From a virus, in IMG/VR virus record IMGVR_UViG_3300033148_001429, positions 1-46,986 of that record: 46,986 bases of DNA. One strand, given 5' to 3'. A program made the position numbers and the translations under genes. The notes below the pieces were generated by a model. It was not told the origin of the DNA. It saw only the letters and a list, made by a program, of their open reading frames with translations, and searched no databases. Of this stretch, positions 1-46,986 are shown piece after piece. Every line of letters begins with the position of its first letter. Within the stretch, counting starts at the first letter, position 1.

Positions 1-1
1 G

Positions 2-454
2 CGGCAGTTCGCTGCGCAGTGTGCGTTAGATGTGTTTGACAAGTGGGACCCACCAGATATCGTGAGAGAATACATTGAAGGTACGGCGAAGGGAGAAGAT
101 AAATCTTCTATAAGAGACGATGCTAATGCTGTTGCGCAGGCTGCTGCGAATGCTGCGTGGGCTGCGGCTGATGCTGCTGTGTGGGCTGCTGCGGCTGCTG
201 GAAATGCTGCGCGGGCTGCTGCGAATGCTGCGTGGGATACTGGGGCTGCTGCGTGGGCTGCTGCGAATGCTGCGTGGGCTGCGGCGAATGCTGCTGCTGC
301 GTGGGCTGCTGCGAATGCTGCTGCTGCGTGGGCTGCTGCGAATGCTGCGTGGGCTGCTATGGATACTATGTTGAATGCTGCAAGGGCTGTACAAAAGACT
401 AACTTCAACAATATGATAGCTGATGCCTTAAAAGAAGCTGGGTGGAAGGAATAG
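2..454 (+). CDS. Ala/Trp-repeat protein, C-terminal part (cut by window edge)
   Basis: The open frame runs in from the window edge, so the N-terminus is missing. The visible part opens with RQFAAQCALDVFDKW, which matches the second, complete copy at 4014-4697. It continues with a low-complexity tract of about 85 residues built from Ala-Ala-Xaa-Ala-Ala-Trp units and ends in a conserved tail, TNFNNMIADALKEAGWKE. The repeat tract is richer in Ala/Trp units than in the second copy, so unit number varies. The last stretch and downstream DNA are identical to copy two. Function unknown. I recall phage proteins with a similar globular head and alanine-rich helical tail, but that is family memory, not proof. 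The first in-frame ATG in the window (32) is internal, not the start. Confidence 0.75.
   Translation, partial: RQFAAQCALDVFDKWDPPDIVREYIEGTAKGEDKSSIRDDANAVAQAAANAAWAAADAAVWAAAAAGNAARAAANAAWDTGAAAWAAANAAWAAANAAAAWAAANAAAAWAAANAAWAAMDTMLNAARAVQKTNFNNMIADALKEAGWKE
121..365 (+). repeat. Tandem Ala/Trp coding repeats (GCTGCG-rich units)
   Basis: Short units of the type gctgcgtgggctgctgcgaat recur about ten times, encoding AAWAAA-type segments. The tract is imperfect, with units of 12 to 24 bases, as expected from slippage. All other reading frames also stay open here because the units are multiples of three, which creates spurious reading frames on both strands. Confidence 0.8.
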
Positions 455-511
455 TGACAAATGAACAATGGCGGCTGCGGCGTAGTAGCGTCGGGTGAGA
501 TATGATACTGG
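398..511 (+). repeat. 114-bp perfect direct repeat, copy 1
   Basis: This stretch covers the last codons of the Ala/Trp-repeat gene plus about 57 bases downstream and is identical to 4641-4754 by eye, while the rest of the two genes is only about 90 percent alike. It includes a potential 14-codon reading frame starting at the GTG overlapping the stop (MTNEQWRLRRSSVG), preserved in both copies. The perfect match suggests recent duplication or gene conversion. Confidence 0.9.
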
Positions 512-547
512 AGCCGGGGGAGTGGGGAACTCGGTCAGCCGCATGGT

Positions 548-575
548 AGAAGAATAACATTATTGCTATTCTTCT
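548..575 (+). terminator. Hairpin between Ala/Trp gene and dnaB
   Basis: A 9-bp perfect stem, agaagaata pairing with tattcttct, encloses a 10-base loop. No T-run follows, so it may be a weak terminator or an RNA processing or stability element. The rest of 455-653 holds no convincing gene beyond two tiny frames of 14 and 15 codons. Confidence 0.4.
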
Positions 576-653
576 GCAATGAGGCGGAATTTCACAATAT
601 TCTGAGTAATTACATCTAGGGATTAAGCAAGCGAATAATGCGAGGTAATTGTA

Positions 654-1595
654 TTGGATGCGACACGAACAGATGTACGAGAATTACCTAAAAACATCGA
701 AGCAGAGCAAGTTGTACTCGGCGCAGCCATTCTAGAGCCAGAGAGTACAGTTCCTATTATCATAGAGAAATTATCGCCAGAAGATTTCTATGAACGCAAA
801 CATCGTATTATATTTAGAACAATCAAAGATCTGTTTGCCCTGTCAGAACCATCTGATATCATTCTGCTCGCCAATCGCTTGGAAGAAACCGGCGACATGG
901 AGCGAGCCGGTGGACGCATGTATCTAAACGAATTGTTGGATCGAACTACCACCACAGCCAGCCTGGAGTACTTCGCAGACATCATCAAGCGCAAAGCTAT
1001 GTTAAGGAATATTGTTGAAATAGGCGGCAGAATTTCGGAGAAGGGATATGACGAGCGTTCTGAAATATCCGAGGTAGTCAATGCAGTAGAGATGCTTCTA
1101 TTTAATGTAACATCAGACAGGCAAAATAAAAATGAGGCCGTGTTATTATCTGATAGGATAATAACACGAATTGCAGACTTAGAAAAAATCCACAGCACAC
1201 CAGGACAACATGCAATAACGGGGCTTGAAACAGGCATCATCGAATTAGATGAACTTACATCTGGGCTGCAAAAATCAGATCTAATTATTGTAGCTGGTCG
1301 CCCAAGCGTCGGTAAATCAAGTTTAGCAACAACTATTGCCACACACACTGCAATAAAAGACGCAAAGAAAGTCTTAATCTTCTCTCTTGAAATGAAAACA
1401 GATGCAGTATTAGACAGAATCATCTCATGCGCCGGAAGTGTCAACCTGCATATGATGAAAACTGGGAGATTAGATAACAACAAATTCAGAATGGTAACTC
1501 ATGCCGGTTCTCTTATTAGCGAAACAACTATCATCGTTGATGATTCGCCGGGTATTTCTATTATGGAAATACAAGCCCGCGCCAGAAGGCTGTAG
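654..1595 (+). CDS. dnaB: Replicative DNA helicase DnaB, N-terminal part (frameshifted)
   Basis: This encodes the N-terminal primase-interacting domain (residues about 12-125, beginning NIEAEQVVLGAAI) and the front of the RecA-like helicase core with Walker A GRPSVGKSS at residues 215-223. Family role: hexameric ATP-driven unwinding at the phage replication fork. The start is TTG at 654, chosen because GAGGT lies at a normal distance upstream and the family N-terminus begins there; the ATG at 658 is out of frame. The frame ends early at TAG (1593-1595) after EIQARARRL. The missing Walker B and arginine-finger region continues in the minus-one frame from about 1589. Joining the two gives about 453 residues, the usual DnaB length. 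No classic slippery heptamer is seen, so a one-base deletion or sequencing error is more likely than programmed shifting. Confidence 0.93.
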   Translation: MDATRTDVRELPKNIEAEQVVLGAAILEPESTVPIIIEKLSPEDFYERKHRIIFRTIKDLFALSEPSDIILLANRLEETGDMERAGGRMYLNELLDRTTTTASLEYFADIIKRKAMLRNIVEIGGRISEKGYDERSEISEVVNAVEMLLFNVTSDRQNKNEAVLLSDRIITRIADLEKIHSTPGQHAITGLETGIIELDELTSGLQKSDLIIVAGRPSVGKSSLATTIATHTAIKDAKKVLIFSLEMKTDAVLDRIISCAGSVNLHMMKTGRLDNNKFRMVTHAGSLISETTIIVDDSPGISIMEIQARARRL

Positions 1596-2014
1596 ATTTA
1601 ATAATAGTTGATTATATTCAACTCGTTGATGCCGGTATTAAGATAGACAAAAGAGAACAGCAAGTAGGGTTTGTCTCTCGATCCCTTAAAAGACTAGCTA
1701 TGGAATTAGACGTTCCACTCATAGGCGTCTCTCAGCTTAATCGCAAAGTTGAAGGCAGGGTAGATAAACGGCCTATTATGAGTGATCTCAGAGAGAGCGG
1801 AACGCTGGAACAAGATGCCGATATTATCATACTCGTCTATCGTCCCGATTATAACGATAGTGTCCAAAATAATGGGCCAGTAGTGTCTGAATCTGAATTG
1901 ATTGTAGCCAAGCAACGTAATGGGCCTCAAGGGGTAGTAAGGGCAATGTTCCATAAGGGATATTCAGCCTTTATTAATCCGACTAGTAGAATTACAACAG
2001 AATGGAATGTGTAA
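1589..2014 (+). CDS. dnaB: Replicative DNA helicase DnaB, C-terminal part (frameshifted)
   Basis: In the frame one base back from the upstream part the sequence reads KAVDLIIVDYIQLVDAG, the DnaB Walker B block, then GVSQLNRKVEGR and SDLRESGTLEQDAD, the conserved arginine-rich and sensor blocks of the RecA-like core. The first ATG in this frame is at 1700, well inside the domain, so 1700 is not a real start. The fragment is useful only when fused to 654-1595. Conservation of both halves with no other lesions suggests the break is recent or artefactual. It is followed closely by small genes on the same strand. Confidence 0.9.
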   Translation, partial: AVDLIIVDYIQLVDAGIKIDKREQQVGFVSRSLKRLAMELDVPLIGVSQLNRKVEGRVDKRPIMSDLRESGTLEQDADIIILVYRPDYNDSVQNNGPVVSESELIVAKQRNGPQGVVRAMFHKGYSAFINPTSRITTEWNV

Positions 2015-2026
2015 TTGACATCAGTG

Positions 2027-2119
2027 ATGATGTATAGTATACTAGAGGAGATCAAGGACGGCAATGGGCTGACTCCAGACAAAATAGAGTTGAACTTTGA
2101 AGGAGGATTATATGTGTAA
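2027..2119 (+). CDS. Possible 30-residue protein
   Basis: A short frame, MMYSILEEIKDGNGLTPDKI and ten more residues, fills the gap between dnaB and the next gene and overlaps that gene's start (ATG 2112). Its end contains the strong ribosome binding site of the next gene. It could be a small gene or a coupling leader. No clear ribosome binding site precedes it, so support is weak. Confidence 0.3.
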   Translation: MMYSILEEIKDGNGLTPDKIELNFEGGLYV

Positions 2120-2810
2120 GCCAGCAAGTGTCATCGTAACAAAGGACGCAATATTGTGGTCTAAAACATCAGATAAACATGAAGATATCATTGAAGAATA
2201 TGGCCTGAAAGACAATCTATTGCCACCTGATTTCGTGCGCGTCGAACTGTCACCAGAAAACGATTTGCTATGGACTGATACCGCGAGATGGTTATTTAAC
2301 ATAGACCAAGATGTGTTCCCAGATTGGTGGAATGCGAAAAAAGCAGAGACGAAAGTTAGGAATGCTATACTCAAATGGCAAAAAACTAAGGTTATCAGGC
2401 CGAATGAGATTTCTCAAAATGGGAAGATTTATAATTACGGGATTGTGAAAAGGAATAATAGGACCGTGAGGAGGAACGAGGGGACTATAGAAAGTAACTA
2501 CGGGATTGTGAAATGGAGTTACGGGACTGTAGAGAGAAACTACAAGACTGTGGAAAGGAATGATGGAGCTATAGAAAGTAACTACGGGATTGTGGAAAGG
2601 AACTACTATGGGACTGTGGGAAGGAACGAGGGGACTATAGAAAGTAACTACGGGATTGTAAAGTTGAACAATGGAATTGTGGTGGGAAACACAGATTTCC
2701 ACAAACCTGATAAGCAAGGCCCGACAGGCATCTACATTGATCGATCTGGCGATGTGCCGGTGTGTTATGTCGGTCCATGGAGAATTGCGGATAGGAGCTG
2801 TTGGGGATAA
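2112..2810 (+). CDS. Heptapeptide-repeat (GTVERNY-type) protein
   Basis: Start ATG 2112 is chosen for the strong AAGGAGG eight bases upstream; an earlier in-frame start exists but lacks such a site. The protein has three parts. Residues about 1-85 form a compact acidic-basic domain (MCKPASVIVTKDAILW, later DVFPDWWNAKK) of a kind I recall in phage proteins of unknown function. About 100 residues of a 7-residue repeat with consensus N-x-G-T-V-E-x follow (TIESNYG, IVKWSYG, TVERNYK, AIESNYG), likely a beta-solenoid. A short C-terminal tail, TGIYIDRSGDVPVCYVGPWR, closes it. DNA of the repeats recurs nearly identically near 2470, 2570 and 2625. Function unknown; the repeat shape suggests binding or nucleic-acid mimicry, which is inference only. 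Confidence 0.8.
   Translation: MCKPASVIVTKDAILWSKTSDKHEDIIEEYGLKDNLLPPDFVRVELSPENDLLWTDTARWLFNIDQDVFPDWWNAKKAETKVRNAILKWQKTKVIRPNEISQNGKIYNYGIVKRNNRTVRRNEGTIESNYGIVKWSYGTVERNYKTVERNDGAIESNYGIVERNYYGTVGRNEGTIESNYGIVKLNNGIVVGNTDFHKPDKQGPTGIYIDRSGDVPVCYVGPWRIADRSCWG
2445..2690 (+). repeat. 21-bp coding repeats (heptapeptide units)
   Basis: About eleven 21-base units encode the heptads of the gene at 2112. A longer block, ggaacgaggggactatagaa followed by agtaactacgggattgt, occurs near 2472 and again near 2625, with a close variant near 2562. This indicates unit duplication or recombination. One unit has an extra TAC codon. Confidence 0.75.
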
Positions 2811-2838
2811 AGTTAATTGTGAATAGCAAGGAGGCGAC

Positions 2839-3423
2839 ATGAAAGAACGGCTGGGAGAGATCAAGGACAGCGACACCCTGAAGGCATGTCCGTTTTGTGG
2901 TGGAGATAGCGTCTGGTTGGGCTCTGATTCTCCTGGCCACGAGATTCATTGTCGCGATTGTCACGCCACTCTTCGCTTTTGCCTCACGCCAGACAGTGCC
3001 ATCGCCGCTTGGAACAACTGCCCAATCGAAACCGAACTCATTGCGATGGTTGAGTCCTTGCTAATTGTGATGCCTGAGAAGCCATCCGTCGAACGCGTGA
3101 CGATACCGCTTCCGTATATCAACCGCGAAGAGGCTAAGGAGTATGCACTAAAAGCTCTATCAGAGCTGACTCCTAGGGGTAGTGAGTTCTTCGAGGCCCC
3201 TGTTGCCTGTGTCAACTTCATCCGCAGAACGCGAGACAATCTTCGAGTACAGCTCAAGAAGGAAATTCTGTGGCGCAAGAAAACCCGCGCTCTACTTGAA
3301 GAAATCCGCAACTTTCTCGCCACGTCCCAGCAGACGCCTGACGGGATGGAGACACATCGCGCCGAATCTGAGGGAATAGACCATTTGTTGTCTGGTGTTG
3401 TTGAGGCGCTTTGGGGTGAGTGA
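2839..3423 (+). CDS. Lar-like zinc-ribbon protein
   Basis: The start is well supported by AAGGAGG nine bases upstream. The N-terminus carries a zinc ribbon with C17-P-F-C20 and C38-R-D-C41, followed by AIAAWNN, the signature of the Lar family. In lambda-like prophages Lar reduces cleavage by host type I restriction enzymes. Here the ribbon is followed by about 140 further residues rich in charged helices with no recognised domain, so the protein is much longer than classical Lar (about 65 residues). The Lar-type ribbon is common in phage proteins of other roles, so an anti-restriction role is an inference. It overlaps the next gene's start, implying coupled translation. Confidence 0.7.
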   Translation: MKERLGEIKDSDTLKACPFCGGDSVWLGSDSPGHEIHCRDCHATLRFCLTPDSAIAAWNNCPIETELIAMVESLLIVMPEKPSVERVTIPLPYINREEAKEYALKALSELTPRGSEFFEAPVACVNFIRRTRDNLRVQLKKEILWRKKTRALLEEIRNFLATSQQTPDGMETHRAESEGIDHLLSGVVEALWGE

Positions 3424-3689
3424 TGATGATAAGTGTAGACATAGACAAGCTGAGAGCCGTTGCAAGGCAGGCCGAGTCTCTGGTCGATGAATTATCTGGA
3501 GCAACCGCCGATCACGCACAAGAAGTTTGCGATAGGATCTGCGAGTTATTGATAGCGCCAAAAGTCGCTTCTCGAAATGAGACGATTGAGGAGTGCAAGG
3601 CGTTGCTTCGAGATAATCTGCCTGGATCATCCTATATGTTTCTATCAGAAGCCATCGGAGTTTTAGACAGTGCCTTAAAGGAGGAGTGA
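3423..3689 (+). CDS. Hypothetical helical protein, 88 residues
   Basis: The likely start is ATG 3423, overlapping the TGA of the upstream gene; GTG 3420 and ATG 3426 are alternatives in the same frame. The sequence (ISVDIDKLRAVARQAESLVD and on) looks all-helical with a likely antiparallel pair and one internal cysteine. I do not recognise a family. It sits in a tightly packed run of four plus-strand genes with overlapping starts and stops, so it is probably co-translated with its neighbours. Confidence 0.65.
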   Translation: MMISVDIDKLRAVARQAESLVDELSGATADHAQEVCDRICELLIAPKVASRNETIEECKALLRDNLPGSSYMFLSEAIGVLDSALKEE

Positions 3690-3934
3690 TGCCCTGCATA
3701 AGATTGCCAAGCGGAGATCCAAAGATACCGGATGGCTTCATCTGTGGCTTCCATCCTGTATACGAGTTCGAAGGCTACTTGTTCGAGGTGCATGGCTGGC
3801 ATGGCCCTACACCACTGCGCCGCAAGTATCTTGACCCGCGACTGAACACGCCGAAAGGCTTCTGGAACATGTGGGACAGATTCAATCTTCTGCCAGAATC
3901 GGAAAAGGCAAAGCACCTGTACAAGGAGGAGTAA
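3689..3934 (+). CDS. Hypothetical protein, 81 residues
   Basis: ATG 3689 overlaps the preceding stop and has AAGGAGGAG just upstream. The protein is aromatic-rich with a short His/Trp cluster (VHGWHGPTPLRRKYLD) and an N-terminal CIRLPSGD that could bind a metal, but no family is recognised. The end lies 80 bases before the GTG of the Ala/Trp gene; that gap holds only a strong GAGGTGAG site for the next gene. Confidence 0.6.
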   Translation: MPCIRLPSGDPKIPDGFICGFHPVYEFEGYLFEVHGWHGPTPLRRKYLDPRLNTPKGFWNMWDRFNLLPESEKAKHLYKEE

Positions 3935-4013
3935 TGCGCGTCCTAGTCAAGTGGTAAAGGGGTAATAGCCAAAAACGAGGCTAGAATAATATAATTATCT
4001 GAGGTGAGCAAAA

Positions 4014-4697
4014 GTGCTAGGATATTGGTTTGCGAAAGAGGATGGGCGAACGGAACACCTCAAGCATCCTGCGGTGGTTGGGAAAACGGATACATTCGAT
4101 GGTGAGCTTGTCCCTTGCCTGGCGGGGTTACATGCTAGCCCGACGCCGTTTGATGCTTTTCAATATGCTCCCGGGCCAATTCTGTGGATTGTTGACATCC
4201 CAGACGATGCAATTCCGCACGGTGAGCCTGTCAATAAGTATGTGGCGGCAAGCAGGACATATTTGTTCCGCCTTGATGTCTCAAAGATTATGCGGCAGTT
4301 TGCTGCGCAATGTGCATTAGATGTGTTCGACAAATGGGACCCACCGGATATCGTGAGAGAATATATTGAAGGTATGGCGAAGGGAGAAGACAAATCTTCT
4401 ATAAAGGGCAATGCGGCTGATACTGCATGGGCTGCTGCAACTGATGCTGGGGCTGCTGCGGTTGCTGCGTGGGCCGCTGCGGCTGCTGTAAGGGCAGCTG
4501 CGCGGGATACTGTGTGGGATGCTGCTGCGTGGAATGCTGCAAGGACGGCCTCGTGGGATACTGTTGCGTGGGGCGTTACGGATATTGCGCAGGCAGCTTC
4601 GTGGGCGGCTTCATGGGATGTTGCGTGTGCTGTGCAAAGGACTAACTTCAACAATATGATAGCTGATGCCTTAAAAGAAGCTGGGTGGAAGGAATAG
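4014..4697 (+). CDS. Ala/Trp-repeat protein, complete copy
   Basis: Starts at GTG 4014 with GAGGTGAG upstream. Residues about 1-125 form a globular head (GYWFAKEDGRTEHLKHP, LAGLHASPTPFDAFQYAPG, RTYLFRLDVSKIMRQFAAQC) matching what I recall of a widespread phage family of unknown function. Residues about 130-205 are a degenerate Ala/Trp repeat (AAWAAAAAVRAAARDTVW). The last 20 residues are shared with the copy at 2-454. The repeat here is less regular than in copy one. Cell location and function are unknown; the tract would form a long hydrophobic-faced helix. A third copy of the C-terminal end, grafted onto a methyltransferase fragment, lies at 6137-6184. Confidence 0.8.
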   Translation: MLGYWFAKEDGRTEHLKHPAVVGKTDTFDGELVPCLAGLHASPTPFDAFQYAPGPILWIVDIPDDAIPHGEPVNKYVAASRTYLFRLDVSKIMRQFAAQCALDVFDKWDPPDIVREYIEGMAKGEDKSSIKGNAADTAWAAATDAGAAAVAAWAAAAAVRAAARDTVWDAAAWNAARTASWDTVAWGVTDIAQAASWAASWDVACAVQRTNFNNMIADALKEAGWKE

Positions 4698-4754
4698 TGA
4701 CAAATGAACAATGGCGGCTGCGGCGTAGTAGCGTCGGGTGAGATATGATACTGG
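4641..4754 (+). repeat. 114-bp perfect direct repeat, copy 2
   Basis: Identical to 398-511 by eye. It spans the C-terminal codons of the Ala/Trp gene and the downstream 57 bases. Immediately downstream the two loci diverge completely, which places one duplication junction at the repeat's right edge. Confidence 0.9.
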
Positions 4755-4771
4755 GTGAGATATGATACTGG
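4736..4771 (+). repeat. 17-bp tandem duplication
   Basis: The unit gggtgagatatgatact occurs twice in direct succession, followed by gg. Copy one of the long repeat (around 494-511) has only a single unit. The duplication lies just before the gene at 4787. Confidence 0.85.
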
Positions 4772-4786
4772 TTTACAAAAAAGGAT

Positions 4787-5062
4787 ATGAAGATTTACGA
4801 AAATCTGGTAGAGTGCTATGTTCGATTAGGTGCGCGGATCGAGCGAGATAAGTACGTTCGATATTACGCGCCAATCTGGACTCTGAAGAAACGCGGGATG
4901 TTCAAATACAAATGGGCAAGGGTGCTGTATTACAGATCGATGAATCGCTTTTGGATAATGTTGCAATTTCTTCGGTGGCGATTAGATTGGTTGGTTCCAG
5001 TCAATCGCGAGAAACTATTAGATCGATCGAGGGAGATTGAACGTAGGAAGCAAGTGATATGA
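4787..5062 (+). CDS. Hypothetical basic protein, 91 residues
   Basis: ATG 4787 follows AAAAAAGGAT at close spacing. The product is strongly basic and aromatic (KWARVLYYRSMNRFWIMLQF), with a hydrophobic centre that could be a membrane-associated helix followed by an Arg/Lys/Glu-rich tail. No family recognised. Its stop overlaps the start of the methyltransferase fragment at 5059, as expected of an operon with the DNA-modification genes. Confidence 0.55.
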   Translation: MKIYENLVECYVRLGARIERDKYVRYYAPIWTLKKRGMFKYKWARVLYYRSMNRFWIMLQFLRWRLDWLVPVNREKLLDRSREIERRKQVI

Positions 5063-5142
5063 AATTCGGCAGTCTATTTTTTGGTATTGAAGGAGCGACC
5101 ATTACTACCCAGATCATAGAAGCGGGTAGAATCCCATCATGA
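5059..5142 (+). pseudogene. Cytosine-C5 methyltransferase N-terminal fragment, upstream copy
   Basis: The frame MKFGSLFFGIEGATITTQII ends after 27 codons. Its first residues match the start of C5 methyltransferases (MKFGSLFSGIGG, motif I), and the downstream fragment at 6068 starts almost identically at protein level. The SGIGG loop that binds S-adenosylmethionine is altered here (FGIEG). The stop overlaps the ATG of the intact methyltransferase. It may still act as a leader peptide coupling translation. Confidence 0.55.
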
Positions 5143-6071
5143 AACGCGAAATAATCTGCGGTGACGCCTTAGAGGTATTGAAGAGACTCCCCGATCAATC
5201 TATTCATTGCTGTGTGACGAGTCCGCCGTATTGGAGCTTAAGGGACTACGGGGTTGAGGGGCAGGTAGGGTTGGAGGAGTCGCCTGAGAGGTACGTTGAG
5301 TCGATTGTGGATGTGTTCAGGGAAGTGAAGAGGGTATTAAGGGATGAGGGAACAGTTTGGCTGAATCTTGGGGATAGCTATGCTGGTAGTGGTAGAATGG
5401 GAAGTTTTGTCGATAGCAAAGCAAAAAAGGGTATGAAAATAATTAAAGACTATCATCGAAATAAACCAATTGAGGGGTTGAAGCCCAAAGATCTTTGTGG
5501 CATTCCCTGGCGAGTAGCCTTTGCGCTTCAAGCAGACGGGTGGTGGTTGAGGAGTGACATTATTTGGTCGAAGCCGAATCCTATGCCAGAGAGTGTGAGG
5601 GACAGACCGACGAAGGCTCACGAGTACATCTTTCTGTTAAGCAAGTCAAAAAAGTATTACTACGACTATGAGGCAATAGCAGAGAGGTCTGTATCTGCTG
5701 GCGAAACACGAGGAGGTGGAGTTAAGTATTCTAATAGAGAAGTAGACAATGGAATCGGAGGCCACCACAATCTCGACAAATACGGGGTAACGCTACAATT
5801 CCGCAACAAGCGTGATGTCTGGACGGTAGCGACAAAGCCATTCAAGGAAGCCCATTTTGCAGTCTTCCCTCCAGATTTGATTCGTCCGTGCGTGTTGGCT
5901 GGCTGTCCTCCAGGTGGAATAGTGCTTGATCCATTCTTTGGTGCTGGCACCACGGGGCTTGTGGCGAAGCAAGAGAGGCGGGGATATATCGGGATCGAGT
6001 TGAATCCTGAGTACGTAGAGATGGCGAGGGCGCGGATACGGCGGGAGTGTCCGATGGAGAGGTTGATATGA
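5139..6071 (+). CDS. DNA methyltransferase, N4-cytosine/N6-adenine type (beta order)
   Basis: A 310-residue amino-methyltransferase. The catalytic motif IV TSPPYW is at residues 27-32. The S-adenosylmethionine motif DPFFGAGTTG is near residues 264-273, followed by GYIGIELNPEY. Motif IV before motif I is the beta-class order. The SPPYW form is typical of N4-cytosine enzymes, but N6-adenine enzymes also carry it. The middle region (about 100-240) is the target recognition part, so the recognition site cannot be read. No restriction partner is nearby, so it probably protects phage DNA from host restriction. It overlaps C5-methyltransferase fragments at both ends (5139-5142 and 6068-6071). Confidence 0.92.
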   Translation: MKREIICGDALEVLKRLPDQSIHCCVTSPPYWSLRDYGVEGQVGLEESPERYVESIVDVFREVKRVLRDEGTVWLNLGDSYAGSGRMGSFVDSKAKKGMKIIKDYHRNKPIEGLKPKDLCGIPWRVAFALQADGWWLRSDIIWSKPNPMPESVRDRPTKAHEYIFLLSKSKKYYYDYEAIAERSVSAGETRGGGVKYSNREVDNGIGGHHNLDKYGVTLQFRNKRDVWTVATKPFKEAHFAVFPPDLIRPCVLAGCPPGGIVLDPFFGAGTTGLVAKQERRGYIGIELNPEYVEMARARIRRECPMERLI

Positions 6072-6184
6072 AATTCGGATCGTTATTTAGCGGGATCGGC
6101 GGATTTGATCTTGGTTTGGAAAGAGATGGGATGGAATGCGCAAAGGACCAATTTCAACAGCATGATAAACGATTCCTCAATTGA
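6068..6184 (+). pseudogene. Truncated cytosine-C5 methyltransferase fused to Ala/Trp-gene tail
   Basis: ATG 6068 overlaps the TGA of the upstream methyltransferase. The frame reads MKFGSLFSGIGGFDLGLERD then GMEC, a textbook C5-methyltransferase motif I, and then abruptly departs from the family and stops at codon 39. From about 6137 the DNA matches the 3' end of the Ala/Trp-repeat gene: in a shifted frame it reads AQRTNFNSMINDS, versus VQRTNFNNMIADA in the intact copies. The junction lies in a shared tgcgcaaagg / tgtgcaaagg stretch, suggesting illegitimate recombination that deleted the catalytic part. Confidence 0.8.
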
Positions 6185-6211
6185 TTAAGACTAAGGAATT
6201 TGCCAACACAG

Positions 6212-6229
6212 AAGAAGTTATATCTTCTT
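6212..6229 (+). terminator. Weak hairpin between convergent operons
   Basis: A 6-bp stem aagaag / cttctt with loop ttatat sits exactly where the plus-strand left arm meets the end of the minus-strand early operon. No T-run. Only position supports a terminator role. Confidence 0.3.
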
Positions 6230-6421
6230 AGCCGCTCCTGTTTCCATCAAATCTCTCATCTCTTCCGTCATCCTGTCTATCGTTCTGCTGTCTGGCGAAA
6301 TGATAAGACCATTTCCTATCCAATCCATGATAAGTTCATATGATTCATTCAAACGACATTGATGAAGATATTCTTCCATGCGAGTGGGTTTATTTCCTTT
6401 ATGCCAGCGATTATTAGCCAT
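6218..6421 (-). CDS. Hypothetical protein, 67 residues
   Basis: ATG at 6421 is preferred over the upstream in-frame ATG (6451), because the latter would read deep into the preceding gene; 6421 starts at its stop. The product begins MANNRWHKGNKPTRMEEYLH and continues with a helical, acidic segment (MTEEMRDLMETGAAKK). No family recognised. It is the last gene of the minus early operon. Confidence 0.55.
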   Translation of the reverse strand: MANNRWHKGNKPTRMEEYLHQCRLNESYELIMDWIGNGLIISPDSRTIDRMTEEMRDLMETGAAKKI

Positions 6422-6422
6422 T

Positions 6423-6638
6423 TTATTTCTTCTTGGTGGACGTTGCCACAACAGTATTAGTAACTGCGAATGTAATCAGCCCGCAGAATACAACCATAGT
6501 GATAACAGCAAATACGGCCCATACGCTTGATCGCTCAAGAATCTTCCATCCCAATACACAATTAGCGAGCCACATTGTTACTAGTGTAATTCCTCTCACA
6601 ATTCCCTTGATTACGAAATCCTTAACTTTATCTGTCAT
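6423..6638 (-). CDS. Small membrane protein, two transmembrane helices (holin-like)
   Basis: This 71-residue product has a charged N-terminus (MTDKVKDF), a first hydrophobic helix around residues 12-32, a second around 38-64 and a basic tail (STKKK). Size, two helices and a positive C-terminus fit small phage holins, but it lies in the early operon without a recognisable lysin, so other membrane roles are equally possible. Start supported by GGGGATAGG upstream. Confidence 0.55.
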   Translation of the reverse strand: MTDKVKDFVIKGIVRGITLVTMWLANCVLGWKILERSSVWAVFAVITMVVFCGLITFAVTNTVVATSTKKK

Positions 6639-6639
6639 C

Positions 6640-6831
6640 CTATCCCCCTTGTAATCTTTTTTTCAAAACATCCACAACGTACAACACCAATCTTCTTGCC
6701 GCCCTCAAAAATCCACCGAGATAACTTGGGTGTCTTCCCTCCAAATCCTCTACTTCATCTACTGCTGCATGTAAGTTATTTGCAATGCCGCTTAGATTGT
6801 CTATACAATCAGAACTCTTTTCTTTATTCAA
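6640..6831 (-). CDS. Hypothetical small protein, 63 residues
   Basis: The start is TTG at 6831 behind GGGGGT, nearly abutting the upstream gene. The N-terminal half is acidic and helical (NLSGIANNLHAAVDEVEDLE); the C-terminal half is basic with a short hydrophobic stretch (FLRAARRLVLYVVDVLKKR), possibly an amphipathic membrane-binding helix. No family recognised. Confidence 0.5.
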   Translation of the reverse strand: MNKEKSSDCIDNLSGIANNLHAAVDEVEDLEGRHPSYLGGFLRAARRLVLYVVDVLKKRLQGG

Positions 6832-6840
6832 TCCGACCCC

Positions 6841-7083
6841 CTATATCCCCAGTCTCCCACACTCCCGGCGAATATATTTTACTCCATCGAAACCAACGAC
6901 TTTTCTAAGGCGGCGCTCTAACGGACCTCGAACAAACAAAGATAATTCCTCGATATCGCCAAAACATAATTCAACTAGTAGCTCATTGGCAGATCTTGCT
7001 TGGGCCAACTCAATCAATTGAAATCTTAACGCGGGAACATCTCTGAGTTTTTCCCACAAATCATGGCCATGGCTATCCGCCAT
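6841..7083 (-). CDS. Hypothetical protein, 80 residues
   Basis: ATG 7083 with GGAGGATT upstream (spacing slightly long). Predicted to be mostly helical (LWEKLRDVPALRFQLIELAQ), ending in RRLRKVVGFDGVKYIRREC. No recognisable domain. Tightly packed between its operon neighbours. Confidence 0.55.
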   Translation of the reverse strand: MADSHGHDLWEKLRDVPALRFQLIELAQARSANELLVELCFGDIEELSLFVRGPLERRLRKVVGFDGVKYIRRECGRLGI

Positions 7084-7089
7084 TCGTAA

Positions 7090-7317
7090 TTAATCCTCCG
7101 TATGATCGAGTATGTCTTTAGCTTCTTCTAGCAACATGAGTTCCATAGCTCTCGGCAAGTAATCATTGGCTATCTCATAACCCTCATCGTCGTGGTCCCC
7201 CAAACAAGCGAGAACTTCTTCAAAGACAGCATGGCGCACTCCACACACGGGACAAACGCAATCTTCTAAAAGATCCATACGTTCTTCTCGTGTTAGTGGT
7301 TCCACTGTAATAATCAC
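7090..7317 (-). CDS. Hypothetical acidic protein with CPVC motif, 75 residues
   Basis: GTG at 7317 gives MIITVEPLTREERMDLLEDC followed by VCPVCGVRH, a half zinc-ribbon (one CxxC plus a nearby His), then an acidic helical tail. A later ATG (residue 14) is an alternative start. A sigma70-like promoter lies just upstream at 7341-7369, so this gene may begin a sub-operon covering the end of the early region. Confidence 0.55.
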   Translation of the reverse strand: MIITVEPLTREERMDLLEDCVCPVCGVRHAVFEEVLACLGDHDDEGYEIANDYLPRAMELMLLEEAKDILDHTED

Positions 7318-7340
7318 ATCCTTCTATTTGTATAATGTCT

Positions 7341-7369
7341 ATTATACCACATTCAGGCAATAAAGGCAA
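7341..7369 (-). promoter_or_regulatory. Putative sigma70 promoter for genes from 7317 leftwards
   Basis: On the minus strand, TTGCCT (7364-7369), a 17-base spacer and a perfect TATAAT (7341-7346). It lies in the only gap, of about 60 bases, between minus genes here. Confidence 0.55.
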
Positions 7370-7378
7370 GCTAAAATG

Positions 7379-7627
7379 TTATTCTCCGCCAAATAGCTTT
7401 AACCAATCATCTGGGACACTATTTTGTATTCCCATGCGTCTAGTCTTGTTGTCAATCTGCTCAACTGACCGTCCGCGCCCAGTCAACAATGACCATATAT
7501 CAGAACACTGTCTCGTTCCAAGAACAGGATGCCATCGCCGCAAAATCTCCTCTTCTTTCAGGGACCAACGAGGATAAGGATATGGTTCCATACTGCTTTC
7601 GGGAACGGACACAGTAATACCGGTCAT
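7379..7627 (-). CDS. Myb/SANT-like DNA-binding protein
   Basis: Residues about 20-67 read RWSLKEEEILRRWHP, then GRSVEQIDNKTRRMGI. This is the phage version of a Myb/SANT fold: spaced tryptophans, an acidic first helix and a recognition helix ending in NKxRRMGI. Such proteins bind DNA and may act as regulators or endonuclease adaptors; the role here is unknown. The ATG overlaps the stop of the phosphoesterase gene (ATGA), so the two are probably translated together. Confidence 0.65.
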   Translation of the reverse strand: MTGITVSVPESSMEPYPYPRWSLKEEEILRRWHPVLGTRQCSDIWSLLTGRGRSVEQIDNKTRRMGIQNSVPDDWLKLFGGE

Positions 7628-8406
7628 AACTTCACAGCCTTTACTTTGTTCGATTTAAGGTTGACCAGATACACTTTCCAGCTAAACTCTCCGTCTTCTA
7701 CATCAAAAACAACTACACCCCAATCAACAGTTCCTGACATAATCCGACCACCGTACTTAGTTGCCGCAGCCTGTAGAGCAGGCGTCGTCATAGCAACCCA
7801 TCTAGCGCCGCCAACAACGCTATAATAATGAACATGACTGCGAATGATAACATCGGCTTTCGGCTGCTCCCCTTTTTCTGCCCATAAAACATTCCAAAGC
7901 CGATCACGGGCTATTGGCGTACCCCTTCCATGTGGAATAGAACTGCTTCCTATCTTATGTTTCATATCGAAAGTGACGCCATCTACCGTAAAGAATGGAT
8001 GATCTTTAATCGTTGCTCCAAGATGATCGGCCAACATATCTTCATAATCATCTAGTTTTCCCACATGGTAGCTAGTACCACGACTCATAATTATCCTTGG
8101 CTTGCCCTTAAATTGAACTTGGCGGGCTACTTGTTCAGCGTTTTCAATCTGATTTAACCATGATGGATCAGCAAGTAACTCAGTCGATCCGCTCGCCTCT
8201 CCTCTCCCATCAATAACGTCTCCATTAATTGCATGGCAATCTACTGGCCCAATCTTCTCAAGGATATCACAGCGAGCGTTCCATAACTCACGCTGCATTC
8301 GCCCCCATTTCCCATTTGTACCACGTTCTGGCATCCAGAAATCAGGCGCATTTAATCCTGCACGATGATGTGAATGATAATCTGCCTCGATTAATATTCG
8401 TTGCAT
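7624..8406 (-). CDS. Calcineurin-like metallophosphoesterase
   Basis: Start ATG 8406 with GGGGGAG upstream. The frame stays open further upstream, but that extension is the antisense shadow of the neighbour. The 260-residue product shows the metal-binding blocks of this superfamily in order: EADYHSHH (7-14), NGDVIDGRG (61-69), MSRGTSYHVG (107-116) and SHVHYYS (190-196). These enzymes hydrolyse phosphoesters, including nucleic acids and signalling nucleotides; the phage substrate is unknown. It sits in the early operon before the Myb-like gene, which suggests DNA metabolism or a takeover function. Confidence 0.85.
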   Translation of the reverse strand: MQRILIEADYHSHHRAGLNAPDFWMPERGTNGKWGRMQRELWNARCDILEKIGPVDCHAINGDVIDGRGEASGSTELLADPSWLNQIENAEQVARQVQFKGKPRIIMSRGTSYHVGKLDDYEDMLADHLGATIKDHPFFTVDGVTFDMKHKIGSSSIPHGRGTPIARDRLWNVLWAEKGEQPKADVIIRSHVHYYSVVGGARWVAMTTPALQAAATKYGGRIMSGTVDWGVVVFDVEDGEFSWKVYLVNLKSNKVKAVKL

Positions 8407-8416
8407 AACTCCCCCA

Positions 8417-8758
8417 TTATTCAATGATCTCCAGGGCGTAGTCCTCAATTTTCTCTTGAGATGTCCCATTGACTTTGGCGACAAGCATCTTAATGTCAAT
8501 AACAGCTTGAATGGCATCCGCCTCGTTGACATATGCGCAGGCGAACCAATCGTTATCCAACTCTGTAATTTCACCACGCACATACAAGAACCAATCAGAC
8601 AATTCCGGACTCCCACAAGATGCAAGCTCTGTAACTACAGACCCGCCATCAGCCAGAACTCTATAATCCTCGCCAGTATTTCGTAGCGCCTCATCCTGCT
8701 CCAGCACTCGCCCAAACACAATATTATCTACCCGTTGAATTCCTAGCTTTAGTTTCAT
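8417..8758 (-). CDS. Hypothetical acidic protein, 113 residues
   Basis: ATG 8758 behind a strong GGGGAGG site. The product mixes beta and helix (MKLKLGIQRVDNIVFGRVLE; WFACAYVNEADAIQAVID) and ends acidic. No recognised family. It precedes the phosphoesterase gene with a 10-base gap, so they are likely co-expressed; a possible promoter lies at 8781-8809. Confidence 0.6.
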   Translation of the reverse strand: MKLKLGIQRVDNIVFGRVLEQDEALRNTGEDYRVLADGGSVVTELASCGSPELSDWFLYVRGEITELDNDWFACAYVNEADAIQAVIDIKMLVAKVNGTSQEKIEDYALEIIE

Positions 8759-8780
8759 GCCTCCTCCCCTTTATCTCTCT

Positions 8781-8809
8781 ATAATACTACATTTCGGATT
8801 CAAAGCCAA
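8781..8809 (-). promoter_or_regulatory. Weak putative promoter upstream of 8758
   Basis: On the minus strand, TTGGCT (8804-8809), 17 bases and TATTAT (8781-8786). It overlaps the 3' end of the upstream endonuclease gene. Matches are partial. Confidence 0.35.
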
Positions 8810-9230
8810 ATCCAAGACATGCCGCTAGATCATACATGCATCTTGTTGGGTTCTTTTTTAGCATAGTTCCAGTGAATCTAAGAACTTTCCATCCTAATCG
8901 TGTAGCCGCGTTTATCTTGGCATAATCCCCGCTTTTTGAGTGATGCCCAACCACTACGTGCTTCTTAAGTTTTGGGGACCATCTAACCATGTGTGTTCCA
9001 CCATCAATTTCTACAGCAACGTTACCAGAATCACCTAAAAGAAAGGCAAAATCGAAACGCCAATCACAGAGACCGGCAGCTTTAAGCCGGTTACGAACCC
9101 CTGGCCCTGTGCCTACATGTTCTGCGGCAAAATGATATTCGCGCTCATATGAAATAGGCGGTATCTTGTGAGATCTTACAAAAAGATCAAATATATTGAT
9201 GAATAATATTTCAAGCTCGCTTTTACTCAT
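8787..9230 (-). CDS. PD-(D/E)XK-type endonuclease (Vsr/DUF559-like)
   Basis: ATG 9230 is chosen because AAGGGG lies at ideal distance; the longer in-frame start runs over the neighbour. The 147-residue protein has the pattern WRFDFAF (D60), NVAVEIDGGTH (E74, D76), SGDYAKINAATRLGWKVLRF and a C-terminal helix. I associate this with single-domain phage nucleases related to very-short-patch repair and DUF559 proteins. These nick or cut DNA and may resolve junctions, repair mismatches or attack host DNA. Specificity is not readable. Confidence 0.75.
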   Translation of the reverse strand: MSKSELEILFINIFDLFVRSHKIPPISYEREYHFAAEHVGTGPGVRNRLKAAGLCDWRFDFAFLLGDSGNVAVEIDGGTHMVRWSPKLKKHVVVGHHSKSGDYAKINAATRLGWKVLRFTGTMLKKNPTRCMYDLAACLGFGFESEM

Positions 9231-9432
9231 CGTCCCCTTTTCTACATATATTTCCTCTTGATGTTCCTCTGTCGTATACGGATGCATCGTTATCACGAAA
9301 TGCTTGAATTACTCCATTTAAACGATCCATAATTGCACATTCTTCATCGATATCTAGATCATAGAGGCATGATATCTCCTCAATTAAAACAGTCGCAAAA
9401 TCTTGTAATACATCAGCTATTTGCTCCCTCAT
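9223..9432 (-). CDS. Hypothetical acidic helical protein, 69 residues
   Basis: ATG 9432 has GAGGAG at seven bases. The open frame extends to 9594 and the region just upstream (VEQEELNELCAFEKCVRIRQ) also looks protein-like, so a longer form is possible. Sequence: helical and acidic (MREQIADVLQDFATVLIEEI, DIDEECAIMDRLNGVIQAF). Overlaps the endonuclease start by eight bases. No family recognised. Confidence 0.5.
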   Translation of the reverse strand: MREQIADVLQDFATVLIEEISCLYDLDIDEECAIMDRLNGVIQAFRDNDASVYDRGTSRGNICRKGDDE

Positions 9433-9526
9433 CACATCTCCTCGAAAAACCCTCTCGATGTTTCTCTGTCGTATGCGAACGCACTTCTCAAACGCACACA
9501 GCTCGTTAAGCTCTTCTTGTTCCACC

Positions 9527-9598
9527 TCACTCAGGGCACGTGATATAGCCGCATTCGTTGAACTCCTCGAACAACTTGATGTATTGCTCGTCACTCAT
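9527..9598 (-). pseudogene. Mini zinc-knuckle gene interrupted by TGA
   Basis: ATG 9598 has GAGGTG upstream. It encodes MSDEQYIKLFEEFNECGYIT followed by CPE, and then TGA. Continuing past the TGA in frame gives GGTRRA and TAA. CPE-x-GGTRR is exactly a CxxC zinc-ribbon end with TGA where a Cys codon (TGC/TGT) belongs. TGA is used as an ordinary stop by neighbouring genes, so a point mutation is the simplest reading. Confidence 0.4.
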
Positions 9599-9607
9599 GC
9601 TAGCACC

Positions 9608-9760
9608 TCATTCAATTGTGTCGCTACGCATTGAGCCGCGTATCGTCCTGAGCCATGCCGCCGCCGTACCGCGACCATGCCCAACACTGACCACTTTCTT
9701 ATCGAACCCGACTTCGATGAGTGCTCGTCTCACTGCTGTCGTTTCCTGTCTTGGTGTCAT
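9608..9760 (-). CDS. Small protein, 50 residues, LPD29-like
   Basis: ATG 9760 with AAGGAGTGAG upstream. The sequence MTPRQETTAVRRALIEVGFD continues KKVVSVGHGRGTAAAWLRTI. The pattern vRxALxxxGF-kkVSVxxGxGTAxxWL resembles short phage proteins related to the LPD29 module of large polyvalent proteins. Function unknown, presumably nucleic-acid binding. It fills an otherwise empty 200-base gap. Confidence 0.6.
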   Translation of the reverse strand: MTPRQETTAVRRALIEVGFDKKVVSVGHGRGTAAAWLRTIRGSMRSDTIE

Positions 9761-9792
9761 CTTCACTCACTCCTTGCGTATCCCACTATACC

Positions 9793-9825
9793 TATCAAGC
9801 ATCTAGGATGAAGTTTCAGCCGTCA
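9793..9825 (-). repeat. 33-bp direct repeat, copy A
   Basis: The sequence tatcaagcatctaggatgaa followed by gtttcagccgtca is repeated at 10125-10157 with one mismatch. It covers the C-terminal codons and stop of the gene at 9803 and the following spacer, so gene ends have been copied along with spacers in this cluster. Confidence 0.8.
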
Positions 9826-10114
9826 ATCTTCCCGCCACCAACTTAGCACCCTCAGCCATCCCTCTCTCATAAGGATCGCTTGAGTTCTCATCTCCAATAC
9901 CATCAGTAAGCACCTCTAATTTTTTCAATGTTCCTTGATGTAACATATCAGCCACAATCTCAAGCTCTTCTACGGTCATGCCAAGAATGAGTGGTGTAAG
10001 CCGTCCTTTTCTCTGCTCAAGTTCAGTACACCATCTCGCCCACTGCTCGGCGCGTATCTCAACCGTTAAGTCGTATGCGTCTTCCATGCTTATCAATGCG
10101 TCAACCGCGTTCAT
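9803..10114 (-). CDS. Hypothetical protein, 103 residues
   Basis: ATG 10114 has a perfect AAGGAGG upstream. The sequence begins MNAVDALISMEDAYDLTVEI, is largely helical with an acidic middle (LILGMTVEELEIVADMLHQG), and ends RLTAETSS within the 33-bp repeat. No family recognised. Clean start and good codon flow make it a real gene amid broken neighbours. Confidence 0.65.
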   Translation of the reverse strand: MNAVDALISMEDAYDLTVEIRAEQWARWCTELEQRKGRLTPLILGMTVEELEIVADMLHQGTLKKLEVLTDGIGDENSSDPYERGMAEGAKLVAGRLTAETSS

Positions 10115-10124
10115 GTTGCCTCCT

Positions 10125-10157
10125 TATCAAGCATCTAGAATGAAGTTTCAGCCGTCA
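10125..10157 (-). repeat. 33-bp direct repeat, copy B
   Basis: Second copy of 9793-9825 with one base difference. It covers the 3' end of a broken gene at about 10138-10323 and its spacer up to the next ribosome binding site. Confidence 0.8.
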
Positions 10158-10203
10158 TCGACGCGAATCGTCCCGCCGATTATGGCCGCCCCATCTACTT
10201 GCT

Positions 10204-10323
10204 TCACCGCGCACTTACGGCAATCGCCTCGAATGTCTTGCCTTCCTTACGCAGCTCAAGCACCTCAAGCCATCGCTCGCGGACCTTCAATCTGCGCTTG
10301 CTGGTTTTCGATTCTCCGGGCAT
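10204..10323 (-). pseudogene. Helix-turn-helix gene fragment, 39 codons
   Basis: ATG 10323 follows AAGGGAG. The product, MPGESKTSKRRLKVRERWLE continuing VLELRKEGKTFEAIA, is the front of a helix-turn-helix typical of small phage or terminase-small-subunit-like regulators, but the recognition helix is missing and the frame stops at once. In another frame downstream, DCRKCAVKQVDGAAIIGGTI looks coding and ends at the 33-bp repeat. The locus is therefore a fusion or frameshift remnant of one or two genes. Confidence 0.45.
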
Positions 10324-10490
10324 CCGCACTCCCTTATTGCTGCCTTTCCCCAGAATAAATCCGATTCCTTCTTGCGCTCGGGCGCGTCCCGACGATACGC
10401 CTCAATCAGAACATCGATTTCAGGCCAATCAGGATGCTGTAGTTCGATTTCCTTAACAAGATCGTAGACACGTGAAGAAACAACGATCAC
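10287..10490 (-). CDS. Hypothetical protein, 67 residues
   Basis: The start is taken as GTG 10490, because GAGGAGGTG lies at the right distance; an upstream in-frame TTG (10508) would place the binding site inside the gene. Product: MIVVSSRVYDLVKEIELQHP then DWPEIDVLIEAYRRDAPERK, mixed helix/strand, ending in CGCPENRKP. Its tail overlaps the next gene's start by 37 bases. No family recognised. Confidence 0.5.
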   Translation of the reverse strand: MIVVSSRVYDLVKEIELQHPDWPEIDVLIEAYRRDAPERKKESDLFWGKAAIRECGCPENRKPASAD

Positions 10491-10501
10491 GTCACACCTC
10501 C

Positions 10502-10623
10502 TCAGCAAAGCACTTCCTGCCTCATACGATTCACCGCTATCTCGCAGTATCGCCTGCCTCTCGCGAGGCCCCAGCCCGTCGCCCTAGCCGTTAGATCTCT
10601 GTGCGGAGTTCTGGGCGGGTCAT
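10502..10623 (-). pseudogene. Broken small gene (MTRPELRTEI ... VNRMRQEVLC)
   Basis: ATG 10623 follows GAGAGGTGA and encodes MTRPELRTEI, then TAA. The same frame continues RLGRRAGASREAG. A frameshift later, ARGRRYCEIAVNRMRQEVLC runs to a proper stop just ahead of the next ribosome binding site. The pieces fit one small protein of about 40 residues with a nonsense codon and an indel. Confidence 0.4.
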
Positions 10624-10626
10624 GAT

Positions 10627-10800
10627 TCACCTCTCGTTTCTGATCTGATCGGTTCGTATGTCGATCAATTCGGACAGCAGCCTGTTCTTGGCAATGGCAA
10701 TCCCGCGCCTTCGGTCGGCATTCTCGCCATTTCCAACGATCTCTGCTTCTCGTTTCGTCTCGAACACACGCTTGTATAGCTCTGTCAGCATTGCGTCCAT
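10627..10800 (-). CDS. Hypothetical charged protein, 57 residues
   Basis: ATG 10800 overlaps the TGA of the upstream gene and has AAGGGAGGAG just upstream, a clean translational-coupling arrangement. Product: MDAMLTELYKRVFETKREAE continuing with NADRRRGIAIAKNRLLSELI, a highly charged, all-helical protein. No family recognised. Confidence 0.6.
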   Translation of the reverse strand: MDAMLTELYKRVFETKREAEIVGNGENADRRRGIAIAKNRLLSELIDIRTDQIRNER

Positions 10801-11912
10801 CACTCCTCCCTTTTATCCACAACAACCTCAACCTTAGATGTATCAGTATGAACGGGATCGCCGTCATCGATAACGAATTGAGCGTTCATTCCAAATTGAT
10901 CATCGGCATCTTCAAGAATATGTCTGTGAACTTTTAGTGACGCATTGCCACAATCACACACAGCTTCAATAGCGTCTCTGATATGTTCCTTTCCATTATT
11001 AGCATTTTTATACGGTTCCCATTCCTTATTGAAATCCATTTTGCTAAGATATGATACCTTCCGCATAAATAGAAGCATCTCGTTTCTATCCTTAATGCGC
11101 TTCATAATCTTAACAGCAGTCGGCGGAGACAAGAAAATAGCATCTTCAATGGCTTCTGCTTCGATAGCTAGAGTGATCGCTTTTTCTAGTGAGTTGCATA
11201 GACCAGTATCGACATAGAAATGCTTATCATCATCTTCATCATTCTGCATACCAGATAACATCGCCTTATGTGATGGATCTCCAAGCACCTTATAGTCTTT
11301 TTCAAGTCTCATCTGTGCTAGAATGGGAGCTATTTCCCAATCTGCTTGAATTCTTTTCTTAGCCCATTCGAGCACCATTTTCCTACGAGCATGTGCATCT
11401 GCAACAGCTTCATGATCGGGGCGAGTATAGAAGTAAAGTGATTCGTCTGGAGTGCGATGAGTAGTTGTATCGAAGCAAATTAACCCGCTCTCTCTATCTA
11501 GTGGGTCATAGTGATAAACTTTCCAAAGCATTTGTTGCAATAAGTCATGCTTCTCTCGTGAGGCAGGAATCATATTCCATGGGACTAATGCCCTCTCATT
11601 GCTTGCTGCTCCACGAGTGTAAAGTTCGTGAACTTCACCAGTTTCCACTGGGCCGCTAGAGAGCATACATTTATAATCAAAGAAATGGAGAATAACATCT
11701 CTTAGTGTCTCTCTTTCTTGCTCAAACCACCAGTTAATAAATGGTGTCGGATCATCATCATCAACCCATAATGGTTTCTCTGCTATTTTACCAGCAAACC
11801 AAACTCGAATCGGTTTAACGAAATAATCTTCGAGCGGCGCAGAAAGTTCCCCGTCTTTTTTAAGATGCGGGCCAACTGCAGTTCTACCATGGAATTCGAT
11901 TATTGGAATCAT
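10800..11912 (-). CDS. Possible HNH-type protein, 370 residues
   Basis: The segment around residues 80-150 reads YKCMLSSGPVETGEVHELYT, then RALVPWNMIPASREKHDLLQ. This has the outline of an HNH nuclease: a cysteine, a histidine-containing VHEL strand, an Asn and a second His before a helix. The second zinc-binding cysteine pair is not evident. The remaining 220 residues are mixed and end with a CDCGNASLK knuckle. HNH proteins nick or cut DNA; an early phage role in recombination or host DNA processing is plausible. The first 9 codons overlap the end of the upstream gene. Confidence 0.5.
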   Translation of the reverse strand: MIPIIEFHGRTAVGPHLKKDGELSAPLEDYFVKPIRVWFAGKIAEKPLWVDDDDPTPFINWWFEQERETLRDVILHFFDYKCMLSSGPVETGEVHELYTRGAASNERALVPWNMIPASREKHDLLQQMLWKVYHYDPLDRESGLICFDTTTHRTPDESLYFYTRPDHEAVADAHARRKMVLEWAKKRIQADWEIAPILAQMRLEKDYKVLGDPSHKAMLSGMQNDEDDDKHFYVDTGLCNSLEKAITLAIEAEAIEDAIFLSPPTAVKIMKRIKDRNEMLLFMRKVSYLSKMDFNKEWEPYKNANNGKEHIRDAIEAVCDCGNASLKVHRHILEDADDQFGMNAQFVIDDGDPVHTDTSKVEVVVDKREE

Positions 11913-12120
11913 TTTTCTCCTGCTCTATCTTGAGTTTTTGCTGGCATACGTCCAATCTTAGACAAAGATCTTCTATTAATGCTCCTACAGCATATATCCC
12001 AACATCAGATTGAAATGCCGCTAGCCAGTCCCTATGAAATTTCATAGATCGCTCCATTGCCTTTCGTTCCTCTACAAGAAGCAAAGAAGGAGCTAAAATC
12101 CTTGCTAGATTACCGCCCAT
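11884..12120 (-). CDS. Hypothetical helical protein, 78 residues
   Basis: ATG 12120 is preferred (AAGGCGGTGG upstream) over the longer frame, which would overlap the neighbour by 100 bases. The product contains a hydrophobic N-terminus (MGGNLARILAPSLLLVEERK) and an amphipathic C-terminal helix (CLRLDVCQQKLKIEQEKND). No family recognised. It overlaps both neighbours slightly. Confidence 0.5.
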   Translation of the reverse strand: MGGNLARILAPSLLLVEERKAMERSMKFHRDWLAAFQSDVGIYAVGALIEDLCLRLDVCQQKLKIEQEKNDSNNRIPW

Positions 12121-12532
12121 TTTCCACCGCCTTGAGAGCGCAATAGCAGATTGTGTCGGGATCGGTGCGCATACCAATCCATGGAGATAGGGGTAGGTCA
12201 TCACGCGCTTTGCGCACTTCATCTATAAATCGATCAATCAGATCCCTCTTCTCAATCTCATCCAGCACCAAAGCACATGCATTGCGGTCTGTGGTAAATT
12301 CTTTGTAATGACGCCAATGTTCCACTGTTGCTTCTTCGAGATTCTCACGCTTTTTGTAGTCCACAAGCGCGGCATCTGCCTCTTCCTTAGTATCGAAGAA
12401 ACTGAAGCCGCTTTCACCCCCATCTGTTGACAATACCCAATCCTCAGAATCTAGCGCTATATCTGGGAAGTAACTCCAAACAGTTTCGTTCTTCTCATAC
12501 TCGTCCATCATATCCCACTCAGCTTTGTTCAT
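12110..12532 (-). CDS. Phage ABA-sandwich-like protein, 140 residues
   Basis: Residues about 90-138 read EFTTDRNACALVLDEIEKRD ... TDPDTICYCALKAVE. This matches my memory of a common phage family (ABA sandwich) with TDRNA, a central 'alanine-leucine' helix and an ICxAALKAV end. The N-terminal half carries STDGGESGFSFFDTKEEADA, a small strand-helix unit. Function in phages is unknown. Its ATG overlaps the stop of the zinc protein at 12529. Confidence 0.6.
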   Translation of the reverse strand: MNKAEWDMMDEYEKNETVWSYFPDIALDSEDWVLSTDGGESGFSFFDTKEEADAALVDYKKRENLEEATVEHWRHYKEFTTDRNACALVLDEIEKRDLIDRFIDEVRKARDDLPLSPWIGMRTDPDTICYCALKAVENGR

Positions 12533-12747
12533 CTGAAGATCGCATCCAGCCTCTTCCTTGCAAGTTCCTCCAAGTCAATCCCAAAATCAGGCTCCTTCGC
12601 ACGAGCCATAAATGCGCCGATATCTGAAGATGGCCCCAACTTCACGAGTTCCTCAAAGCACTCGCCGCAAATGTAGCCATACTCAGAGGAGTACATGCCA
12701 CACAGTATGTTCTCGCAGCCCTTTCTGGAACATTCCATAACACCCAT
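12529..12747 (-). CDS. Small cysteine-rich zinc protein, 72 residues
   Basis: ATG 12747 with GGAGGCGTGAA upstream. The N-terminus has four to five cysteines spaced like a zinc finger: MECSRKGCENILCGMY then YICGECFEELVK. The rest is a charged helix. Probably a small nucleic-acid-binding or adaptor protein; no specific family is identified. Confidence 0.6.
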   Translation of the reverse strand: MGVMECSRKGCENILCGMYSSEYGYICGECFEELVKLGPSSDIGAFMARAKEPDFGIDLEELARKRLDAIFR

Positions 12748-12748
12748 T

Positions 12749-12829
12749 TCACGCCTCCTTGAATTCCAGCAACCCAGCAAACTCCTTTAATGTGAATTCC
12801 TTTTCTACACCATTGAAAGAAACGCACAT
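12749..12829 (-). CDS. Possible 26-residue protein
   Basis: The frame MCVSFNGVEKEFTLKEFAGL plus six residues sits exactly between two real genes. Its 3' end supplies the next gene's ribosome binding site. No ribosome binding site of its own is visible. It may be a small gene or the relic of a longer one. Confidence 0.3.
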   Translation of the reverse strand: MCVSFNGVEKEFTLKEFAGLLEFKEA

Positions 12830-12835
12830 TCAGCT

Positions 12836-13267
12836 TTATTCATCTCGTCCCGCCTCTAAACTAGGCAGCCCCCTATACTGCCTAGTTTCTATTAACCCTT
12901 GTAGGCTTTGAACCGTATACGGGGCCACAACATGGTCCTCGATCTCAAAGATTGTTGGCATTGAAGTGAGAGAATCAGCCCATACAATCATCTCAAGCCA
13001 CCCCCTCATATACGCACCGATCTCAATTCCAGTCTCATTGGCATAAGACTCAAGATCGGAATATTTGTAAAATACTTGCGGCCTACTTCTGCGTCCCTCA
13101 CTATTAATATATTTCTTAGTCCACCCATATTTTTCTGCCGCATTATAGAATTCCCTCCCGCCAGTAAGTCCTAGAAGAATCTTGGCAGCATTTGAACTAA
13201 CCCATTCATTTTTGCCTTCACCGGAATTTAGAACTTCTTGGGCTATGCCGAGTACTCGCGCCGTCAT
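12836..13267 (-). CDS. Putative DNA-binding protein, 143 residues
   Basis: ATG 13267 overlaps the stop of the replication gene. The segment EWVSSNAAKILLGLTGGREF ... YGWTKKYINSEGRRSRPQVF, then YKYSDLESYANE, resembles a winged-helix or excisionase-like motif (Ser-Asn-Ala-Ala-Lys-Ile-Leu, then Tyr-Lys-Tyr-x-Asp-Leu-Glu). This suggests DNA binding, perhaps as a helicase loader or accessory factor. The C-terminal third is unclassified. Confidence 0.5.
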   Translation of the reverse strand: MTARVLGIAQEVLNSGEGKNEWVSSNAAKILLGLTGGREFYNAAEKYGWTKKYINSEGRRSRPQVFYKYSDLESYANETGIEIGAYMRGWLEMIVWADSLTSMPTIFEIEDHVVAPYTVQSLQGLIETRQYRGLPSLEAGRDE

Positions 13268-14142
13268 ATTGCTTTAAGCCTCTCTTTTAATCTTTTCGCT
13301 TTTTCCTCAATCAGATTCTTTTCTTTGGTTATCTCGCCCAACCTGGCCATATCAGTTGTAACCCCATTGTTTCTAATAAAATCCTCTTCAACCACATAGG
13401 CATCCCATTGGGCGCGAAGCCTGTCTATCTGTCCTTGTATCTCTTCCTTGATCTCAACACTGGCATTACTTTTTCCGTTAGATATAGTCGGCCTACCATT
13501 GGATTCCCATTTGAGGGCAGCACGAAGATACCTCGGAAATTTCTCAATTCCAAATAATGTAGACGGTTGAATATATGATTCCATAGCATCGTTACCAGCC
13601 CATTCTTCAATCTTATGATCTATCACAAGCAACAGATCAGCTAATGTCGCGCCATCTGCCATTCTAGCTGGAGCAGGAGAGATACTCCTAAACTTACAGG
13701 CACCCTCAAGCCCAAGGCCGGTATTCAGATGATTAAGAATCGTTTCTTTAATTTCTTCGGCAGCCCTTCTTTTCTTCTCTATAACTGGGTCTTTAGTATT
13801 ATGTCTTTTGTTTTTATTCTCTATATAAGTAATATATACTGATTCGAATTCTGAAGTACTGGGCCTTAAAACAGCAGGTATGCGTAGTTCTCGTCCTAAT
13901 TTTCGTGGCCCAGAAAACACCCGTTTGATCCTGCAATTATTGAAGATTTGATTTGTAGCATGATCTATTGTATGTGTTGGGACACCAATCTTTTCTGCTA
14001 ACTCATCATTAGTTGCAATACAAATGCCGTCAGCATCGGCAAGTTCAATAATCTTACCGGCAATGATTTTTTGCATCGGTGTTAGCCGTGCGTTTTTGAG
14101 AATACTTGGTGGAATAATTGACCACTCTGGTTTTGTAGACAT
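13264..14142 (-). CDS. Phage replication initiator / replisome organizer
   Basis: Two parts are seen. An N-terminal winged-helix region reads LTPMQKIIAGKIIELADADG ... NDELAEKIGVPTHTID. A C-terminal conserved phage module of the Phg_2220_C type reads ILNHLNTGLG ... LLLVIDHKIEEWAGNDAMES then YIQPSTLFGIEKFPRYL. Such proteins bind the phage origin and help load DnaB. The start is ATG 14142. No ribosome binding site precedes it, but a near-consensus promoter places the predicted transcription start at or beside this ATG, so the message may be leaderless. The longer in-frame ATG (14169) lies inside the promoter and is rejected. It is the first gene of the leftward early operon. Confidence 0.85.
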   Translation of the reverse strand: MSTKPEWSIIPPSILKNARLTPMQKIIAGKIIELADADGICIATNDELAEKIGVPTHTIDHATNQIFNNCRIKRVFSGPRKLGRELRIPAVLRPSTSEFESVYITYIENKNKRHNTKDPVIEKKRRAAEEIKETILNHLNTGLGLEGACKFRSISPAPARMADGATLADLLLVIDHKIEEWAGNDAMESYIQPSTLFGIEKFPRYLRAALKWESNGRPTISNGKSNASVEIKEEIQGQIDRLRAQWDAYVVEEDFIRNNGVTTDMARLGEITKEKNLIEEKAKRLKERLKAI

Positions 14143-14148
14143 ATGGCA

Positions 14149-14177
14149 AGTATACACCATTGAGAACATTTTGTCAA
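14149..14177 (-). promoter_or_regulatory. Leftward early promoter
   Basis: On the minus strand: TTGACA (14172-14177), exactly 17 bases, TATACT (14149-14154). The seventh base past the -10 is the A of the ATG at 14142, so the transcript should start at or within a base or two of the start codon. Confidence 0.85.
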
Positions 14178-14182
14178 GGATC

Positions 14183-14211
14183 TTGACTTTTACCGTAAGA
14201 TCGGTTATACT
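14183..14211 (+). promoter_or_regulatory. Rightward early promoter
   Basis: TTGACT (14183-14188), 17 bases, TATACT (14206-14211). It is back to back with the leftward promoter: the two -35 boxes are only 5 bases apart, forming an imperfect palindrome gtcaaggatcttgac that could bind a regulator of both directions. Same TTGACTTTT...TATACT pattern as 46090 and 46300. Confidence 0.85.
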
Positions 14212-14215
14212 TGTG

Positions 14216-14323
14216 ATGTTTAGATGGCTGTTACGTGGAAAATTGCAGACACACAGGATATGGGGCGTTGGAAGTAAGATGGACAGTAGGGCTGTCAGCG
14301 CCTATCTGGGGAGAGATAAATGA
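14216..14323 (+). CDS. Possible 35-residue leader protein
   Basis: ATG 14216 starts five bases after the -10 box and the frame ends overlapping the next gene's ATG. Product MFRWLLRGKLQTHRIWGVGS then KMDSRAVSAYLGRDK is basic. The predicted transcript may begin at or just past this ATG, so its translation is doubtful. Confidence 0.3.
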   Translation: MFRWLLRGKLQTHRIWGVGSKMDSRAVSAYLGRDK

Positions 14324-14499
14324 AGGATAATATAATCACCATTAAAAAAAGCCACGCAAAAGTAATGCGATGCCCCGTGTGTTCTAATCAAAAACATACA
14401 CAGGATAAGATTCATGGCAGAGGAAAACGAGTATTTAATCTTAGAGAAAATGATAACAAATCCGGATGGCGATGTAGCGTTTGCGGGAAAGAGATATGA
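14320..14499 (+). CDS. Small zinc-ribbon protein, 59 residues
   Basis: ATG 14320 behind GGGGAGAG. Two CxxC knuckles, MRCPVCSNQ near residue 17 and WRCSVCGKEI at the very end, frame a basic stretch (HGRGKRVFNLRENDNKSG). The layout is a rubredoxin-like zinc ribbon for nucleic-acid binding. It overlaps the nuclease start by four bases and heads the rightward early operon. Confidence 0.7.
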   Translation: MKDNIITIKKSHAKVMRCPVCSNQKHTQDKIHGRGKRVFNLRENDNKSGWRCSVCGKEI

Positions 14500-15536
14500 G
14501 AATAACATCATCCGAAATTAGACAGTGGTTAACATGCCGCAAGAAATGGTGGTTCCGTTATAATCAACTACTTGTTCCTATAAAGAAACAAGATGCCCTT
14601 ACTTTTGGCTCCCTTGTTCATAAAGCCCTTGAGGCTGCTTATACCGACAAAGATTGGTTGAAGGCTATTGACTTATTTGAGGGGTATCAAGATCCAGAGT
14701 TCGAAGCAGAGGAAGCATATCGCAAAGCAATGGCAGAGGCAATGGTTGAAGGATATTTAAATCAGGGATATTTAGAAAAACTTGGCCATGTTGTAGTCGC
14801 TTGCGAATATGAATTTAGCGTTCCGCTTATTACTCCTTGCGGAAGAAAGTGGCCCCGGTATATGTTTTCTGGTAAAATTGATCTGATCACAGAAGATGAG
14901 TATGACAACATATATCTGTGGGATTTCAAGACAGGGTCTAAAGGATTAGATTCTGAGTGGGCGCAGCTAGACTTACAGATGGAAAATTATTTATGGGCAA
15001 TGTCTCAAGAACTTGACTTTCCTGCCCTGCATATTGTATACTCTCAGCTAAGGAAACCGACGATTAAGCCAAATGACGTTCCAATGCGGGATGAACTTGG
15101 CAGAAAGATCATCCTTGATACGTTGCATGAAAGAGTATGGATCAAAGATCAAGAAAAACCACGCCAAGTAGCGAGAAAAGAAATGGGAGAGGTTCTTCTG
15201 ACAAGGCCAATGACATCAGAAGAATTCTACAAGAAGATATCTGATGATATTGCAAAACGACCTGACTTTTATTATGAGAATGTGATTATAGTAAAAACGC
15301 AAAATGATTTAGACAAAGTCCAATCTAGGTTGTGGGAGATGGCTCACGACATAGGACATAGAGACATTGTGCGCAATCCCAATAGCTGTCAAATCTATGG
15401 ATGTGCTTACAGGGAACTATGTGTGAATGATAATACATTAAGTCGGAGGGCTAACTATGAGATAAGAGAAGCCCATGAAGAATTATTAGAGAAGGAGGGG
15501 GATTTTGACGAAGAAAGCACCTTGTTTGCCAACTGA
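14496..15536 (+). CDS. Cas4/RecB-like PD-(D/E)XK nuclease with Fe-S cysteines
   Basis: Start ATG 14496 overlaps the previous stop, with GGGAAAGAG upstream. The 346-residue protein has the RecB-type nuclease core: GSLVHKALEAAY helix near 39-50, GKIDLI (D129), LWDFKTG (D143, K145) and QMENYLW (Q161, Y165). One N-terminal cysteine (C14, in LTCRKKWWF) and three C-terminal ones (C298, C303, C309, in SCQIYGCAYRELC) match the four-cysteine iron-sulfur pattern of Cas4 and AddB. Such enzymes resect DNA ends. With the adjacent Sak4-like ATPase and SSB-like protein it forms a phage recombination module. Confidence 0.87.
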   Translation: MRITSSEIRQWLTCRKKWWFRYNQLLVPIKKQDALTFGSLVHKALEAAYTDKDWLKAIDLFEGYQDPEFEAEEAYRKAMAEAMVEGYLNQGYLEKLGHVVVACEYEFSVPLITPCGRKWPRYMFSGKIDLITEDEYDNIYLWDFKTGSKGLDSEWAQLDLQMENYLWAMSQELDFPALHIVYSQLRKPTIKPNDVPMRDELGRKIILDTLHERVWIKDQEKPRQVARKEMGEVLLTRPMTSEEFYKKISDDIAKRPDFYYENVIIVKTQNDLDKVQSRLWEMAHDIGHRDIVRNPNSCQIYGCAYRELCVNDNTLSRRANYEIREAHEELLEKEGDFDEESTLFAN

Positions 15537-16245
15537 AATGCATGTGCCAGAAACAGGATTTCCAGAGAATGCTTCGTGGTTAATTTTTGGCGCACCCAAA
15601 ATTGGCAAAACAGACTTTGCCAGTCAATGGCCAAACACTCTTATCATTGAGCTGGAGCCGAATGGAGCAAGATATGTTGAGGGGGCGTATGTTGTTGGGC
15701 CAGAAGATTCTGATTTTCCCATTAAGAGCATTAATGACCTCCGGAAATTAGCCGCATTACTTACAAAAGAATACAATAGTGGCAAGAGACCATTTGACAC
15801 CATTGCGATTGATGTAATCGATGTAGTTAATGAGTTTGCAGAAGCAGACACTAAGGCAGATTTAAACATAAGCGAAATGGGGCAAGCACCATTCGGTCAG
15901 GATTGGGGGACTTCTAGAACTACTGTACTATCTGTTATCAAAGGATTCTCGACATTGCCGGTATCGCTACTAATTCTTGCTCATTCCAAGTGGGCAATTG
16001 TAGACGATATTGTAGTCGGACATACAATTGATCTGCCAGGAAAGTTGGGCAGATTCGCCCAGGCAGCAGTAGAGAACATTATTTATATTGCGCAGAAAGA
16101 AGACGGAGAGCGAGAAATGATCTTCAAACCAGTTCCATCGGTTGAGGCTGGATCTCGTAATCCATTGTTAGCAAAAATTGGTAGTTGCAGTTACGGATAT
16201 GCCGAGCTGGCGAAACTATTTGAAAAAACACAAGAGGAGGAATAA
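15505..16245 (+). CDS. Sak4-like recombination ATPase (AAA_24/RecA-like)
   Basis: TTG 15505 is chosen because GGAGGGGG sits at the right distance; the alternative ATG (15538) lacks one. Walker A FGAPKIGKTD spans residues about 28-37, and FDTIAIDVIDVVNEFAE is the Walker B strand. RecA-like phage ATPases of the Sak4 group load onto single strands and promote annealing or strand exchange. At 246 residues it is of usual length. It overlaps the nuclease gene by 32 bases and is followed at once by an SSB-like gene, the usual Sak4 arrangement. Confidence 0.85.
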   Translation: MTKKAPCLPTEMHVPETGFPENASWLIFGAPKIGKTDFASQWPNTLIIELEPNGARYVEGAYVVGPEDSDFPIKSINDLRKLAALLTKEYNSGKRPFDTIAIDVIDVVNEFAEADTKADLNISEMGQAPFGQDWGTSRTTVLSVIKGFSTLPVSLLILAHSKWAIVDDIVVGHTIDLPGKLGRFAQAAVENIIYIAQKEDGEREMIFKPVPSVEAGSRNPLLAKIGSCSYGYAELAKLFEKTQEEE

Positions 16246-16246
16246 G

Positions 16247-16657
16247 ATGGCTAAAGTGGGGGATTTGTTGTCTAATTGTATAGAGGCCGGTGTATACGAG
16301 TTGAATCTAGTGAGTCTTGACAGAAATACACCGAGTAAGGCCGGGGATGATATGCTTACTATCGTCTGGGAAGAGGGTTCAACGGGTGTCCAAATCTATG
16401 ATCGCATGGTAGTAACAGAGAAGGTATTCTTCAAATTTGCGCAAGTGTATGTCGCTCTCGGAGGAGACCCGGATGATGATGCTGGATCAATTGAAGACTT
16501 TGCCAATGTATGCTATGATATGCTATTAGACAAGGGAGCTATTCTAGCTAAAGTCGGTGTTAGAAAATGGGAGGGTGTTAATCGTAATGAAATTACACAA
16601 TATCTGACAGAAGAAGCCGCCGAAACAGCAAGATTGAATGAGGAGAGCCCGTTCTAA
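16247..16657 (+). CDS. SSB-like single-strand DNA-binding protein (DUF669-type)
   Basis: ATG 16247 with GAGGAGG upstream; a longer in-frame start overlaps the ATPase and is rejected. Of 136 residues, the first 105 suggest a beta-barrel (AGVYELNLVSLDRNTPSKAG ... VGVRKWEGVNRNEITQYL) and the last ones end EESPF, like the acidic DDDIPF tip by which bacterial SSB recruits partners. Position after the Sak4-like ATPase supports the role. I do not see a fully convincing OB-fold signature, so the call rests on tail plus context. Confidence 0.65.
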   Translation: MAKVGDLLSNCIEAGVYELNLVSLDRNTPSKAGDDMLTIVWEEGSTGVQIYDRMVVTEKVFFKFAQVYVALGGDPDDDAGSIEDFANVCYDMLLDKGAILAKVGVRKWEGVNRNEITQYLTEEAAETARLNEESPF

Positions 16658-16730
16658 AAGATGCCCTTAGCGATTGAGCATCATTGTTCTTTGACAAATC
16701 GAGCCAAATGTAATACTACAACACTCTGTT

Positions 16731-16797
16731 GGAGGCAACGGGAGTCGAACCCGTGAACGTAAGTTTATAGGACCTGGCCCGCAAACCTGCTGCCTCC
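16731..16797 (-). tRNA. tRNA-like element with reduced D-arm (anticodon perhaps UAU)
   Basis: On the minus strand a perfect 7-bp acceptor stem (GGAGGCA / TGCCTCC) and a perfect T-arm (ACGGG TTCGACT CCCGT) are clear. Between them only 36 bases remain, where about 40 are normal: no proper D-stem forms (at most two pairs), and the best anticodon loop is CCTATAA on a four-pair stem, giving UAU (Ile) with C33 in place of the universal U33. No CCA is encoded. It is either a degenerate tRNA gene or a tRNA-shaped element of another role. Confidence 0.45.
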
Positions 16798-16806
16798 CTC
16801 ATCTAC

Positions 16807-16871
16807 GAGAGCGGAAGGAATCGAACGTTCGTCGCGTAGGGTGGAAACCATACGCCGTCCGCACCGCTCTC
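16807..16871 (-). tRNA. Second tRNA-like element with reduced D-arm
   Basis: A 7-bp acceptor stem (GAGAGCG / CGCTCTC) and a T-arm with TTCGATT loop (one C-C mismatch in the stem) are visible. The middle holds a long stem GCGTATGG / CCCTACGC with a 6-base loop TTTCCA, compatible with anticodon UCC (Gly) only if misfolded. Total 65 nt, no D-stem, no CCA. Nine bases separate it from the next element, suggesting one transcript. Confidence 0.4.
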
Positions 16872-16876
16872 GCTCT

Positions 16877-16925
16877 GGGGACTGACTACTAGCTACTATG
16901 CATGGGTCAGTCCCCTACTCTTCTA
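16877..16925 (+). terminator. Strong hairpin upstream of the tRNA-like pair (minus) / after SSB (plus)
   Basis: A 10-bp perfect stem GGGGACTGAC / GTCAGTCCCC with a 29-base loop, followed on the plus strand by tactcttctat. It may end plus-strand transcription from the recombination genes or insulate the tRNA-like elements. Apart from these elements, 16658-17058 has no gene. Confidence 0.5.
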
Positions 16926-17058
16926 TATCTTGGCTGGCCCTCCATTCGACCAGACTCCAAACGCTCTTCTTGCCGTGTTTGTCTGAGAAGAATATCCGGC
17001 AATGATTGCCCCCCAAGTATCCCCCCAAGTATCCCCAGCTATGGAAGGACAAAGTTAC

Positions 17059-17232
17059 ATGAGTAAGTTAACGTTGGAAATTAATGATCCATACGGTGCC
17101 CCACGTCGCTATACAATTGAGATAGGAAATTGGGATGTTACAGCAGAGCAGCTAATAGAAGAAATGCTAAAGCCTCTTCTATTTGTTGCTGGATACGCAC
17201 CAGAAACAGTAAAAGAGATATTCAATGATTAA
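17059..17232 (+). CDS. Hypothetical protein, 57 residues
   Basis: ATG 17059 is chosen because AAGGA lies 8-9 bases upstream; longer in-frame starts overlap a proline-rich stretch and look unnatural. Product MSKLTLEINDPYGAPRRYTI then EIGNWDVTAEQLIEEMLKPL, a short beta-then-helix protein. It overlaps the co-chaperonin start by eight bases. No family recognised. Confidence 0.55.
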   Translation: MSKLTLEINDPYGAPRRYTIEIGNWDVTAEQLIEEMLKPLLFVAGYAPETVKEIFND

Positions 17233-17500
17233 ACTTCGCGGTGCTAGATTCTTAGTGTTGAAAGATGAAGAACAAGATAGAGTTTATGGTGGCGGGATCA
17301 TTGTTCGCAAAGGCGTAGTCTATGATCGTCTTATTCCGGCTACTGTCATTGGAGTTGGCCCATTATGCACTAGATATAATGTAAGAGTTAAGGACCGTAT
17401 TCTTGTTGGGGCATACGTTGGCACACAGATTATGATAGACGATGTTGAGCATTGGATAATTAGAGAGCATGATGCTGTAGCGAAAATTTTGGAGGAGTGA
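17225..17500 (+). CDS. GroES-like co-chaperonin (phage Cpn10)
   Basis: The 91 residues follow the Cpn10 plan: an N-terminal strand RGARFLVLKDEE, a glycine loop YGGGIIVRKG where the mobile loop sits, ATVIGVGPL matching the GroES VLAVG strand, VKDRILVGAYVG matching VGDIVIF, and a C-terminal REHDAVAKILEE matching the ESDILAIVE end. Phage versions (T4 gp31, RB49 CocO) replace host GroES to fold capsid proteins. The mobile loop looks short. It lies in the early operon and may serve the large structural set encoded later. Confidence 0.8.
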   Translation: MIKLRGARFLVLKDEEQDRVYGGGIIVRKGVVYDRLIPATVIGVGPLCTRYNVRVKDRILVGAYVGTQIMIDDVEHWIIREHDAVAKILEE

Positions 17501-17644
17501 GTGGCAACAAAAGAAGAAATGATGGCCGCATTTGAAGTTGTCTTTGGGACTAAATTAGCCCCTAGGATGTACTCAGCGTGGCTTAAAAATAAGCAGTCAA
17601 ATAGAATGGAATTGAATGGGGAAGATGGCGGCGAAGAAAAATAA
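17501..17644 (+). CDS. Hypothetical small protein, 47 residues
   Basis: GTG 17501 directly after the co-chaperonin's stop, with GGAGGAG upstream. Product MATKEEMMAAFEVVFGTKLA then PRMYSAWLKNKQSNRMELNG and an acidic end. It overlaps the next gene. No family recognised. Confidence 0.5.
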   Translation: MATKEEMMAAFEVVFGTKLAPRMYSAWLKNKQSNRMELNGEDGGEEK

Positions 17645-18017
17645 AAAACCCTGCGATACCCCTTCGGCGCAGAAGAAACATAAGAATTGGCGCAGATGCA
17701 AGTGGCAATTTGGCTCTATTTGTCTTGGGTATATTGATGAGAAAGCGCTAGAGAAAAATTACGCAATGTATCTTGATAGATCTCAGGTAACAGATGAAAT
17801 GTGCAAGGCAAGATTCTTACCAGTAGACGATGCTATAGTATCGGGCGAACAACATTACTGTAGGCGTCCAGCAGCTTTTGTAGAGATTCAAACAGCTAAG
17901 AAGATTAAACGGGTAAGAAAGGAAACCGGAGAGGTTATCAGTTATCACGAAAATCTGTTTGGTGAACGAATTGATGAGTTAGGGTTAGTAGCAAGGTCAG
18001 CAGATAAACAGCATTAG
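17616..18017 (+). CDS. Hypothetical cysteine-containing basic protein, 133 residues
   Basis: Starts at ATG 17616 or, equally well, ATG 17625. The sequence has five cysteines (PCDTP, WRRCKW, SICLGY, EMCKARF, HYCRRPA) in a lysine/arginine-rich background, suggesting zinc and nucleic-acid binding. It ends the rightward early operon, followed by a strong hairpin before the convergent late block. Confidence 0.55.
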   Translation: MGKMAAKKNKKPCDTPSAQKKHKNWRRCKWQFGSICLGYIDEKALEKNYAMYLDRSQVTDEMCKARFLPVDDAIVSGEQHYCRRPAAFVEIQTAKKIKRVRKETGEVISYHENLFGERIDELGLVARSADKQH

Positions 18018-18054
18018 AAGAAAACTAGAGACTATTATCTTCCACAATACAAAA

Positions 18055-18086
18055 CGCGGCGGGCCGCATTTAAGGGCCTCGCCGCG
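18055..18086 (+). terminator. Hairpin between convergent operons
   Basis: The arms CGCGGCGGGCC and GGGCCTCGCCGCG pair over 11 bp with one bulge and a loop of about 8 bases. No T-run follows on either strand. Its position between the ends of the rightward early operon and the leftward late block fits a bidirectional terminator. Confidence 0.55.
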
Positions 18087-18132
18087 TCCCGGAGGGGTTA
18101 CAGGCTTTCACCTGCAAGAGGATTTATATCTT

Positions 18133-18948
18133 CTAGTTACAGCCTCCACCATTATACACATTTACTGTGTTGGTAGAAACCGCCCAACATCCTAATTGAT
18201 TTTCAACGTGCATCTCGATTATTGCCACAGCAGTTTTCTCAGCTTCGGGATAATCATCCCATGGATCTACATCGGGGCATGTACCTCTGGGCGCGTAATT
18301 CGATGGTATCCATATCCCATCTATTGTGGGTACTGGATATTGATCTGGAAAGACCTTATACGCAGATCCAACATGCCAACTAATAAGAGATAGCGGATAT
18401 TCTTCAGATCCATCTCCAAAAACTACTAATTCGCTATCGTCAGGATATCTGATAGTAATTTTCCACGAGTAAATAAATACCTCTCCATATCGGGGCCATG
18501 CACCATAGTTTTCTGCTGTTCCGCCACCAGTACATCCATGCTGTTGCCTGCGTCCATCTACGATGGCAATGCCTCTCTTTTGAGTGTAGCTGCCTGAGAC
18601 AAACGGAGGATATACTTTAGGTGGATTATTCCTTACGGTGACTGTGAGAGTGGCAATCTTTGTTTTGTCTTTTATAAGAATTTTGGCAACGATTTGATAC
18701 TCTCCAACTTTTACGTAAAGATGATTGTTTGAGACTCCTGTTTCTCCATCTCCGTAATCGATGGATTGGATAATCCCATTCGATGCGAATGTAACCATTA
18801 ACCCACCATCAGATAGTGACGGAACGCCAGATTGCGGATTCGCATATAACTCAGCTGGAGCAGAAAATATGCATCCAGTAGTTGTGGATAGCATACCCCC
18901 GAACATAGTCAAAAGCAACACTATCCTTAAAACGCTTTTGATGCTCAT
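18133..18948 (-). CDS. Secreted lipoprotein with PKD-like domain
   Basis: The N-terminus is a lipoprotein signal: charged MSIKSVLR, hydrophobic core, and lipobox TTTGC with Cys26. Residues about 40-105 resemble a PKD/Ig-like fold (SIDYGDGETG ... VGEYQIVAKILIKD). The rest is rich in Gly, Pro, Tyr and cysteines. It would be anchored in the host envelope facing the periplasm or surface. Possible jobs are superinfection exclusion, spanin-like lysis or attachment; none is proven. It is the last gene of the late block, next to a holin-like gene. Confidence 0.75.
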   Translation of the reverse strand: MSIKSVLRIVLLLTMFGGMLSTTTGCIFSAPAELYANPQSGVPSLSDGGLMVTFASNGIIQSIDYGDGETGVSNNHLYVKVGEYQIVAKILIKDKTKIATLTVTVRNNPPKVYPPFVSGSYTQKRGIAIVDGRRQQHGCTGGGTAENYGAWPRYGEVFIYSWKITIRYPDDSELVVFGDGSEEYPLSLISWHVGSAYKVFPDQYPVPTIDGIWIPSNYAPRGTCPDVDPWDDYPEAEKTAVAIIEMHVENQLGCWAVSTNTVNVYNGGGCN

Positions 18949-18957
18949 ATTCTCCCC

Positions 18958-19161
18958 CTATGCCTTATTTTTTTTCAGGTCAAGCCATCCAAGTAAGAAT
19001 TTTTGGGCTACGTTGCCTAAAATGTATACAACACCAAGAATAAGGATAACCCAACTAGGGAATGACTCAATCATATTCTCGCCAGCTACGGCAGCAGTAA
19101 CTGTTCCGACAAGGGCTAGGAATTTCCTCGATAATAGTTTCTCTACAATAGTCTTTAACAT
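18958..19161 (-). CDS. Holin-like membrane protein, 67 residues
   Basis: ATG 19161 is chosen for GGAGGACTGGAT upstream. Two hydrophobic helices are visible, around residues 12-26 (FLALVGTVTAAVAG) and 34-54 (WVILILGVVYILGNVAQKFL), with a lysine-rich end (DLKKNKA). This matches a small two-helix holin. It lies between two exported proteins at the end of the late block, a plausible lysis cassette, although no endolysin is recognised nearby. Confidence 0.65.
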   Translation of the reverse strand: MLKTIVEKLLSRKFLALVGTVTAAVAGENMIESFPSWVILILGVVYILGNVAQKFLLGWLDLKKNKA

Positions 19162-19178
19162 ATCCAGTCCTCCTGATT

Positions 19179-19211
19179 CCTCCCCCGACCGAAGTCGGGA
19201 GAGGATTTTTT
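19179..19211 (+). terminator. Terminator-like hairpin with T6 (plus) and UUCG loop (minus RNA)
   Basis: Arms CCTCCCCCGAC and GTCGGGAGAGG pair with one mismatch around CGAA, followed on the plus strand by ATTTTTT, a classical intrinsic terminator shape. In the minus-strand message the same element has the extra-stable C(UUCG)G tetraloop and lies between the genes ending at 19217 and starting at 19161, where it may stabilise RNA ends. Confidence 0.6.
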
Positions 19212-19216
19212 GCAAT

Positions 19217-19693
19217 TTAGAGACTTTCAACTGTCTTTATGAACCAGGGCATTTCTATGTAGAAGCCAACGCCCCATGTTAGAGTTACAGTGAAGGAATC
19301 GTCTAGCAGCAAGCCAAGATTTCCATTCAGCCTAACATCCCAATTTGTCTCGAATAATGGGCCAAGATCTACAGACCCATCAATGCCAAGATCAATGCCG
19401 TCGAGTTGCCATGCAACAGGCCACGGACCAATCGGCTCGAATAAGAAATCAACACCTGCCTCAACTTCAATTGCATCCTTATCAATTGTGGTGGAAAATC
19501 CGACCACGATAGATGGAGTCTGAGTATCAACATCGCTAAATGTTGCTTTAACAGAAAAGACATCGAAGTTTGCGCCCGTGTAAATATCAAGGAAGCCAGC
19601 TTCGCTATAGTTAACACCAAAAAACGGGCCAGCAAATACAGCCGCGCTAAACATCAGCACCACTGCCATCATAAAACCGAGTACTTTCTTCAT
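19217..19693 (-). CDS. Exported beta-rich protein, 158 residues
   Basis: ATG 19693 with AAAAGGAG upstream begins a clear signal peptide, MKKVLGFMMAVVLMFSAAVF, with cleavage after AFA (about residue 21). The mature part alternates short strands of small and aromatic residues (GVNYSEAGFLDIYTGANFDV; FTVTLTWGVGFYIEMPWFIK), like a small outer-membrane beta-barrel. A dedicated promoter with an inverted repeat sits upstream (19752-19791). Envelope-directed phage proteins can block receptors or aid lysis; no family is recognised. Confidence 0.65.
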   Translation of the reverse strand: MKKVLGFMMAVVLMFSAAVFAGPFFGVNYSEAGFLDIYTGANFDVFSVKATFSDVDTQTPSIVVGFSTTIDKDAIEVEAGVDFLFEPIGPWPVAWQLDGIDLGIDGSVDLGPLFETNWDVRLNGNLGLLLDDSFTVTLTWGVGFYIEMPWFIKTVESL

Positions 19694-19751
19694 TTGTTTT
19701 CTCCTTTTGTTGCCCTTTGTATAGGGCATTACGCTGACTTGAGCCAGCTAA

Positions 19752-19791
19752 TCTGATCTACAATTATACACTATTTTGTAGATCAGATCAA
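19752..19791 (-). promoter_or_regulatory. Promoter embedded in a 12-bp inverted repeat (operator-like)
   Basis: On the minus strand: TTGATC (19786-19791), 17 bases, perfect TATAAT (19763-19768), reading into the exported protein gene. The spacer and -10 are flanked by a perfect 12-bp inverted repeat (TCTGATCTACAA at 19752-19763, TTGTAGATCAGA at 19776-19787). The arrangement resembles an operator over a promoter, or an RNA hairpin. The remaining gap, 19792-19914, shows nothing else convincing. Confidence 0.65.
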
Positions 19792-19914
19792 GAAATTCTA
19801 TTCAATGATTATGCGGCGACGGAGGAAATGTTGCAAGACGCAAGCGTGATACCTATGCTATACCCCTAAGATTCCCTCAAATTCTCTTGCGTGTGGCCTG
19901 GTGCCGCATACCAC

Positions 19915-20244
19915 CTATTCCAATCCAAGAGCCCTCTCAATTAGTTGAATCCTCTCAAGCAATCCAGGCATCGTTTCATTCGTCGCTGGACCACGGGCTT
20001 TCAATGCAGCCATGGCAGTAGACGGCAACTTCTCTTTCTCTTCTGGCGTGTACTGCTTGAGATCAGATAATTTGCCGCACAGTTCGTCATCGGCATAAAG
20101 ATATTTCGTAACCTGTTCCGGCACTTCGACATATTCAAGAATCTCCATCTTGTGATTCGACGGACGAAACGCCCCGCGCCCGATCAGATGCAGATCTCCT
20201 GCCTTGTGGCCACTGTAATCCTTGCTATAAACCAATACCCACAT
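19915..20244 (-). CDS. Hypothetical protein after the fibre, 109 residues
   Basis: ATG 20244 with AGGAGG upstream. It starts with a strand-rich part (MWVLVYSKDYSGHKAGDLHL ... EILEYVEVPEQVTKYLYADD) and ends in a helical tail. Directly follows the beta-helix protein, so it may be a fibre-associated or chaperone protein. No family recognised. Confidence 0.55.
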   Translation of the reverse strand: MWVLVYSKDYSGHKAGDLHLIGRGAFRPSNHKMEILEYVEVPEQVTKYLYADDELCGKLSDLKQYTPEEKEKLPSTAMAALKARGPATNETMPGLLERIQLIERALGLE

Positions 20245-20252
20245 AGTGCCTC

Positions 20253-21629
20253 CTATGCCTCGATGAAGCTCGCATCACTTGCCGCTGCAGGATCAGCATT
20301 AGTTGTGCAATTTACGAACGTCTGCCCCAAACCGTTGCCGACAACCGAGTTGTTGTGTGCGTAGATCCCTTTGTTCCAATCGACGAAGGTTATATTGCCG
20401 GCAGAGGTGTAAATTGCTGCACTATAATTCGCCTCAAGCCCGGTATCTGTGCCAGCGTTTCCTGCGATGACGCACATCGCGTTTTCGCCAGAGCTAGCCA
20501 ATTCTAACGCTGCTTGGTATTGTCCCAGGATACCAATGCCATCTGCACGTACCCATGTGCCTCTGATATTCATGCTTCCGCCACTTTGGAATATGCCATT
20601 GTCTGTAGTGCTTCCGTCGATCAAACCAGCAGTCACCCTCCAATTGAATCCGTAATAGTTGAGAATCTGCCATCCAGTCGCACCAGTGATGTACAAGCCA
20701 GTGAGTTTTACATTATCGATTCGAGATGCTGTAAAACAACCACTTACAGCCGCATTCCCATCGATCTTAGTCGCTGATAATACATAAACGCTTGTTGCGT
20801 CTGGATTTGTGGTCCAATTCACGCTTACGGTCAATTTTGTTGCTGTCGTATCTGAGATCGTGCGAACTTGCCCCGCACCTGTCCCTTTAATGATGGCAAC
20901 CCATCCGCCGTTCCATTCATCTACATCCCAGGATTTAGAAGTATCATCTAGTTCGTTATTCCCACCGCCGGCGTCAGCCGTCCCACGATCATAGAGAAGG
21001 TTGTCTGAAGTGTCTTTAGCGGTGAAGGTAAGCGATCCAAAGATCGCCAATCCCGCTAGATCAATCGCGCTAGTCAAAGTAAATGTTCCCGCACCAATAG
21101 CAATCGCACAGTCATGAGCGATATAAGGATAACATTTAAGATAGTGGGCAACGGCTTTGTTCACTGTAAGATAAGGATTACCGCTTGATCCATCGCCGGT
21201 CGAGTCATTTCCACCTGTATCGACGTAGATCGTAATGGCCTCAGACGTTTTCATGGGAACGCCAGCAGAACCGAGGTTAGAAAACTTGACAGACTTCTTG
21301 TTGTTTGAGTCCTCTGAATCTTCGATCAGGAATTCATCAGCGCCAACAGGAGATGTCTTCTCGGTTATCGCAACGATCTCTCCAGCAGTGTCATCATGAA
21401 TAGCGGTTGTATCAGAGCCAGCGCCAGCGGCTGACCAGTCAACCCATGATCCATCATAGTAACCTTGGATAGTAGATGTTGTTTTATTATAAATTAATGT
21501 TCCATCAATTGCTGGTAATGCGTCTCTCTGAGTAGTAGTTACGGAACCCAAACGTAAATAAGAATTATTGCCGCCTTTAATGGTGATGTAGTCTACATTC
21601 CAGAGACCCATCGGGTGTTCCATGAACAT
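20253..21629 (-). CDS. Tail fibre / beta-helix protein, 458 residues
   Basis: ATG 21629 with AAGGAT upstream. The N-terminal 80 residues (LGSVTTTQRDALPAIDGTLI, then YNKTTSTIQGYYDGSWVDW) are of the kind found at the base of phage fibres. From about residue 130, VDTGGNDSTGDGSSGNPYLT leads into a right-handed parallel beta-helix of the DUF1565/pectate-lyase type with short Gly/Asn-rich coils. Such proteins bind or cut surface sugars. The position after the tail tip supports an adhesion role. Confidence 0.75.
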   Translation of the reverse strand: MFMEHPMGLWNVDYITIKGGNNSYLRLGSVTTTQRDALPAIDGTLIYNKTTSTIQGYYDGSWVDWSAAGAGSDTTAIHDDTAGEIVAITEKTSPVGADEFLIEDSEDSNNKKSVKFSNLGSAGVPMKTSEAITIYVDTGGNDSTGDGSSGNPYLTVNKAVAHYLKCYPYIAHDCAIAIGAGTFTLTSAIDLAGLAIFGSLTFTAKDTSDNLLYDRGTADAGGGNNELDDTSKSWDVDEWNGGWVAIIKGTGAGQVRTISDTTATKLTVSVNWTTNPDATSVYVLSATKIDGNAAVSGCFTASRIDNVKLTGLYITGATGWQILNYYGFNWRVTAGLIDGSTTDNGIFQSGGSMNIRGTWVRADGIGILGQYQAALELASSGENAMCVIAGNAGTDTGLEANYSAAIYTSAGNITFVDWNKGIYAHNNSVVGNGLGQTFVNCTTNADPAAASDASFIEA

Positions 21630-21630
21630 A

Positions 21631-21771
21631 TTATTTATCCTTTATTCTATTATATGGCCTATTATTACTGTTCTTAGGATAATAAAGACAGCCATCGCCA
21701 ATATACCATTGTCTCATAATAATCGGATTAAACACTAAACTCTCTTGGACTATTTTTATTTCATTTACCAC
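21631..21771 (-). pseudogene. Possible LAGLIDADG homing endonuclease fragment
   Basis: A 46-codon frame between two tail genes reads VNEIKIVQESLVFNPIIMRQ then WYIGDGCLYY. The stretch NPIIMRQWYIGDGCL resembles the second LAGLIDADG helix with its Asp-Gly of homing endonucleases (typically LTP-x-x-L-x-x-WYMGDGSL). It starts by GTG overlapping the upstream stop, and no ribosome binding site is evident. It looks like a remnant of a mobile endonuclease, but chance is possible. Confidence 0.4.
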
Positions 21772-22127
21772 TCGTGCCGGATAAAGAACTCAGGCTGGAA
21801 TACATAATGCCCCGGATGATTCGTTCTTATCTGATTGAATACCGCTACGCCGATCCACCATTCATTACCGACCATAAGTTGTAGTTGTGGTCTGAATTCG
21901 AGAATGTAGAACGGCAAGTCTCTTAATGGCCGTGGCTCGATGAATGTAAACTGTCCTACTTCCCACATTAAGGAGAACTCTATGCCATCGCAAATCTTTT
22001 CATGAAATCCTCGGACACCAAAGTATGGCACACGCTCATCCGGTTGAATGAATGCAGTAAAACTGCTTGCTGAGGCTCCGATACCAAACAATACCAACAT
22101 TGCTGCTATTAGAATCATCCTTTTCAT
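21765..22127 (-). CDS. Exported small beta-rich protein, 120 residues
   Basis: ATG 22127 with AAGGAG upstream. A signal peptide, MKRMILIAAMLVLFGIGASA, is followed by aromatic-rich strands (FIQPDERVPYFGVRGFHEKI; VGNEWWIGVAVFN) and a C-terminal aromatic (FFIRHEW), as in outer-membrane beta-barrels. It lies unexpectedly within the tail-fibre region. Function unknown; surface modification of the host is a reasonable guess. Confidence 0.6.
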   Translation of the reverse strand: MKRMILIAAMLVLFGIGASASSFTAFIQPDERVPYFGVRGFHEKICDGIEFSLMWEVGQFTFIEPRPLRDLPFYILEFRPQLQLMVGNEWWIGVAVFNQIRTNHPGHYVFQPEFFIRHEW

Positions 22128-22152
22128 TCTATATCTCCTTGAAATTCACTGA

Positions 22153-24408
22153 TTATGCGAAGTATCCGAGAATATTAACATAGCACGAATTATTTACATC
22201 TGAATCCCAATCATAACGGCCAGTAGTCCCTGTCAGAACCCACACCCACTGAACCTCTTGTATATCATCAACTCGTGTCCCGAAAGCGCCCGGCCAATCA
22301 TGACAATTAGGATCTTGTTCCCCGCTCTCATCTGATGGCCTGAAGCGAACGTTCATAGAACCTGATCCATTATTCTCAATTCTCAATAACAATAAGGCCC
22401 GACGACTACCAACTTGTTCGGAGGCGTCTACTTCTTCCCATGATGTAGGTGCGTTTCCATTATATATCCGATAATTGATATATTTGAACGTGCCTATCAC
22501 GGCATCTTCGTTATTGATTCCAGGCTCTAAGTAGATATCGTCGCCACTTGATATTGTTAGAATTGAGTTGTATCCGTTATTTGTCAGAACTACTCCTGTC
22601 TCATCAAGGGTTAAGCTTGCTCGTCCAGTACCTTCTGACAGATACAAATTACCGGCGTTAATGAGAATGTGAGGAGATGCTACATTCTTTGTGTTCGAGA
22701 AATACAGGCCATTGATTCCTTTGCACGCTTGCCGTGTTCCGACCGCCGAAAAGTCAACATCCCCATCAATGTAAATCTCATTCGTCCTCACTGCATTCGC
22801 TGCAATTTGACCATAAGTCACATTCACGCCACTCACATAACCCCACGGGACACTTGATCCAGACACATTCGCAATGATCTTGCCACGCACGGTTACGTCA
22901 TTGAACTCGGCATCGCCGTCTCCGTCGATTTTGAATCCTGCCGACCCCGCCGAGTAATTAGACGATTTGAGATAGCCTGATCCCCCAATCGTCAGGCTAG
23001 CCGTATTCGTTGCAGCGGTGATCTTGTCAAAAGACAGGTCCTTGATCTTTGCACTTGTTACTGCAAGATTGTCAATCTGTGCTGTCCCCACAACATTGAG
23101 AACAGCAAGAGCCCCAGCATCAGACAGATTCGCAATTCCTGAACCACTGGAGATTGTGACTGCGCCAGTGATCGTTGCGCTCGTCGCCACCAAAGCCCCC
23201 GCTGCGCTGACAGTAAATACATTATTGCCAATTCCAATTCCGTCTGTGCCAATATGAATACCGGCATTTGTATCATTATAAGCTGTCTTTGATCCTGTGT
23301 AGAGATGAGTGGCTAGCGTGAATCCGCCAATAGCTCCTGATGTTGCTGTGATTGCGCCAGAGAGAGTTGCGCTTGTCGCTATAAGGTTTCCCTCATCGTC
23401 AAGTTCGGTATTAGCCGCCTTCCATGTTATCTTTGTTCCATCATATTTAAAGAAGGCGTCTGCTCCATCGCCTATATATCCACGGGGATTTCCGCCATTA
23501 TATTCAAATTGGCATCCATCGCTTTGCCATCCAGGCACTCCGATATGAAGATAACTTGATGCGTAGAAGTGATCACCCCTAACTTCTCCTGTCGAAACGA
23601 CTCTGCTCGCTATTACGGTTCCATCGAAGTTTGAATTGTCGGTTTCATTCGGTTGATATCCAGCTCCGGAATTATTGCTGACTGTTCCAGATGTGACAGT
23701 GCCATCTTCTCCAAGAACAACTAACCCATATTCATATAACCATTCGGTGTTAAGTCCCTTATGAATAAAACTGCCGCCAGAGCCAGTATAAATAAGATCT
23801 CCATCAGCAACAGGATCTCCAGTAAGAGCTCCTGATCCAGCCCCACCATCATTGTTGGCGTATAACTTCCAACCAGCCCATCTTTCCCAAGTAGGTTTCG
23901 GCACATTGAAGATGATCCCAATATTGCCATAACCAGTAAGAATGCTATCGAAGTTATCTGTATAGTCATCAATCGATACAGGCACCCCAGAGGCCACGAT
24001 TGGGGTTGCATTGACCTCATTGGACCCAGCTGACTCATTACCCCACTTGTCTACACAAGTTGCTTTAAAATAGTGCTGAGCCGATGTGGGGTGGGTTTTC
24101 TTAGTAGCGGAGATAGAATAAACACCGGCATATGTCGCGTTGTTAGTTACATCAATGGCATCTGTTGTGTCATAATAGATATTATATTCTAAGATATCGG
24201 TAATCGCAGTGCCGTCAGTATTCGTAGTCGGGGCAGTTATTGTAAGATCAATAGCTTGGTCGGCAGCAGTAGCAGCAAGAGTTGGCGGTGATGGAATGGT
24301 GGGATCAGTTGCAATAGTAAGAATTTGCTGGGCAGACCAATCAGTAAATCCAGTATGCTCAATTCTCACAACTTCATTTGCTTTAGTAAATAACGCTCTG
24401 TCGGTCAT
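22153..24408 (-). CDS. Tail tip / fibre protein with fibronectin-III-like domain, 751 residues
   Basis: The N-terminal region holds a fibronectin-III-like unit (PSPPTLAATAADQAIDLTIT ... YNIYYDTTDA ... HYFKATCVDKWGNESAGS). The long middle is repetitive with T-S-A-T-x-x-G-A-I-T units (SATLSGAITATSGAIGGF, SATITGAVTISSGSG), typical of trimeric shaft repeats. The end is a compact beta domain (VNNSCYVNILGYFA). Such proteins form the central fibre or receptor-binding tip. It follows two tail-tip genes with near-zero gaps. Confidence 0.75.
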   Translation of the reverse strand: MTDRALFTKANEVVRIEHTGFTDWSAQQILTIATDPTIPSPPTLAATAADQAIDLTITAPTTNTDGTAITDILEYNIYYDTTDAIDVTNNATYAGVYSISATKKTHPTSAQHYFKATCVDKWGNESAGSNEVNATPIVASGVPVSIDDYTDNFDSILTGYGNIGIIFNVPKPTWERWAGWKLYANNDGGAGSGALTGDPVADGDLIYTGSGGSFIHKGLNTEWLYEYGLVVLGEDGTVTSGTVSNNSGAGYQPNETDNSNFDGTVIASRVVSTGEVRGDHFYASSYLHIGVPGWQSDGCQFEYNGGNPRGYIGDGADAFFKYDGTKITWKAANTELDDEGNLIATSATLSGAITATSGAIGGFTLATHLYTGSKTAYNDTNAGIHIGTDGIGIGNNVFTVSAAGALVATSATITGAVTISSGSGIANLSDAGALAVLNVVGTAQIDNLAVTSAKIKDLSFDKITAATNTASLTIGGSGYLKSSNYSAGSAGFKIDGDGDAEFNDVTVRGKIIANVSGSSVPWGYVSGVNVTYGQIAANAVRTNEIYIDGDVDFSAVGTRQACKGINGLYFSNTKNVASPHILINAGNLYLSEGTGRASLTLDETGVVLTNNGYNSILTISSGDDIYLEPGINNEDAVIGTFKYINYRIYNGNAPTSWEEVDASEQVGSRRALLLLRIENNGSGSMNVRFRPSDESGEQDPNCHDWPGAFGTRVDDIQEVQWVWVLTGTTGRYDWDSDVNNSCYVNILGYFA

Positions 24409-24409
24409 T

Positions 24410-24793
24410 CTACCCCGCAGTCTGTTTTACGGACTCTATCGAGATGTTGGTTATAGCATAAGAACTATCTAAGTTTTCCAGCTTTACTTTGCATCCCTTT
24501 GGGGATACGTTGAGTGGCGGAGATGTTCTAACCTCAGGATTCCCTGCATCGTTCACATCTATTTGCCAATACCAGTCATCCCAGGCTACTGTATCTATTG
24601 TAGACCCATCATAATTCGGCCACAATGTTAATCTAGCGCCATCAGTTGCAGATGCATCGAATGTTAACGTAACTGTAACAACCCAAGACATTGCTTTAGT
24701 TAAATCAACATTACTGCTAGCAACAGTCGTGGCCGACGCAGCAAGACTTGCATCTGTTAATATATTTTCTCCTGATGCTTTAAGTAATGCCAT
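24410..24793 (-). CDS. Tail tip accessory protein, 127 residues
   Basis: ATG 24793 with GGAGAAGAGAG upstream. The sequence is beta-rich (MALLKASGENILTDASLAAS; ISIESVKQTAG) and resembles a jelly-roll or carbohydrate-binding-like fold. Position between the tail hub and fibre suggests a small tip component. No specific family. Confidence 0.55.
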   Translation of the reverse strand: MALLKASGENILTDASLAASATTVASSNVDLTKAMSWVVTVTLTFDASATDGARLTLWPNYDGSTIDTVAWDDWYWQIDVNDAGNPEVRTSPPLNVSPKGCKVKLENLDSSYAITNISIESVKQTAG

Positions 24794-24794
24794 A

Positions 24795-26405
24795 TTATCT
24801 CTCTTCTCCTTTGAGTCTGAATCTGTGTAAATATACCAATGTTTTTCCCGGTGGCAATCCCATTATTGTTAGATCTGGCGATGTTGTTATCTCTTTTCTC
24901 CAACGATCTTCCCCTCTAATTGCATACATCCATTCAATCAGATCATATTGGATATTAGGCGGCACCGGAATGGTTAGTACGGTTTCTGTATTAGCGTTAC
25001 CTTGCTCGTCTACGCCCCATTCGCTCCTGCCGGTTCCATCAACGATGTCCGGTGGTAATTCATATTGATGGCCACTTTCTCCAGTCATTGACAAGAATCC
25101 AATACGAGAACCAGTAATGCGATCTCTAATACCAGTTACAGTCATTGAAAAGCCTTGCCGAGTAGTCGTTCCACCGCCACACTTTATGTTGAATTGGATA
25201 TCAGTAACGCCCATCTTATCAGTGCCGGTAAACATCTGGGCATTAACCATTCCTAATAAATCATTAGGCTCAATATGATAAGCTAGTTGAGTCGTGAATT
25301 TATCTGTGCCGGGAACATCTTTTAAGGCATTTAAAGCAACCCCGGCTAAATCCCAAGCTTCTTCATAGGTATCAATAAATGGGACATCTGATTGGCCAAT
25401 TTGCATATCTCTAATTCCATAAAGATCTATTGAGGCTCTGTCGTCTCGATGGATTGTCATCTCTTCTTTGGTGTCTCTGTCTACATATTTAACATACACA
25501 GAGTTTCTTATCGTATCGTCAGAAATAGTGATCGATTCATTGGCAATTTCGTCAGTCCCAGCGTCGAATGTATCATCTGCAGACGTATTAGATTGATCAA
25601 TTTCGAGCAAACAAAGATGAAATCCCTCACCAGAAGTTGTAATAATATTGCCTTCACTATCTTTAGTTGAGGTATCTCCATCTGGAAGATAACGATATCT
25701 CAATTCAAATCCCATGTCATCATTAGCAGCACAGGCTATAACTTTATTGATAGCATCCCAACAAGACATATTGCCGATTTTCATCGGGTAGACAACAAGA
25801 TTACAATTAGTATATGCAGATGAATCTACATGAAGTTTCTTATAATCAGGAGATGATGTATCTGTTGTAAAGCAATCATTTAGGATGCTCTGAATAATAG
25901 CAACAGCGGCAGTCCCATCCTCATCTCCGTAGACGTATTCTCCAATTATGAAATGTTGTTGAAGTCTTTTAGCTTGATCTCTAAATTGTACAGTTAGAGA
26001 GCGATTATTTGGCGCATAACTTGGAGTTATTTCATCTCCAAGAACACCGTGAAAAACCAGTTTGAGATTGTCGGCGGCATCTGAGCCTAGTGTATCAACA
26101 CCAACATAAATCTTGATATCGCTATTTGGCCAAAGTAACGGACTATAAGCAGTATCTACGGTATTGTATGTAGAACCTTCAACCAGTGGATTAAGGGCAG
26201 ATGTAGTGGCATAGACCGTATATTCGTCCTTGAAAGTAACGCTACCATCAGCAACTCGATGGTCGGCAGATAGATTCCATGTAGCACTTAGAACACGAGA
26301 AGATACATTAGTTGTATTCCCAGCCTTGATAATCTCTATCTTGGCAGCTTCAGATCTTTGTGGGGTATGTAGAAGTGTGAGTTCTCCACCTGTGGTTGCT
26401 CTCAT
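24795..26405 (-). CDS. Tail hub / distal tail-like protein, 536 residues
   Basis: The start ATG 26405 abuts the tape measure stop, with AAGGCAAGG upstream. The gene lies right behind the tape measure gene, the site of distal tail and hub proteins in siphoviruses. The content is beta-rich with acid-rich turns (TWNLSADHRVADGSVTFKDE; ADNLKLVFHGVLGDEITPSY; HLCLLEIDQSNTSADDTFDA). No enzymatic motif is obvious. Confidence 0.65.
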   Translation of the reverse strand: MRATTGGELTLLHTPQRSEAAKIEIIKAGNTTNVSSRVLSATWNLSADHRVADGSVTFKDEYTVYATTSALNPLVEGSTYNTVDTAYSPLLWPNSDIKIYVGVDTLGSDAADNLKLVFHGVLGDEITPSYAPNNRSLTVQFRDQAKRLQQHFIIGEYVYGDEDGTAAVAIIQSILNDCFTTDTSSPDYKKLHVDSSAYTNCNLVVYPMKIGNMSCWDAINKVIACAANDDMGFELRYRYLPDGDTSTKDSEGNIITTSGEGFHLCLLEIDQSNTSADDTFDAGTDEIANESITISDDTIRNSVYVKYVDRDTKEEMTIHRDDRASIDLYGIRDMQIGQSDVPFIDTYEEAWDLAGVALNALKDVPGTDKFTTQLAYHIEPNDLLGMVNAQMFTGTDKMGVTDIQFNIKCGGGTTTRQGFSMTVTGIRDRITGSRIGFLSMTGESGHQYELPPDIVDGTGRSEWGVDEQGNANTETVLTIPVPPNIQYDLIEWMYAIRGEDRWRKEITTSPDLTIMGLPPGKTLVYLHRFRLKGEER

Positions 26406-29400
26406 TTATGCCTTGCCTTCTGCGGCTAATGTCCCATATCTATTTCCGCTTGCTCTACGATTAGCTTTCCACGTCATGCTATTGAATTCACGCTTGAAAG
26501 ATTCTGGGTCGGTTACGTTGGGGAGGATGAAGGTGTTGCCAGTTACGTAGGTATCTCTGCTACCGTAACTTTGCTGTTGCGCCGGGGTTAAAACTTGTTC
26601 TCCGGGCATGGCTCTAATGAGAACTTCTTGCCCTGGTATACCTTGTACTATTCCGCCGTTATGAAAAACCCCAAGCCTATCTAATATATAAGTTAGTAAT
26701 GCGCCGCCCGCTGCACCGGCTAGTGCTCCTACAGGAACACGAACTGGCCCAATAAGACCTGCTGCCAATGCGCCAACAAGCGCTCCAGTTGATATTGCAA
26801 GGGCATATATGATGCCTTTCTTCATCCCATCAATAGCTTTGGTAATATTATCGATTGCATTTGTGACTGAAGTAAAATCAAGCATTTGCCCAATAGCATT
26901 AATCCATCTATTAATTTCAGCTTTTAATTGTTCCCACGTTGGCAGATTATTGATTAGCCAGTTTCTGGCAACATAGATTGCTTCTATTATTTTGTCAAGC
27001 CAACCAAGAAGATTTGTAATCCATCCAGGGCCTTCTCTTATAATCCAGTCTATTCCAGCCTGAATTTTTAAGATCATATTGTCTAGCGTGAGGCCATTGC
27101 GCTCTAAGAAATCACCTATGCTGCGCAGAATAGAATCAGCCGCGCCCATAATTGCTGGGAGCCTTCCAGTTATCCAAGACCAAAGATCGCTAGCTTTATC
27201 GCGTACTGCAGTTAGAATGTCCGTCCAGCTTGAAATCCCGAATCCTTCAAGGAGATTGATGATTGCCTCTCCGAGTGCTTCTCCGAATGGTGCGGCCCAT
27301 GCTGGAATTTTTACTTCTTTATCTTCGCCAATAACTCTTTGCCCTTCTGCCGCAACATCCCAAGCCGCCCTAAGAGTTTTAAAGCCTGCTGGAATATTAA
27401 GAGATCCCATAGCTCCTTGTTCGCTATCAGCTCCTGGCATTCCAAGGATTTCACGAACATAACGAATTGCTGCAACCAATGGCCACAAGAACTCTCCGAG
27501 TAAATTTGAAATAGATTTCCAAACATTGCTAGATTCTTTTTGCAATTCACCGTAGGCATCGCTTTGGCTAATAAGGTTTTTAAATGCAGATACTACGCCA
27601 TCGATAACATTGATTAACATAGTCAGTCCGGCACTTATTAAATCTTGTCCTTCTTTGCCGATCATCTGGATTGCGCCAACAAATGAATTTAAAATTGTTT
27701 TGGCCAAAGTGCCAAAGAATCCAGACCCAAAAAGACCTCCTAATAAGTCTGCCGCAGATTTGAATGCTTGGATATAGACATTGAGAATTTCTTTTAATTC
27801 GGTAAGGCGTTCTTCTAGGGCAGTAGTGATGGTGTTAATGATTGTAACTAATAAAGAAAGCCCTGCATTTAACATGTCTCCGGATGCTGCATAGTTTGCT
27901 GCTTTAGCTAATCCGGCGACAAGATTTTTGATTCCTTCTGGGAGTATTTCAAATAGAGCAGTTGATAGTTCTTGAATATTTTCTGGTGCGAATTTAAGGA
28001 AGAATCCTTTAATTTTTGCCGCAACTTCAGTATCAAATAAACTAAGTATCTTATTGCCTAAATTCTTAAACTCGAAATTTTCAATCCAATCTTTCCAATT
28101 AATATCTCGTGGTGTTATCCCTTCTGCGGCAGCTCTCAAATTGATTAATGTTACTTCTGCTTCTTCAGTGGCCATTCCAAAGAACTTAAGATCTTCTATC
28201 AACTGCTCTTGTTCTGAGATGAGTTCTCTGGCTAGTTCGGCGCGAGTCTCTAAATTAAGACCATCTATTCCTTCGCGCAATTGATCCATTGAATAGATGA
28301 CAGTTGGAGAGAAGAATTCTTCTAGTTGTTTGGCGACCGTTTCAGACACATAGCCGAGATCAACCATTTGAGTAACGGCAGACATTAAATCGCCCCGCAT
28401 TCCAGAGATCAATCCAAGAACTTCAGATGCGTCTATTTCTAAGCCAGCACCAGCGGCTATTAGCTCGTCTTTCCTGGCTGCAATAACGTTGATGGCTTCA
28501 GCAGCACCCATCCAATCTCCACCAGTAATGGCATCGAGGATTGGATCTGCGAATTGCTGGCGGAAAGCTTCTTGGGCCAGAGATAACGCTTTGGCTGCTT
28601 CTGTAGCGGCTTCTCTAGATGCCTTATCAGCAGCGGCTTTTGCTTTATCTAGTTCTGCTTGAATCTCTTCCGGCGTCTTGCCGATCATAGTTGCAAGTTT
28701 AGCTAATTCTGCTTCTATACCGCTGGCTGCAACAAGATCACCAATTCGGTATGCCCCAGTTCTAGCGCCCTCAAGCACGGATCGGATAGACTCTACAGAT
28801 TGACCAGCCAACAGCATATCTTGAATGCTTAATTCTCCGCTCCCTGCCTTTGCAATTATATCAGCAACGGCTTGAACCGCCTCTTCGGCAGTAGCATATT
28901 GAAGTCCTGCTATAAATTGCTGGAATGCAGAGTTTGCCTGGCTAAGTGCTGGAATGAGTTCAATGATAGTATCTATAAGATATTGGAATCCAACTTCAAC
29001 GCCATCTACATTCTTTGTGAGGAGAATAGATGCACCAGTCAACATCTCGTATATCTTGATTAATGCATCAAGGGCTGTTGCTTGTTCGTATGATCCCTCT
29101 GCGGCATTGTTGAATGTGTCAATTAGATATTGGACTTGTATATCTAGTGACGGAACCGCTTCTTCAAAAAGAGTCTCTAGCCATGTAACTAACGCCTGCA
29201 TTGCAGGAACAGCTTCATCTTGAGCCAAAGTGGCAACTTTAAGTGTTTCTGTCCATGTTTCTAATCCGGCTTCAAGTTCGCTATAAATTTGAGTTGCACG
29301 GTCAATCGTTGGAGATCCAGTTTGTAATTCTTCAATTAGTTTTTGATATTCGGTAGCGGCACGGGCTGTTTCACCGCTAAATGTTTTAAGCGGAGCCATC

Positions 29401-32400
29401 AATTTGCTGAACGGGATTTCTTCGGCCGGTGGGAAGGAAATCAATGAACCAATATCTGCAAGATGTTGAATTTCGTCTGAAATAGAGCCGAATGCTCCAG
29501 TAGCAGTTGTTTCAACTTCAGAAAACGATGCTTGTAAGTTATCTAATGAGTCAGAAAATCCTTCAACATAAGCAGATGTTTCTCCTAGGTCTCTTATGGC
29601 TGCTGCAAAATTACGTAGGCCAATATCAGTATATTCCTCAAGAATACGGAACCCGCTTAAACCGGCTTGATTAAATTCTTCACTGGTCTCATAGAATCTA
29701 AGCAAAGCTGTCCGCATATTTTCTATCGAATCTTCTGTCTTCGCAAAGTCAGGATCTAGAGCGGCCATCTGTCCGGCAAGCCCTTCAAACCCTTTCCCAG
29801 GCGCAATCAATTCTGGCAATAGGTCAATGTTTAATCTGATTATTCTTTCTGCTTGAGCTACGCTTTCTGCTTCTATTGCGGCTGCTTTTCTAATTTCATG
29901 AATAATATATATTGTGAATGCTGCAGTTGCCATAACTCCAAGGCCAATAACTCCGCCAGCAACAGCTCCAATGCCTAATATGCTCCCTAGGATTGCCCCT
30001 CCTATGGCAGCCCCAAATACACTTTCGAGCGAACTCTTTAGAGCAAGTTTGGCTTCATCTTCGCCAGATGTTTCAAGCACAAGCTTAAAGTCAATGAGTC
30101 CTTTAACTGTTGCCGCAACACCACCAATGCCGAGTGCGCCAAGACCGAACCCCGCGAGCATAGAACCAGCACCAAGCCCATATGCCATTGCCCCAATTTT
30201 AGCTCCAATATTGGCAGCCCCAGCAGCACCCGTCGTTAGAGTTGTTAGAAGCATTTTGTTCACTGCAATTAGTGCTTTATAGAGTCCCCAAAATGCAACA
30301 GTTAATATGCTAATGCCAGATACTATAGCAAGAAATATTCCTCCGCCCATTTCGTTAAATACACTCATTACATGTGCTAATAGTTGTGAAATAATACTTA
30401 AAACTGTTAACAATGCCTTCAATGCAGGTATAAAGACTCTGCCAATCGTAACGCCTGCGTCTTGTATGGATGTTTTCAGAACCCCAAGTTGATATGCCCA
30501 TGATTCAGCCTGTTTGTTAAAGGCTTCTGTCGCTGTGCCTGCAGCGTTAGCCATTCGCGCGAGGTCTTTTCTGTATTCACCGGCAGCTGTGGTTGCAAGA
30601 GGAAGAACAGCAGTAACGGCACGAACGTTGGTGAACAAGTTCTCCATCTTCAGGGCATTCGCGTCCGCGTATTTTCCAATTGACTGAATAGCATTAGCGA
30701 ATCCTAGCGCTTCAATGAGGGCGCGGCCAGAATCAAACCCTAGTCCTCTAATAACTTCTGCTAGTTCTGCGCCGGGTCTAAGTGTTTGCATGAGAGTTTG
30801 GCGCAAACTCGTGATCGCCCAGTCCGTGGCAATTCCTTGTCTTGTAAGGGTGGCAATAGCAGCAGTCATTTCTGATATTGCTGCTCCGGCTGGAGCCGCC
30901 ACGCCCGCGAGGCGGCCAAATTGATGCGCCAGCTCAGACATAGTTGTATTGTGTGCTATTATATCAGAAGCAATGAAGTTCTGATATTCTGGCACAACTA
31001 AGTCATAGACATGCGCGGCATCAAGTTCTTCTATTTTTACTATTTTATCATATATATACTGCGATTCGATATCAATAGACTCAGAGAATATTCCAGGGCC
31101 TCTTCTTTTGCCATTAATAATCAAAGATATGCATTGCTGTGATAATCCATATTTTTTTGCAATTTCTTCTTGTGTGTAATCGCCAGAAGTATAGATTGCA
31201 CAAATCTCTTGAACTACATCAGAAGATACTTTAGAATTTGCATGATCCCGTCTTTCTTCAAATGGCCTATTAGCGGCTTCTTTTGCAAACTCTCTATCTA
31301 TTCCTATAAACTTTAGGAATCTTCGTATATCTTTACTTTTATTACATTCCCAAACCCAATATTTGTTATCGTTTTCTTTTATTAGACTGTTGATTATTTT
31401 TTCAGAATATTCTCTTTCTCTAACTCTGCCAACGATACCAAACTTAAGCATAAGATGATTAATTTGTCTTACAAGCGTTTCTGACTTTGACCCGTATCCT
31501 AATTTGTGGTTATATCCCCTGCCATTGTCTTCTCCTCTACATAGCCAACCATCCCCATTAAATAGCCAATGTAGAAGTTCCGCTACTGATTCTTTATCCC
31601 AAGTAAATACTTCTTCGGGAATGTGTTTATCTATCGAAACGTCGCGGTCTATTTTATGTTTGCGTAAAAAATTCATACATTTGTTCTTGTTTTTAGCGCC
31701 GTCCCCAACAATGCGTAAATGTGCGCAAGATTTGTTATTTACAACATTTATTGAGCATCCGAAATACTCAGCCCATTTTGATACTGCGCTATGATATTTT
31801 ATAGATGACACTTCAGGCATTTTACTTTTTCCAGTTCCTTCGGCAATCCAGAATCCAAGGAACCCGGCTTCTTCTTTCGGCACATGTTTTATCCCAAAGA
31901 AAGGCAAATGTGTTGGTACGGCAATTTTGTCGCCAACAGAAAGCTTGCTTACTTTTTTCCATCCATCTTCTGTTAAATATGGATGAGTCCAGGTAGTTTT
32001 GATTTCTCGACCAAGGCGTGTTGTTAATTTTACAATTGGTTTTACACCCTGATCAACCCATTCAGCATTGACCGGAACAAACTTCTTTCCGTCGAATGCA
32101 ACTACTTGTGCGCCGTCGCTGAGATTTTCTATCTTCTCTAGTCGCCCGTCACTCAAAAGTACAAGAGAACTACCTTCTAAGCACTTCCCATACTTGATCG
32201 TAGTGAAAAGCAAGTCATTTACATATGCTGTTTCAGCCGCTTCCATTCTCCAGGCATTGAGAACAGTCGTCATCATATCTGCTACATTGAATACATCAGA
32301 AAGTCCGGCGACAGCGCCCTTTATACTTTCTTCTAATATAAGAAAGGCATCTTTAGCATAAAACGTGGCGCTATAAATCTGGTACATGGCGCGAGATGCT

Positions 32401-32765
32401 TCAACGCCAGTAACATTGAATTGGCGAGCCAAATCTCTTATCTGACTGCCAAGAGCAACTAGCGCGCTCTTGTTCATATCCGTTAGAGTCCAGAGATTGT
32501 GTAATGCCTCTCCAAATTCTATGGCAGAGCGAGTGGCGTTACCAATTGCTTGCTTAAGTTCCTGGAATATTTTAACTAGACCTAAAATGGGCATTAATTG
32601 TTTAAATGTGCGCCACAAACCAGAGAAAGAAGTTGTTGCACTTCTTGCAGCTGCGGTTGCCGTTTTAACTTGTGCGCCCATACCAGCAAGGCCACCACGC
32701 AATTGATTTAACTGCGCAGTAGCCAGATTCTGTGCTCGAATTACAAGCAGTAGTTCTTGATTCAT
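26406..32765 (-). CDS. Tape measure protein interrupted by an intein, 2119 codons
   Basis: The extein N-part (1-194) and C-part (607-2119) form a 1707-residue tape measure protein. The junction region reads TTIKYGK | TTMSELAHQFGRLAGVAAPA, a conserved core of the tape measure family, followed by ATLTRQGI. Hydrophobic segments occur after residue about 780 (IFLAIVSGISILTVAFWGLY; AAIGGAILGSILGIGAVAGG) and near the C-terminus, which ends with PGEQVLTPAQQQSYGSRDTY. The protein sets tail length; at roughly 1.5 angstrom per residue it implies a tail near 250 nm. No clear ribosome binding site precedes ATG 32765. Intein splicing would be needed for assembly. Confidence 0.95.
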   Translation of the reverse strand: MNQELLLVIRAQNLATAQLNQLRGGLAGMGAQVKTATAAARSATTSFSGLWRTFKQLMPILGLVKIFQELKQAIGNATRSAIEFGEALHNLWTLTDMNKSALVALGSQIRDLARQFNVTGVEASRAMYQIYSATFYAKDAFLILEESIKGAVAGLSDVFNVADMMTTVLNAWRMEAAETAYVNDLLFTTIKYGKCLEGSSLVLLSDGRLEKIENLSDGAQVVAFDGKKFVPVNAEWVDQGVKPIVKLTTRLGREIKTTWTHPYLTEDGWKKVSKLSVGDKIAVPTHLPFFGIKHVPKEEAGFLGFWIAEGTGKSKMPEVSSIKYHSAVSKWAEYFGCSINVVNNKSCAHLRIVGDGAKNKNKCMNFLRKHKIDRDVSIDKHIPEEVFTWDKESVAELLHWLFNGDGWLCRGEDNGRGYNHKLGYGSKSETLVRQINHLMLKFGIVGRVREREYSEKIINSLIKENDNKYWVWECNKSKDIRRFLKFIGIDREFAKEAANRPFEERRDHANSKVSSDVVQEICAIYTSGDYTQEEIAKKYGLSQQCISLIINGKRRGPGIFSESIDIESQYIYDKIVKIEELDAAHVYDLVVPEYQNFIASDIIAHNTTMSELAHQFGRLAGVAAPAGAAISEMTAAIATLTRQGIATDWAITSLRQTLMQTLRPGAELAEVIRGLGFDSGRALIEALGFANAIQSIGKYADANALKMENLFTNVRAVTAVLPLATTAAGEYRKDLARMANAAGTATEAFNKQAESWAYQLGVLKTSIQDAGVTIGRVFIPALKALLTVLSIISQLLAHVMSVFNEMGGGIFLAIVSGISILTVAFWGLYKALIAVNKMLLTTLTTGAAGAANIGAKIGAMAYGLGAGSMLAGFGLGALGIGGVAATVKGLIDFKLVLETSGEDEAKLALKSSLESVFGAAIGGAILGSILGIGAVAGGVIGLGVMATAAFTIYIIHEIRKAAAIEAESVAQAERIIRLNIDLLPELIAPGKGFEGLAGQMAALDPDFAKTEDSIENMRTALLRFYETSEEFNQAGLSGFRILEEYTDIGLRNFAAAIRDLGETSAYVEGFSDSLDNLQASFSEVETTATGAFGSISDEIQHLADIGSLISFPPAEEIPFSKLMAPLKTFSGETARAATEYQKLIEELQTGSPTIDRATQIYSELEAGLETWTETLKVATLAQDEAVPAMQALVTWLETLFEEAVPSLDIQVQYLIDTFNNAAEGSYEQATALDALIKIYEMLTGASILLTKNVDGVEVGFQYLIDTIIELIPALSQANSAFQQFIAGLQYATAEEAVQAVADIIAKAGSGELSIQDMLLAGQSVESIRSVLEGARTGAYRIGDLVAASGIEAELAKLATMIGKTPEEIQAELDKAKAAADKASREAATEAAKALSLAQEAFRQQFADPILDAITGGDWMGAAEAINVIAARKDELIAAGAGLEIDASEVLGLISGMRGDLMSAVTQMVDLGYVSETVAKQLEEFFSPTVIYSMDQLREGIDGLNLETRAELARELISEQEQLIEDLKFFGMATEEAEVTLINLRAAAEGITPRDINWKDWIENFEFKNLGNKILSLFDTEVAAKIKGFFLKFAPENIQELSTALFEILPEGIKNLVAGLAKAANYAASGDMLNAGLSLLVTIINTITTALEERLTELKEILNVYIQAFKSAADLLGGLFGSGFFGTLAKTILNSFVGAIQMIGKEGQDLISAGLTMLINVIDGVVSAFKNLISQSDAYGELQKESSNVWKSISNLLGEFLWPLVAAIRYVREILGMPGADSEQGAMGSLNIPAGFKTLRAAWDVAAEGQRVIGEDKEVKIPAWAAPFGEALGEAIINLLEGFGISSWTDILTAVRDKASDLWSWITGRLPAIMGAADSILRSIGDFLERNGLTLDNMILKIQAGIDWIIREGPGWITNLLGWLDKIIEAIYVARNWLINNLPTWEQLKAEINRWINAIGQMLDFTSVTNAIDNITKAIDGMKKGIIYALAISTGALVGALAAGLIGPVRVPVGALAGAAGGALLTYILDRLGVFHNGGIVQGIPGQEVLIRAMPGEQVLTPAQQQSYGSRDTYVTGNTFILPNVTDPESFKREFNSMTWKANRRASGNRYGTLAAEGKA
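30948..32183 (-). mobile_element. Intein with LAGLIDADG homing endonuclease in the tape measure gene
   Basis: The insertion runs from Cys195 (CLEGSSLVLLSDGRLEKIEN, splicing block A) to Asn606 before Thr607 (VPEYQNFIASDIIAHN | T, blocks F and G with penultimate His). Block B is TWTHPYLTEDGW with the TxxH motif. Endonuclease helices are AGFLGFWIAEGTG (301-313) and LLHWLFNGDGWL (397-408). A helix-turn-helix, YTQEEIAKKYGLSQQCISLI at 530-549, probably helps target recognition. All splicing residues look intact, so it should be active: Cys1, His, Asn and an acceptor Thr. 412 residues. Confidence 0.95.
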
Positions 32766-32806
32766 AATATGAGAGGATTAAGCGGGGATGGTGGATCTAG
32801 TCAGTA

Positions 32807-33244
32807 TTACTCTTCTTCATCGGTATCTTTGGATGGTAAGCGAGGATGGGCACCCTTCATATGATCATACTTATAATCATCGTCAACATTTACAAGGCGG
32901 AGCCTGATCAAATGCGGAATGACGCCTTTTGCTGTAATTCTTTTGGTGATTGTTTCTGTCCTGTATTTAGGAACAAATACAGTTGTTCTCTCTCCGTCAA
33001 TTAGCCTAGAGACATCTCGTTCTCCGTCTAAGATTGTTCCGACAATATTAACATCAATAAAGCCGCCATGACGATCCCGTGTGATTTTGCTCAACCGAGC
33101 TTTAATCAGGCCGTCAGGCAGCTCCTTCCAGACTCTTGCATGAATATTTCTGTGGGCATTAGAACTGTAGACTAAGTCATAAGTTCTCTTGATTTCTTTT
33201 GTATCTCCCCCATCACCGTTCTCTAAAATTTCTGAGATTTTCAT
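32807..33244 (-). CDS. Tail-associated protein upstream of tape measure, 145 residues
   Basis: ATG 33244 with GAGGGG upstream, overlapping the chaperone extension's end. Basic middle and acidic end (KISEILENGDGGDTKEIKRT; YKYDHMKGAHPRLPSKDTDE). Position between the tail chaperone and tape measure suggests an assembly factor. No family recognised. Confidence 0.55.
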   Translation of the reverse strand: MKISEILENGDGGDTKEIKRTYDLVYSSNAHRNIHARVWKELPDGLIKARLSKITRDRHGGFIDVNIVGTILDGERDVSRLIDGERTTVFVPKYRTETITKRITAKGVIPHLIRLRLVNVDDDYKYDHMKGAHPRLPSKDTDEEE

Positions 33245-33675
33245 TAACCCCTCTTTCCTTGCTTCATTTCTTGCTTCTTCTGTTTTCTCTCCGTCACTCT
33301 CGCTATCTCAGATTCAATGATCCCAATAGCCTCAATAACAATAGCTGGTTGATCGGCGAGGCCCCCTTCAAATAGAAGATGGCCCTCTTTGTAGGCAGAG
33401 TGCAGTCTGAGAAATAAGAAATGTTGAGGATCAATTATGTTAGCAGCACACCAAGGAAGAGAGTATTCGCCCCTATGGTTAGGGACGATTACTTCTCCTG
33501 TCCTTATTGTCCATGGCTTATTTTCAAGAATGCCTTCAAAAGAGATGGCAAAACCCTGATTATTAGGAAGCTTAGTATAACATGGTTTTGGACTTTTTGG
33601 ATGAATACAGAATTTGTTGGCCGCGCAATAGGTTGAATGAAAGATAGAGTCGGATTCATATACGACATCTATCAA
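33244..33675 (-). CDS. Tail assembly chaperone extension (T part of GT), read by -1 frameshift
   Basis: This frame has no proper start: it would need TTG 33675 with no ribosome binding site. It is, however, exactly in the -1 frame relative to the upstream chaperone, and joins it through A AAA AAC at 33690-33684, giving a G-T fusion of about 298 residues. The content includes CYTKLPNNQGFAISFEGILE and a Lys/Glu/Arg-rich C-terminal helix (ARVTERKQKKQEMKQGKRG). In lambda-like phages GT recruits the tail tube protein onto the tape measure. The order (tube, G, GT, one gene, tape measure) matches. Confidence 0.85.
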   Translation of the reverse strand: MIDVVYESDSIFHSTYCAANKFCIHPKSPKPCYTKLPNNQGFAISFEGILENKPWTIRTGEVIVPNHRGEYSLPWCAANIIDPQHFLFLRLHSAYKEGHLLFEGGLADQPAIVIEAIGIIESEIARVTERKQKKQEMKQGKRG

Positions 33676-33680
33676 TGTAA

Positions 33681-34139
33681 TTAGTTTTTTATATCATCTT
33701 CTGATAAAATAGATCCTTTTTGAATCTCATTAGATATTTCAATTCTAACATTTTCTGGTAGCCACGATGCAAACCAAGCTTTCTTTTTTGATGCAGAACT
33801 AACATTTTTTGGGAATGGAACTTCTTCACCAGTATCTGCATCAATCAATCCAATAACATCTATTAAGCCCTCTTGAAGAATATCGAACTGCATAGCAGCG
33901 CCGCCAGCAGAAAGGACCATTTCCACGCTTGAGGACTTCATTGCCTCTTCCCATGCGCCATCAGAGCCACCAACTGCCCCAGCAGGCAATTTCATCGTTG
34001 GGGCCATTTGAGATTGTAGGCGTACTTGACAATCATAGCTTAGACCTTTAATCTTGAAAATTGTTCTCTCAGATTCAGGGAGATCCCTCTCATCTTTTAG
34101 CGTATATTCACGTTCGAGCATTCTATTCCGAACTTTCAT
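33681..34139 (-). CDS. Tail assembly chaperone (G part), frameshift donor
   Basis: ATG 34139 with GGAGGGG upstream. 152 residues, starting KVRNRMLEREYTLKDERDLP and ending ILSEDDIKN with the stop immediately after the slippery codons. In siphoviruses this small acidic/basic protein keeps tube monomers from aggregating; a small fraction of ribosomes shift back one base to extend it with the T part. The slippery heptamer lies in the last two codons, just before TAA, which is the usual location. Confidence 0.85.
   Translation of the reverse strand: MKVRNRMLEREYTLKDERDLPESERTIFKIKGLSYDCQVRLQSQMAPTMKLPAGAVGGSDGAWEEAMKSSSVEMVLSAGGAAMQFDILQEGLIDVIGLIDADTGEEVPFPKNVSSASKKKAWFASWLPENVRIEISNEIQKGSILSEDDIKN
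33684..33690 (-). promoter_or_regulatory. Programmed -1 frameshift site A AAA AAC
   Basis: Zero-frame codons ATA AAA AAC TAA carry the canonical slippery heptamer A-AAA-AAC immediately before the stop. A -1 slip reads AAA AAA CTA ATT ACA TTG, entering the downstream frame without a stop. An AAGGATC motif about 30 bases upstream might act as an internal Shine-Dalgarno stimulator, but its distance is longer than ideal. Confidence 0.85.
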
Positions 34140-34423
34140 ATTATCCCCTCCTAAGGGTCTTTCTTATATCTTATAGACCAATCGTAGCTAAATTTATATC
34201 TGCGAATGTTCTCTATCTTTAGATAACATGGCGAGATATACTCGATGAAGTCTATTGTTCAATTAATAGTCGAGTGCATTACTATTAGGCTGCCGGAACA
34301 TAATTCGTGAGACAGCTATCCGGATTTCTATCGACTGGCAATGATATTCGGGACTCTCACCACTGATTGACGCCTCGTAGCGGTCTTGCCCTATGATGTA
34401 TTTCATACATGCCGCAGCTGTAT
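34140..34423 (-). ncRNA. Structured untranslated leader of about 284 nt
   Basis: Between the consensus promoter at 34430-34458 and the chaperone gene lies a region without an open frame worth calling. On the minus-strand RNA several stems form: ATGTAT-GAA-ATACAT (34396-34410), GCTGTC / GGCAGC (34289-34316, pairing only in this strand because of a G-U), ACTCGA / TCGAGT enclosing CTATT / AATAG (34240-34275), and GGTCT / AGACC (34156-34179) just upstream of the ribosome binding site. It could be a regulatory leader or a free small RNA. No group I intron core was found. It matches no RNA family I know. Confidence 0.5.
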
Positions 34424-34429
34424 ATCTAT

Positions 34430-34458
34430 ATTATACTACATTAGATAGCAAATGTCAA
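34430..34458 (-). promoter_or_regulatory. Perfect consensus sigma70 promoter
   Basis: On the minus strand, TTGACA (34453-34458), 17 bases and TATAAT (34430-34435). Both hexamers match the bacterial consensus exactly. It would transcribe the structured leader and then the tail assembly genes, giving them a promoter separate from the capsid genes. Confidence 0.9.
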
Positions 34459-34478
34459 TAGCAGATAAACTTATAGGG

Positions 34479-34512
34479 ACAAACCCCAGCCCGGATGGAT
34501 GCTGGGGTTTGT
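34479..34512 (-). terminator. Terminator-like hairpin after the tail-tube gene
   Basis: A 12-bp perfect stem ACAAACCCCAGC / GCTGGGGTTTGT with a 10-base loop lies directly past the gene ending at 34548 and before the promoter at 34458. On the minus strand no strong T-run follows, so termination may be partial. It separates two transcription units. Confidence 0.6.
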
Positions 34513-34547
34513 TGTAAAAGTTGATATTTAGATACTTAAAATCAAGT

Positions 34548-35987
34548 CTATGTCGCGGAGAACTGAATAAATAGTTCATCGTCGGCAGTTGTTCTAATTG
34601 GGTGTCCCGTAATTTCATATGTTAATATCCCGTTATTTTCACCTTCCTGAATATTCTTGATGGCAATTTTTGGAATATTTATTGTAAAATCAACAGTAGA
34701 ATTTGTTAATTCATATGAAATGCTAGACTGCGTTACCGCTTCAAACGGAGTCCAGTGATCAATATCTGTTGCAACTGTCATCATAGGATTCCATGAAACT
34801 TCTGGAGCCCTACCAGTAATTTGGACATCTGCTGCAGCATGTGTTTTAGATAAACAAGTTGGAACTGAAATAGTATTGTTTAAGCTAAAACTCATAGACT
34901 CAACACAAGGATACGAATCGCCCCACGTAAATGTGTTATTCATTGTAACAAGTGGAGCTCCGCCATCGTCGGTAACACTTGTTGGGAAAGTTGTATCCTC
35001 TGACTTGATATATTCACCAGTCAGATTAAATGTAATACTGGCAATCTGTCCTGCGACTAAATTAAAGACGGCATTCCCTTTGCAGCCATTGAGTTTAAAC
35101 ACAGTGTCTTCGTAAAAAGCCCAAATAGTACAGGCCGGAACAATCTGCTCTCCATCGACGATGCACTCAGTCCCGCTCACTGTGAGATTCTCATTGTCCT
35201 CGTAAGTATCATTACAAGTAATTGTCCACTCATCATTAAGTGTATGGCCTGTAGTGGCACCAAATGTAACCGTAACACCATCAGCAAGAGTTTGAGCAGC
35301 GCCAGTCATCGCAACGCCTTCTGTCCACGAACCACCATCTTGACGCCATTTGAATGTATCGGTAGTATCTGCAAGATCACAGTTAATCAAGAATGTAGTG
35401 TTGGCATTACCGGTATATGTCCCGCCCATAGTGAGATCGCTAAGGCCAGAGCCAGTAGTCTGATCAGCCGCGCCGGGTGTTCTAATAATGTCTGAGATAT
35501 ACAACCAGCCCGCAGCATCAACGCCCCACGTACCGGATGTAAGTGCAATAGAATGACAAATTCCAGACGCGCCAGAATCTTCTCCAACAACAGTGTCACC
35601 AACAGCAACAGTTCCAGAACCTTGGTCAAAGGGAACCTTAGTGCATTTCAAGGCAGGAATTGAGGCTGGATAATACTTCCCGTCAACAGCTGAATCGCCT
35701 TCCTTATCGTCAAAGCCACATGCCTGTAACAATGCATCACACGGAGGAACTGTCTGTGCAGAGTCATTGACTTGGATTTCATGGGTAAAAGAAATATCCA
35801 TTGTCTTCAGCCCAAGAACACCGGGCCTTGGAGATAGCGATTCATCTTGTGCTTGTGGGGAAATATAACTGATGTTAGGAGTAATGCTTAAGTCGTGAAC
35901 GGCGAGGAAATCGCCTGTAGTAGGAGTGGGATCAGTTCCCTGAACTGCTTCAATTTTAGTATAGATTAATTGATTCTGGGTTAGCAT
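34548..35987 (-). CDS. Major tail protein paralog with inserted domain, 479 residues
   Basis: ATG 35987 with AAGGAGGGG upstream. The ends align to the shorter neighbour (MLTQNQLIYTKIEAVQGTDP versus MLVKNKLILAKIEASYAAST; SLSPRPGVLGLKTMDISFTH versus SLSPRAGTLGQKSVTITFDH; WTPFEAVTQSSISYEL versus WTILEAVTQKELTYVV). Relative to that gene, about 170 extra residues are inserted around residues 105-280 (VDAAGWLYISDIIRTPG; YTGNANTTFLINCDLADTTD), a beta-rich, Gly/Thr-rich domain. Tail-tube proteins of siphoviruses have added surface domains, so this may be a longer tube subunit; its identity as main tube protein is inferred. Confidence 0.7.
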   Translation of the reverse strand: MLTQNQLIYTKIEAVQGTDPTPTTGDFLAVHDLSITPNISYISPQAQDESLSPRPGVLGLKTMDISFTHEIQVNDSAQTVPPCDALLQACGFDDKEGDSAVDGKYYPASIPALKCTKVPFDQGSGTVAVGDTVVGEDSGASGICHSIALTSGTWGVDAAGWLYISDIIRTPGAADQTTGSGLSDLTMGGTYTGNANTTFLINCDLADTTDTFKWRQDGGSWTEGVAMTGAAQTLADGVTVTFGATTGHTLNDEWTITCNDTYEDNENLTVSGTECIVDGEQIVPACTIWAFYEDTVFKLNGCKGNAVFNLVAGQIASITFNLTGEYIKSEDTTFPTSVTDDGGAPLVTMNNTFTWGDSYPCVESMSFSLNNTISVPTCLSKTHAAADVQITGRAPEVSWNPMMTVATDIDHWTPFEAVTQSSISYELTNSTVDFTINIPKIAIKNIQEGENNGILTYEITGHPIRTTADDELFIQFSAT

Positions 35988-35996
35988 CGCCCCTCC

Positions 35997-36920
35997 TTAC
36001 GCGAACGTTAGTGAGATTTCGTCATCGCCAGAGCTTCTAACACACTGGAATGGGATATCGTAAATGAGTACTCCGCTTTGATCGCCTGGAGTAATATTCA
36101 TCAGCTCAATCGCTGGTAATGATACGGTAAGCGTGTCAGAAGCGGCATTACTAACAACATAGGTTAGTTCTTTCTGTGTAACCGCCTCAAGGATTGTCCA
36201 GTAGTCAGGCGTAGTTGAAGCCTTTACTAATTCAGGATTAAATGATCCAGTCGGATTCCTATCAGTAATAACAATTTCTTGAACACCATGAGCAACCGCA
36301 TCATCCATATTTGGTTGTACAGCCAGCACATTGTTTAGACTAAATGACAAGCTTTCAACTACTGGATTTTTAGAATCATAGACGAATGATTGGTTCATCG
36401 CCACAACAGGCTCACTACCATTGTCAGTAACGCTTGTCGGGAATGTAGTGTCAATTGGCTTTGCATATCGTCCCTGCATTGTGAATGACACAACGACCGG
36501 CATACCGGCATTGAAGTTAAATACTGCATTACCACGACATCCGACAATCTTCCAAACGATATCTTCTTCATACACCCATATAGTGCAAGATTGGAAGCCA
36601 GTTGTTCGAGGTAGATAGACACCAGCACTTGCTTCATCTGTATATCCGCATGATAGAAGCAATGGCTCAATGGGTGGCTCCTCCTCGGTAGTCGGATTCA
36701 TCTGAAGCTGATGATCGAATGTAATTGTGACTGACTTTTGTCCAAGCGTTCCAGCTCTTGGCGATAGTGATACATCGGTAGCTAGCGTTTCGTTATATGT
36801 AATATCCGGCGAGACCGAGATATTGTGACATGCAATGAAATCATTGCTCGTATCTGGGGTTGTAGACGCTGCATACGATGCCTCAATTTTAGCCAGGATC
36901 AGTTTATTTTTAACTAGCAT
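35997..36920 (-). CDS. Major tail protein paralog, short form, 307 residues
   Basis: ATG 36920 chosen because GAGGAGG lies upstream and the N-terminus then aligns to its neighbour; the ATG at 36938 would add unmatched residues. A compact beta-rich protein (FNFNAGMPVVVSFTMQGRYA; VVAMNQSFVYDSKNPVVESL) ending VRSSGDDEISLTFA. It is the likely ancestral tail-tube protein. The duplication pair lies in one operon with a 9-base gap. Confidence 0.7.
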   Translation of the reverse strand: MLVKNKLILAKIEASYAASTTPDTSNDFIACHNISVSPDITYNETLATDVSLSPRAGTLGQKSVTITFDHQLQMNPTTEEEPPIEPLLLSCGYTDEASAGVYLPRTTGFQSCTIWVYEEDIVWKIVGCRGNAVFNFNAGMPVVVSFTMQGRYAKPIDTTFPTSVTDNGSEPVVAMNQSFVYDSKNPVVESLSFSLNNVLAVQPNMDDAVAHGVQEIVITDRNPTGSFNPELVKASTTPDYWTILEAVTQKELTYVVSNAASDTLTVSLPAIELMNITPGDQSGVLIYDIPFQCVRSSGDDEISLTFA

Positions 36921-37128
36921 CTGCGCCAGCCTCCTCAATCTTTTCTTTCTCTGGGGTTGGTGTTATCTTTTTCTCTTCTTTAGGTTTGGCCGCAGGCTTT
37001 CCTTTCGCTGGTTTCTTAGCTACAGCCTTCTTTCCAGTTGGTTTTTGGGAAACTGGTTTATGAGCGACAGGCTTCGTAACTGGTTTTGGCTGTTTGGAAG
37101 AATCTGCATTGTTTGAGTAAACCGGCAT
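36910..37128 (-). CDS. Lys/Pro/Ala-rich basic protein, 72 residues
   Basis: ATG 37128 with AGGAGGACG upstream. The whole middle is a repeat of KPV/KPA units (KPKPVTKP-like, QKPTGKKAVAKKPAKGKPAA) and the end is acidic (EKEKIEEAGADAS). It looks like an intrinsically disordered histone-H1-type tail. It overlaps the next start by 11 bases. DNA binding during packaging or protein-protein bridging are possible; no family match is claimed. Confidence 0.6.
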   Translation of the reverse strand: MPVYSNNADSSKQPKPVTKPVAHKPVSQKPTGKKAVAKKPAKGKPAAKPKEEKKITPTPEKEKIEEAGADAS

Positions 37129-37137
37129 ATCGTCCTC

Positions 37138-37647
37138 CTATAAGGTTTCCTTCTCAAGGACAGTTACGAACAGCCATACACTACTAACGAATCTTGTCTG
37201 TTCATCATTGCCAAGAGTTTTACTATATCTAATTTGGTCTAATTCTACTTGATAAATGGGGGGTGTTTGTTGCCCTTCCCATAATGTTTTTAGTGCCGCC
37301 TCTGCATATCTTGATCGTTGTCTTTGAAGTGTTTCACAAGCAGTTAACGCATCAGCCTTTGTCGATACTTGTTGCAGCATGAATACTATTCTTATCTTAT
37401 GTTGCCAATAAGTAGTAAGACCACTTCCAAGCATATGATTCTGTGTAGATCCTTCTGGGAGCATAAGGCACACCGGGAACATATTTTGAGGAAGAATACA
37501 AGTCTTTGGATCATAATTTATAACATACTTATTTGGAGCGGTGAGGGTAATAGCCTCTCCGCCACTTGGTGATGCTAGCGCAGCTAAATTAGTAGCCATT
37601 CCCGCTGTAAGTAGATCGACTATTTTATCTTGTACTTCTTCAATCAT
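37138..37647 (-). CDS. Tail terminator-like / head-tail joining protein, 169 residues
   Basis: ATG 37647 overlaps the upstream stop. Begins with a helix MIEEVQDKIVDLLTAGMATN, then strands and a terminal sheet (TRFVSSVWLFVTVLEKETL). Size, location before the tube genes and C-terminal strand pattern fit the tail terminator of siphoviruses. Assignment is by context more than sequence. Confidence 0.6.
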   Translation of the reverse strand: MIEEVQDKIVDLLTAGMATNLAALASPSGGEAITLTAPNKYVINYDPKTCILPQNMFPVCLMLPEGSTQNHMLGSGLTTYWQHKIRIVFMLQQVSTKADALTACETLQRQRSRYAEAALKTLWEGQQTPPIYQVELDQIRYSKTLGNDEQTRFVSSVWLFVTVLEKETL

Positions 37648-38168
37648 TAGGTTGTTGCGCTCCCAAAAATATGAGTTGCTACCATCTCAGTCCATCTATC
37701 AATATCTTCATCAGTTGGATCAATTGTTTTCCTAGCTGGAACATCTACTGATCGTGCCCCTGTGTTACCGTAAGGATATTTTACAGAAAATCCTTCAAAA
37801 TGGATGGCCCCTAATCTATAACCGCTCTCAGTAAGCAAACTTGAGCCGAATGCGGCTTCTTGTGGGCCCATTCTGGCAATATGTTCAGAACCACCAGTTA
37901 AAGAATCAAGCAAACCGCCCTCTAGGATCATTATATTCTCAGGGGCCCATGGATAATTTGCTTCACGCCAGTCAGCATAACTGTCTGTCCATCCATCCCA
38001 TGAGCCATCCGCACCACTTGCCCCTTCTGATGCGAATAGCTCTAATTCTGTTTCAATAAAATCTTCGTGTATTCGTTCCCATGCTGGAGATAAATCTAAA
38101 ATACGGGAAATCATCCCGTCAATGAAGCTAATTACTTTTTGAGCCCCGACGAGTTCGATTGTGAACAT
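37647..38168 (-). CDS. Tail completion / virion morphogenesis protein (Phage_tail_S-like), 173 residues
   Basis: The N-terminal IDGMISRILDLSPAWERIHE, then GSWDGWTDSYADWREANYPW with LEGGLLDSLTG, and finally PARKTIDPTDEDIDRWTEMV fit the plan of phage virion morphogenesis proteins (a long helix, a central W-x-x-L-s-x-x-Y-x-x-W motif, L-x-x-T-G-x-L, and PAR-x-x near the end). Family role: joining head and tail. Spacing and order fit. Confidence 0.7.
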   Translation of the reverse strand: MFTIELVGAQKVISFIDGMISRILDLSPAWERIHEDFIETELELFASEGASGADGSWDGWTDSYADWREANYPWAPENIMILEGGLLDSLTGGSEHIARMGPQEAAFGSSLLTESGYRLGAIHFEGFSVKYPYGNTGARSVDVPARKTIDPTDEDIDRWTEMVATHIFGSATT

Positions 38169-38172
38169 TCAA

Positions 38173-38625
38173 TTACCATTCCTCGTCCATGGTGAACTCA
38201 GGCGAATAATAGTCATCGTGGCTATCTGTAATTCCAGCGGGCCAGACCATATTGGAATCAGAAGCGTAGAATGGAACGTCATTCGCAAGTGAGTTGGGAT
38301 CTTCTTTAAGATTTTCTGCAAATTGCTGGAAGCGATCCCAATAATTTTGCTCCTTCTGTGGCTGTGCCCTAATAAGCCCTCCAGCAGCAGCTATAACGCG
38401 ACTGCATACGCCCCATAAAGCCCACATACTGACGTTGTTATAAGCGTCCGGAGTGTCAGCAAGAGTAATTGAATCTGGATTAATTTTAAGTGAATGGAGG
38501 ATTCCTTTTACAGCAGCCTCAATCTGAGTAATGAAAGTCAAAACCTCTGCTGTAGTTGGCTGAGTAGAAGTTGTTATAAGATAACTAAGTTCAGCCTCAA
38601 CCATTTCTTCAGTTACAAATGCCAT
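38173..38625 (-). CDS. Head-tail connector protein, 150 residues
   Basis: ATG 38625 chosen within an overlapping GTG-ATG pair, with GAGGAG upstream. N-terminal acidic helical part (MAFVTEEMVEAELSYLITTS), central SMWALWGVCSRVIAAAGGLI, acid-rich end (DDYYSPEFTMDEEW). Its content and position before the tail completion gene suggest a DUF1320-like connector, inferred. The gap 38629-38786 holds no gene; a TATAAT-like box near 38674 lacks a -35. Confidence 0.55.
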   Translation of the reverse strand: MAFVTEEMVEAELSYLITTSTQPTTAEVLTFITQIEAAVKGILHSLKINPDSITLADTPDAYNNVSMWALWGVCSRVIAAAGGLIRAQPQKEQNYWDRFQQFAENLKEDPNSLANDVPFYASDSNMVWPAGITDSHDDYYSPEFTMDEEW

Positions 38626-38786
38626 CACATCTCCTCATTAGTAATCATCTTCTATCTGCCGGATTTTCCAACAATTATACACCAAGGCTGATATTTGGAT
38701 TAAGCTTATACAACAAAGTGCCTGAAACGCATTCCAGCAAGATCTATGATTTTGTCACTATTGCTTCCTGGTTTTATACTCGACAA

Positions 38787-39281
38787 CTATTCCTCATCAT
38801 CATCCTTGGACTGCTCGGCCTCCCACTCTTCGTCTTCCTTTATTTCTGCTTTTTCTGCTTCGGCGGCAAGAAAATCAATATCAAGTGGAGCGGGTCCGAC
38901 AAATTCCTCATAGAGATTAATTTGCACTCCCATAAGCTCACCATCTCTCGCAAGTTTCTTGAGAGTTTTTGCAAATTGGCAAATCTTCATTTCTTTCTCC
39001 GAGAGAGGATTATCAATTGGCTCATCAACGCGCTGTAGCAAGTTTACTGCAGTCCCAGTACCTTCAATATACTTCCCTTCTTCATCAAATTCAGGATCAA
39101 TAACCTGCCTCCATTGAAGTCCGCTTTGAGTAATCTGGAGACCGTATTTGATAATTTCGTCAGTAGTAAATTCTAACTTAGTTCGGCAATCTTCCCAAAC
39201 CTTATTTTGTGCCCAATTGCCCTTCGCCGGGATCATGGAAAGCAGAATGAATCTATCTATGAGATGAAGTTTTTCTAACAT
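38787..39281 (-). CDS. Hypothetical acidic-tailed protein, 164 residues
   Basis: ATG 39281 with GGAGGGGG upstream. The N-terminal MLEKLHLIDRFILLSMIPAK is helical; the middle contains EEGKYIEGTGTAVNLLQRVD; the last 30 residues are nearly all acidic (EIKEDEEWEAEQSKDDDEE). No family recognised. An acidic tail at this position could suggest a scaffold or decoration partner. Confidence 0.5.
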   Translation of the reverse strand: MLEKLHLIDRFILLSMIPAKGNWAQNKVWEDCRTKLEFTTDEIIKYGLQITQSGLQWRQVIDPEFDEEGKYIEGTGTAVNLLQRVDEPIDNPLSEKEMKICQFAKTLKKLARDGELMGVQINLYEEFVGPAPLDIDFLAAEAEKAEIKEDEEWEAEQSKDDDEE

Positions 39282-39341
39282 ATTATATTCCCCCTCCTAT
39301 TGGGTGAACGCTATTGGTGAAACTAAATTTTTGTTATACTG

Positions 39342-39370
39342 ATTATACACAAAATTGGTGCTGCGGTCCA
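39342..39370 (-). promoter_or_regulatory. Possible promoter before 39281
   Basis: On the minus strand, TGGACC (39365-39370), 17 bases, TATAAT (39342-39347). The -10 is perfect, preceded by TG; the -35 is weak. It could be an internal late promoter. Confidence 0.4.
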
Positions 39371-39381
39371 GCTATTTATTC

Positions 39382-40758
39382 CTATGCCGATTGAACAAAA
39401 CCACTATTACCGACAGGGCTCCAGTAACAGTGCCAGTGAATTTTGCCGTCTTTTATGCCAGCACTATCGTCGCTTAATAATCTAATATATGTATCTGTCC
39501 CTGCCTCTGGCACAATAATAGAAGCAACCTCAGGTTCTTTATAGCTTGTATTCTCGATGACTTGTGGAGTTGCGGAGGTTCGAGCGACCATAGCATCACT
39601 GGCGTCTGATACCTTTCCGATAAATGAACCGGCTGGAAGAGAATTAAGAGAAACGGTTGTTGTAAGATTGGTTGTATTCCCACCAGCCACTACTTCCAGT
39701 TTGCAATTTCCAAGTTCTGCGTTCAATGCCTCCGTAACATGCCCGAAAATACGATCAATCTTAACAATATCTGTTACTTTAAAAAGATTGAATGCAGTAC
39801 TATTATCAGTAAACTCAATATCTTTATACACTATGTTATCGTATGTATAATTACTCCATACGAAAGAATCATCCGCATCAATTTTTGCACCATCGCCGCC
39901 GCCACTTACACAGTCAATGGCCGTGCCATTCGTGCATCCGGCATCAATAACATAGCCACCGCTTGCATGGCCTTGGCTTGAACACTTTCTAAATCGTGTC
40001 TTATCAGCATTATTCGTTACCCAATATCCGATGCTTGTATCAGCGGGTGTACCACCAGTGCAGCACTTTTCCAGCTTAACCGTATCGGCTTGAATCTTAA
40101 ATGCAGCAACAAGCGGATCGCTAGATCGACAATCAATTAGCACTGACCCTGCGCCAGTGATATCGAATCCCAGGTTGGCGCTGTGCCCACAGGGCACACG
40201 GCAATTCCGAATATAAGCCCAAGTGCCAGAGATTACCGCGCCCGTTCCAGTAGATATTGGGTTAAGGCGCAATGCTCCGCCCTGACTACGAACAATACAG
40301 TAATCACCTGAGACTGTAAGTGGTGTTCCCGAATCACCAGCAATGATTACGCCTGGTTCGCATATCAATGCCATCGAATCTTTACTCATTACTACATTCT
40401 CAGTATACGTCCCGGCTTTGACTAGAATCGTGTCTCCAGCAGCCGCCGTAGTAATTGCAGCTCCTATTGATTTCTTCGCAGTCGCAGGAGTTAGCCCATC
40501 ACCGGTATCATCAGATTGTGCCGCATCAACGCAGTATGTTACGCCATTAGAAATTATAGCATGTTCTCGTTCTATTTCAGATATAGATTCTATCACATCT
40601 GATATAGCTTCGAGTGAATCAGTTGTTGTATTATAGTTAGATACATCTCCACCAATAGCTAGAAGTTGAGCCAATACAGATTCATCAATAACTTGCAATA
40701 AAGATGTATCGGCATCCTGCATTAAATATTGAAGATTTGCATTTCTTTTGCCTTGCAT
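39382..40758 (-). CDS. Beta-helix appendage protein among head genes, 458 residues
   Basis: ATG 40758 with AGGAAAAT upstream. An N-terminal helical anchor (MQGKRNANLQYLMQDADTSL and SDVIESISEIEREH) precedes a parallel beta-helix starting VDAAQSDDTGDGLTPATAKK with the DUF1565-type 'GDTILVKAGTYTENV' core, then many short Gly/Asn coils. The end is a small beta domain (GIKDGKIHWHCYWSPVG). Such proteins decorate capsids or form appendages and may bind sugars. The DTG/ATA signature also occurs in the tail fibre at 20253, suggesting related folds. Confidence 0.65.
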   Translation of the reverse strand: MQGKRNANLQYLMQDADTSLLQVIDESVLAQLLAIGGDVSNYNTTTDSLEAISDVIESISEIEREHAIISNGVTYCVDAAQSDDTGDGLTPATAKKSIGAAITTAAAGDTILVKAGTYTENVVMSKDSMALICEPGVIIAGDSGTPLTVSGDYCIVRSQGGALRLNPISTGTGAVISGTWAYIRNCRVPCGHSANLGFDITGAGSVLIDCRSSDPLVAAFKIQADTVKLEKCCTGGTPADTSIGYWVTNNADKTRFRKCSSQGHASGGYVIDAGCTNGTAIDCVSGGGDGAKIDADDSFVWSNYTYDNIVYKDIEFTDNSTAFNLFKVTDIVKIDRIFGHVTEALNAELGNCKLEVVAGGNTTNLTTTVSLNSLPAGSFIGKVSDASDAMVARTSATPQVIENTSYKEPEVASIIVPEAGTDTYIRLLSDDSAGIKDGKIHWHCYWSPVGNSGFVQSA

Positions 40759-40764
40759 ATTTTC

Positions 40765-41160
40765 CTAGAACGGCGTTAGATAGGCATAAACAGTGATTGT
40801 TTCACCATTAGGTGTTGCAGCCTGTTTACAGCGAATGAGATAAAATGGGAATCCATCATCGGTCGTATCATATTTATTGCTAGTGGCTGTTGCTGTAATA
40901 GAGGTCCCTATAAGAAATACTCCCGTATCTCCAACTGCCGCTGTTGCTGATGGGCTACCATACAGCGTGATTACAACGTCTTTATTGGAAGCATTGAACG
41001 CGCCATAGGTTAACTTAGGTTTACCCCTAGCATCAACAACCATTGTATGATAATCGGTGTCATCGGCAGCATATGTTCCCGTAATATATGCTGGAATCTG
41101 TACTTGTTGCGCAGTAATAGTGCTTTCGGCTACGCTCCCAATAATTGCTGTGTCTGCCAT
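40765..41160 (-). CDS. Small beta-rich structural protein, 131 residues
   Basis: ATG 41160 with AGGAGAG upstream. Sequence of strands with Ala/Thr/Gly (MADTAIIGSVAESTITAQQV; DVVITLYGSPSATAAVGDTG). It lies between a fibre-like and a beta-helix protein and may be a linker or decoration. No family recognised. Confidence 0.5.
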   Translation of the reverse strand: MADTAIIGSVAESTITAQQVQIPAYITGTYAADDTDYHTMVVDARGKPKLTYGAFNASNKDVVITLYGSPSATAAVGDTGVFLIGTSITATATSNKYDTTDDGFPFYLIRCKQAATPNGETITVYAYLTPF

Positions 41161-41182
41161 AAGACACTCTCCTATTAAAAGA

Positions 41183-41206
41183 GGGCGGGGTGATTAAACC
41201 CCGCCC
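41183..41206 (-). terminator. Intrinsic terminator-like hairpin
   Basis: A perfect 9-bp stem GGGCGGGGT / ACCCCGCCC with loop gattaa lies just after the gene ending at 41215. On the minus strand it is followed by tcttttaata, a modest T-tract, fitting a weak intrinsic terminator between genes. Confidence 0.65.
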
Positions 41207-41214
41207 ATTAATCA

Positions 41215-42900
41215 TTAATTAAGGTAAGTTGCTTCAAATTCAGCGTAGATTACTGGGTTTACAGTAGAGCCACCATCGTCAGTGATACAAATTCCAATAA
41301 CGTCATCTGCGGCAACAGCCAGAGGAGTACTCGGAGTGAATGTATCGTTATACTGAGAAGCTGTCCATGTAAACTCTTCTGTAAAGACACCAGTAGTGAA
41401 GTTTCCGACTACAAATTGAATGGCTTGGTCATGAACTGTGTCGCCCATGTCTGTCATTCGGATTTTTCCAATTGTCGCTTTGAACGGAGCACTAAACGAA
41501 TCAGAGCCAGCAACAATGATAAATGGCTCATCCTTAGCAACAGAATCAATCAATGGGGTTTGGGTAAGCTGCGCGCCTGTGAGTACATACTGCACCCAAT
41601 ACGCTTCTTGCCCATCATATGTCGCCATAACCCAGTCAGAGGGTGGTGCAAAACTAATCGTTCCAACTCTTGTCAAGGACTGTAAACCATCTTGCGCTAC
41701 CGAATCAGTATTATCAAAAATCGTTGTTATGTCAGACCACGTATCGGCCCCAGTGCTATATTGCCACTTTCCACCATCGCCACCCCATGTTGCTAAGGCA
41801 CCTGCGCCAGAAGCGAGGTCATTGAAACCGAATTCACAGAATTTGCTATCGAATCCGATTGCAAATGCGTCTCCGGCCTCCTCTGCGTCTGCATCTGGAA
41901 GCAACTGATAGTTGTTCGTCCAATCAACGCCACCAGAAAGGAGAGCTGATGTACTAAGATCATCCCATGTAGTCGATGTCAAATCGTATACCTTCACGTA
42001 TACGGTCCCACCGCCATCATTATATTGATTTGTTGTGCTATCAGGAACGCCACCAGCCATACCACCAGAGTTAGTAAACAGGCCATCAGTATCTTCACCG
42101 GCAAGACCAACGGCAAAACTCCACCAAGTCTTGTAAGAATCGGTCATTAGAAAGTCTGCGCTTGCACCAGCATCAGGAATGGTATACGTTCTCGCGCCAC
42201 TCTGAGTGGCGACGTTAATGTTAGTAATCGTATCGCCACTATTATCTTCCATAGTTAACGTGGTTGTACCACTATTAGTTGTAGCTGGATATAATTCAAG
42301 CGTTCCTGCTGTAGCATCAAGTCCAACAGAGAGCGTTCCAGAACAACCAAGTGTTCCAGTAATAGCAGTATCACCAACAAAACTAAATCCGCCTGTAGTG
42401 GTCCAGGTGACTGCTTTACCTGATCCTGCATGAGTAATTGCAACCGCGCCAGTTGTATCTGTAACGGCAATCTTCATATATGCGCCAGAATCAAAACCGA
42501 TTTGGGTGGCAGCACCATAAATTGTTGCCAATGTAGAAGCAGCGATATTAGTTGTCGCGGCAGTGATGCCCATTGTAGAACAACCACCACCAACTGTTAG
42601 GCTGGCAACATCGTCACTGCTGAAACTTAAAGCAGCGTAACTGTCTTGATCTGCATCTTCAATTGCTAGCGTGGGCTGCGTTGTTCCATTCAGATATCCG
42701 TAATCTGATCCAGCAGTAGCGAGCAACATAACTGGGACATCAGTTGCACCGCCAGTTGGGAAATCTACTAAAAGCAGATTGGCATTCGGATCTGAAGAAT
42801 CCCATTCAAGTTTTGCCACGCCACCAAATTGAACGGGAGCATCATCTCTTAATTGAACTGGTTGATATTTTGCGCTTGCGCGTCGTCTTCCTCTAGCCAT
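41215..42900 (-). CDS. Large fibre-like structural protein, 561 residues
   Basis: ATG 42900 with AAGGAGG upstream. A basic head peptide (MARGRRRASAKYQPVQLRDD) precedes long Gly/Thr/Ala-rich repeats (TTGAVAITHAGSGKAVTWTT; TAGTLELYPATTNSGTTTLT), then a compact C-terminal beta domain (SDWVMATYDGQEAYWVQYVL; FTTGVFTEEFTWTASQYNDT). The repeats suggest a trimeric shaft. Located next to the capsid genes, it may be a head fibre. Confidence 0.6.
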   Translation of the reverse strand: MARGRRRASAKYQPVQLRDDAPVQFGGVAKLEWDSSDPNANLLLVDFPTGGATDVPVMLLATAGSDYGYLNGTTQPTLAIEDADQDSYAALSFSSDDVASLTVGGGCSTMGITAATTNIAASTLATIYGAATQIGFDSGAYMKIAVTDTTGAVAITHAGSGKAVTWTTTGGFSFVGDTAITGTLGCSGTLSVGLDATAGTLELYPATTNSGTTTLTMEDNSGDTITNINVATQSGARTYTIPDAGASADFLMTDSYKTWWSFAVGLAGEDTDGLFTNSGGMAGGVPDSTTNQYNDGGGTVYVKVYDLTSTTWDDLSTSALLSGGVDWTNNYQLLPDADAEEAGDAFAIGFDSKFCEFGFNDLASGAGALATWGGDGGKWQYSTGADTWSDITTIFDNTDSVAQDGLQSLTRVGTISFAPPSDWVMATYDGQEAYWVQYVLTGAQLTQTPLIDSVAKDEPFIIVAGSDSFSAPFKATIGKIRMTDMGDTVHDQAIQFVVGNFTTGVFTEEFTWTASQYNDTFTPSTPLAVAADDVIGICITDDGGSTVNPVIYAEFEATYLN

Positions 42901-42958
42901 TATTACCTCCTTAGAGGTCTTCCATTGCCGCCACGCTATGTGATGACAGGGTTTTGCT

Positions 42959-42996
42959 GGCCGGGGCTCTGCGGGGGAGTACAGTAGACCCCGGCC
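42959..42996 (-). terminator. GC-rich hairpin in the capsid-fibre gap
   Basis: An 8-bp stem GGCCGGGG / CCCCGGCC with a 22-base loop lies between the capsid gene end and the fibre gene start. No T-run. It forms part of a non-coding stretch 42901-43343 that also holds a broken small gene and two further hairpins. Confidence 0.4.
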
Positions 42997-43067
42997 CTTC
43001 CTTTACTCGGCCCATTCATGGGCGAGCAGGGTGATACGTTTCCAAGCTAGAATACTGGATGCCCATT

Positions 43068-43247
43068 TCAGGTAAGCCCCGTAGTTAAAATGACGTTATT
43101 ACGCTTTGCGCCTGAGTTTCTTGCTGGAATACAAAGCCTTCTTAGTTACCTGAAAATTGTAATTCTTGATACATTAGCTAATTTTGCCAATTTATGAGAA
43201 TTTAATTCGTCCTCTAGATATCTCGTATGCAACCATTCTTCATTCAT
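43068..43247 (-). pseudogene. Helix-turn-helix fragment with in-frame TAA
   Basis: ATG 43247 has a strong CAGGAGGAATA upstream. It reads MNEEWLHTRYLEDELNSHKL then AKLANVSRITIFR and TAA at 43146-43148. Past the stop in the same frame, LRRLCIPARNSGAKRNNVIL continues to a TGA at 43068. The first part is a typical helix-turn-helix of the kind found in homing or HNH endonucleases. The stop would replace a Tyr (TAT/TAC). It is probably a dead relic of a mobile endonuclease. Confidence 0.5.
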
Positions 43248-43267
43248 TATTCCTCCTGTGGGATATA

Positions 43268-43333
43268 CAGGGGGTGCCACTGGAGGGTATCACCCCCTGC
43301 TATCTATTGCATTCTGGGAAGCTATCCCAGAAT
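43268..43333 (-). terminator. Two tandem hairpins after the capsid gene
   Basis: First met by the minus-strand transcript is ATTCTGGGA / TCCCAGAAT (43311-43333, 9 bp, 5-base loop). The second is CAGGGGGTG / CACCCCCTG (43268-43299, 9 bp, 14-base loop). They lie just beyond the capsid stop at 43344, where phages often place stabilising stems or partial terminators that boost capsid expression. No T-run is seen. Confidence 0.55.
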
Positions 43334-43343
43334 ATATTTAGAT

Positions 43344-44273
43344 CTAACTAACTATTGTTTCAAATCTATAACCAAGATTACTCGCGCAGACCTTCATATC
43401 CTGCATGACCGTAGCCGCATAGAAGGTAGTCTTCCTATCAGCTGGTCGCCATGTCCAGATTTTCAAGCCTTCGGACTGGAATATGTATCCCGCACTAGCA
43501 GAGTAGGGATCTGGAGTTGGAGAACCATCAACGTAAAGAAGAACTGCATCAGCTCCCCAAACGTTACTGTAGGACGCCGTTTGGCCCTCATTCGCTGTAT
43601 TCTTAATTGTTTTGCCAACAAGAATCTTGGGAAGATCGAATGCGTCTTGCGCATCAGAAATTTTCACGCTCGCGCGCTCATTAGATCCCAAGAAGTCCAG
43701 CATAGTGGGGTTATTGCGAAGTTCCTTCCATACTTGGTTGCCCAGCACAAGCACATTTGGCGTCATGCCAGTAGCAGATTCAATAGTATAGCCAGCGTCG
43801 ATAATGTCTTGAATGGGGTTACTGTTCGTTTTATCTGACCAATCAATAGCAGTCGTATCGTTAGTTCCCCAAGAATCTGCGAACACTACAGACGCAGTAT
43901 CAATCTCTCGTTTTAGCTCAACACGTTTAGCGCAGAATTGAGCCTTAGTCAATTTGAGTGCTTTCTTAAATGCACCAGTCGCGTTATTATAAGTTCGGTC
44001 AGGAAGCTCAGTAGCTTGACCGATCTCTTCAGTAGACCATGTATCACTCGAAATACGATACCCGTCAACTGGATAATTACCACCGGGCGGAATAACCGCA
44101 GCAGTGTCGCGGAACTGGTCATCTTGATCGAAGATAGCATATTTACCTGATTCCACGCCAAAAGTATTAACAATCGGGAGGATTTGGTCGTAGATAGCGT
44201 CTGGATTTTTATAACCAATAACTAGATTGGTTAGCAATCCATCTACATGAACATCATTATGGGTTGGGAGCAT
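43344..44273 (-). CDS. Major capsid protein
   Basis: ATG 44273 with AAAGGTGAT upstream. 309 residues. The N-terminus (MLPTHNDVHVDGLLTNLVIG) and the C-terminal strand region (LPKILVGKTIKNTANEGQTA; WGADAVLLYVDGS; TTFYAATVMQDMKVCASNLG) resemble coat proteins that sit after a Mu-like protease and a decoration protein. The middle (TPNVLVLGNQVWKELRNNPT) is the typical 'NVLVLGxxVWxxLRxxP' stretch. It makes the icosahedral shell, probably via the HK97 fold, which the sequence alone does not prove. Confidence 0.88.
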   Translation of the reverse strand: MLPTHNDVHVDGLLTNLVIGYKNPDAIYDQILPIVNTFGVESGKYAIFDQDDQFRDTAAVIPPGGNYPVDGYRISSDTWSTEEIGQATELPDRTYNNATGAFKKALKLTKAQFCAKRVELKREIDTASVVFADSWGTNDTTAIDWSDKTNSNPIQDIIDAGYTIESATGMTPNVLVLGNQVWKELRNNPTMLDFLGSNERASVKISDAQDAFDLPKILVGKTIKNTANEGQTASYSNVWGADAVLLYVDGSPTPDPYSASAGYIFQSEGLKIWTWRPADRKTTFYAATVMQDMKVCASNLGYRFETIVS

Positions 44274-44289
44274 TCTATATCACCTTTCC

Positions 44290-44679
44290 TTAGCCTGCGA
44301 TCATTTGCATAGGAGTAATGAGAACTTGAATAATATCTCCAGCCGCAGTACTGGCCTCAAGCGCAATTGCTCCATAAGTTTTTGTATCGGTCGTTGTAAC
44401 AACGCCTTTACCCTCTGAGTCAGAAGTCAGTCTATCGCCAGCGGCAATCGCGCCTGCGTTGCCGTCAACGACCAATTTTGAGATCCCACCATAACCGAGC
44501 AAGGCTCCCTTGCCAGCGGTATCAGGATCATCTTGCAAAATACCAATAATATCAGAAGTGTCTCCTGTGGCATGCAAGAGTTGACTATCAGTATCTGAAT
44601 ACATAAAACAATATTGATGAGAACTCAAGTCTTCGCCCGCTTCGCGGCTTACTGTTCGTAGATCAAGAGATCCAGCCAT
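44290..44679 (-). CDS. Capsid decoration protein (DUF2190-like)
   Basis: ATG 44679 with AAAGGTGAAT upstream. 129 residues, beta-rich with Gly-rich loops (MAGSLDLRTVSREAGEDLSS; GAIAAGDRLTSDSEGKGVVT; GAIALEASTAAGDIIQVLIT). The 'AIAAGDRL' and 'GDIIQVLI' units match small capsid-stabilising proteins found between protease and capsid genes. Position fits. Confidence 0.75.
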   Translation of the reverse strand: MAGSLDLRTVSREAGEDLSSHQYCFMYSDTDSQLLHATGDTSDIIGILQDDPDTAGKGALLGYGGISKLVVDGNAGAIAAGDRLTSDSEGKGVVTTTDTKTYGAIALEASTAAGDIIQVLITPMQMIAG

Positions 44680-44681
44680 TG

Positions 44682-46073
44682 TTATTCACCTTTCCCTAAC
44701 GCAATTACTTTTGTGTAAGCTTCTGCAAGTCCAATACCATCTTTAGCCGCAAGAGTCTTCGCGGCCTTCAGATCTGCATCGTCCTCATCATCTGCTGAAT
44801 TATCAGAATCGCTTCCGATTTCATTACCAAGATCAACTACAACTTCACCCTCACTAAGTAAATTCTTAACTTCGTCGGGGGCTTTGTCATATAGATCCTC
44901 AAACTTCGTTTTATCGGCTGGGCGCAGCTTGCCATCTCGAATCATCTGGCTTAGGAATCTATCGCGCTCTGCAAGCCGATTAACCTCTTCTAACTTAACA
45001 ACGCGATCTGCGAGTGTTTCTTTCTCGTCTTCAAGCGCCTTCTTTTCTTCTTCGAGCTTCTTGGCTTTCGCTTGCTCCTCTTCGAGCTTCTTAGCAGTCG
45101 CTAATTTCTCTTCAAGGACCTTGCTATCTTCCTCGCCAGCCTCTTCAAGCTTCTTCTCGCTCTCTTCAGCCGCAGTGCTCAATGTTGCAATGTGAGCTTT
45201 AAGAGCCTCCATCACATCGGTATCCTCTTCGAGCTTGACTCCTAGTTCTACTAGCAGTTCCCGAATCTGATCCATTTCTTCCACCTCACTTAATTTATTT
45301 GCTTCGTTGCCTTCATCGGTCTCCATAGCGCTGACCGTTTCAGCTCCTAGTGTTTCTTTTCCCATGGCATTAAGTACCGCCGAAACAATTTTATGAACTA
45401 ATGATTGTGTTTCCTCTGCTTTGATTACCATTTTTCCATACGAAGGATGAAAATAATCTCCTTCTCTTAAAATTTCAATTCTAGATGGGGGATTGCCGTC
45501 TTCATCGAGTTCAACAGCGGTCATTCCCTTAACAAATGGTCTGTTGGTTAATGTAGCGGCAATTAGAACGTTCTTAGTCACTTTGCCGTTCTCGCCATTA
45601 ACATCATCACCAAATTCGGAGGAAATATATTTGTAAACTTCATTTGCAATGAGATTTATTCCGGTTTTATTCCATTTAACCATAGCCCATAGGGCTTGTT
45701 TACCGGGTTGTGTAGACGATGGGCCAAGCTCAAGTCCTTCAATCCATGCGACAGCCCCGCGATCAGGTTCATGGGCAATATCTATAGCCACTTTGACCCC
45801 GCGCACACCGTCATTGAAATTTTTGACGATTTCACTTAGCCTTGTGACTTCGGCTAAGAGAGTGTTGCTGCCTTTATTTTCTTCTGCCATAGAACTCTCC
45901 TTTACTTTAGACAACGCAGTGGCTATTGCGATGCCAGCACATTCTGATTCACTTTTCCCACCTTTAGCGATACATGATTTTAATATATTATTAGCTATTG
46001 AAATAGCCTTATTTCTCTGCTTTACAGTCAAAGATTTAAATGAATTCGGATATGAATCTGCGCTCCAGGGCAT
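44682..46073 (-). CDS. Prohead protease-scaffold fusion (Mu gpI-like)
   Basis: ATG 46073 with TTAGGAG upstream. Three parts. Residues 1-60 form a small helical domain (MPWSADSYPNSFKSLTVKQR; CAGIAIATALSK) often fused to phage head proteases. Residues about 80-240 are a Mu gpI-like protease (DIAHEPDRGAVAWIEGLELG; LWAMVKWNKTG; NEVYKYISSEF; LIAATLTNRPFVKGM). Residues about 270-430 are a Lys/Glu coiled-coil scaffold, ending acidic. In Mu-like heads this single gene provides protease and scaffold. First gene of the leftward late block. Confidence 0.85.
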   Translation of the reverse strand: MPWSADSYPNSFKSLTVKQRNKAISIANNILKSCIAKGGKSESECAGIAIATALSKVKESSMAEENKGSNTLLAEVTRLSEIVKNFNDGVRGVKVAIDIAHEPDRGAVAWIEGLELGPSSTQPGKQALWAMVKWNKTGINLIANEVYKYISSEFGDDVNGENGKVTKNVLIAATLTNRPFVKGMTAVELDEDGNPPSRIEILREGDYFHPSYGKMVIKAEETQSLVHKIVSAVLNAMGKETLGAETVSAMETDEGNEANKLSEVEEMDQIRELLVELGVKLEEDTDVMEALKAHIATLSTAAEESEKKLEEAGEEDSKVLEEKLATAKKLEEEQAKAKKLEEEKKALEDEKETLADRVVKLEEVNRLAERDRFLSQMIRDGKLRPADKTKFEDLYDKAPDEVKNLLSEGEVVVDLGNEIGSDSDNSADDEDDADLKAAKTLAAKDGIGLAEAYTKVIALGKGE

Positions 46074-46089
46074 ATAGCACTCCTAATGC

Positions 46090-46118
46090 TTGACTTTTGT
46101 TGTTGTTTTTGCTATACT
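46090..46118 (+). promoter_or_regulatory. Rightward promoter, phage-type TTGACTTTT...TATACT
   Basis: TTGACT (46090-46095), 17 bases, TATACT (46113-46118). Same pattern as 14183 and 46300. It drives the small plus-strand genes at the right end, while the late block starts divergently just upstream at 46073. Confidence 0.8.
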
Positions 46119-46139
46119 AATGGCTAAAAGGGAGGAACA

Positions 46140-46289
46140 ATGATCGGGAAATATACAATTATCTGTCTCGGAACAGTAATGGTTATCGGCGGAATCCTCG
46201 GATGGCGCCTTGGATTTGTTGGAATACCAATTAGTTTTCTCGTGGGGGCAATTGCCGGTTGGGTGGGCTACACGCTAGATAATCGATAG
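46140..46289 (+). CDS. Small membrane protein with two helices, 49 residues
   Basis: ATG 46140 with GGGAGGAAC upstream. Residues 5-22 and 26-44 are hydrophobic with Gly-rich packing (YTIICLGTVMVIGGILGW; GIPISFLVGAIAGWVGY), short charged ends. It is likely an inner-membrane protein. No family recognised; role unknown. Confidence 0.6.
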   Translation: MIGKYTIICLGTVMVIGGILGWRLGFVGIPISFLVGAIAGWVGYTLDNR

Positions 46290-46299
46290 CATATAAGTG

Positions 46300-46328
46300 T
46301 TGACTTTTACTGTGGCATTTGTTATACT
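46300..46328 (+). promoter_or_regulatory. Second rightward promoter, same pattern
   Basis: TTGACT (46300-46305), 17 bases, TATACT (46323-46328). Shares TTGACTTTTAC with 14183 and GTTATACTAATGA-type context with 46090. It precedes the zinc-ribbon gene by about 165 bases. Confidence 0.8.
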
Positions 46329-46397
46329 AATGACCAAATAATGAGGTGGCTATAAAAGTGCTACAATCTGTTCCAAGGCGACGGTCTTGTTTCGGGA

Positions 46398-46487
46398 GTG
46401 ACACACTACGCTGAATCGCCGCAGATAGGGCCGACGCCGTGCGAGAAGCAACAAATATCGCTGGCATCAGAGAGGTACAACGACTAG
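46398..46487 (+). CDS. Possible 29-residue protein
   Basis: The frame MTHYAESPQIGPTPCEKQQI and nine more residues ends just before the next ribosome binding site. GGGA upstream is a weak site. The frame also stays open for about 18 codons upstream without a start (CYNLFQGDGLVSGV), so the gene may be truncated or frameshifted. Confidence 0.35.
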   Translation: MTHYAESPQIGPTPCEKQQISLASERYND

Positions 46488-46496
46488 GAGGGCGAG

Positions 46497-46736
46497 ATGA
46501 GTGTTACTAAACGACCGAAGCGCGTTGACATTGTTGATCATGAGGTCATAGAATCCTATCCATCATATGTTTGTCCATCTTGTCACACTGAATATGTTGG
46601 TTCGGGTCCTGGGAAACGAACCATACGTTTTCGATGCCTGTGCGGTCAAGAGTTGATTGTCAACAAGAGAACGATTAGGTGGGATGATGATCAATTCGAT
46701 TGGGCCGCACCTAGAGCGGCGAGTGAGCGGGCTTGA
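46497..46736 (+). CDS. Zinc-ribbon protein, 79 residues
   Basis: ATG 46497 with AGGAGGGCGAG upstream. Two CxxC pairs, VCPSCHTEY and FRCLCGQEL, separated by a basic strand (GPGKRTIRF), form a zinc ribbon like small RNA-polymerase- or nucleic-acid-binding proteins. Tail ERA is short. Function unknown. Confidence 0.6.
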   Translation: MSVTKRPKRVDIVDHEVIESYPSYVCPSCHTEYVGSGPGKRTIRFRCLCGQELIVNKRTIRWDDDQFDWAAPRAASERA

Positions 46737-46750
46737 GAAAGGGAGGAACG

Positions 46751-46986
46751 ATGAGTCACACGAATGAGCTAGACAACGGCGTAGTAGTTATTGCGAATGG
46801 CGAGGATTTATCAGGCGACGTGACGTTCGTTCTGACAGATGGGCGCAGAATGGAGACAACATGGGACAGACTATTTTCCCTGGAAGCGGAGTTGAGTGAT
46901 TGGGAAGAACGCGAAGCTGCTTGCTGTCCAGAAGATTATGGATTTGACGAGGTAATCGCAACACAAACAAAGCACATCGATGCCCT
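46751..46986 (+). CDS. Hypothetical protein, cut by the right window edge
   Basis: ATG 46751 with GGGAGGAACG upstream. 78 codons are visible: MSHTNELDNGVVVIANGEDL then SGDVTFVLTDGRRMETTWDR, mostly strands followed by an acidic helix (LSDWEEREAACCPEDYGFDE). No family recognised. The open frame continues past the edge. Confidence 0.6.
   Translation, partial: MSHTNELDNGVVVIANGEDLSGDVTFVLTDGRRMETTWDRLFSLEAELSDWEEREAACCPEDYGFDEVIATQTKHIDA

Follow-up and report, generated by a model that had tools for sequence, protein, structure and literature searches.

Inteins and interrupted tape measure genes in phages

In the available parts of the published sources, inteins are described in the portal protein of mycobacteriophages (PMC5050341), in a phage minor head protein (PMC7468147) and in TerL of crAss-like phages (PMC7886860), and the persistence of inteins at conserved sites is explained (PMC2814812). 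The tape measure protein (TMP) gene is presented in the available part of another paper as frequently interrupted, that of ICP1 by an HNH endonuclease gene spliced at transcript level, so that the TMP was already known as a homing target by another route; the inteins named there are in nrdA (PMC10448857). A description of a TMP intein was not found in a search of mainly open-access main texts joining inteins and tape measure, nor in the available parts of PMC3868849, PMC3556154, PMC3706429, PMC7156551, PMC6293099, PMC10638138, PMC12403621, PMC6145125, PMC7468147, PMC10448857, PMC5050341, PMC9957025, PMC7765530, PMC7886860 and PMC2814812. The text of the mycobacteriophage intein survey PMC5050341 contains neither ‘tape’ nor ‘tail’.

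The window considered here, the whole stretch of 46,986 nucleotides of IMG/VR record IMGVR_UViG_3300033148_001429, resembles ICP1 in carrying a selfish endonuclease in its TMP gene, but the ICP1 element is of the HNH type and is removed at the RNA level. The insert in the window is very probably an intein of the class-1 type that contains a LAGLIDADG homing endonuclease and is a member of a lineage of this TMP site; it would splice itself out and home into empty TMP sites. The features of the locus are as follows.

26406..32765, minus strand: TMP precursor, 2119 residues (1707 after predicted splicing); single open frame matching TIGR01760, PF10145 and PHROG tape-measure families
32184..32765, minus strand: N-extein, residues 1–194, ending ..LLFTTIKYGK; PF10145 profile positions 3–87 at residues 108–191
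30948..32183, minus strand: intein of 412 residues, C195 to N606; PF14890, PF14528, TIGR01445 and TIGR01443 matches, empty-site homologue L013, predicted fold
31893..32183, minus strand: N-terminal splicing (Hint) half with C1 and block B (T64, H67); TIGR01445, invariant in 11/11 same-site inteins
31284..31892, minus strand: LAGLIDADG homing endonuclease domain, intein residues about 98–300; PF14528, alignment and model, E115 and D211 invariant
31110..31223, minus strand: candidate helix-turn-helix module, intein residues 321–358; HTH_3 at 335–360 just under cut-off, model helices, gap in the other rows
30948..31058, minus strand: C-terminal splicing half with blocks F and G, ending ..DIIAHN; TIGR01443, H411 and N412 invariant in 11/11
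26406..30947, minus strand: C-extein from T607, TTMSELAHQF..; best TIGR01760 stretch at 606–801, L013 uninterrupted across the junction

Host gene, boundaries and anatomy of the intein

The 6.4-kb host gene, whose 2119 codons hold no internal stop, lies amid tail genes, with phrog_1887 and Phage_Tail_Tip downstream and phrog_290 upstream. Both exteins carried matches above cut-off to TIGR01760 tape_meas_TP901 (79.4 bits, cut-off 28.8, two stretches) and PF10145 PhageMin_Tail (48.1 bits, cut-off 33.2, two stretches), and the exteins also matched several PHROG tail-length tape-measure families. The host is, on these profile matches, a TP901-type tape measure protein, as an earlier note on this DNA had proposed. 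Elsewhere in the window, a DnaB helicase is found in two frames, 654–1595 (DnaB_C profile positions 1–124) and 1700–2014 (167–254), with an apparent frame break that is either real or assembly-derived; a restriction alleviation protein Lar domain lies at 2839–3423 (PF14354, 36.9 bits, cut-off 28.6), and an N6/N4 DNA methylase gene stands not far from it, at 5139–6071.

The earlier note had placed a complete intein at 30948–32183, and these coordinates were found to be correct to the base, by codon arithmetic (C195 at 32181–32183, N606 at 30948–30950) and by the edges of the two TIGR matches, TIGR01445 intein_Nterm beginning at intein residue 1 (38 bits, cut-off 24.5) and TIGR01443 intein_Cterm covering residues 391–412 (21.8 bits, cut-off 15.6). 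PF14890 Intein_splicing matched intein residues 8–412 (E 2.6e-21, 76.5 bits, cut-off 35.8) and PF14528 LAGLIDADG_3 residues 200–294 (E 2.3e-8, 34.6 bits, cut-off 22.5). In an alignment of the 11 full-length inteins from the same site, that of the window included, C1, T64 and H67 (block B TxxH), E115, D211, H411 and N412 were invariant (11/11), and Thr stood at +1 in every one of the 11 intein-bearing rows, as T607 in the window. The insert is, as far as its sequence tells, a class-1-type intein with intact signature residues.

The window N-extein was aligned with 13 other TMPs, and the boundaries were compared with an inteinless TMP. This homologue, L013 (contig 3300029258_001101), is 74% identical to the C-extein query across its first 163 residues and reads straight across K/T at the junction (LLFATIRYGK/TTMSELAHQFGRLAGVAAPAGA), so its flanks align without the insert. 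The PF10145 match of L013 is unbroken over profile positions 5–180, and the same profile is interrupted near position 87 in the window TMP; in the three other intein-bearing TP901-type TMPs that were scanned, the best PF10145 match lay in the C-extein, starting at profile positions 88–90.

The presence of an endonuclease inside the intein was borne out by the PF14528 match, by the invariance of E115 and D211 and by the fold described below. The proposal of two LAGLIDADG helices, FLGFWIAEG the first and LLHWLFNGDG the second, holds in the alignment, where the acidic residues E115 and D211 are invariant, and in the model, which has helices at 103–115 and 197–211, whereas the Pfam match covers one stretch only. 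The AlphaFold2 model of the intein, built on the 11-row alignment, had a mean pLDDT of 83.3, and intein-endonucleases headed the rankings of both VIA-align 2 and Foldseek (best Foldseek E 8.4e-21), which were in agreement. The best VIA-align 2 match was TliVMA (7qsu, Z 32.6, 314 residues aligned, 3.0 Å), followed by 7qss, 2cw7, PI-PfuI (1dq3) and PI-SceI (1vde), with Z values of 31.4, 28.6, 25.9 and 24.2, respectively. The Hint part was superposed on the Ssp DnaB intein (1mi8, Z 22.7, 1.2 Å, 131 residues). An intein-endonuclease fold can be predicted with confidence for the insert.

A helix-turn-helix had also been reported as an addition to the intein, and the closer comparison agreed. HTH_3 matched intein residues 335–360 just below its cut-off (E 9.6e-5, 22.8 bits, cut-off 23), and the model placed helices at 321–332, 338–345 and 349–358, with moderate confidence (10-residue block means of 64–86). 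A stretch of about 58 residues (around 309–378) had no counterpart in the 10 other full-length same-site inteins or in the free-standing gene described below, the module being thus found in 1/11 aligned inteins, that of the window. The same stretch resembles transcriptional regulator families and part of the HNH endonuclease family phrog_59 (E 1.1e-4). When intein residues 300–385 were searched with phmmer against all frames of at least 60 residues in the collected loci, only the window phage and its near-twin were retrieved. The module may add DNA contacts. Inspection by eye showed that some inteins of Chloroflexota genomes carry additional residues separating the nuclease from block F.

An intein lineage at one tape measure site

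In two scans, the intein was retrieved from 15 IMG/VR contigs, the near-twin of the window included, and stood at the same TMP site in all 15. The near-twin (L001, 3300033141_001667, 56.8 kb) encodes the same intein protein and matches the window at 99.94% identity across the 17.2 kb that were compared; the other 14 contigs hold 12 distinct inteins, one sequence being shared by L005, L006 and L009, and the inteins of L027 and L029 being cut by contig ends. The residues before the intein read FT(T/A/S)(V/I)(R/K)xG(K/Q), or FAAVQGGK in L024, and Thr follows it in every full-length case. Judged by these sequences, the inteins form a lineage that is specialised for a single conserved position in tape measure genes of the TP901 type, across quite different uncultured phages.

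Over the 55 pairs that the 11 full-length cases form, mean identity was 57% for the inteins and 42% for the exteins, with the intein the more alike in 48/55. Distant TMPs had inteins 43–61% alike and exteins only 26–33%, as for the window against L004 (49% and 28%, respectively). The reverse pattern was found when the window was compared with its closest TMP, L002 (52% for the intein, 72% for the extein), and, among others, with L016 (50% and 60%, respectively). The path lengths between the window and L002 were 1.89 for the inteins and 0.5 for the exteins, and those between the window and L004 were 1.86 and 4.59, respectively. Such unequal distances are not what one line of vertical descent with constant relative rates would give; they would be explained by transfer, by replacement or by rapid change in the copy of the window. 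Conflict between trees was considered as proof of horizontal transfer and set aside, since the intein and extein trees both place the window, L002 and L016 together (support 81/92 in the intein tree, unstarred and not full, and 98/98 in the extein tree); horizontal movement is therefore argued from the unequal distances and from the pair of occupied and empty alleles described below.

The GC fraction was 0.371 for the intein, 0.436 for the N-extein, 0.44 for the C-extein and 0.44 for the whole window, and in 400-base steps it was 0.33–0.41 for the intein and 0.41–0.51 for TMP stretches, so that the difference in composition is modest.

Occupied and empty sites

The alignment made with the C-extein query comprised 12 rows, 11 of them from intein-bearing TMPs, and the best 80 of 251 relatives were kept. 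The site was readable in 79 of these best 80, being uninterrupted in 72 and occupied by an intein in 7, counts that describe a biased set and not prevalence; four of the seven were close copies of the L004/L005 type. Among 58 non-redundant empty TMPs, G was found at −2 in 58/58, K at −1 in 56/58 and T at +1 in 57/58. The most conserved 10-residue stretches have their starts between +34 and +41, away from the insertion site, and because these columns hold the search patterns the conservation ranking is biased and the counts per position were used instead. With an insertion site so conserved, removal of the intein would presumably be needed for tail assembly.

The best pair of occupied and empty alleles was L022, which has the intein and is a copy of L007 with longer flanks, and L084, which is empty. 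Upstream, their flanks share 96.4% identity (2994 bp) and downstream 95.5% (3298 bp), with the 1026-bp intein cleanly inserted in L022. At the junction the two matches have 3 bases in common, so no target duplication is seen beyond those bases. Mismatches per 100 bp were 6, 2, 3 and 9 upstream and 2, 1, 8 and 11 downstream and, as divergence shows no smooth fall towards the site, no co-conversion tract is claimed.

Omega was determined by the Nei–Gojobori method (own script) for the single pair L004 and L005, which does not include the copy of the window. The values were 0.06 for the intein, 0.055 for its endonuclease part and 0.095 for its first splicing part, compared with 0.30 for the N-extein stretch and 0.10 for the C-extein stretch. 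This suggests that purifying selection keeps the nuclease working in the L004/L005 pair. The intein of the window is probably mobile.

A free-standing relative

A scan of genome contigs, with 18 candidate stretches, returned one locus, L030, an 11.7-kb contig of an Anaerolinea MAG (JACSRF010000162.1), which may belong to a phage and have entered the MAG by binning. It bears, at 4310–5413, a free-standing gene of 367 residues, 40% identical to the window intein and up to 50% identical to others. The gene lacks the N-terminal Cys, has Asn for the block B Thr and Val-Tyr-His, followed by a tail, for the terminal Ala-His-Asn, and retains E and D at the nuclease positions; we read it as an intein-derived endonuclease that would have lost splicing. 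It is preceded by an HNH gene (3951–4313), and its end lies 70 bases upstream of the first possible start of an adjoining uninterrupted TMP (TIGR01760, 78.3 bits), in which the site reads GGK/LTFEEL, with Leu at +1 instead of the usual Thr.

The free-standing gene, searched against viral contigs, matched 10 loci, all on contigs with an in-TMP intein, and no more free-standing relatives were retrieved there. Of 301 genomes of the L030 phylum, 37 gave hits with E values of 1e-20 or lower, L030 itself at 5.3e-125 and the next at 4.4e-45. The longest frame of 10 such loci was inspected; eight were not TMP-like by eye, and in L123 and L125 the frame was short and probably on the wrong strand. The same Anaerolinea MAG also contains a MutS-like protein, identified by eye (L113, 22–2973), with an intein-like insert after GPNMSGK.

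Tentatively, and with more doubt than confidence, the TMP homing lineage may be proposed to switch its form of life, from an intein at one site to a free-standing gene such as that of L030, next to a TMP that its Leu at +1 would perhaps make immune and unable to retake the intein. If so, the gene would serve as an exclusion weapon against phages that carry the usual TMP site; both its cutting and the resistance of the altered K/L site are here what we infer from the sequences.

Proposed mechanism and alternative explanations

Protein splicing proceeds by an acyl shift, transfer of the ester and cyclisation of Asn. The TMP would be translated as a 2119-residue precursor, in which the intein would fold and excise itself: C1 would undergo the N–S acyl shift, T+1 would accept the ester, and N412 would cyclise with the assistance of H411. 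The mature ruler would then have 1707 residues and be joined as IKYGK-TTMSEL. The endonuclease, released or still within the precursor, would recognise and cut the uninterrupted TMP site of co-infecting phages, and repair of the cut site from the intein-bearing copy would spread the element.

A decayed intein, its endonuclease or its splicing lost, in a phage that is defective or whose TMP does not function, was considered unlikely. The window intein has the longest branch of the intein tree (1.29, compared with 0.57 for L002, 0.37 for L016, 1.04 for L025 and 1.15 for L030), and the tree program, which raised no long-branch flags, flagged the odd letter make-up of the window row alone, so that the endonuclease could be decaying, though its catalytic acids are kept. 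The division of DnaB into two pieces in different frames also indicates that the phage or its assembly carries defects. Nevertheless, every splicing and nuclease signature residue is intact, the TMP is one open frame, and the near-twin, with the same intein protein on a contig 99.94% identical over 17.2 kb, indicates that the allele persists in an intact frame.

A tape measure must have the right length before the tube is assembled. An intein retained for its usefulness could gate late-phase tail assembly by conditional splicing, and the conserved insertion site accords with this, as does the conditional splicing reported for other inteins in the available parts of two sources (PMC6195587, PMC7360933). 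The proposal is nevertheless quite unlikely, given that the close relatives L013 and L084 lack the intein and that the empty TMPs, 72 of 79, predominate even if the set is biased.

A bacterial intein-like (BIL) or hedgehog-type Hint domain, which would cleave the TMP instead of splicing it, is very improbable. Weak matches to Vint and Hint, below their cut-offs, were obtained, and the fold search also retrieved BIL and hedgehog chains, but with lower Z values (17.2 to 19.5), endonuclease-bearing inteins being at the top of both fold lists; the Thr nucleophile at +1, the terminal His-Asn, the endonuclease domain and the insertion into a conserved core are features of inteins.

Interruption at the RNA level, by a group I intron or by a free-standing endonuclease gene, would have its precedent in the transcript-level splicing of the ICP1 TMP (PMC10448857, in its available part), but is scarcely credible for an insert that is in frame with both exteins, contains no stop and has protein-splicing motifs at both edges. 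The group I intron was rejected as a candidate, an Rfam search of the window having yielded 0 families at gathering score. A chimera of the TMP and an unrelated intein gene formed in assembly might be suspected from the IMG/VR-type record and the lower GC of the insert, but is hardly conceivable and was discarded, as the match to the near-twin, contig 3300033141_001667, extends through both junctions (99.95% over 11,236 bp) and the architecture recurs in 14 other contigs.

Comparison with known systems

The best model match of the whole intein (residues 1–412) was NCBIfam PRK07773 (E 3e-39), which points to the DnaB-type LAGLIDADG inteins (Ssp and Npu DnaB); these sit in a helicase, whereas the window intein sits in a structural tail protein. 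TliVMA, PI-PfuI and PI-SceI share the splicing and endonuclease fold, but are only 16–21% identical to the window intein in the fold alignments and belong to other host genes and organisms. The inteins of phage TerL, portal, minor head and helicase proteins (mycobacteriophages, Bacillus phage KLEB27-3, crAss-like phages, a cryoconite phage) are phage-borne like that of the window, some of them in virion proteins, but differ in host gene; among named phages the best long match was the TerL of Bacillus phage KLEB27-3 (25.6% identity, 97% of the query). In Bacteroides phage BS162P1, a 907-residue ‘hypothetical protein’ (L138, 2362–5085) matches the intein N- and C-terminal models above cut-off.

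Another TMP is Gordonia phage BearBQ gp17 (OR253908.1), with an intein that, like that of the window, carries a LAGLIDADG domain. This intein of 372 residues (L137, 4001–5116) is 26.3% identical to that of L004 and matches PF14890 (35.9 bits, cut-off 35.8), PF14528 (30.1, cut-off 22.5) and TIGR01443 (32.2, cut-off 15.6); gp17 is labelled in its record as ‘tape measure protein’ only, with the intein unlabelled. It differs from the window in TMP family (TMP_3) and in its site, WGGVNWGDC/SGAMS, which looks like a peptidase active-site motif. The window intein as query did not retrieve the BearBQ intein, for which the viral contigs yielded no relatives and the phage collection only the intein itself. 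Phage Birdsong has the TMP gene of BearBQ without the intein, the matching pieces having identities of 96.2% (2702 bp) and 97.7% (2501 bp). With BearBQ, a cultured phage, carrying a TMP intein, the window could not be said, as far as sequences go, to hold the first one. The remark in the earlier note that a tape measure gene is an unusual home stands as to the host, but the home is not unique, in view of the 14 other contigs with the intein at the same site, the BearBQ intein elsewhere and the other homing endonuclease genes that target the TMP.

The ruler of tail length thus joins the genes invaded by inteins, and tail length estimated from TMP gene length may be overstated by an intein of about 340–410 residues. 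The natural occupied and empty alleles, with about 96% flank identity, offer a test of neutrality for tail assembly, and the TMP site, the intein form and the free-standing form together make a compact system for the passage from an intein endonuclease to a stand-alone weapon. The kind of element and its mechanism are well known, while the TMP as host gene, the same-site lineage and the free-standing form look new.
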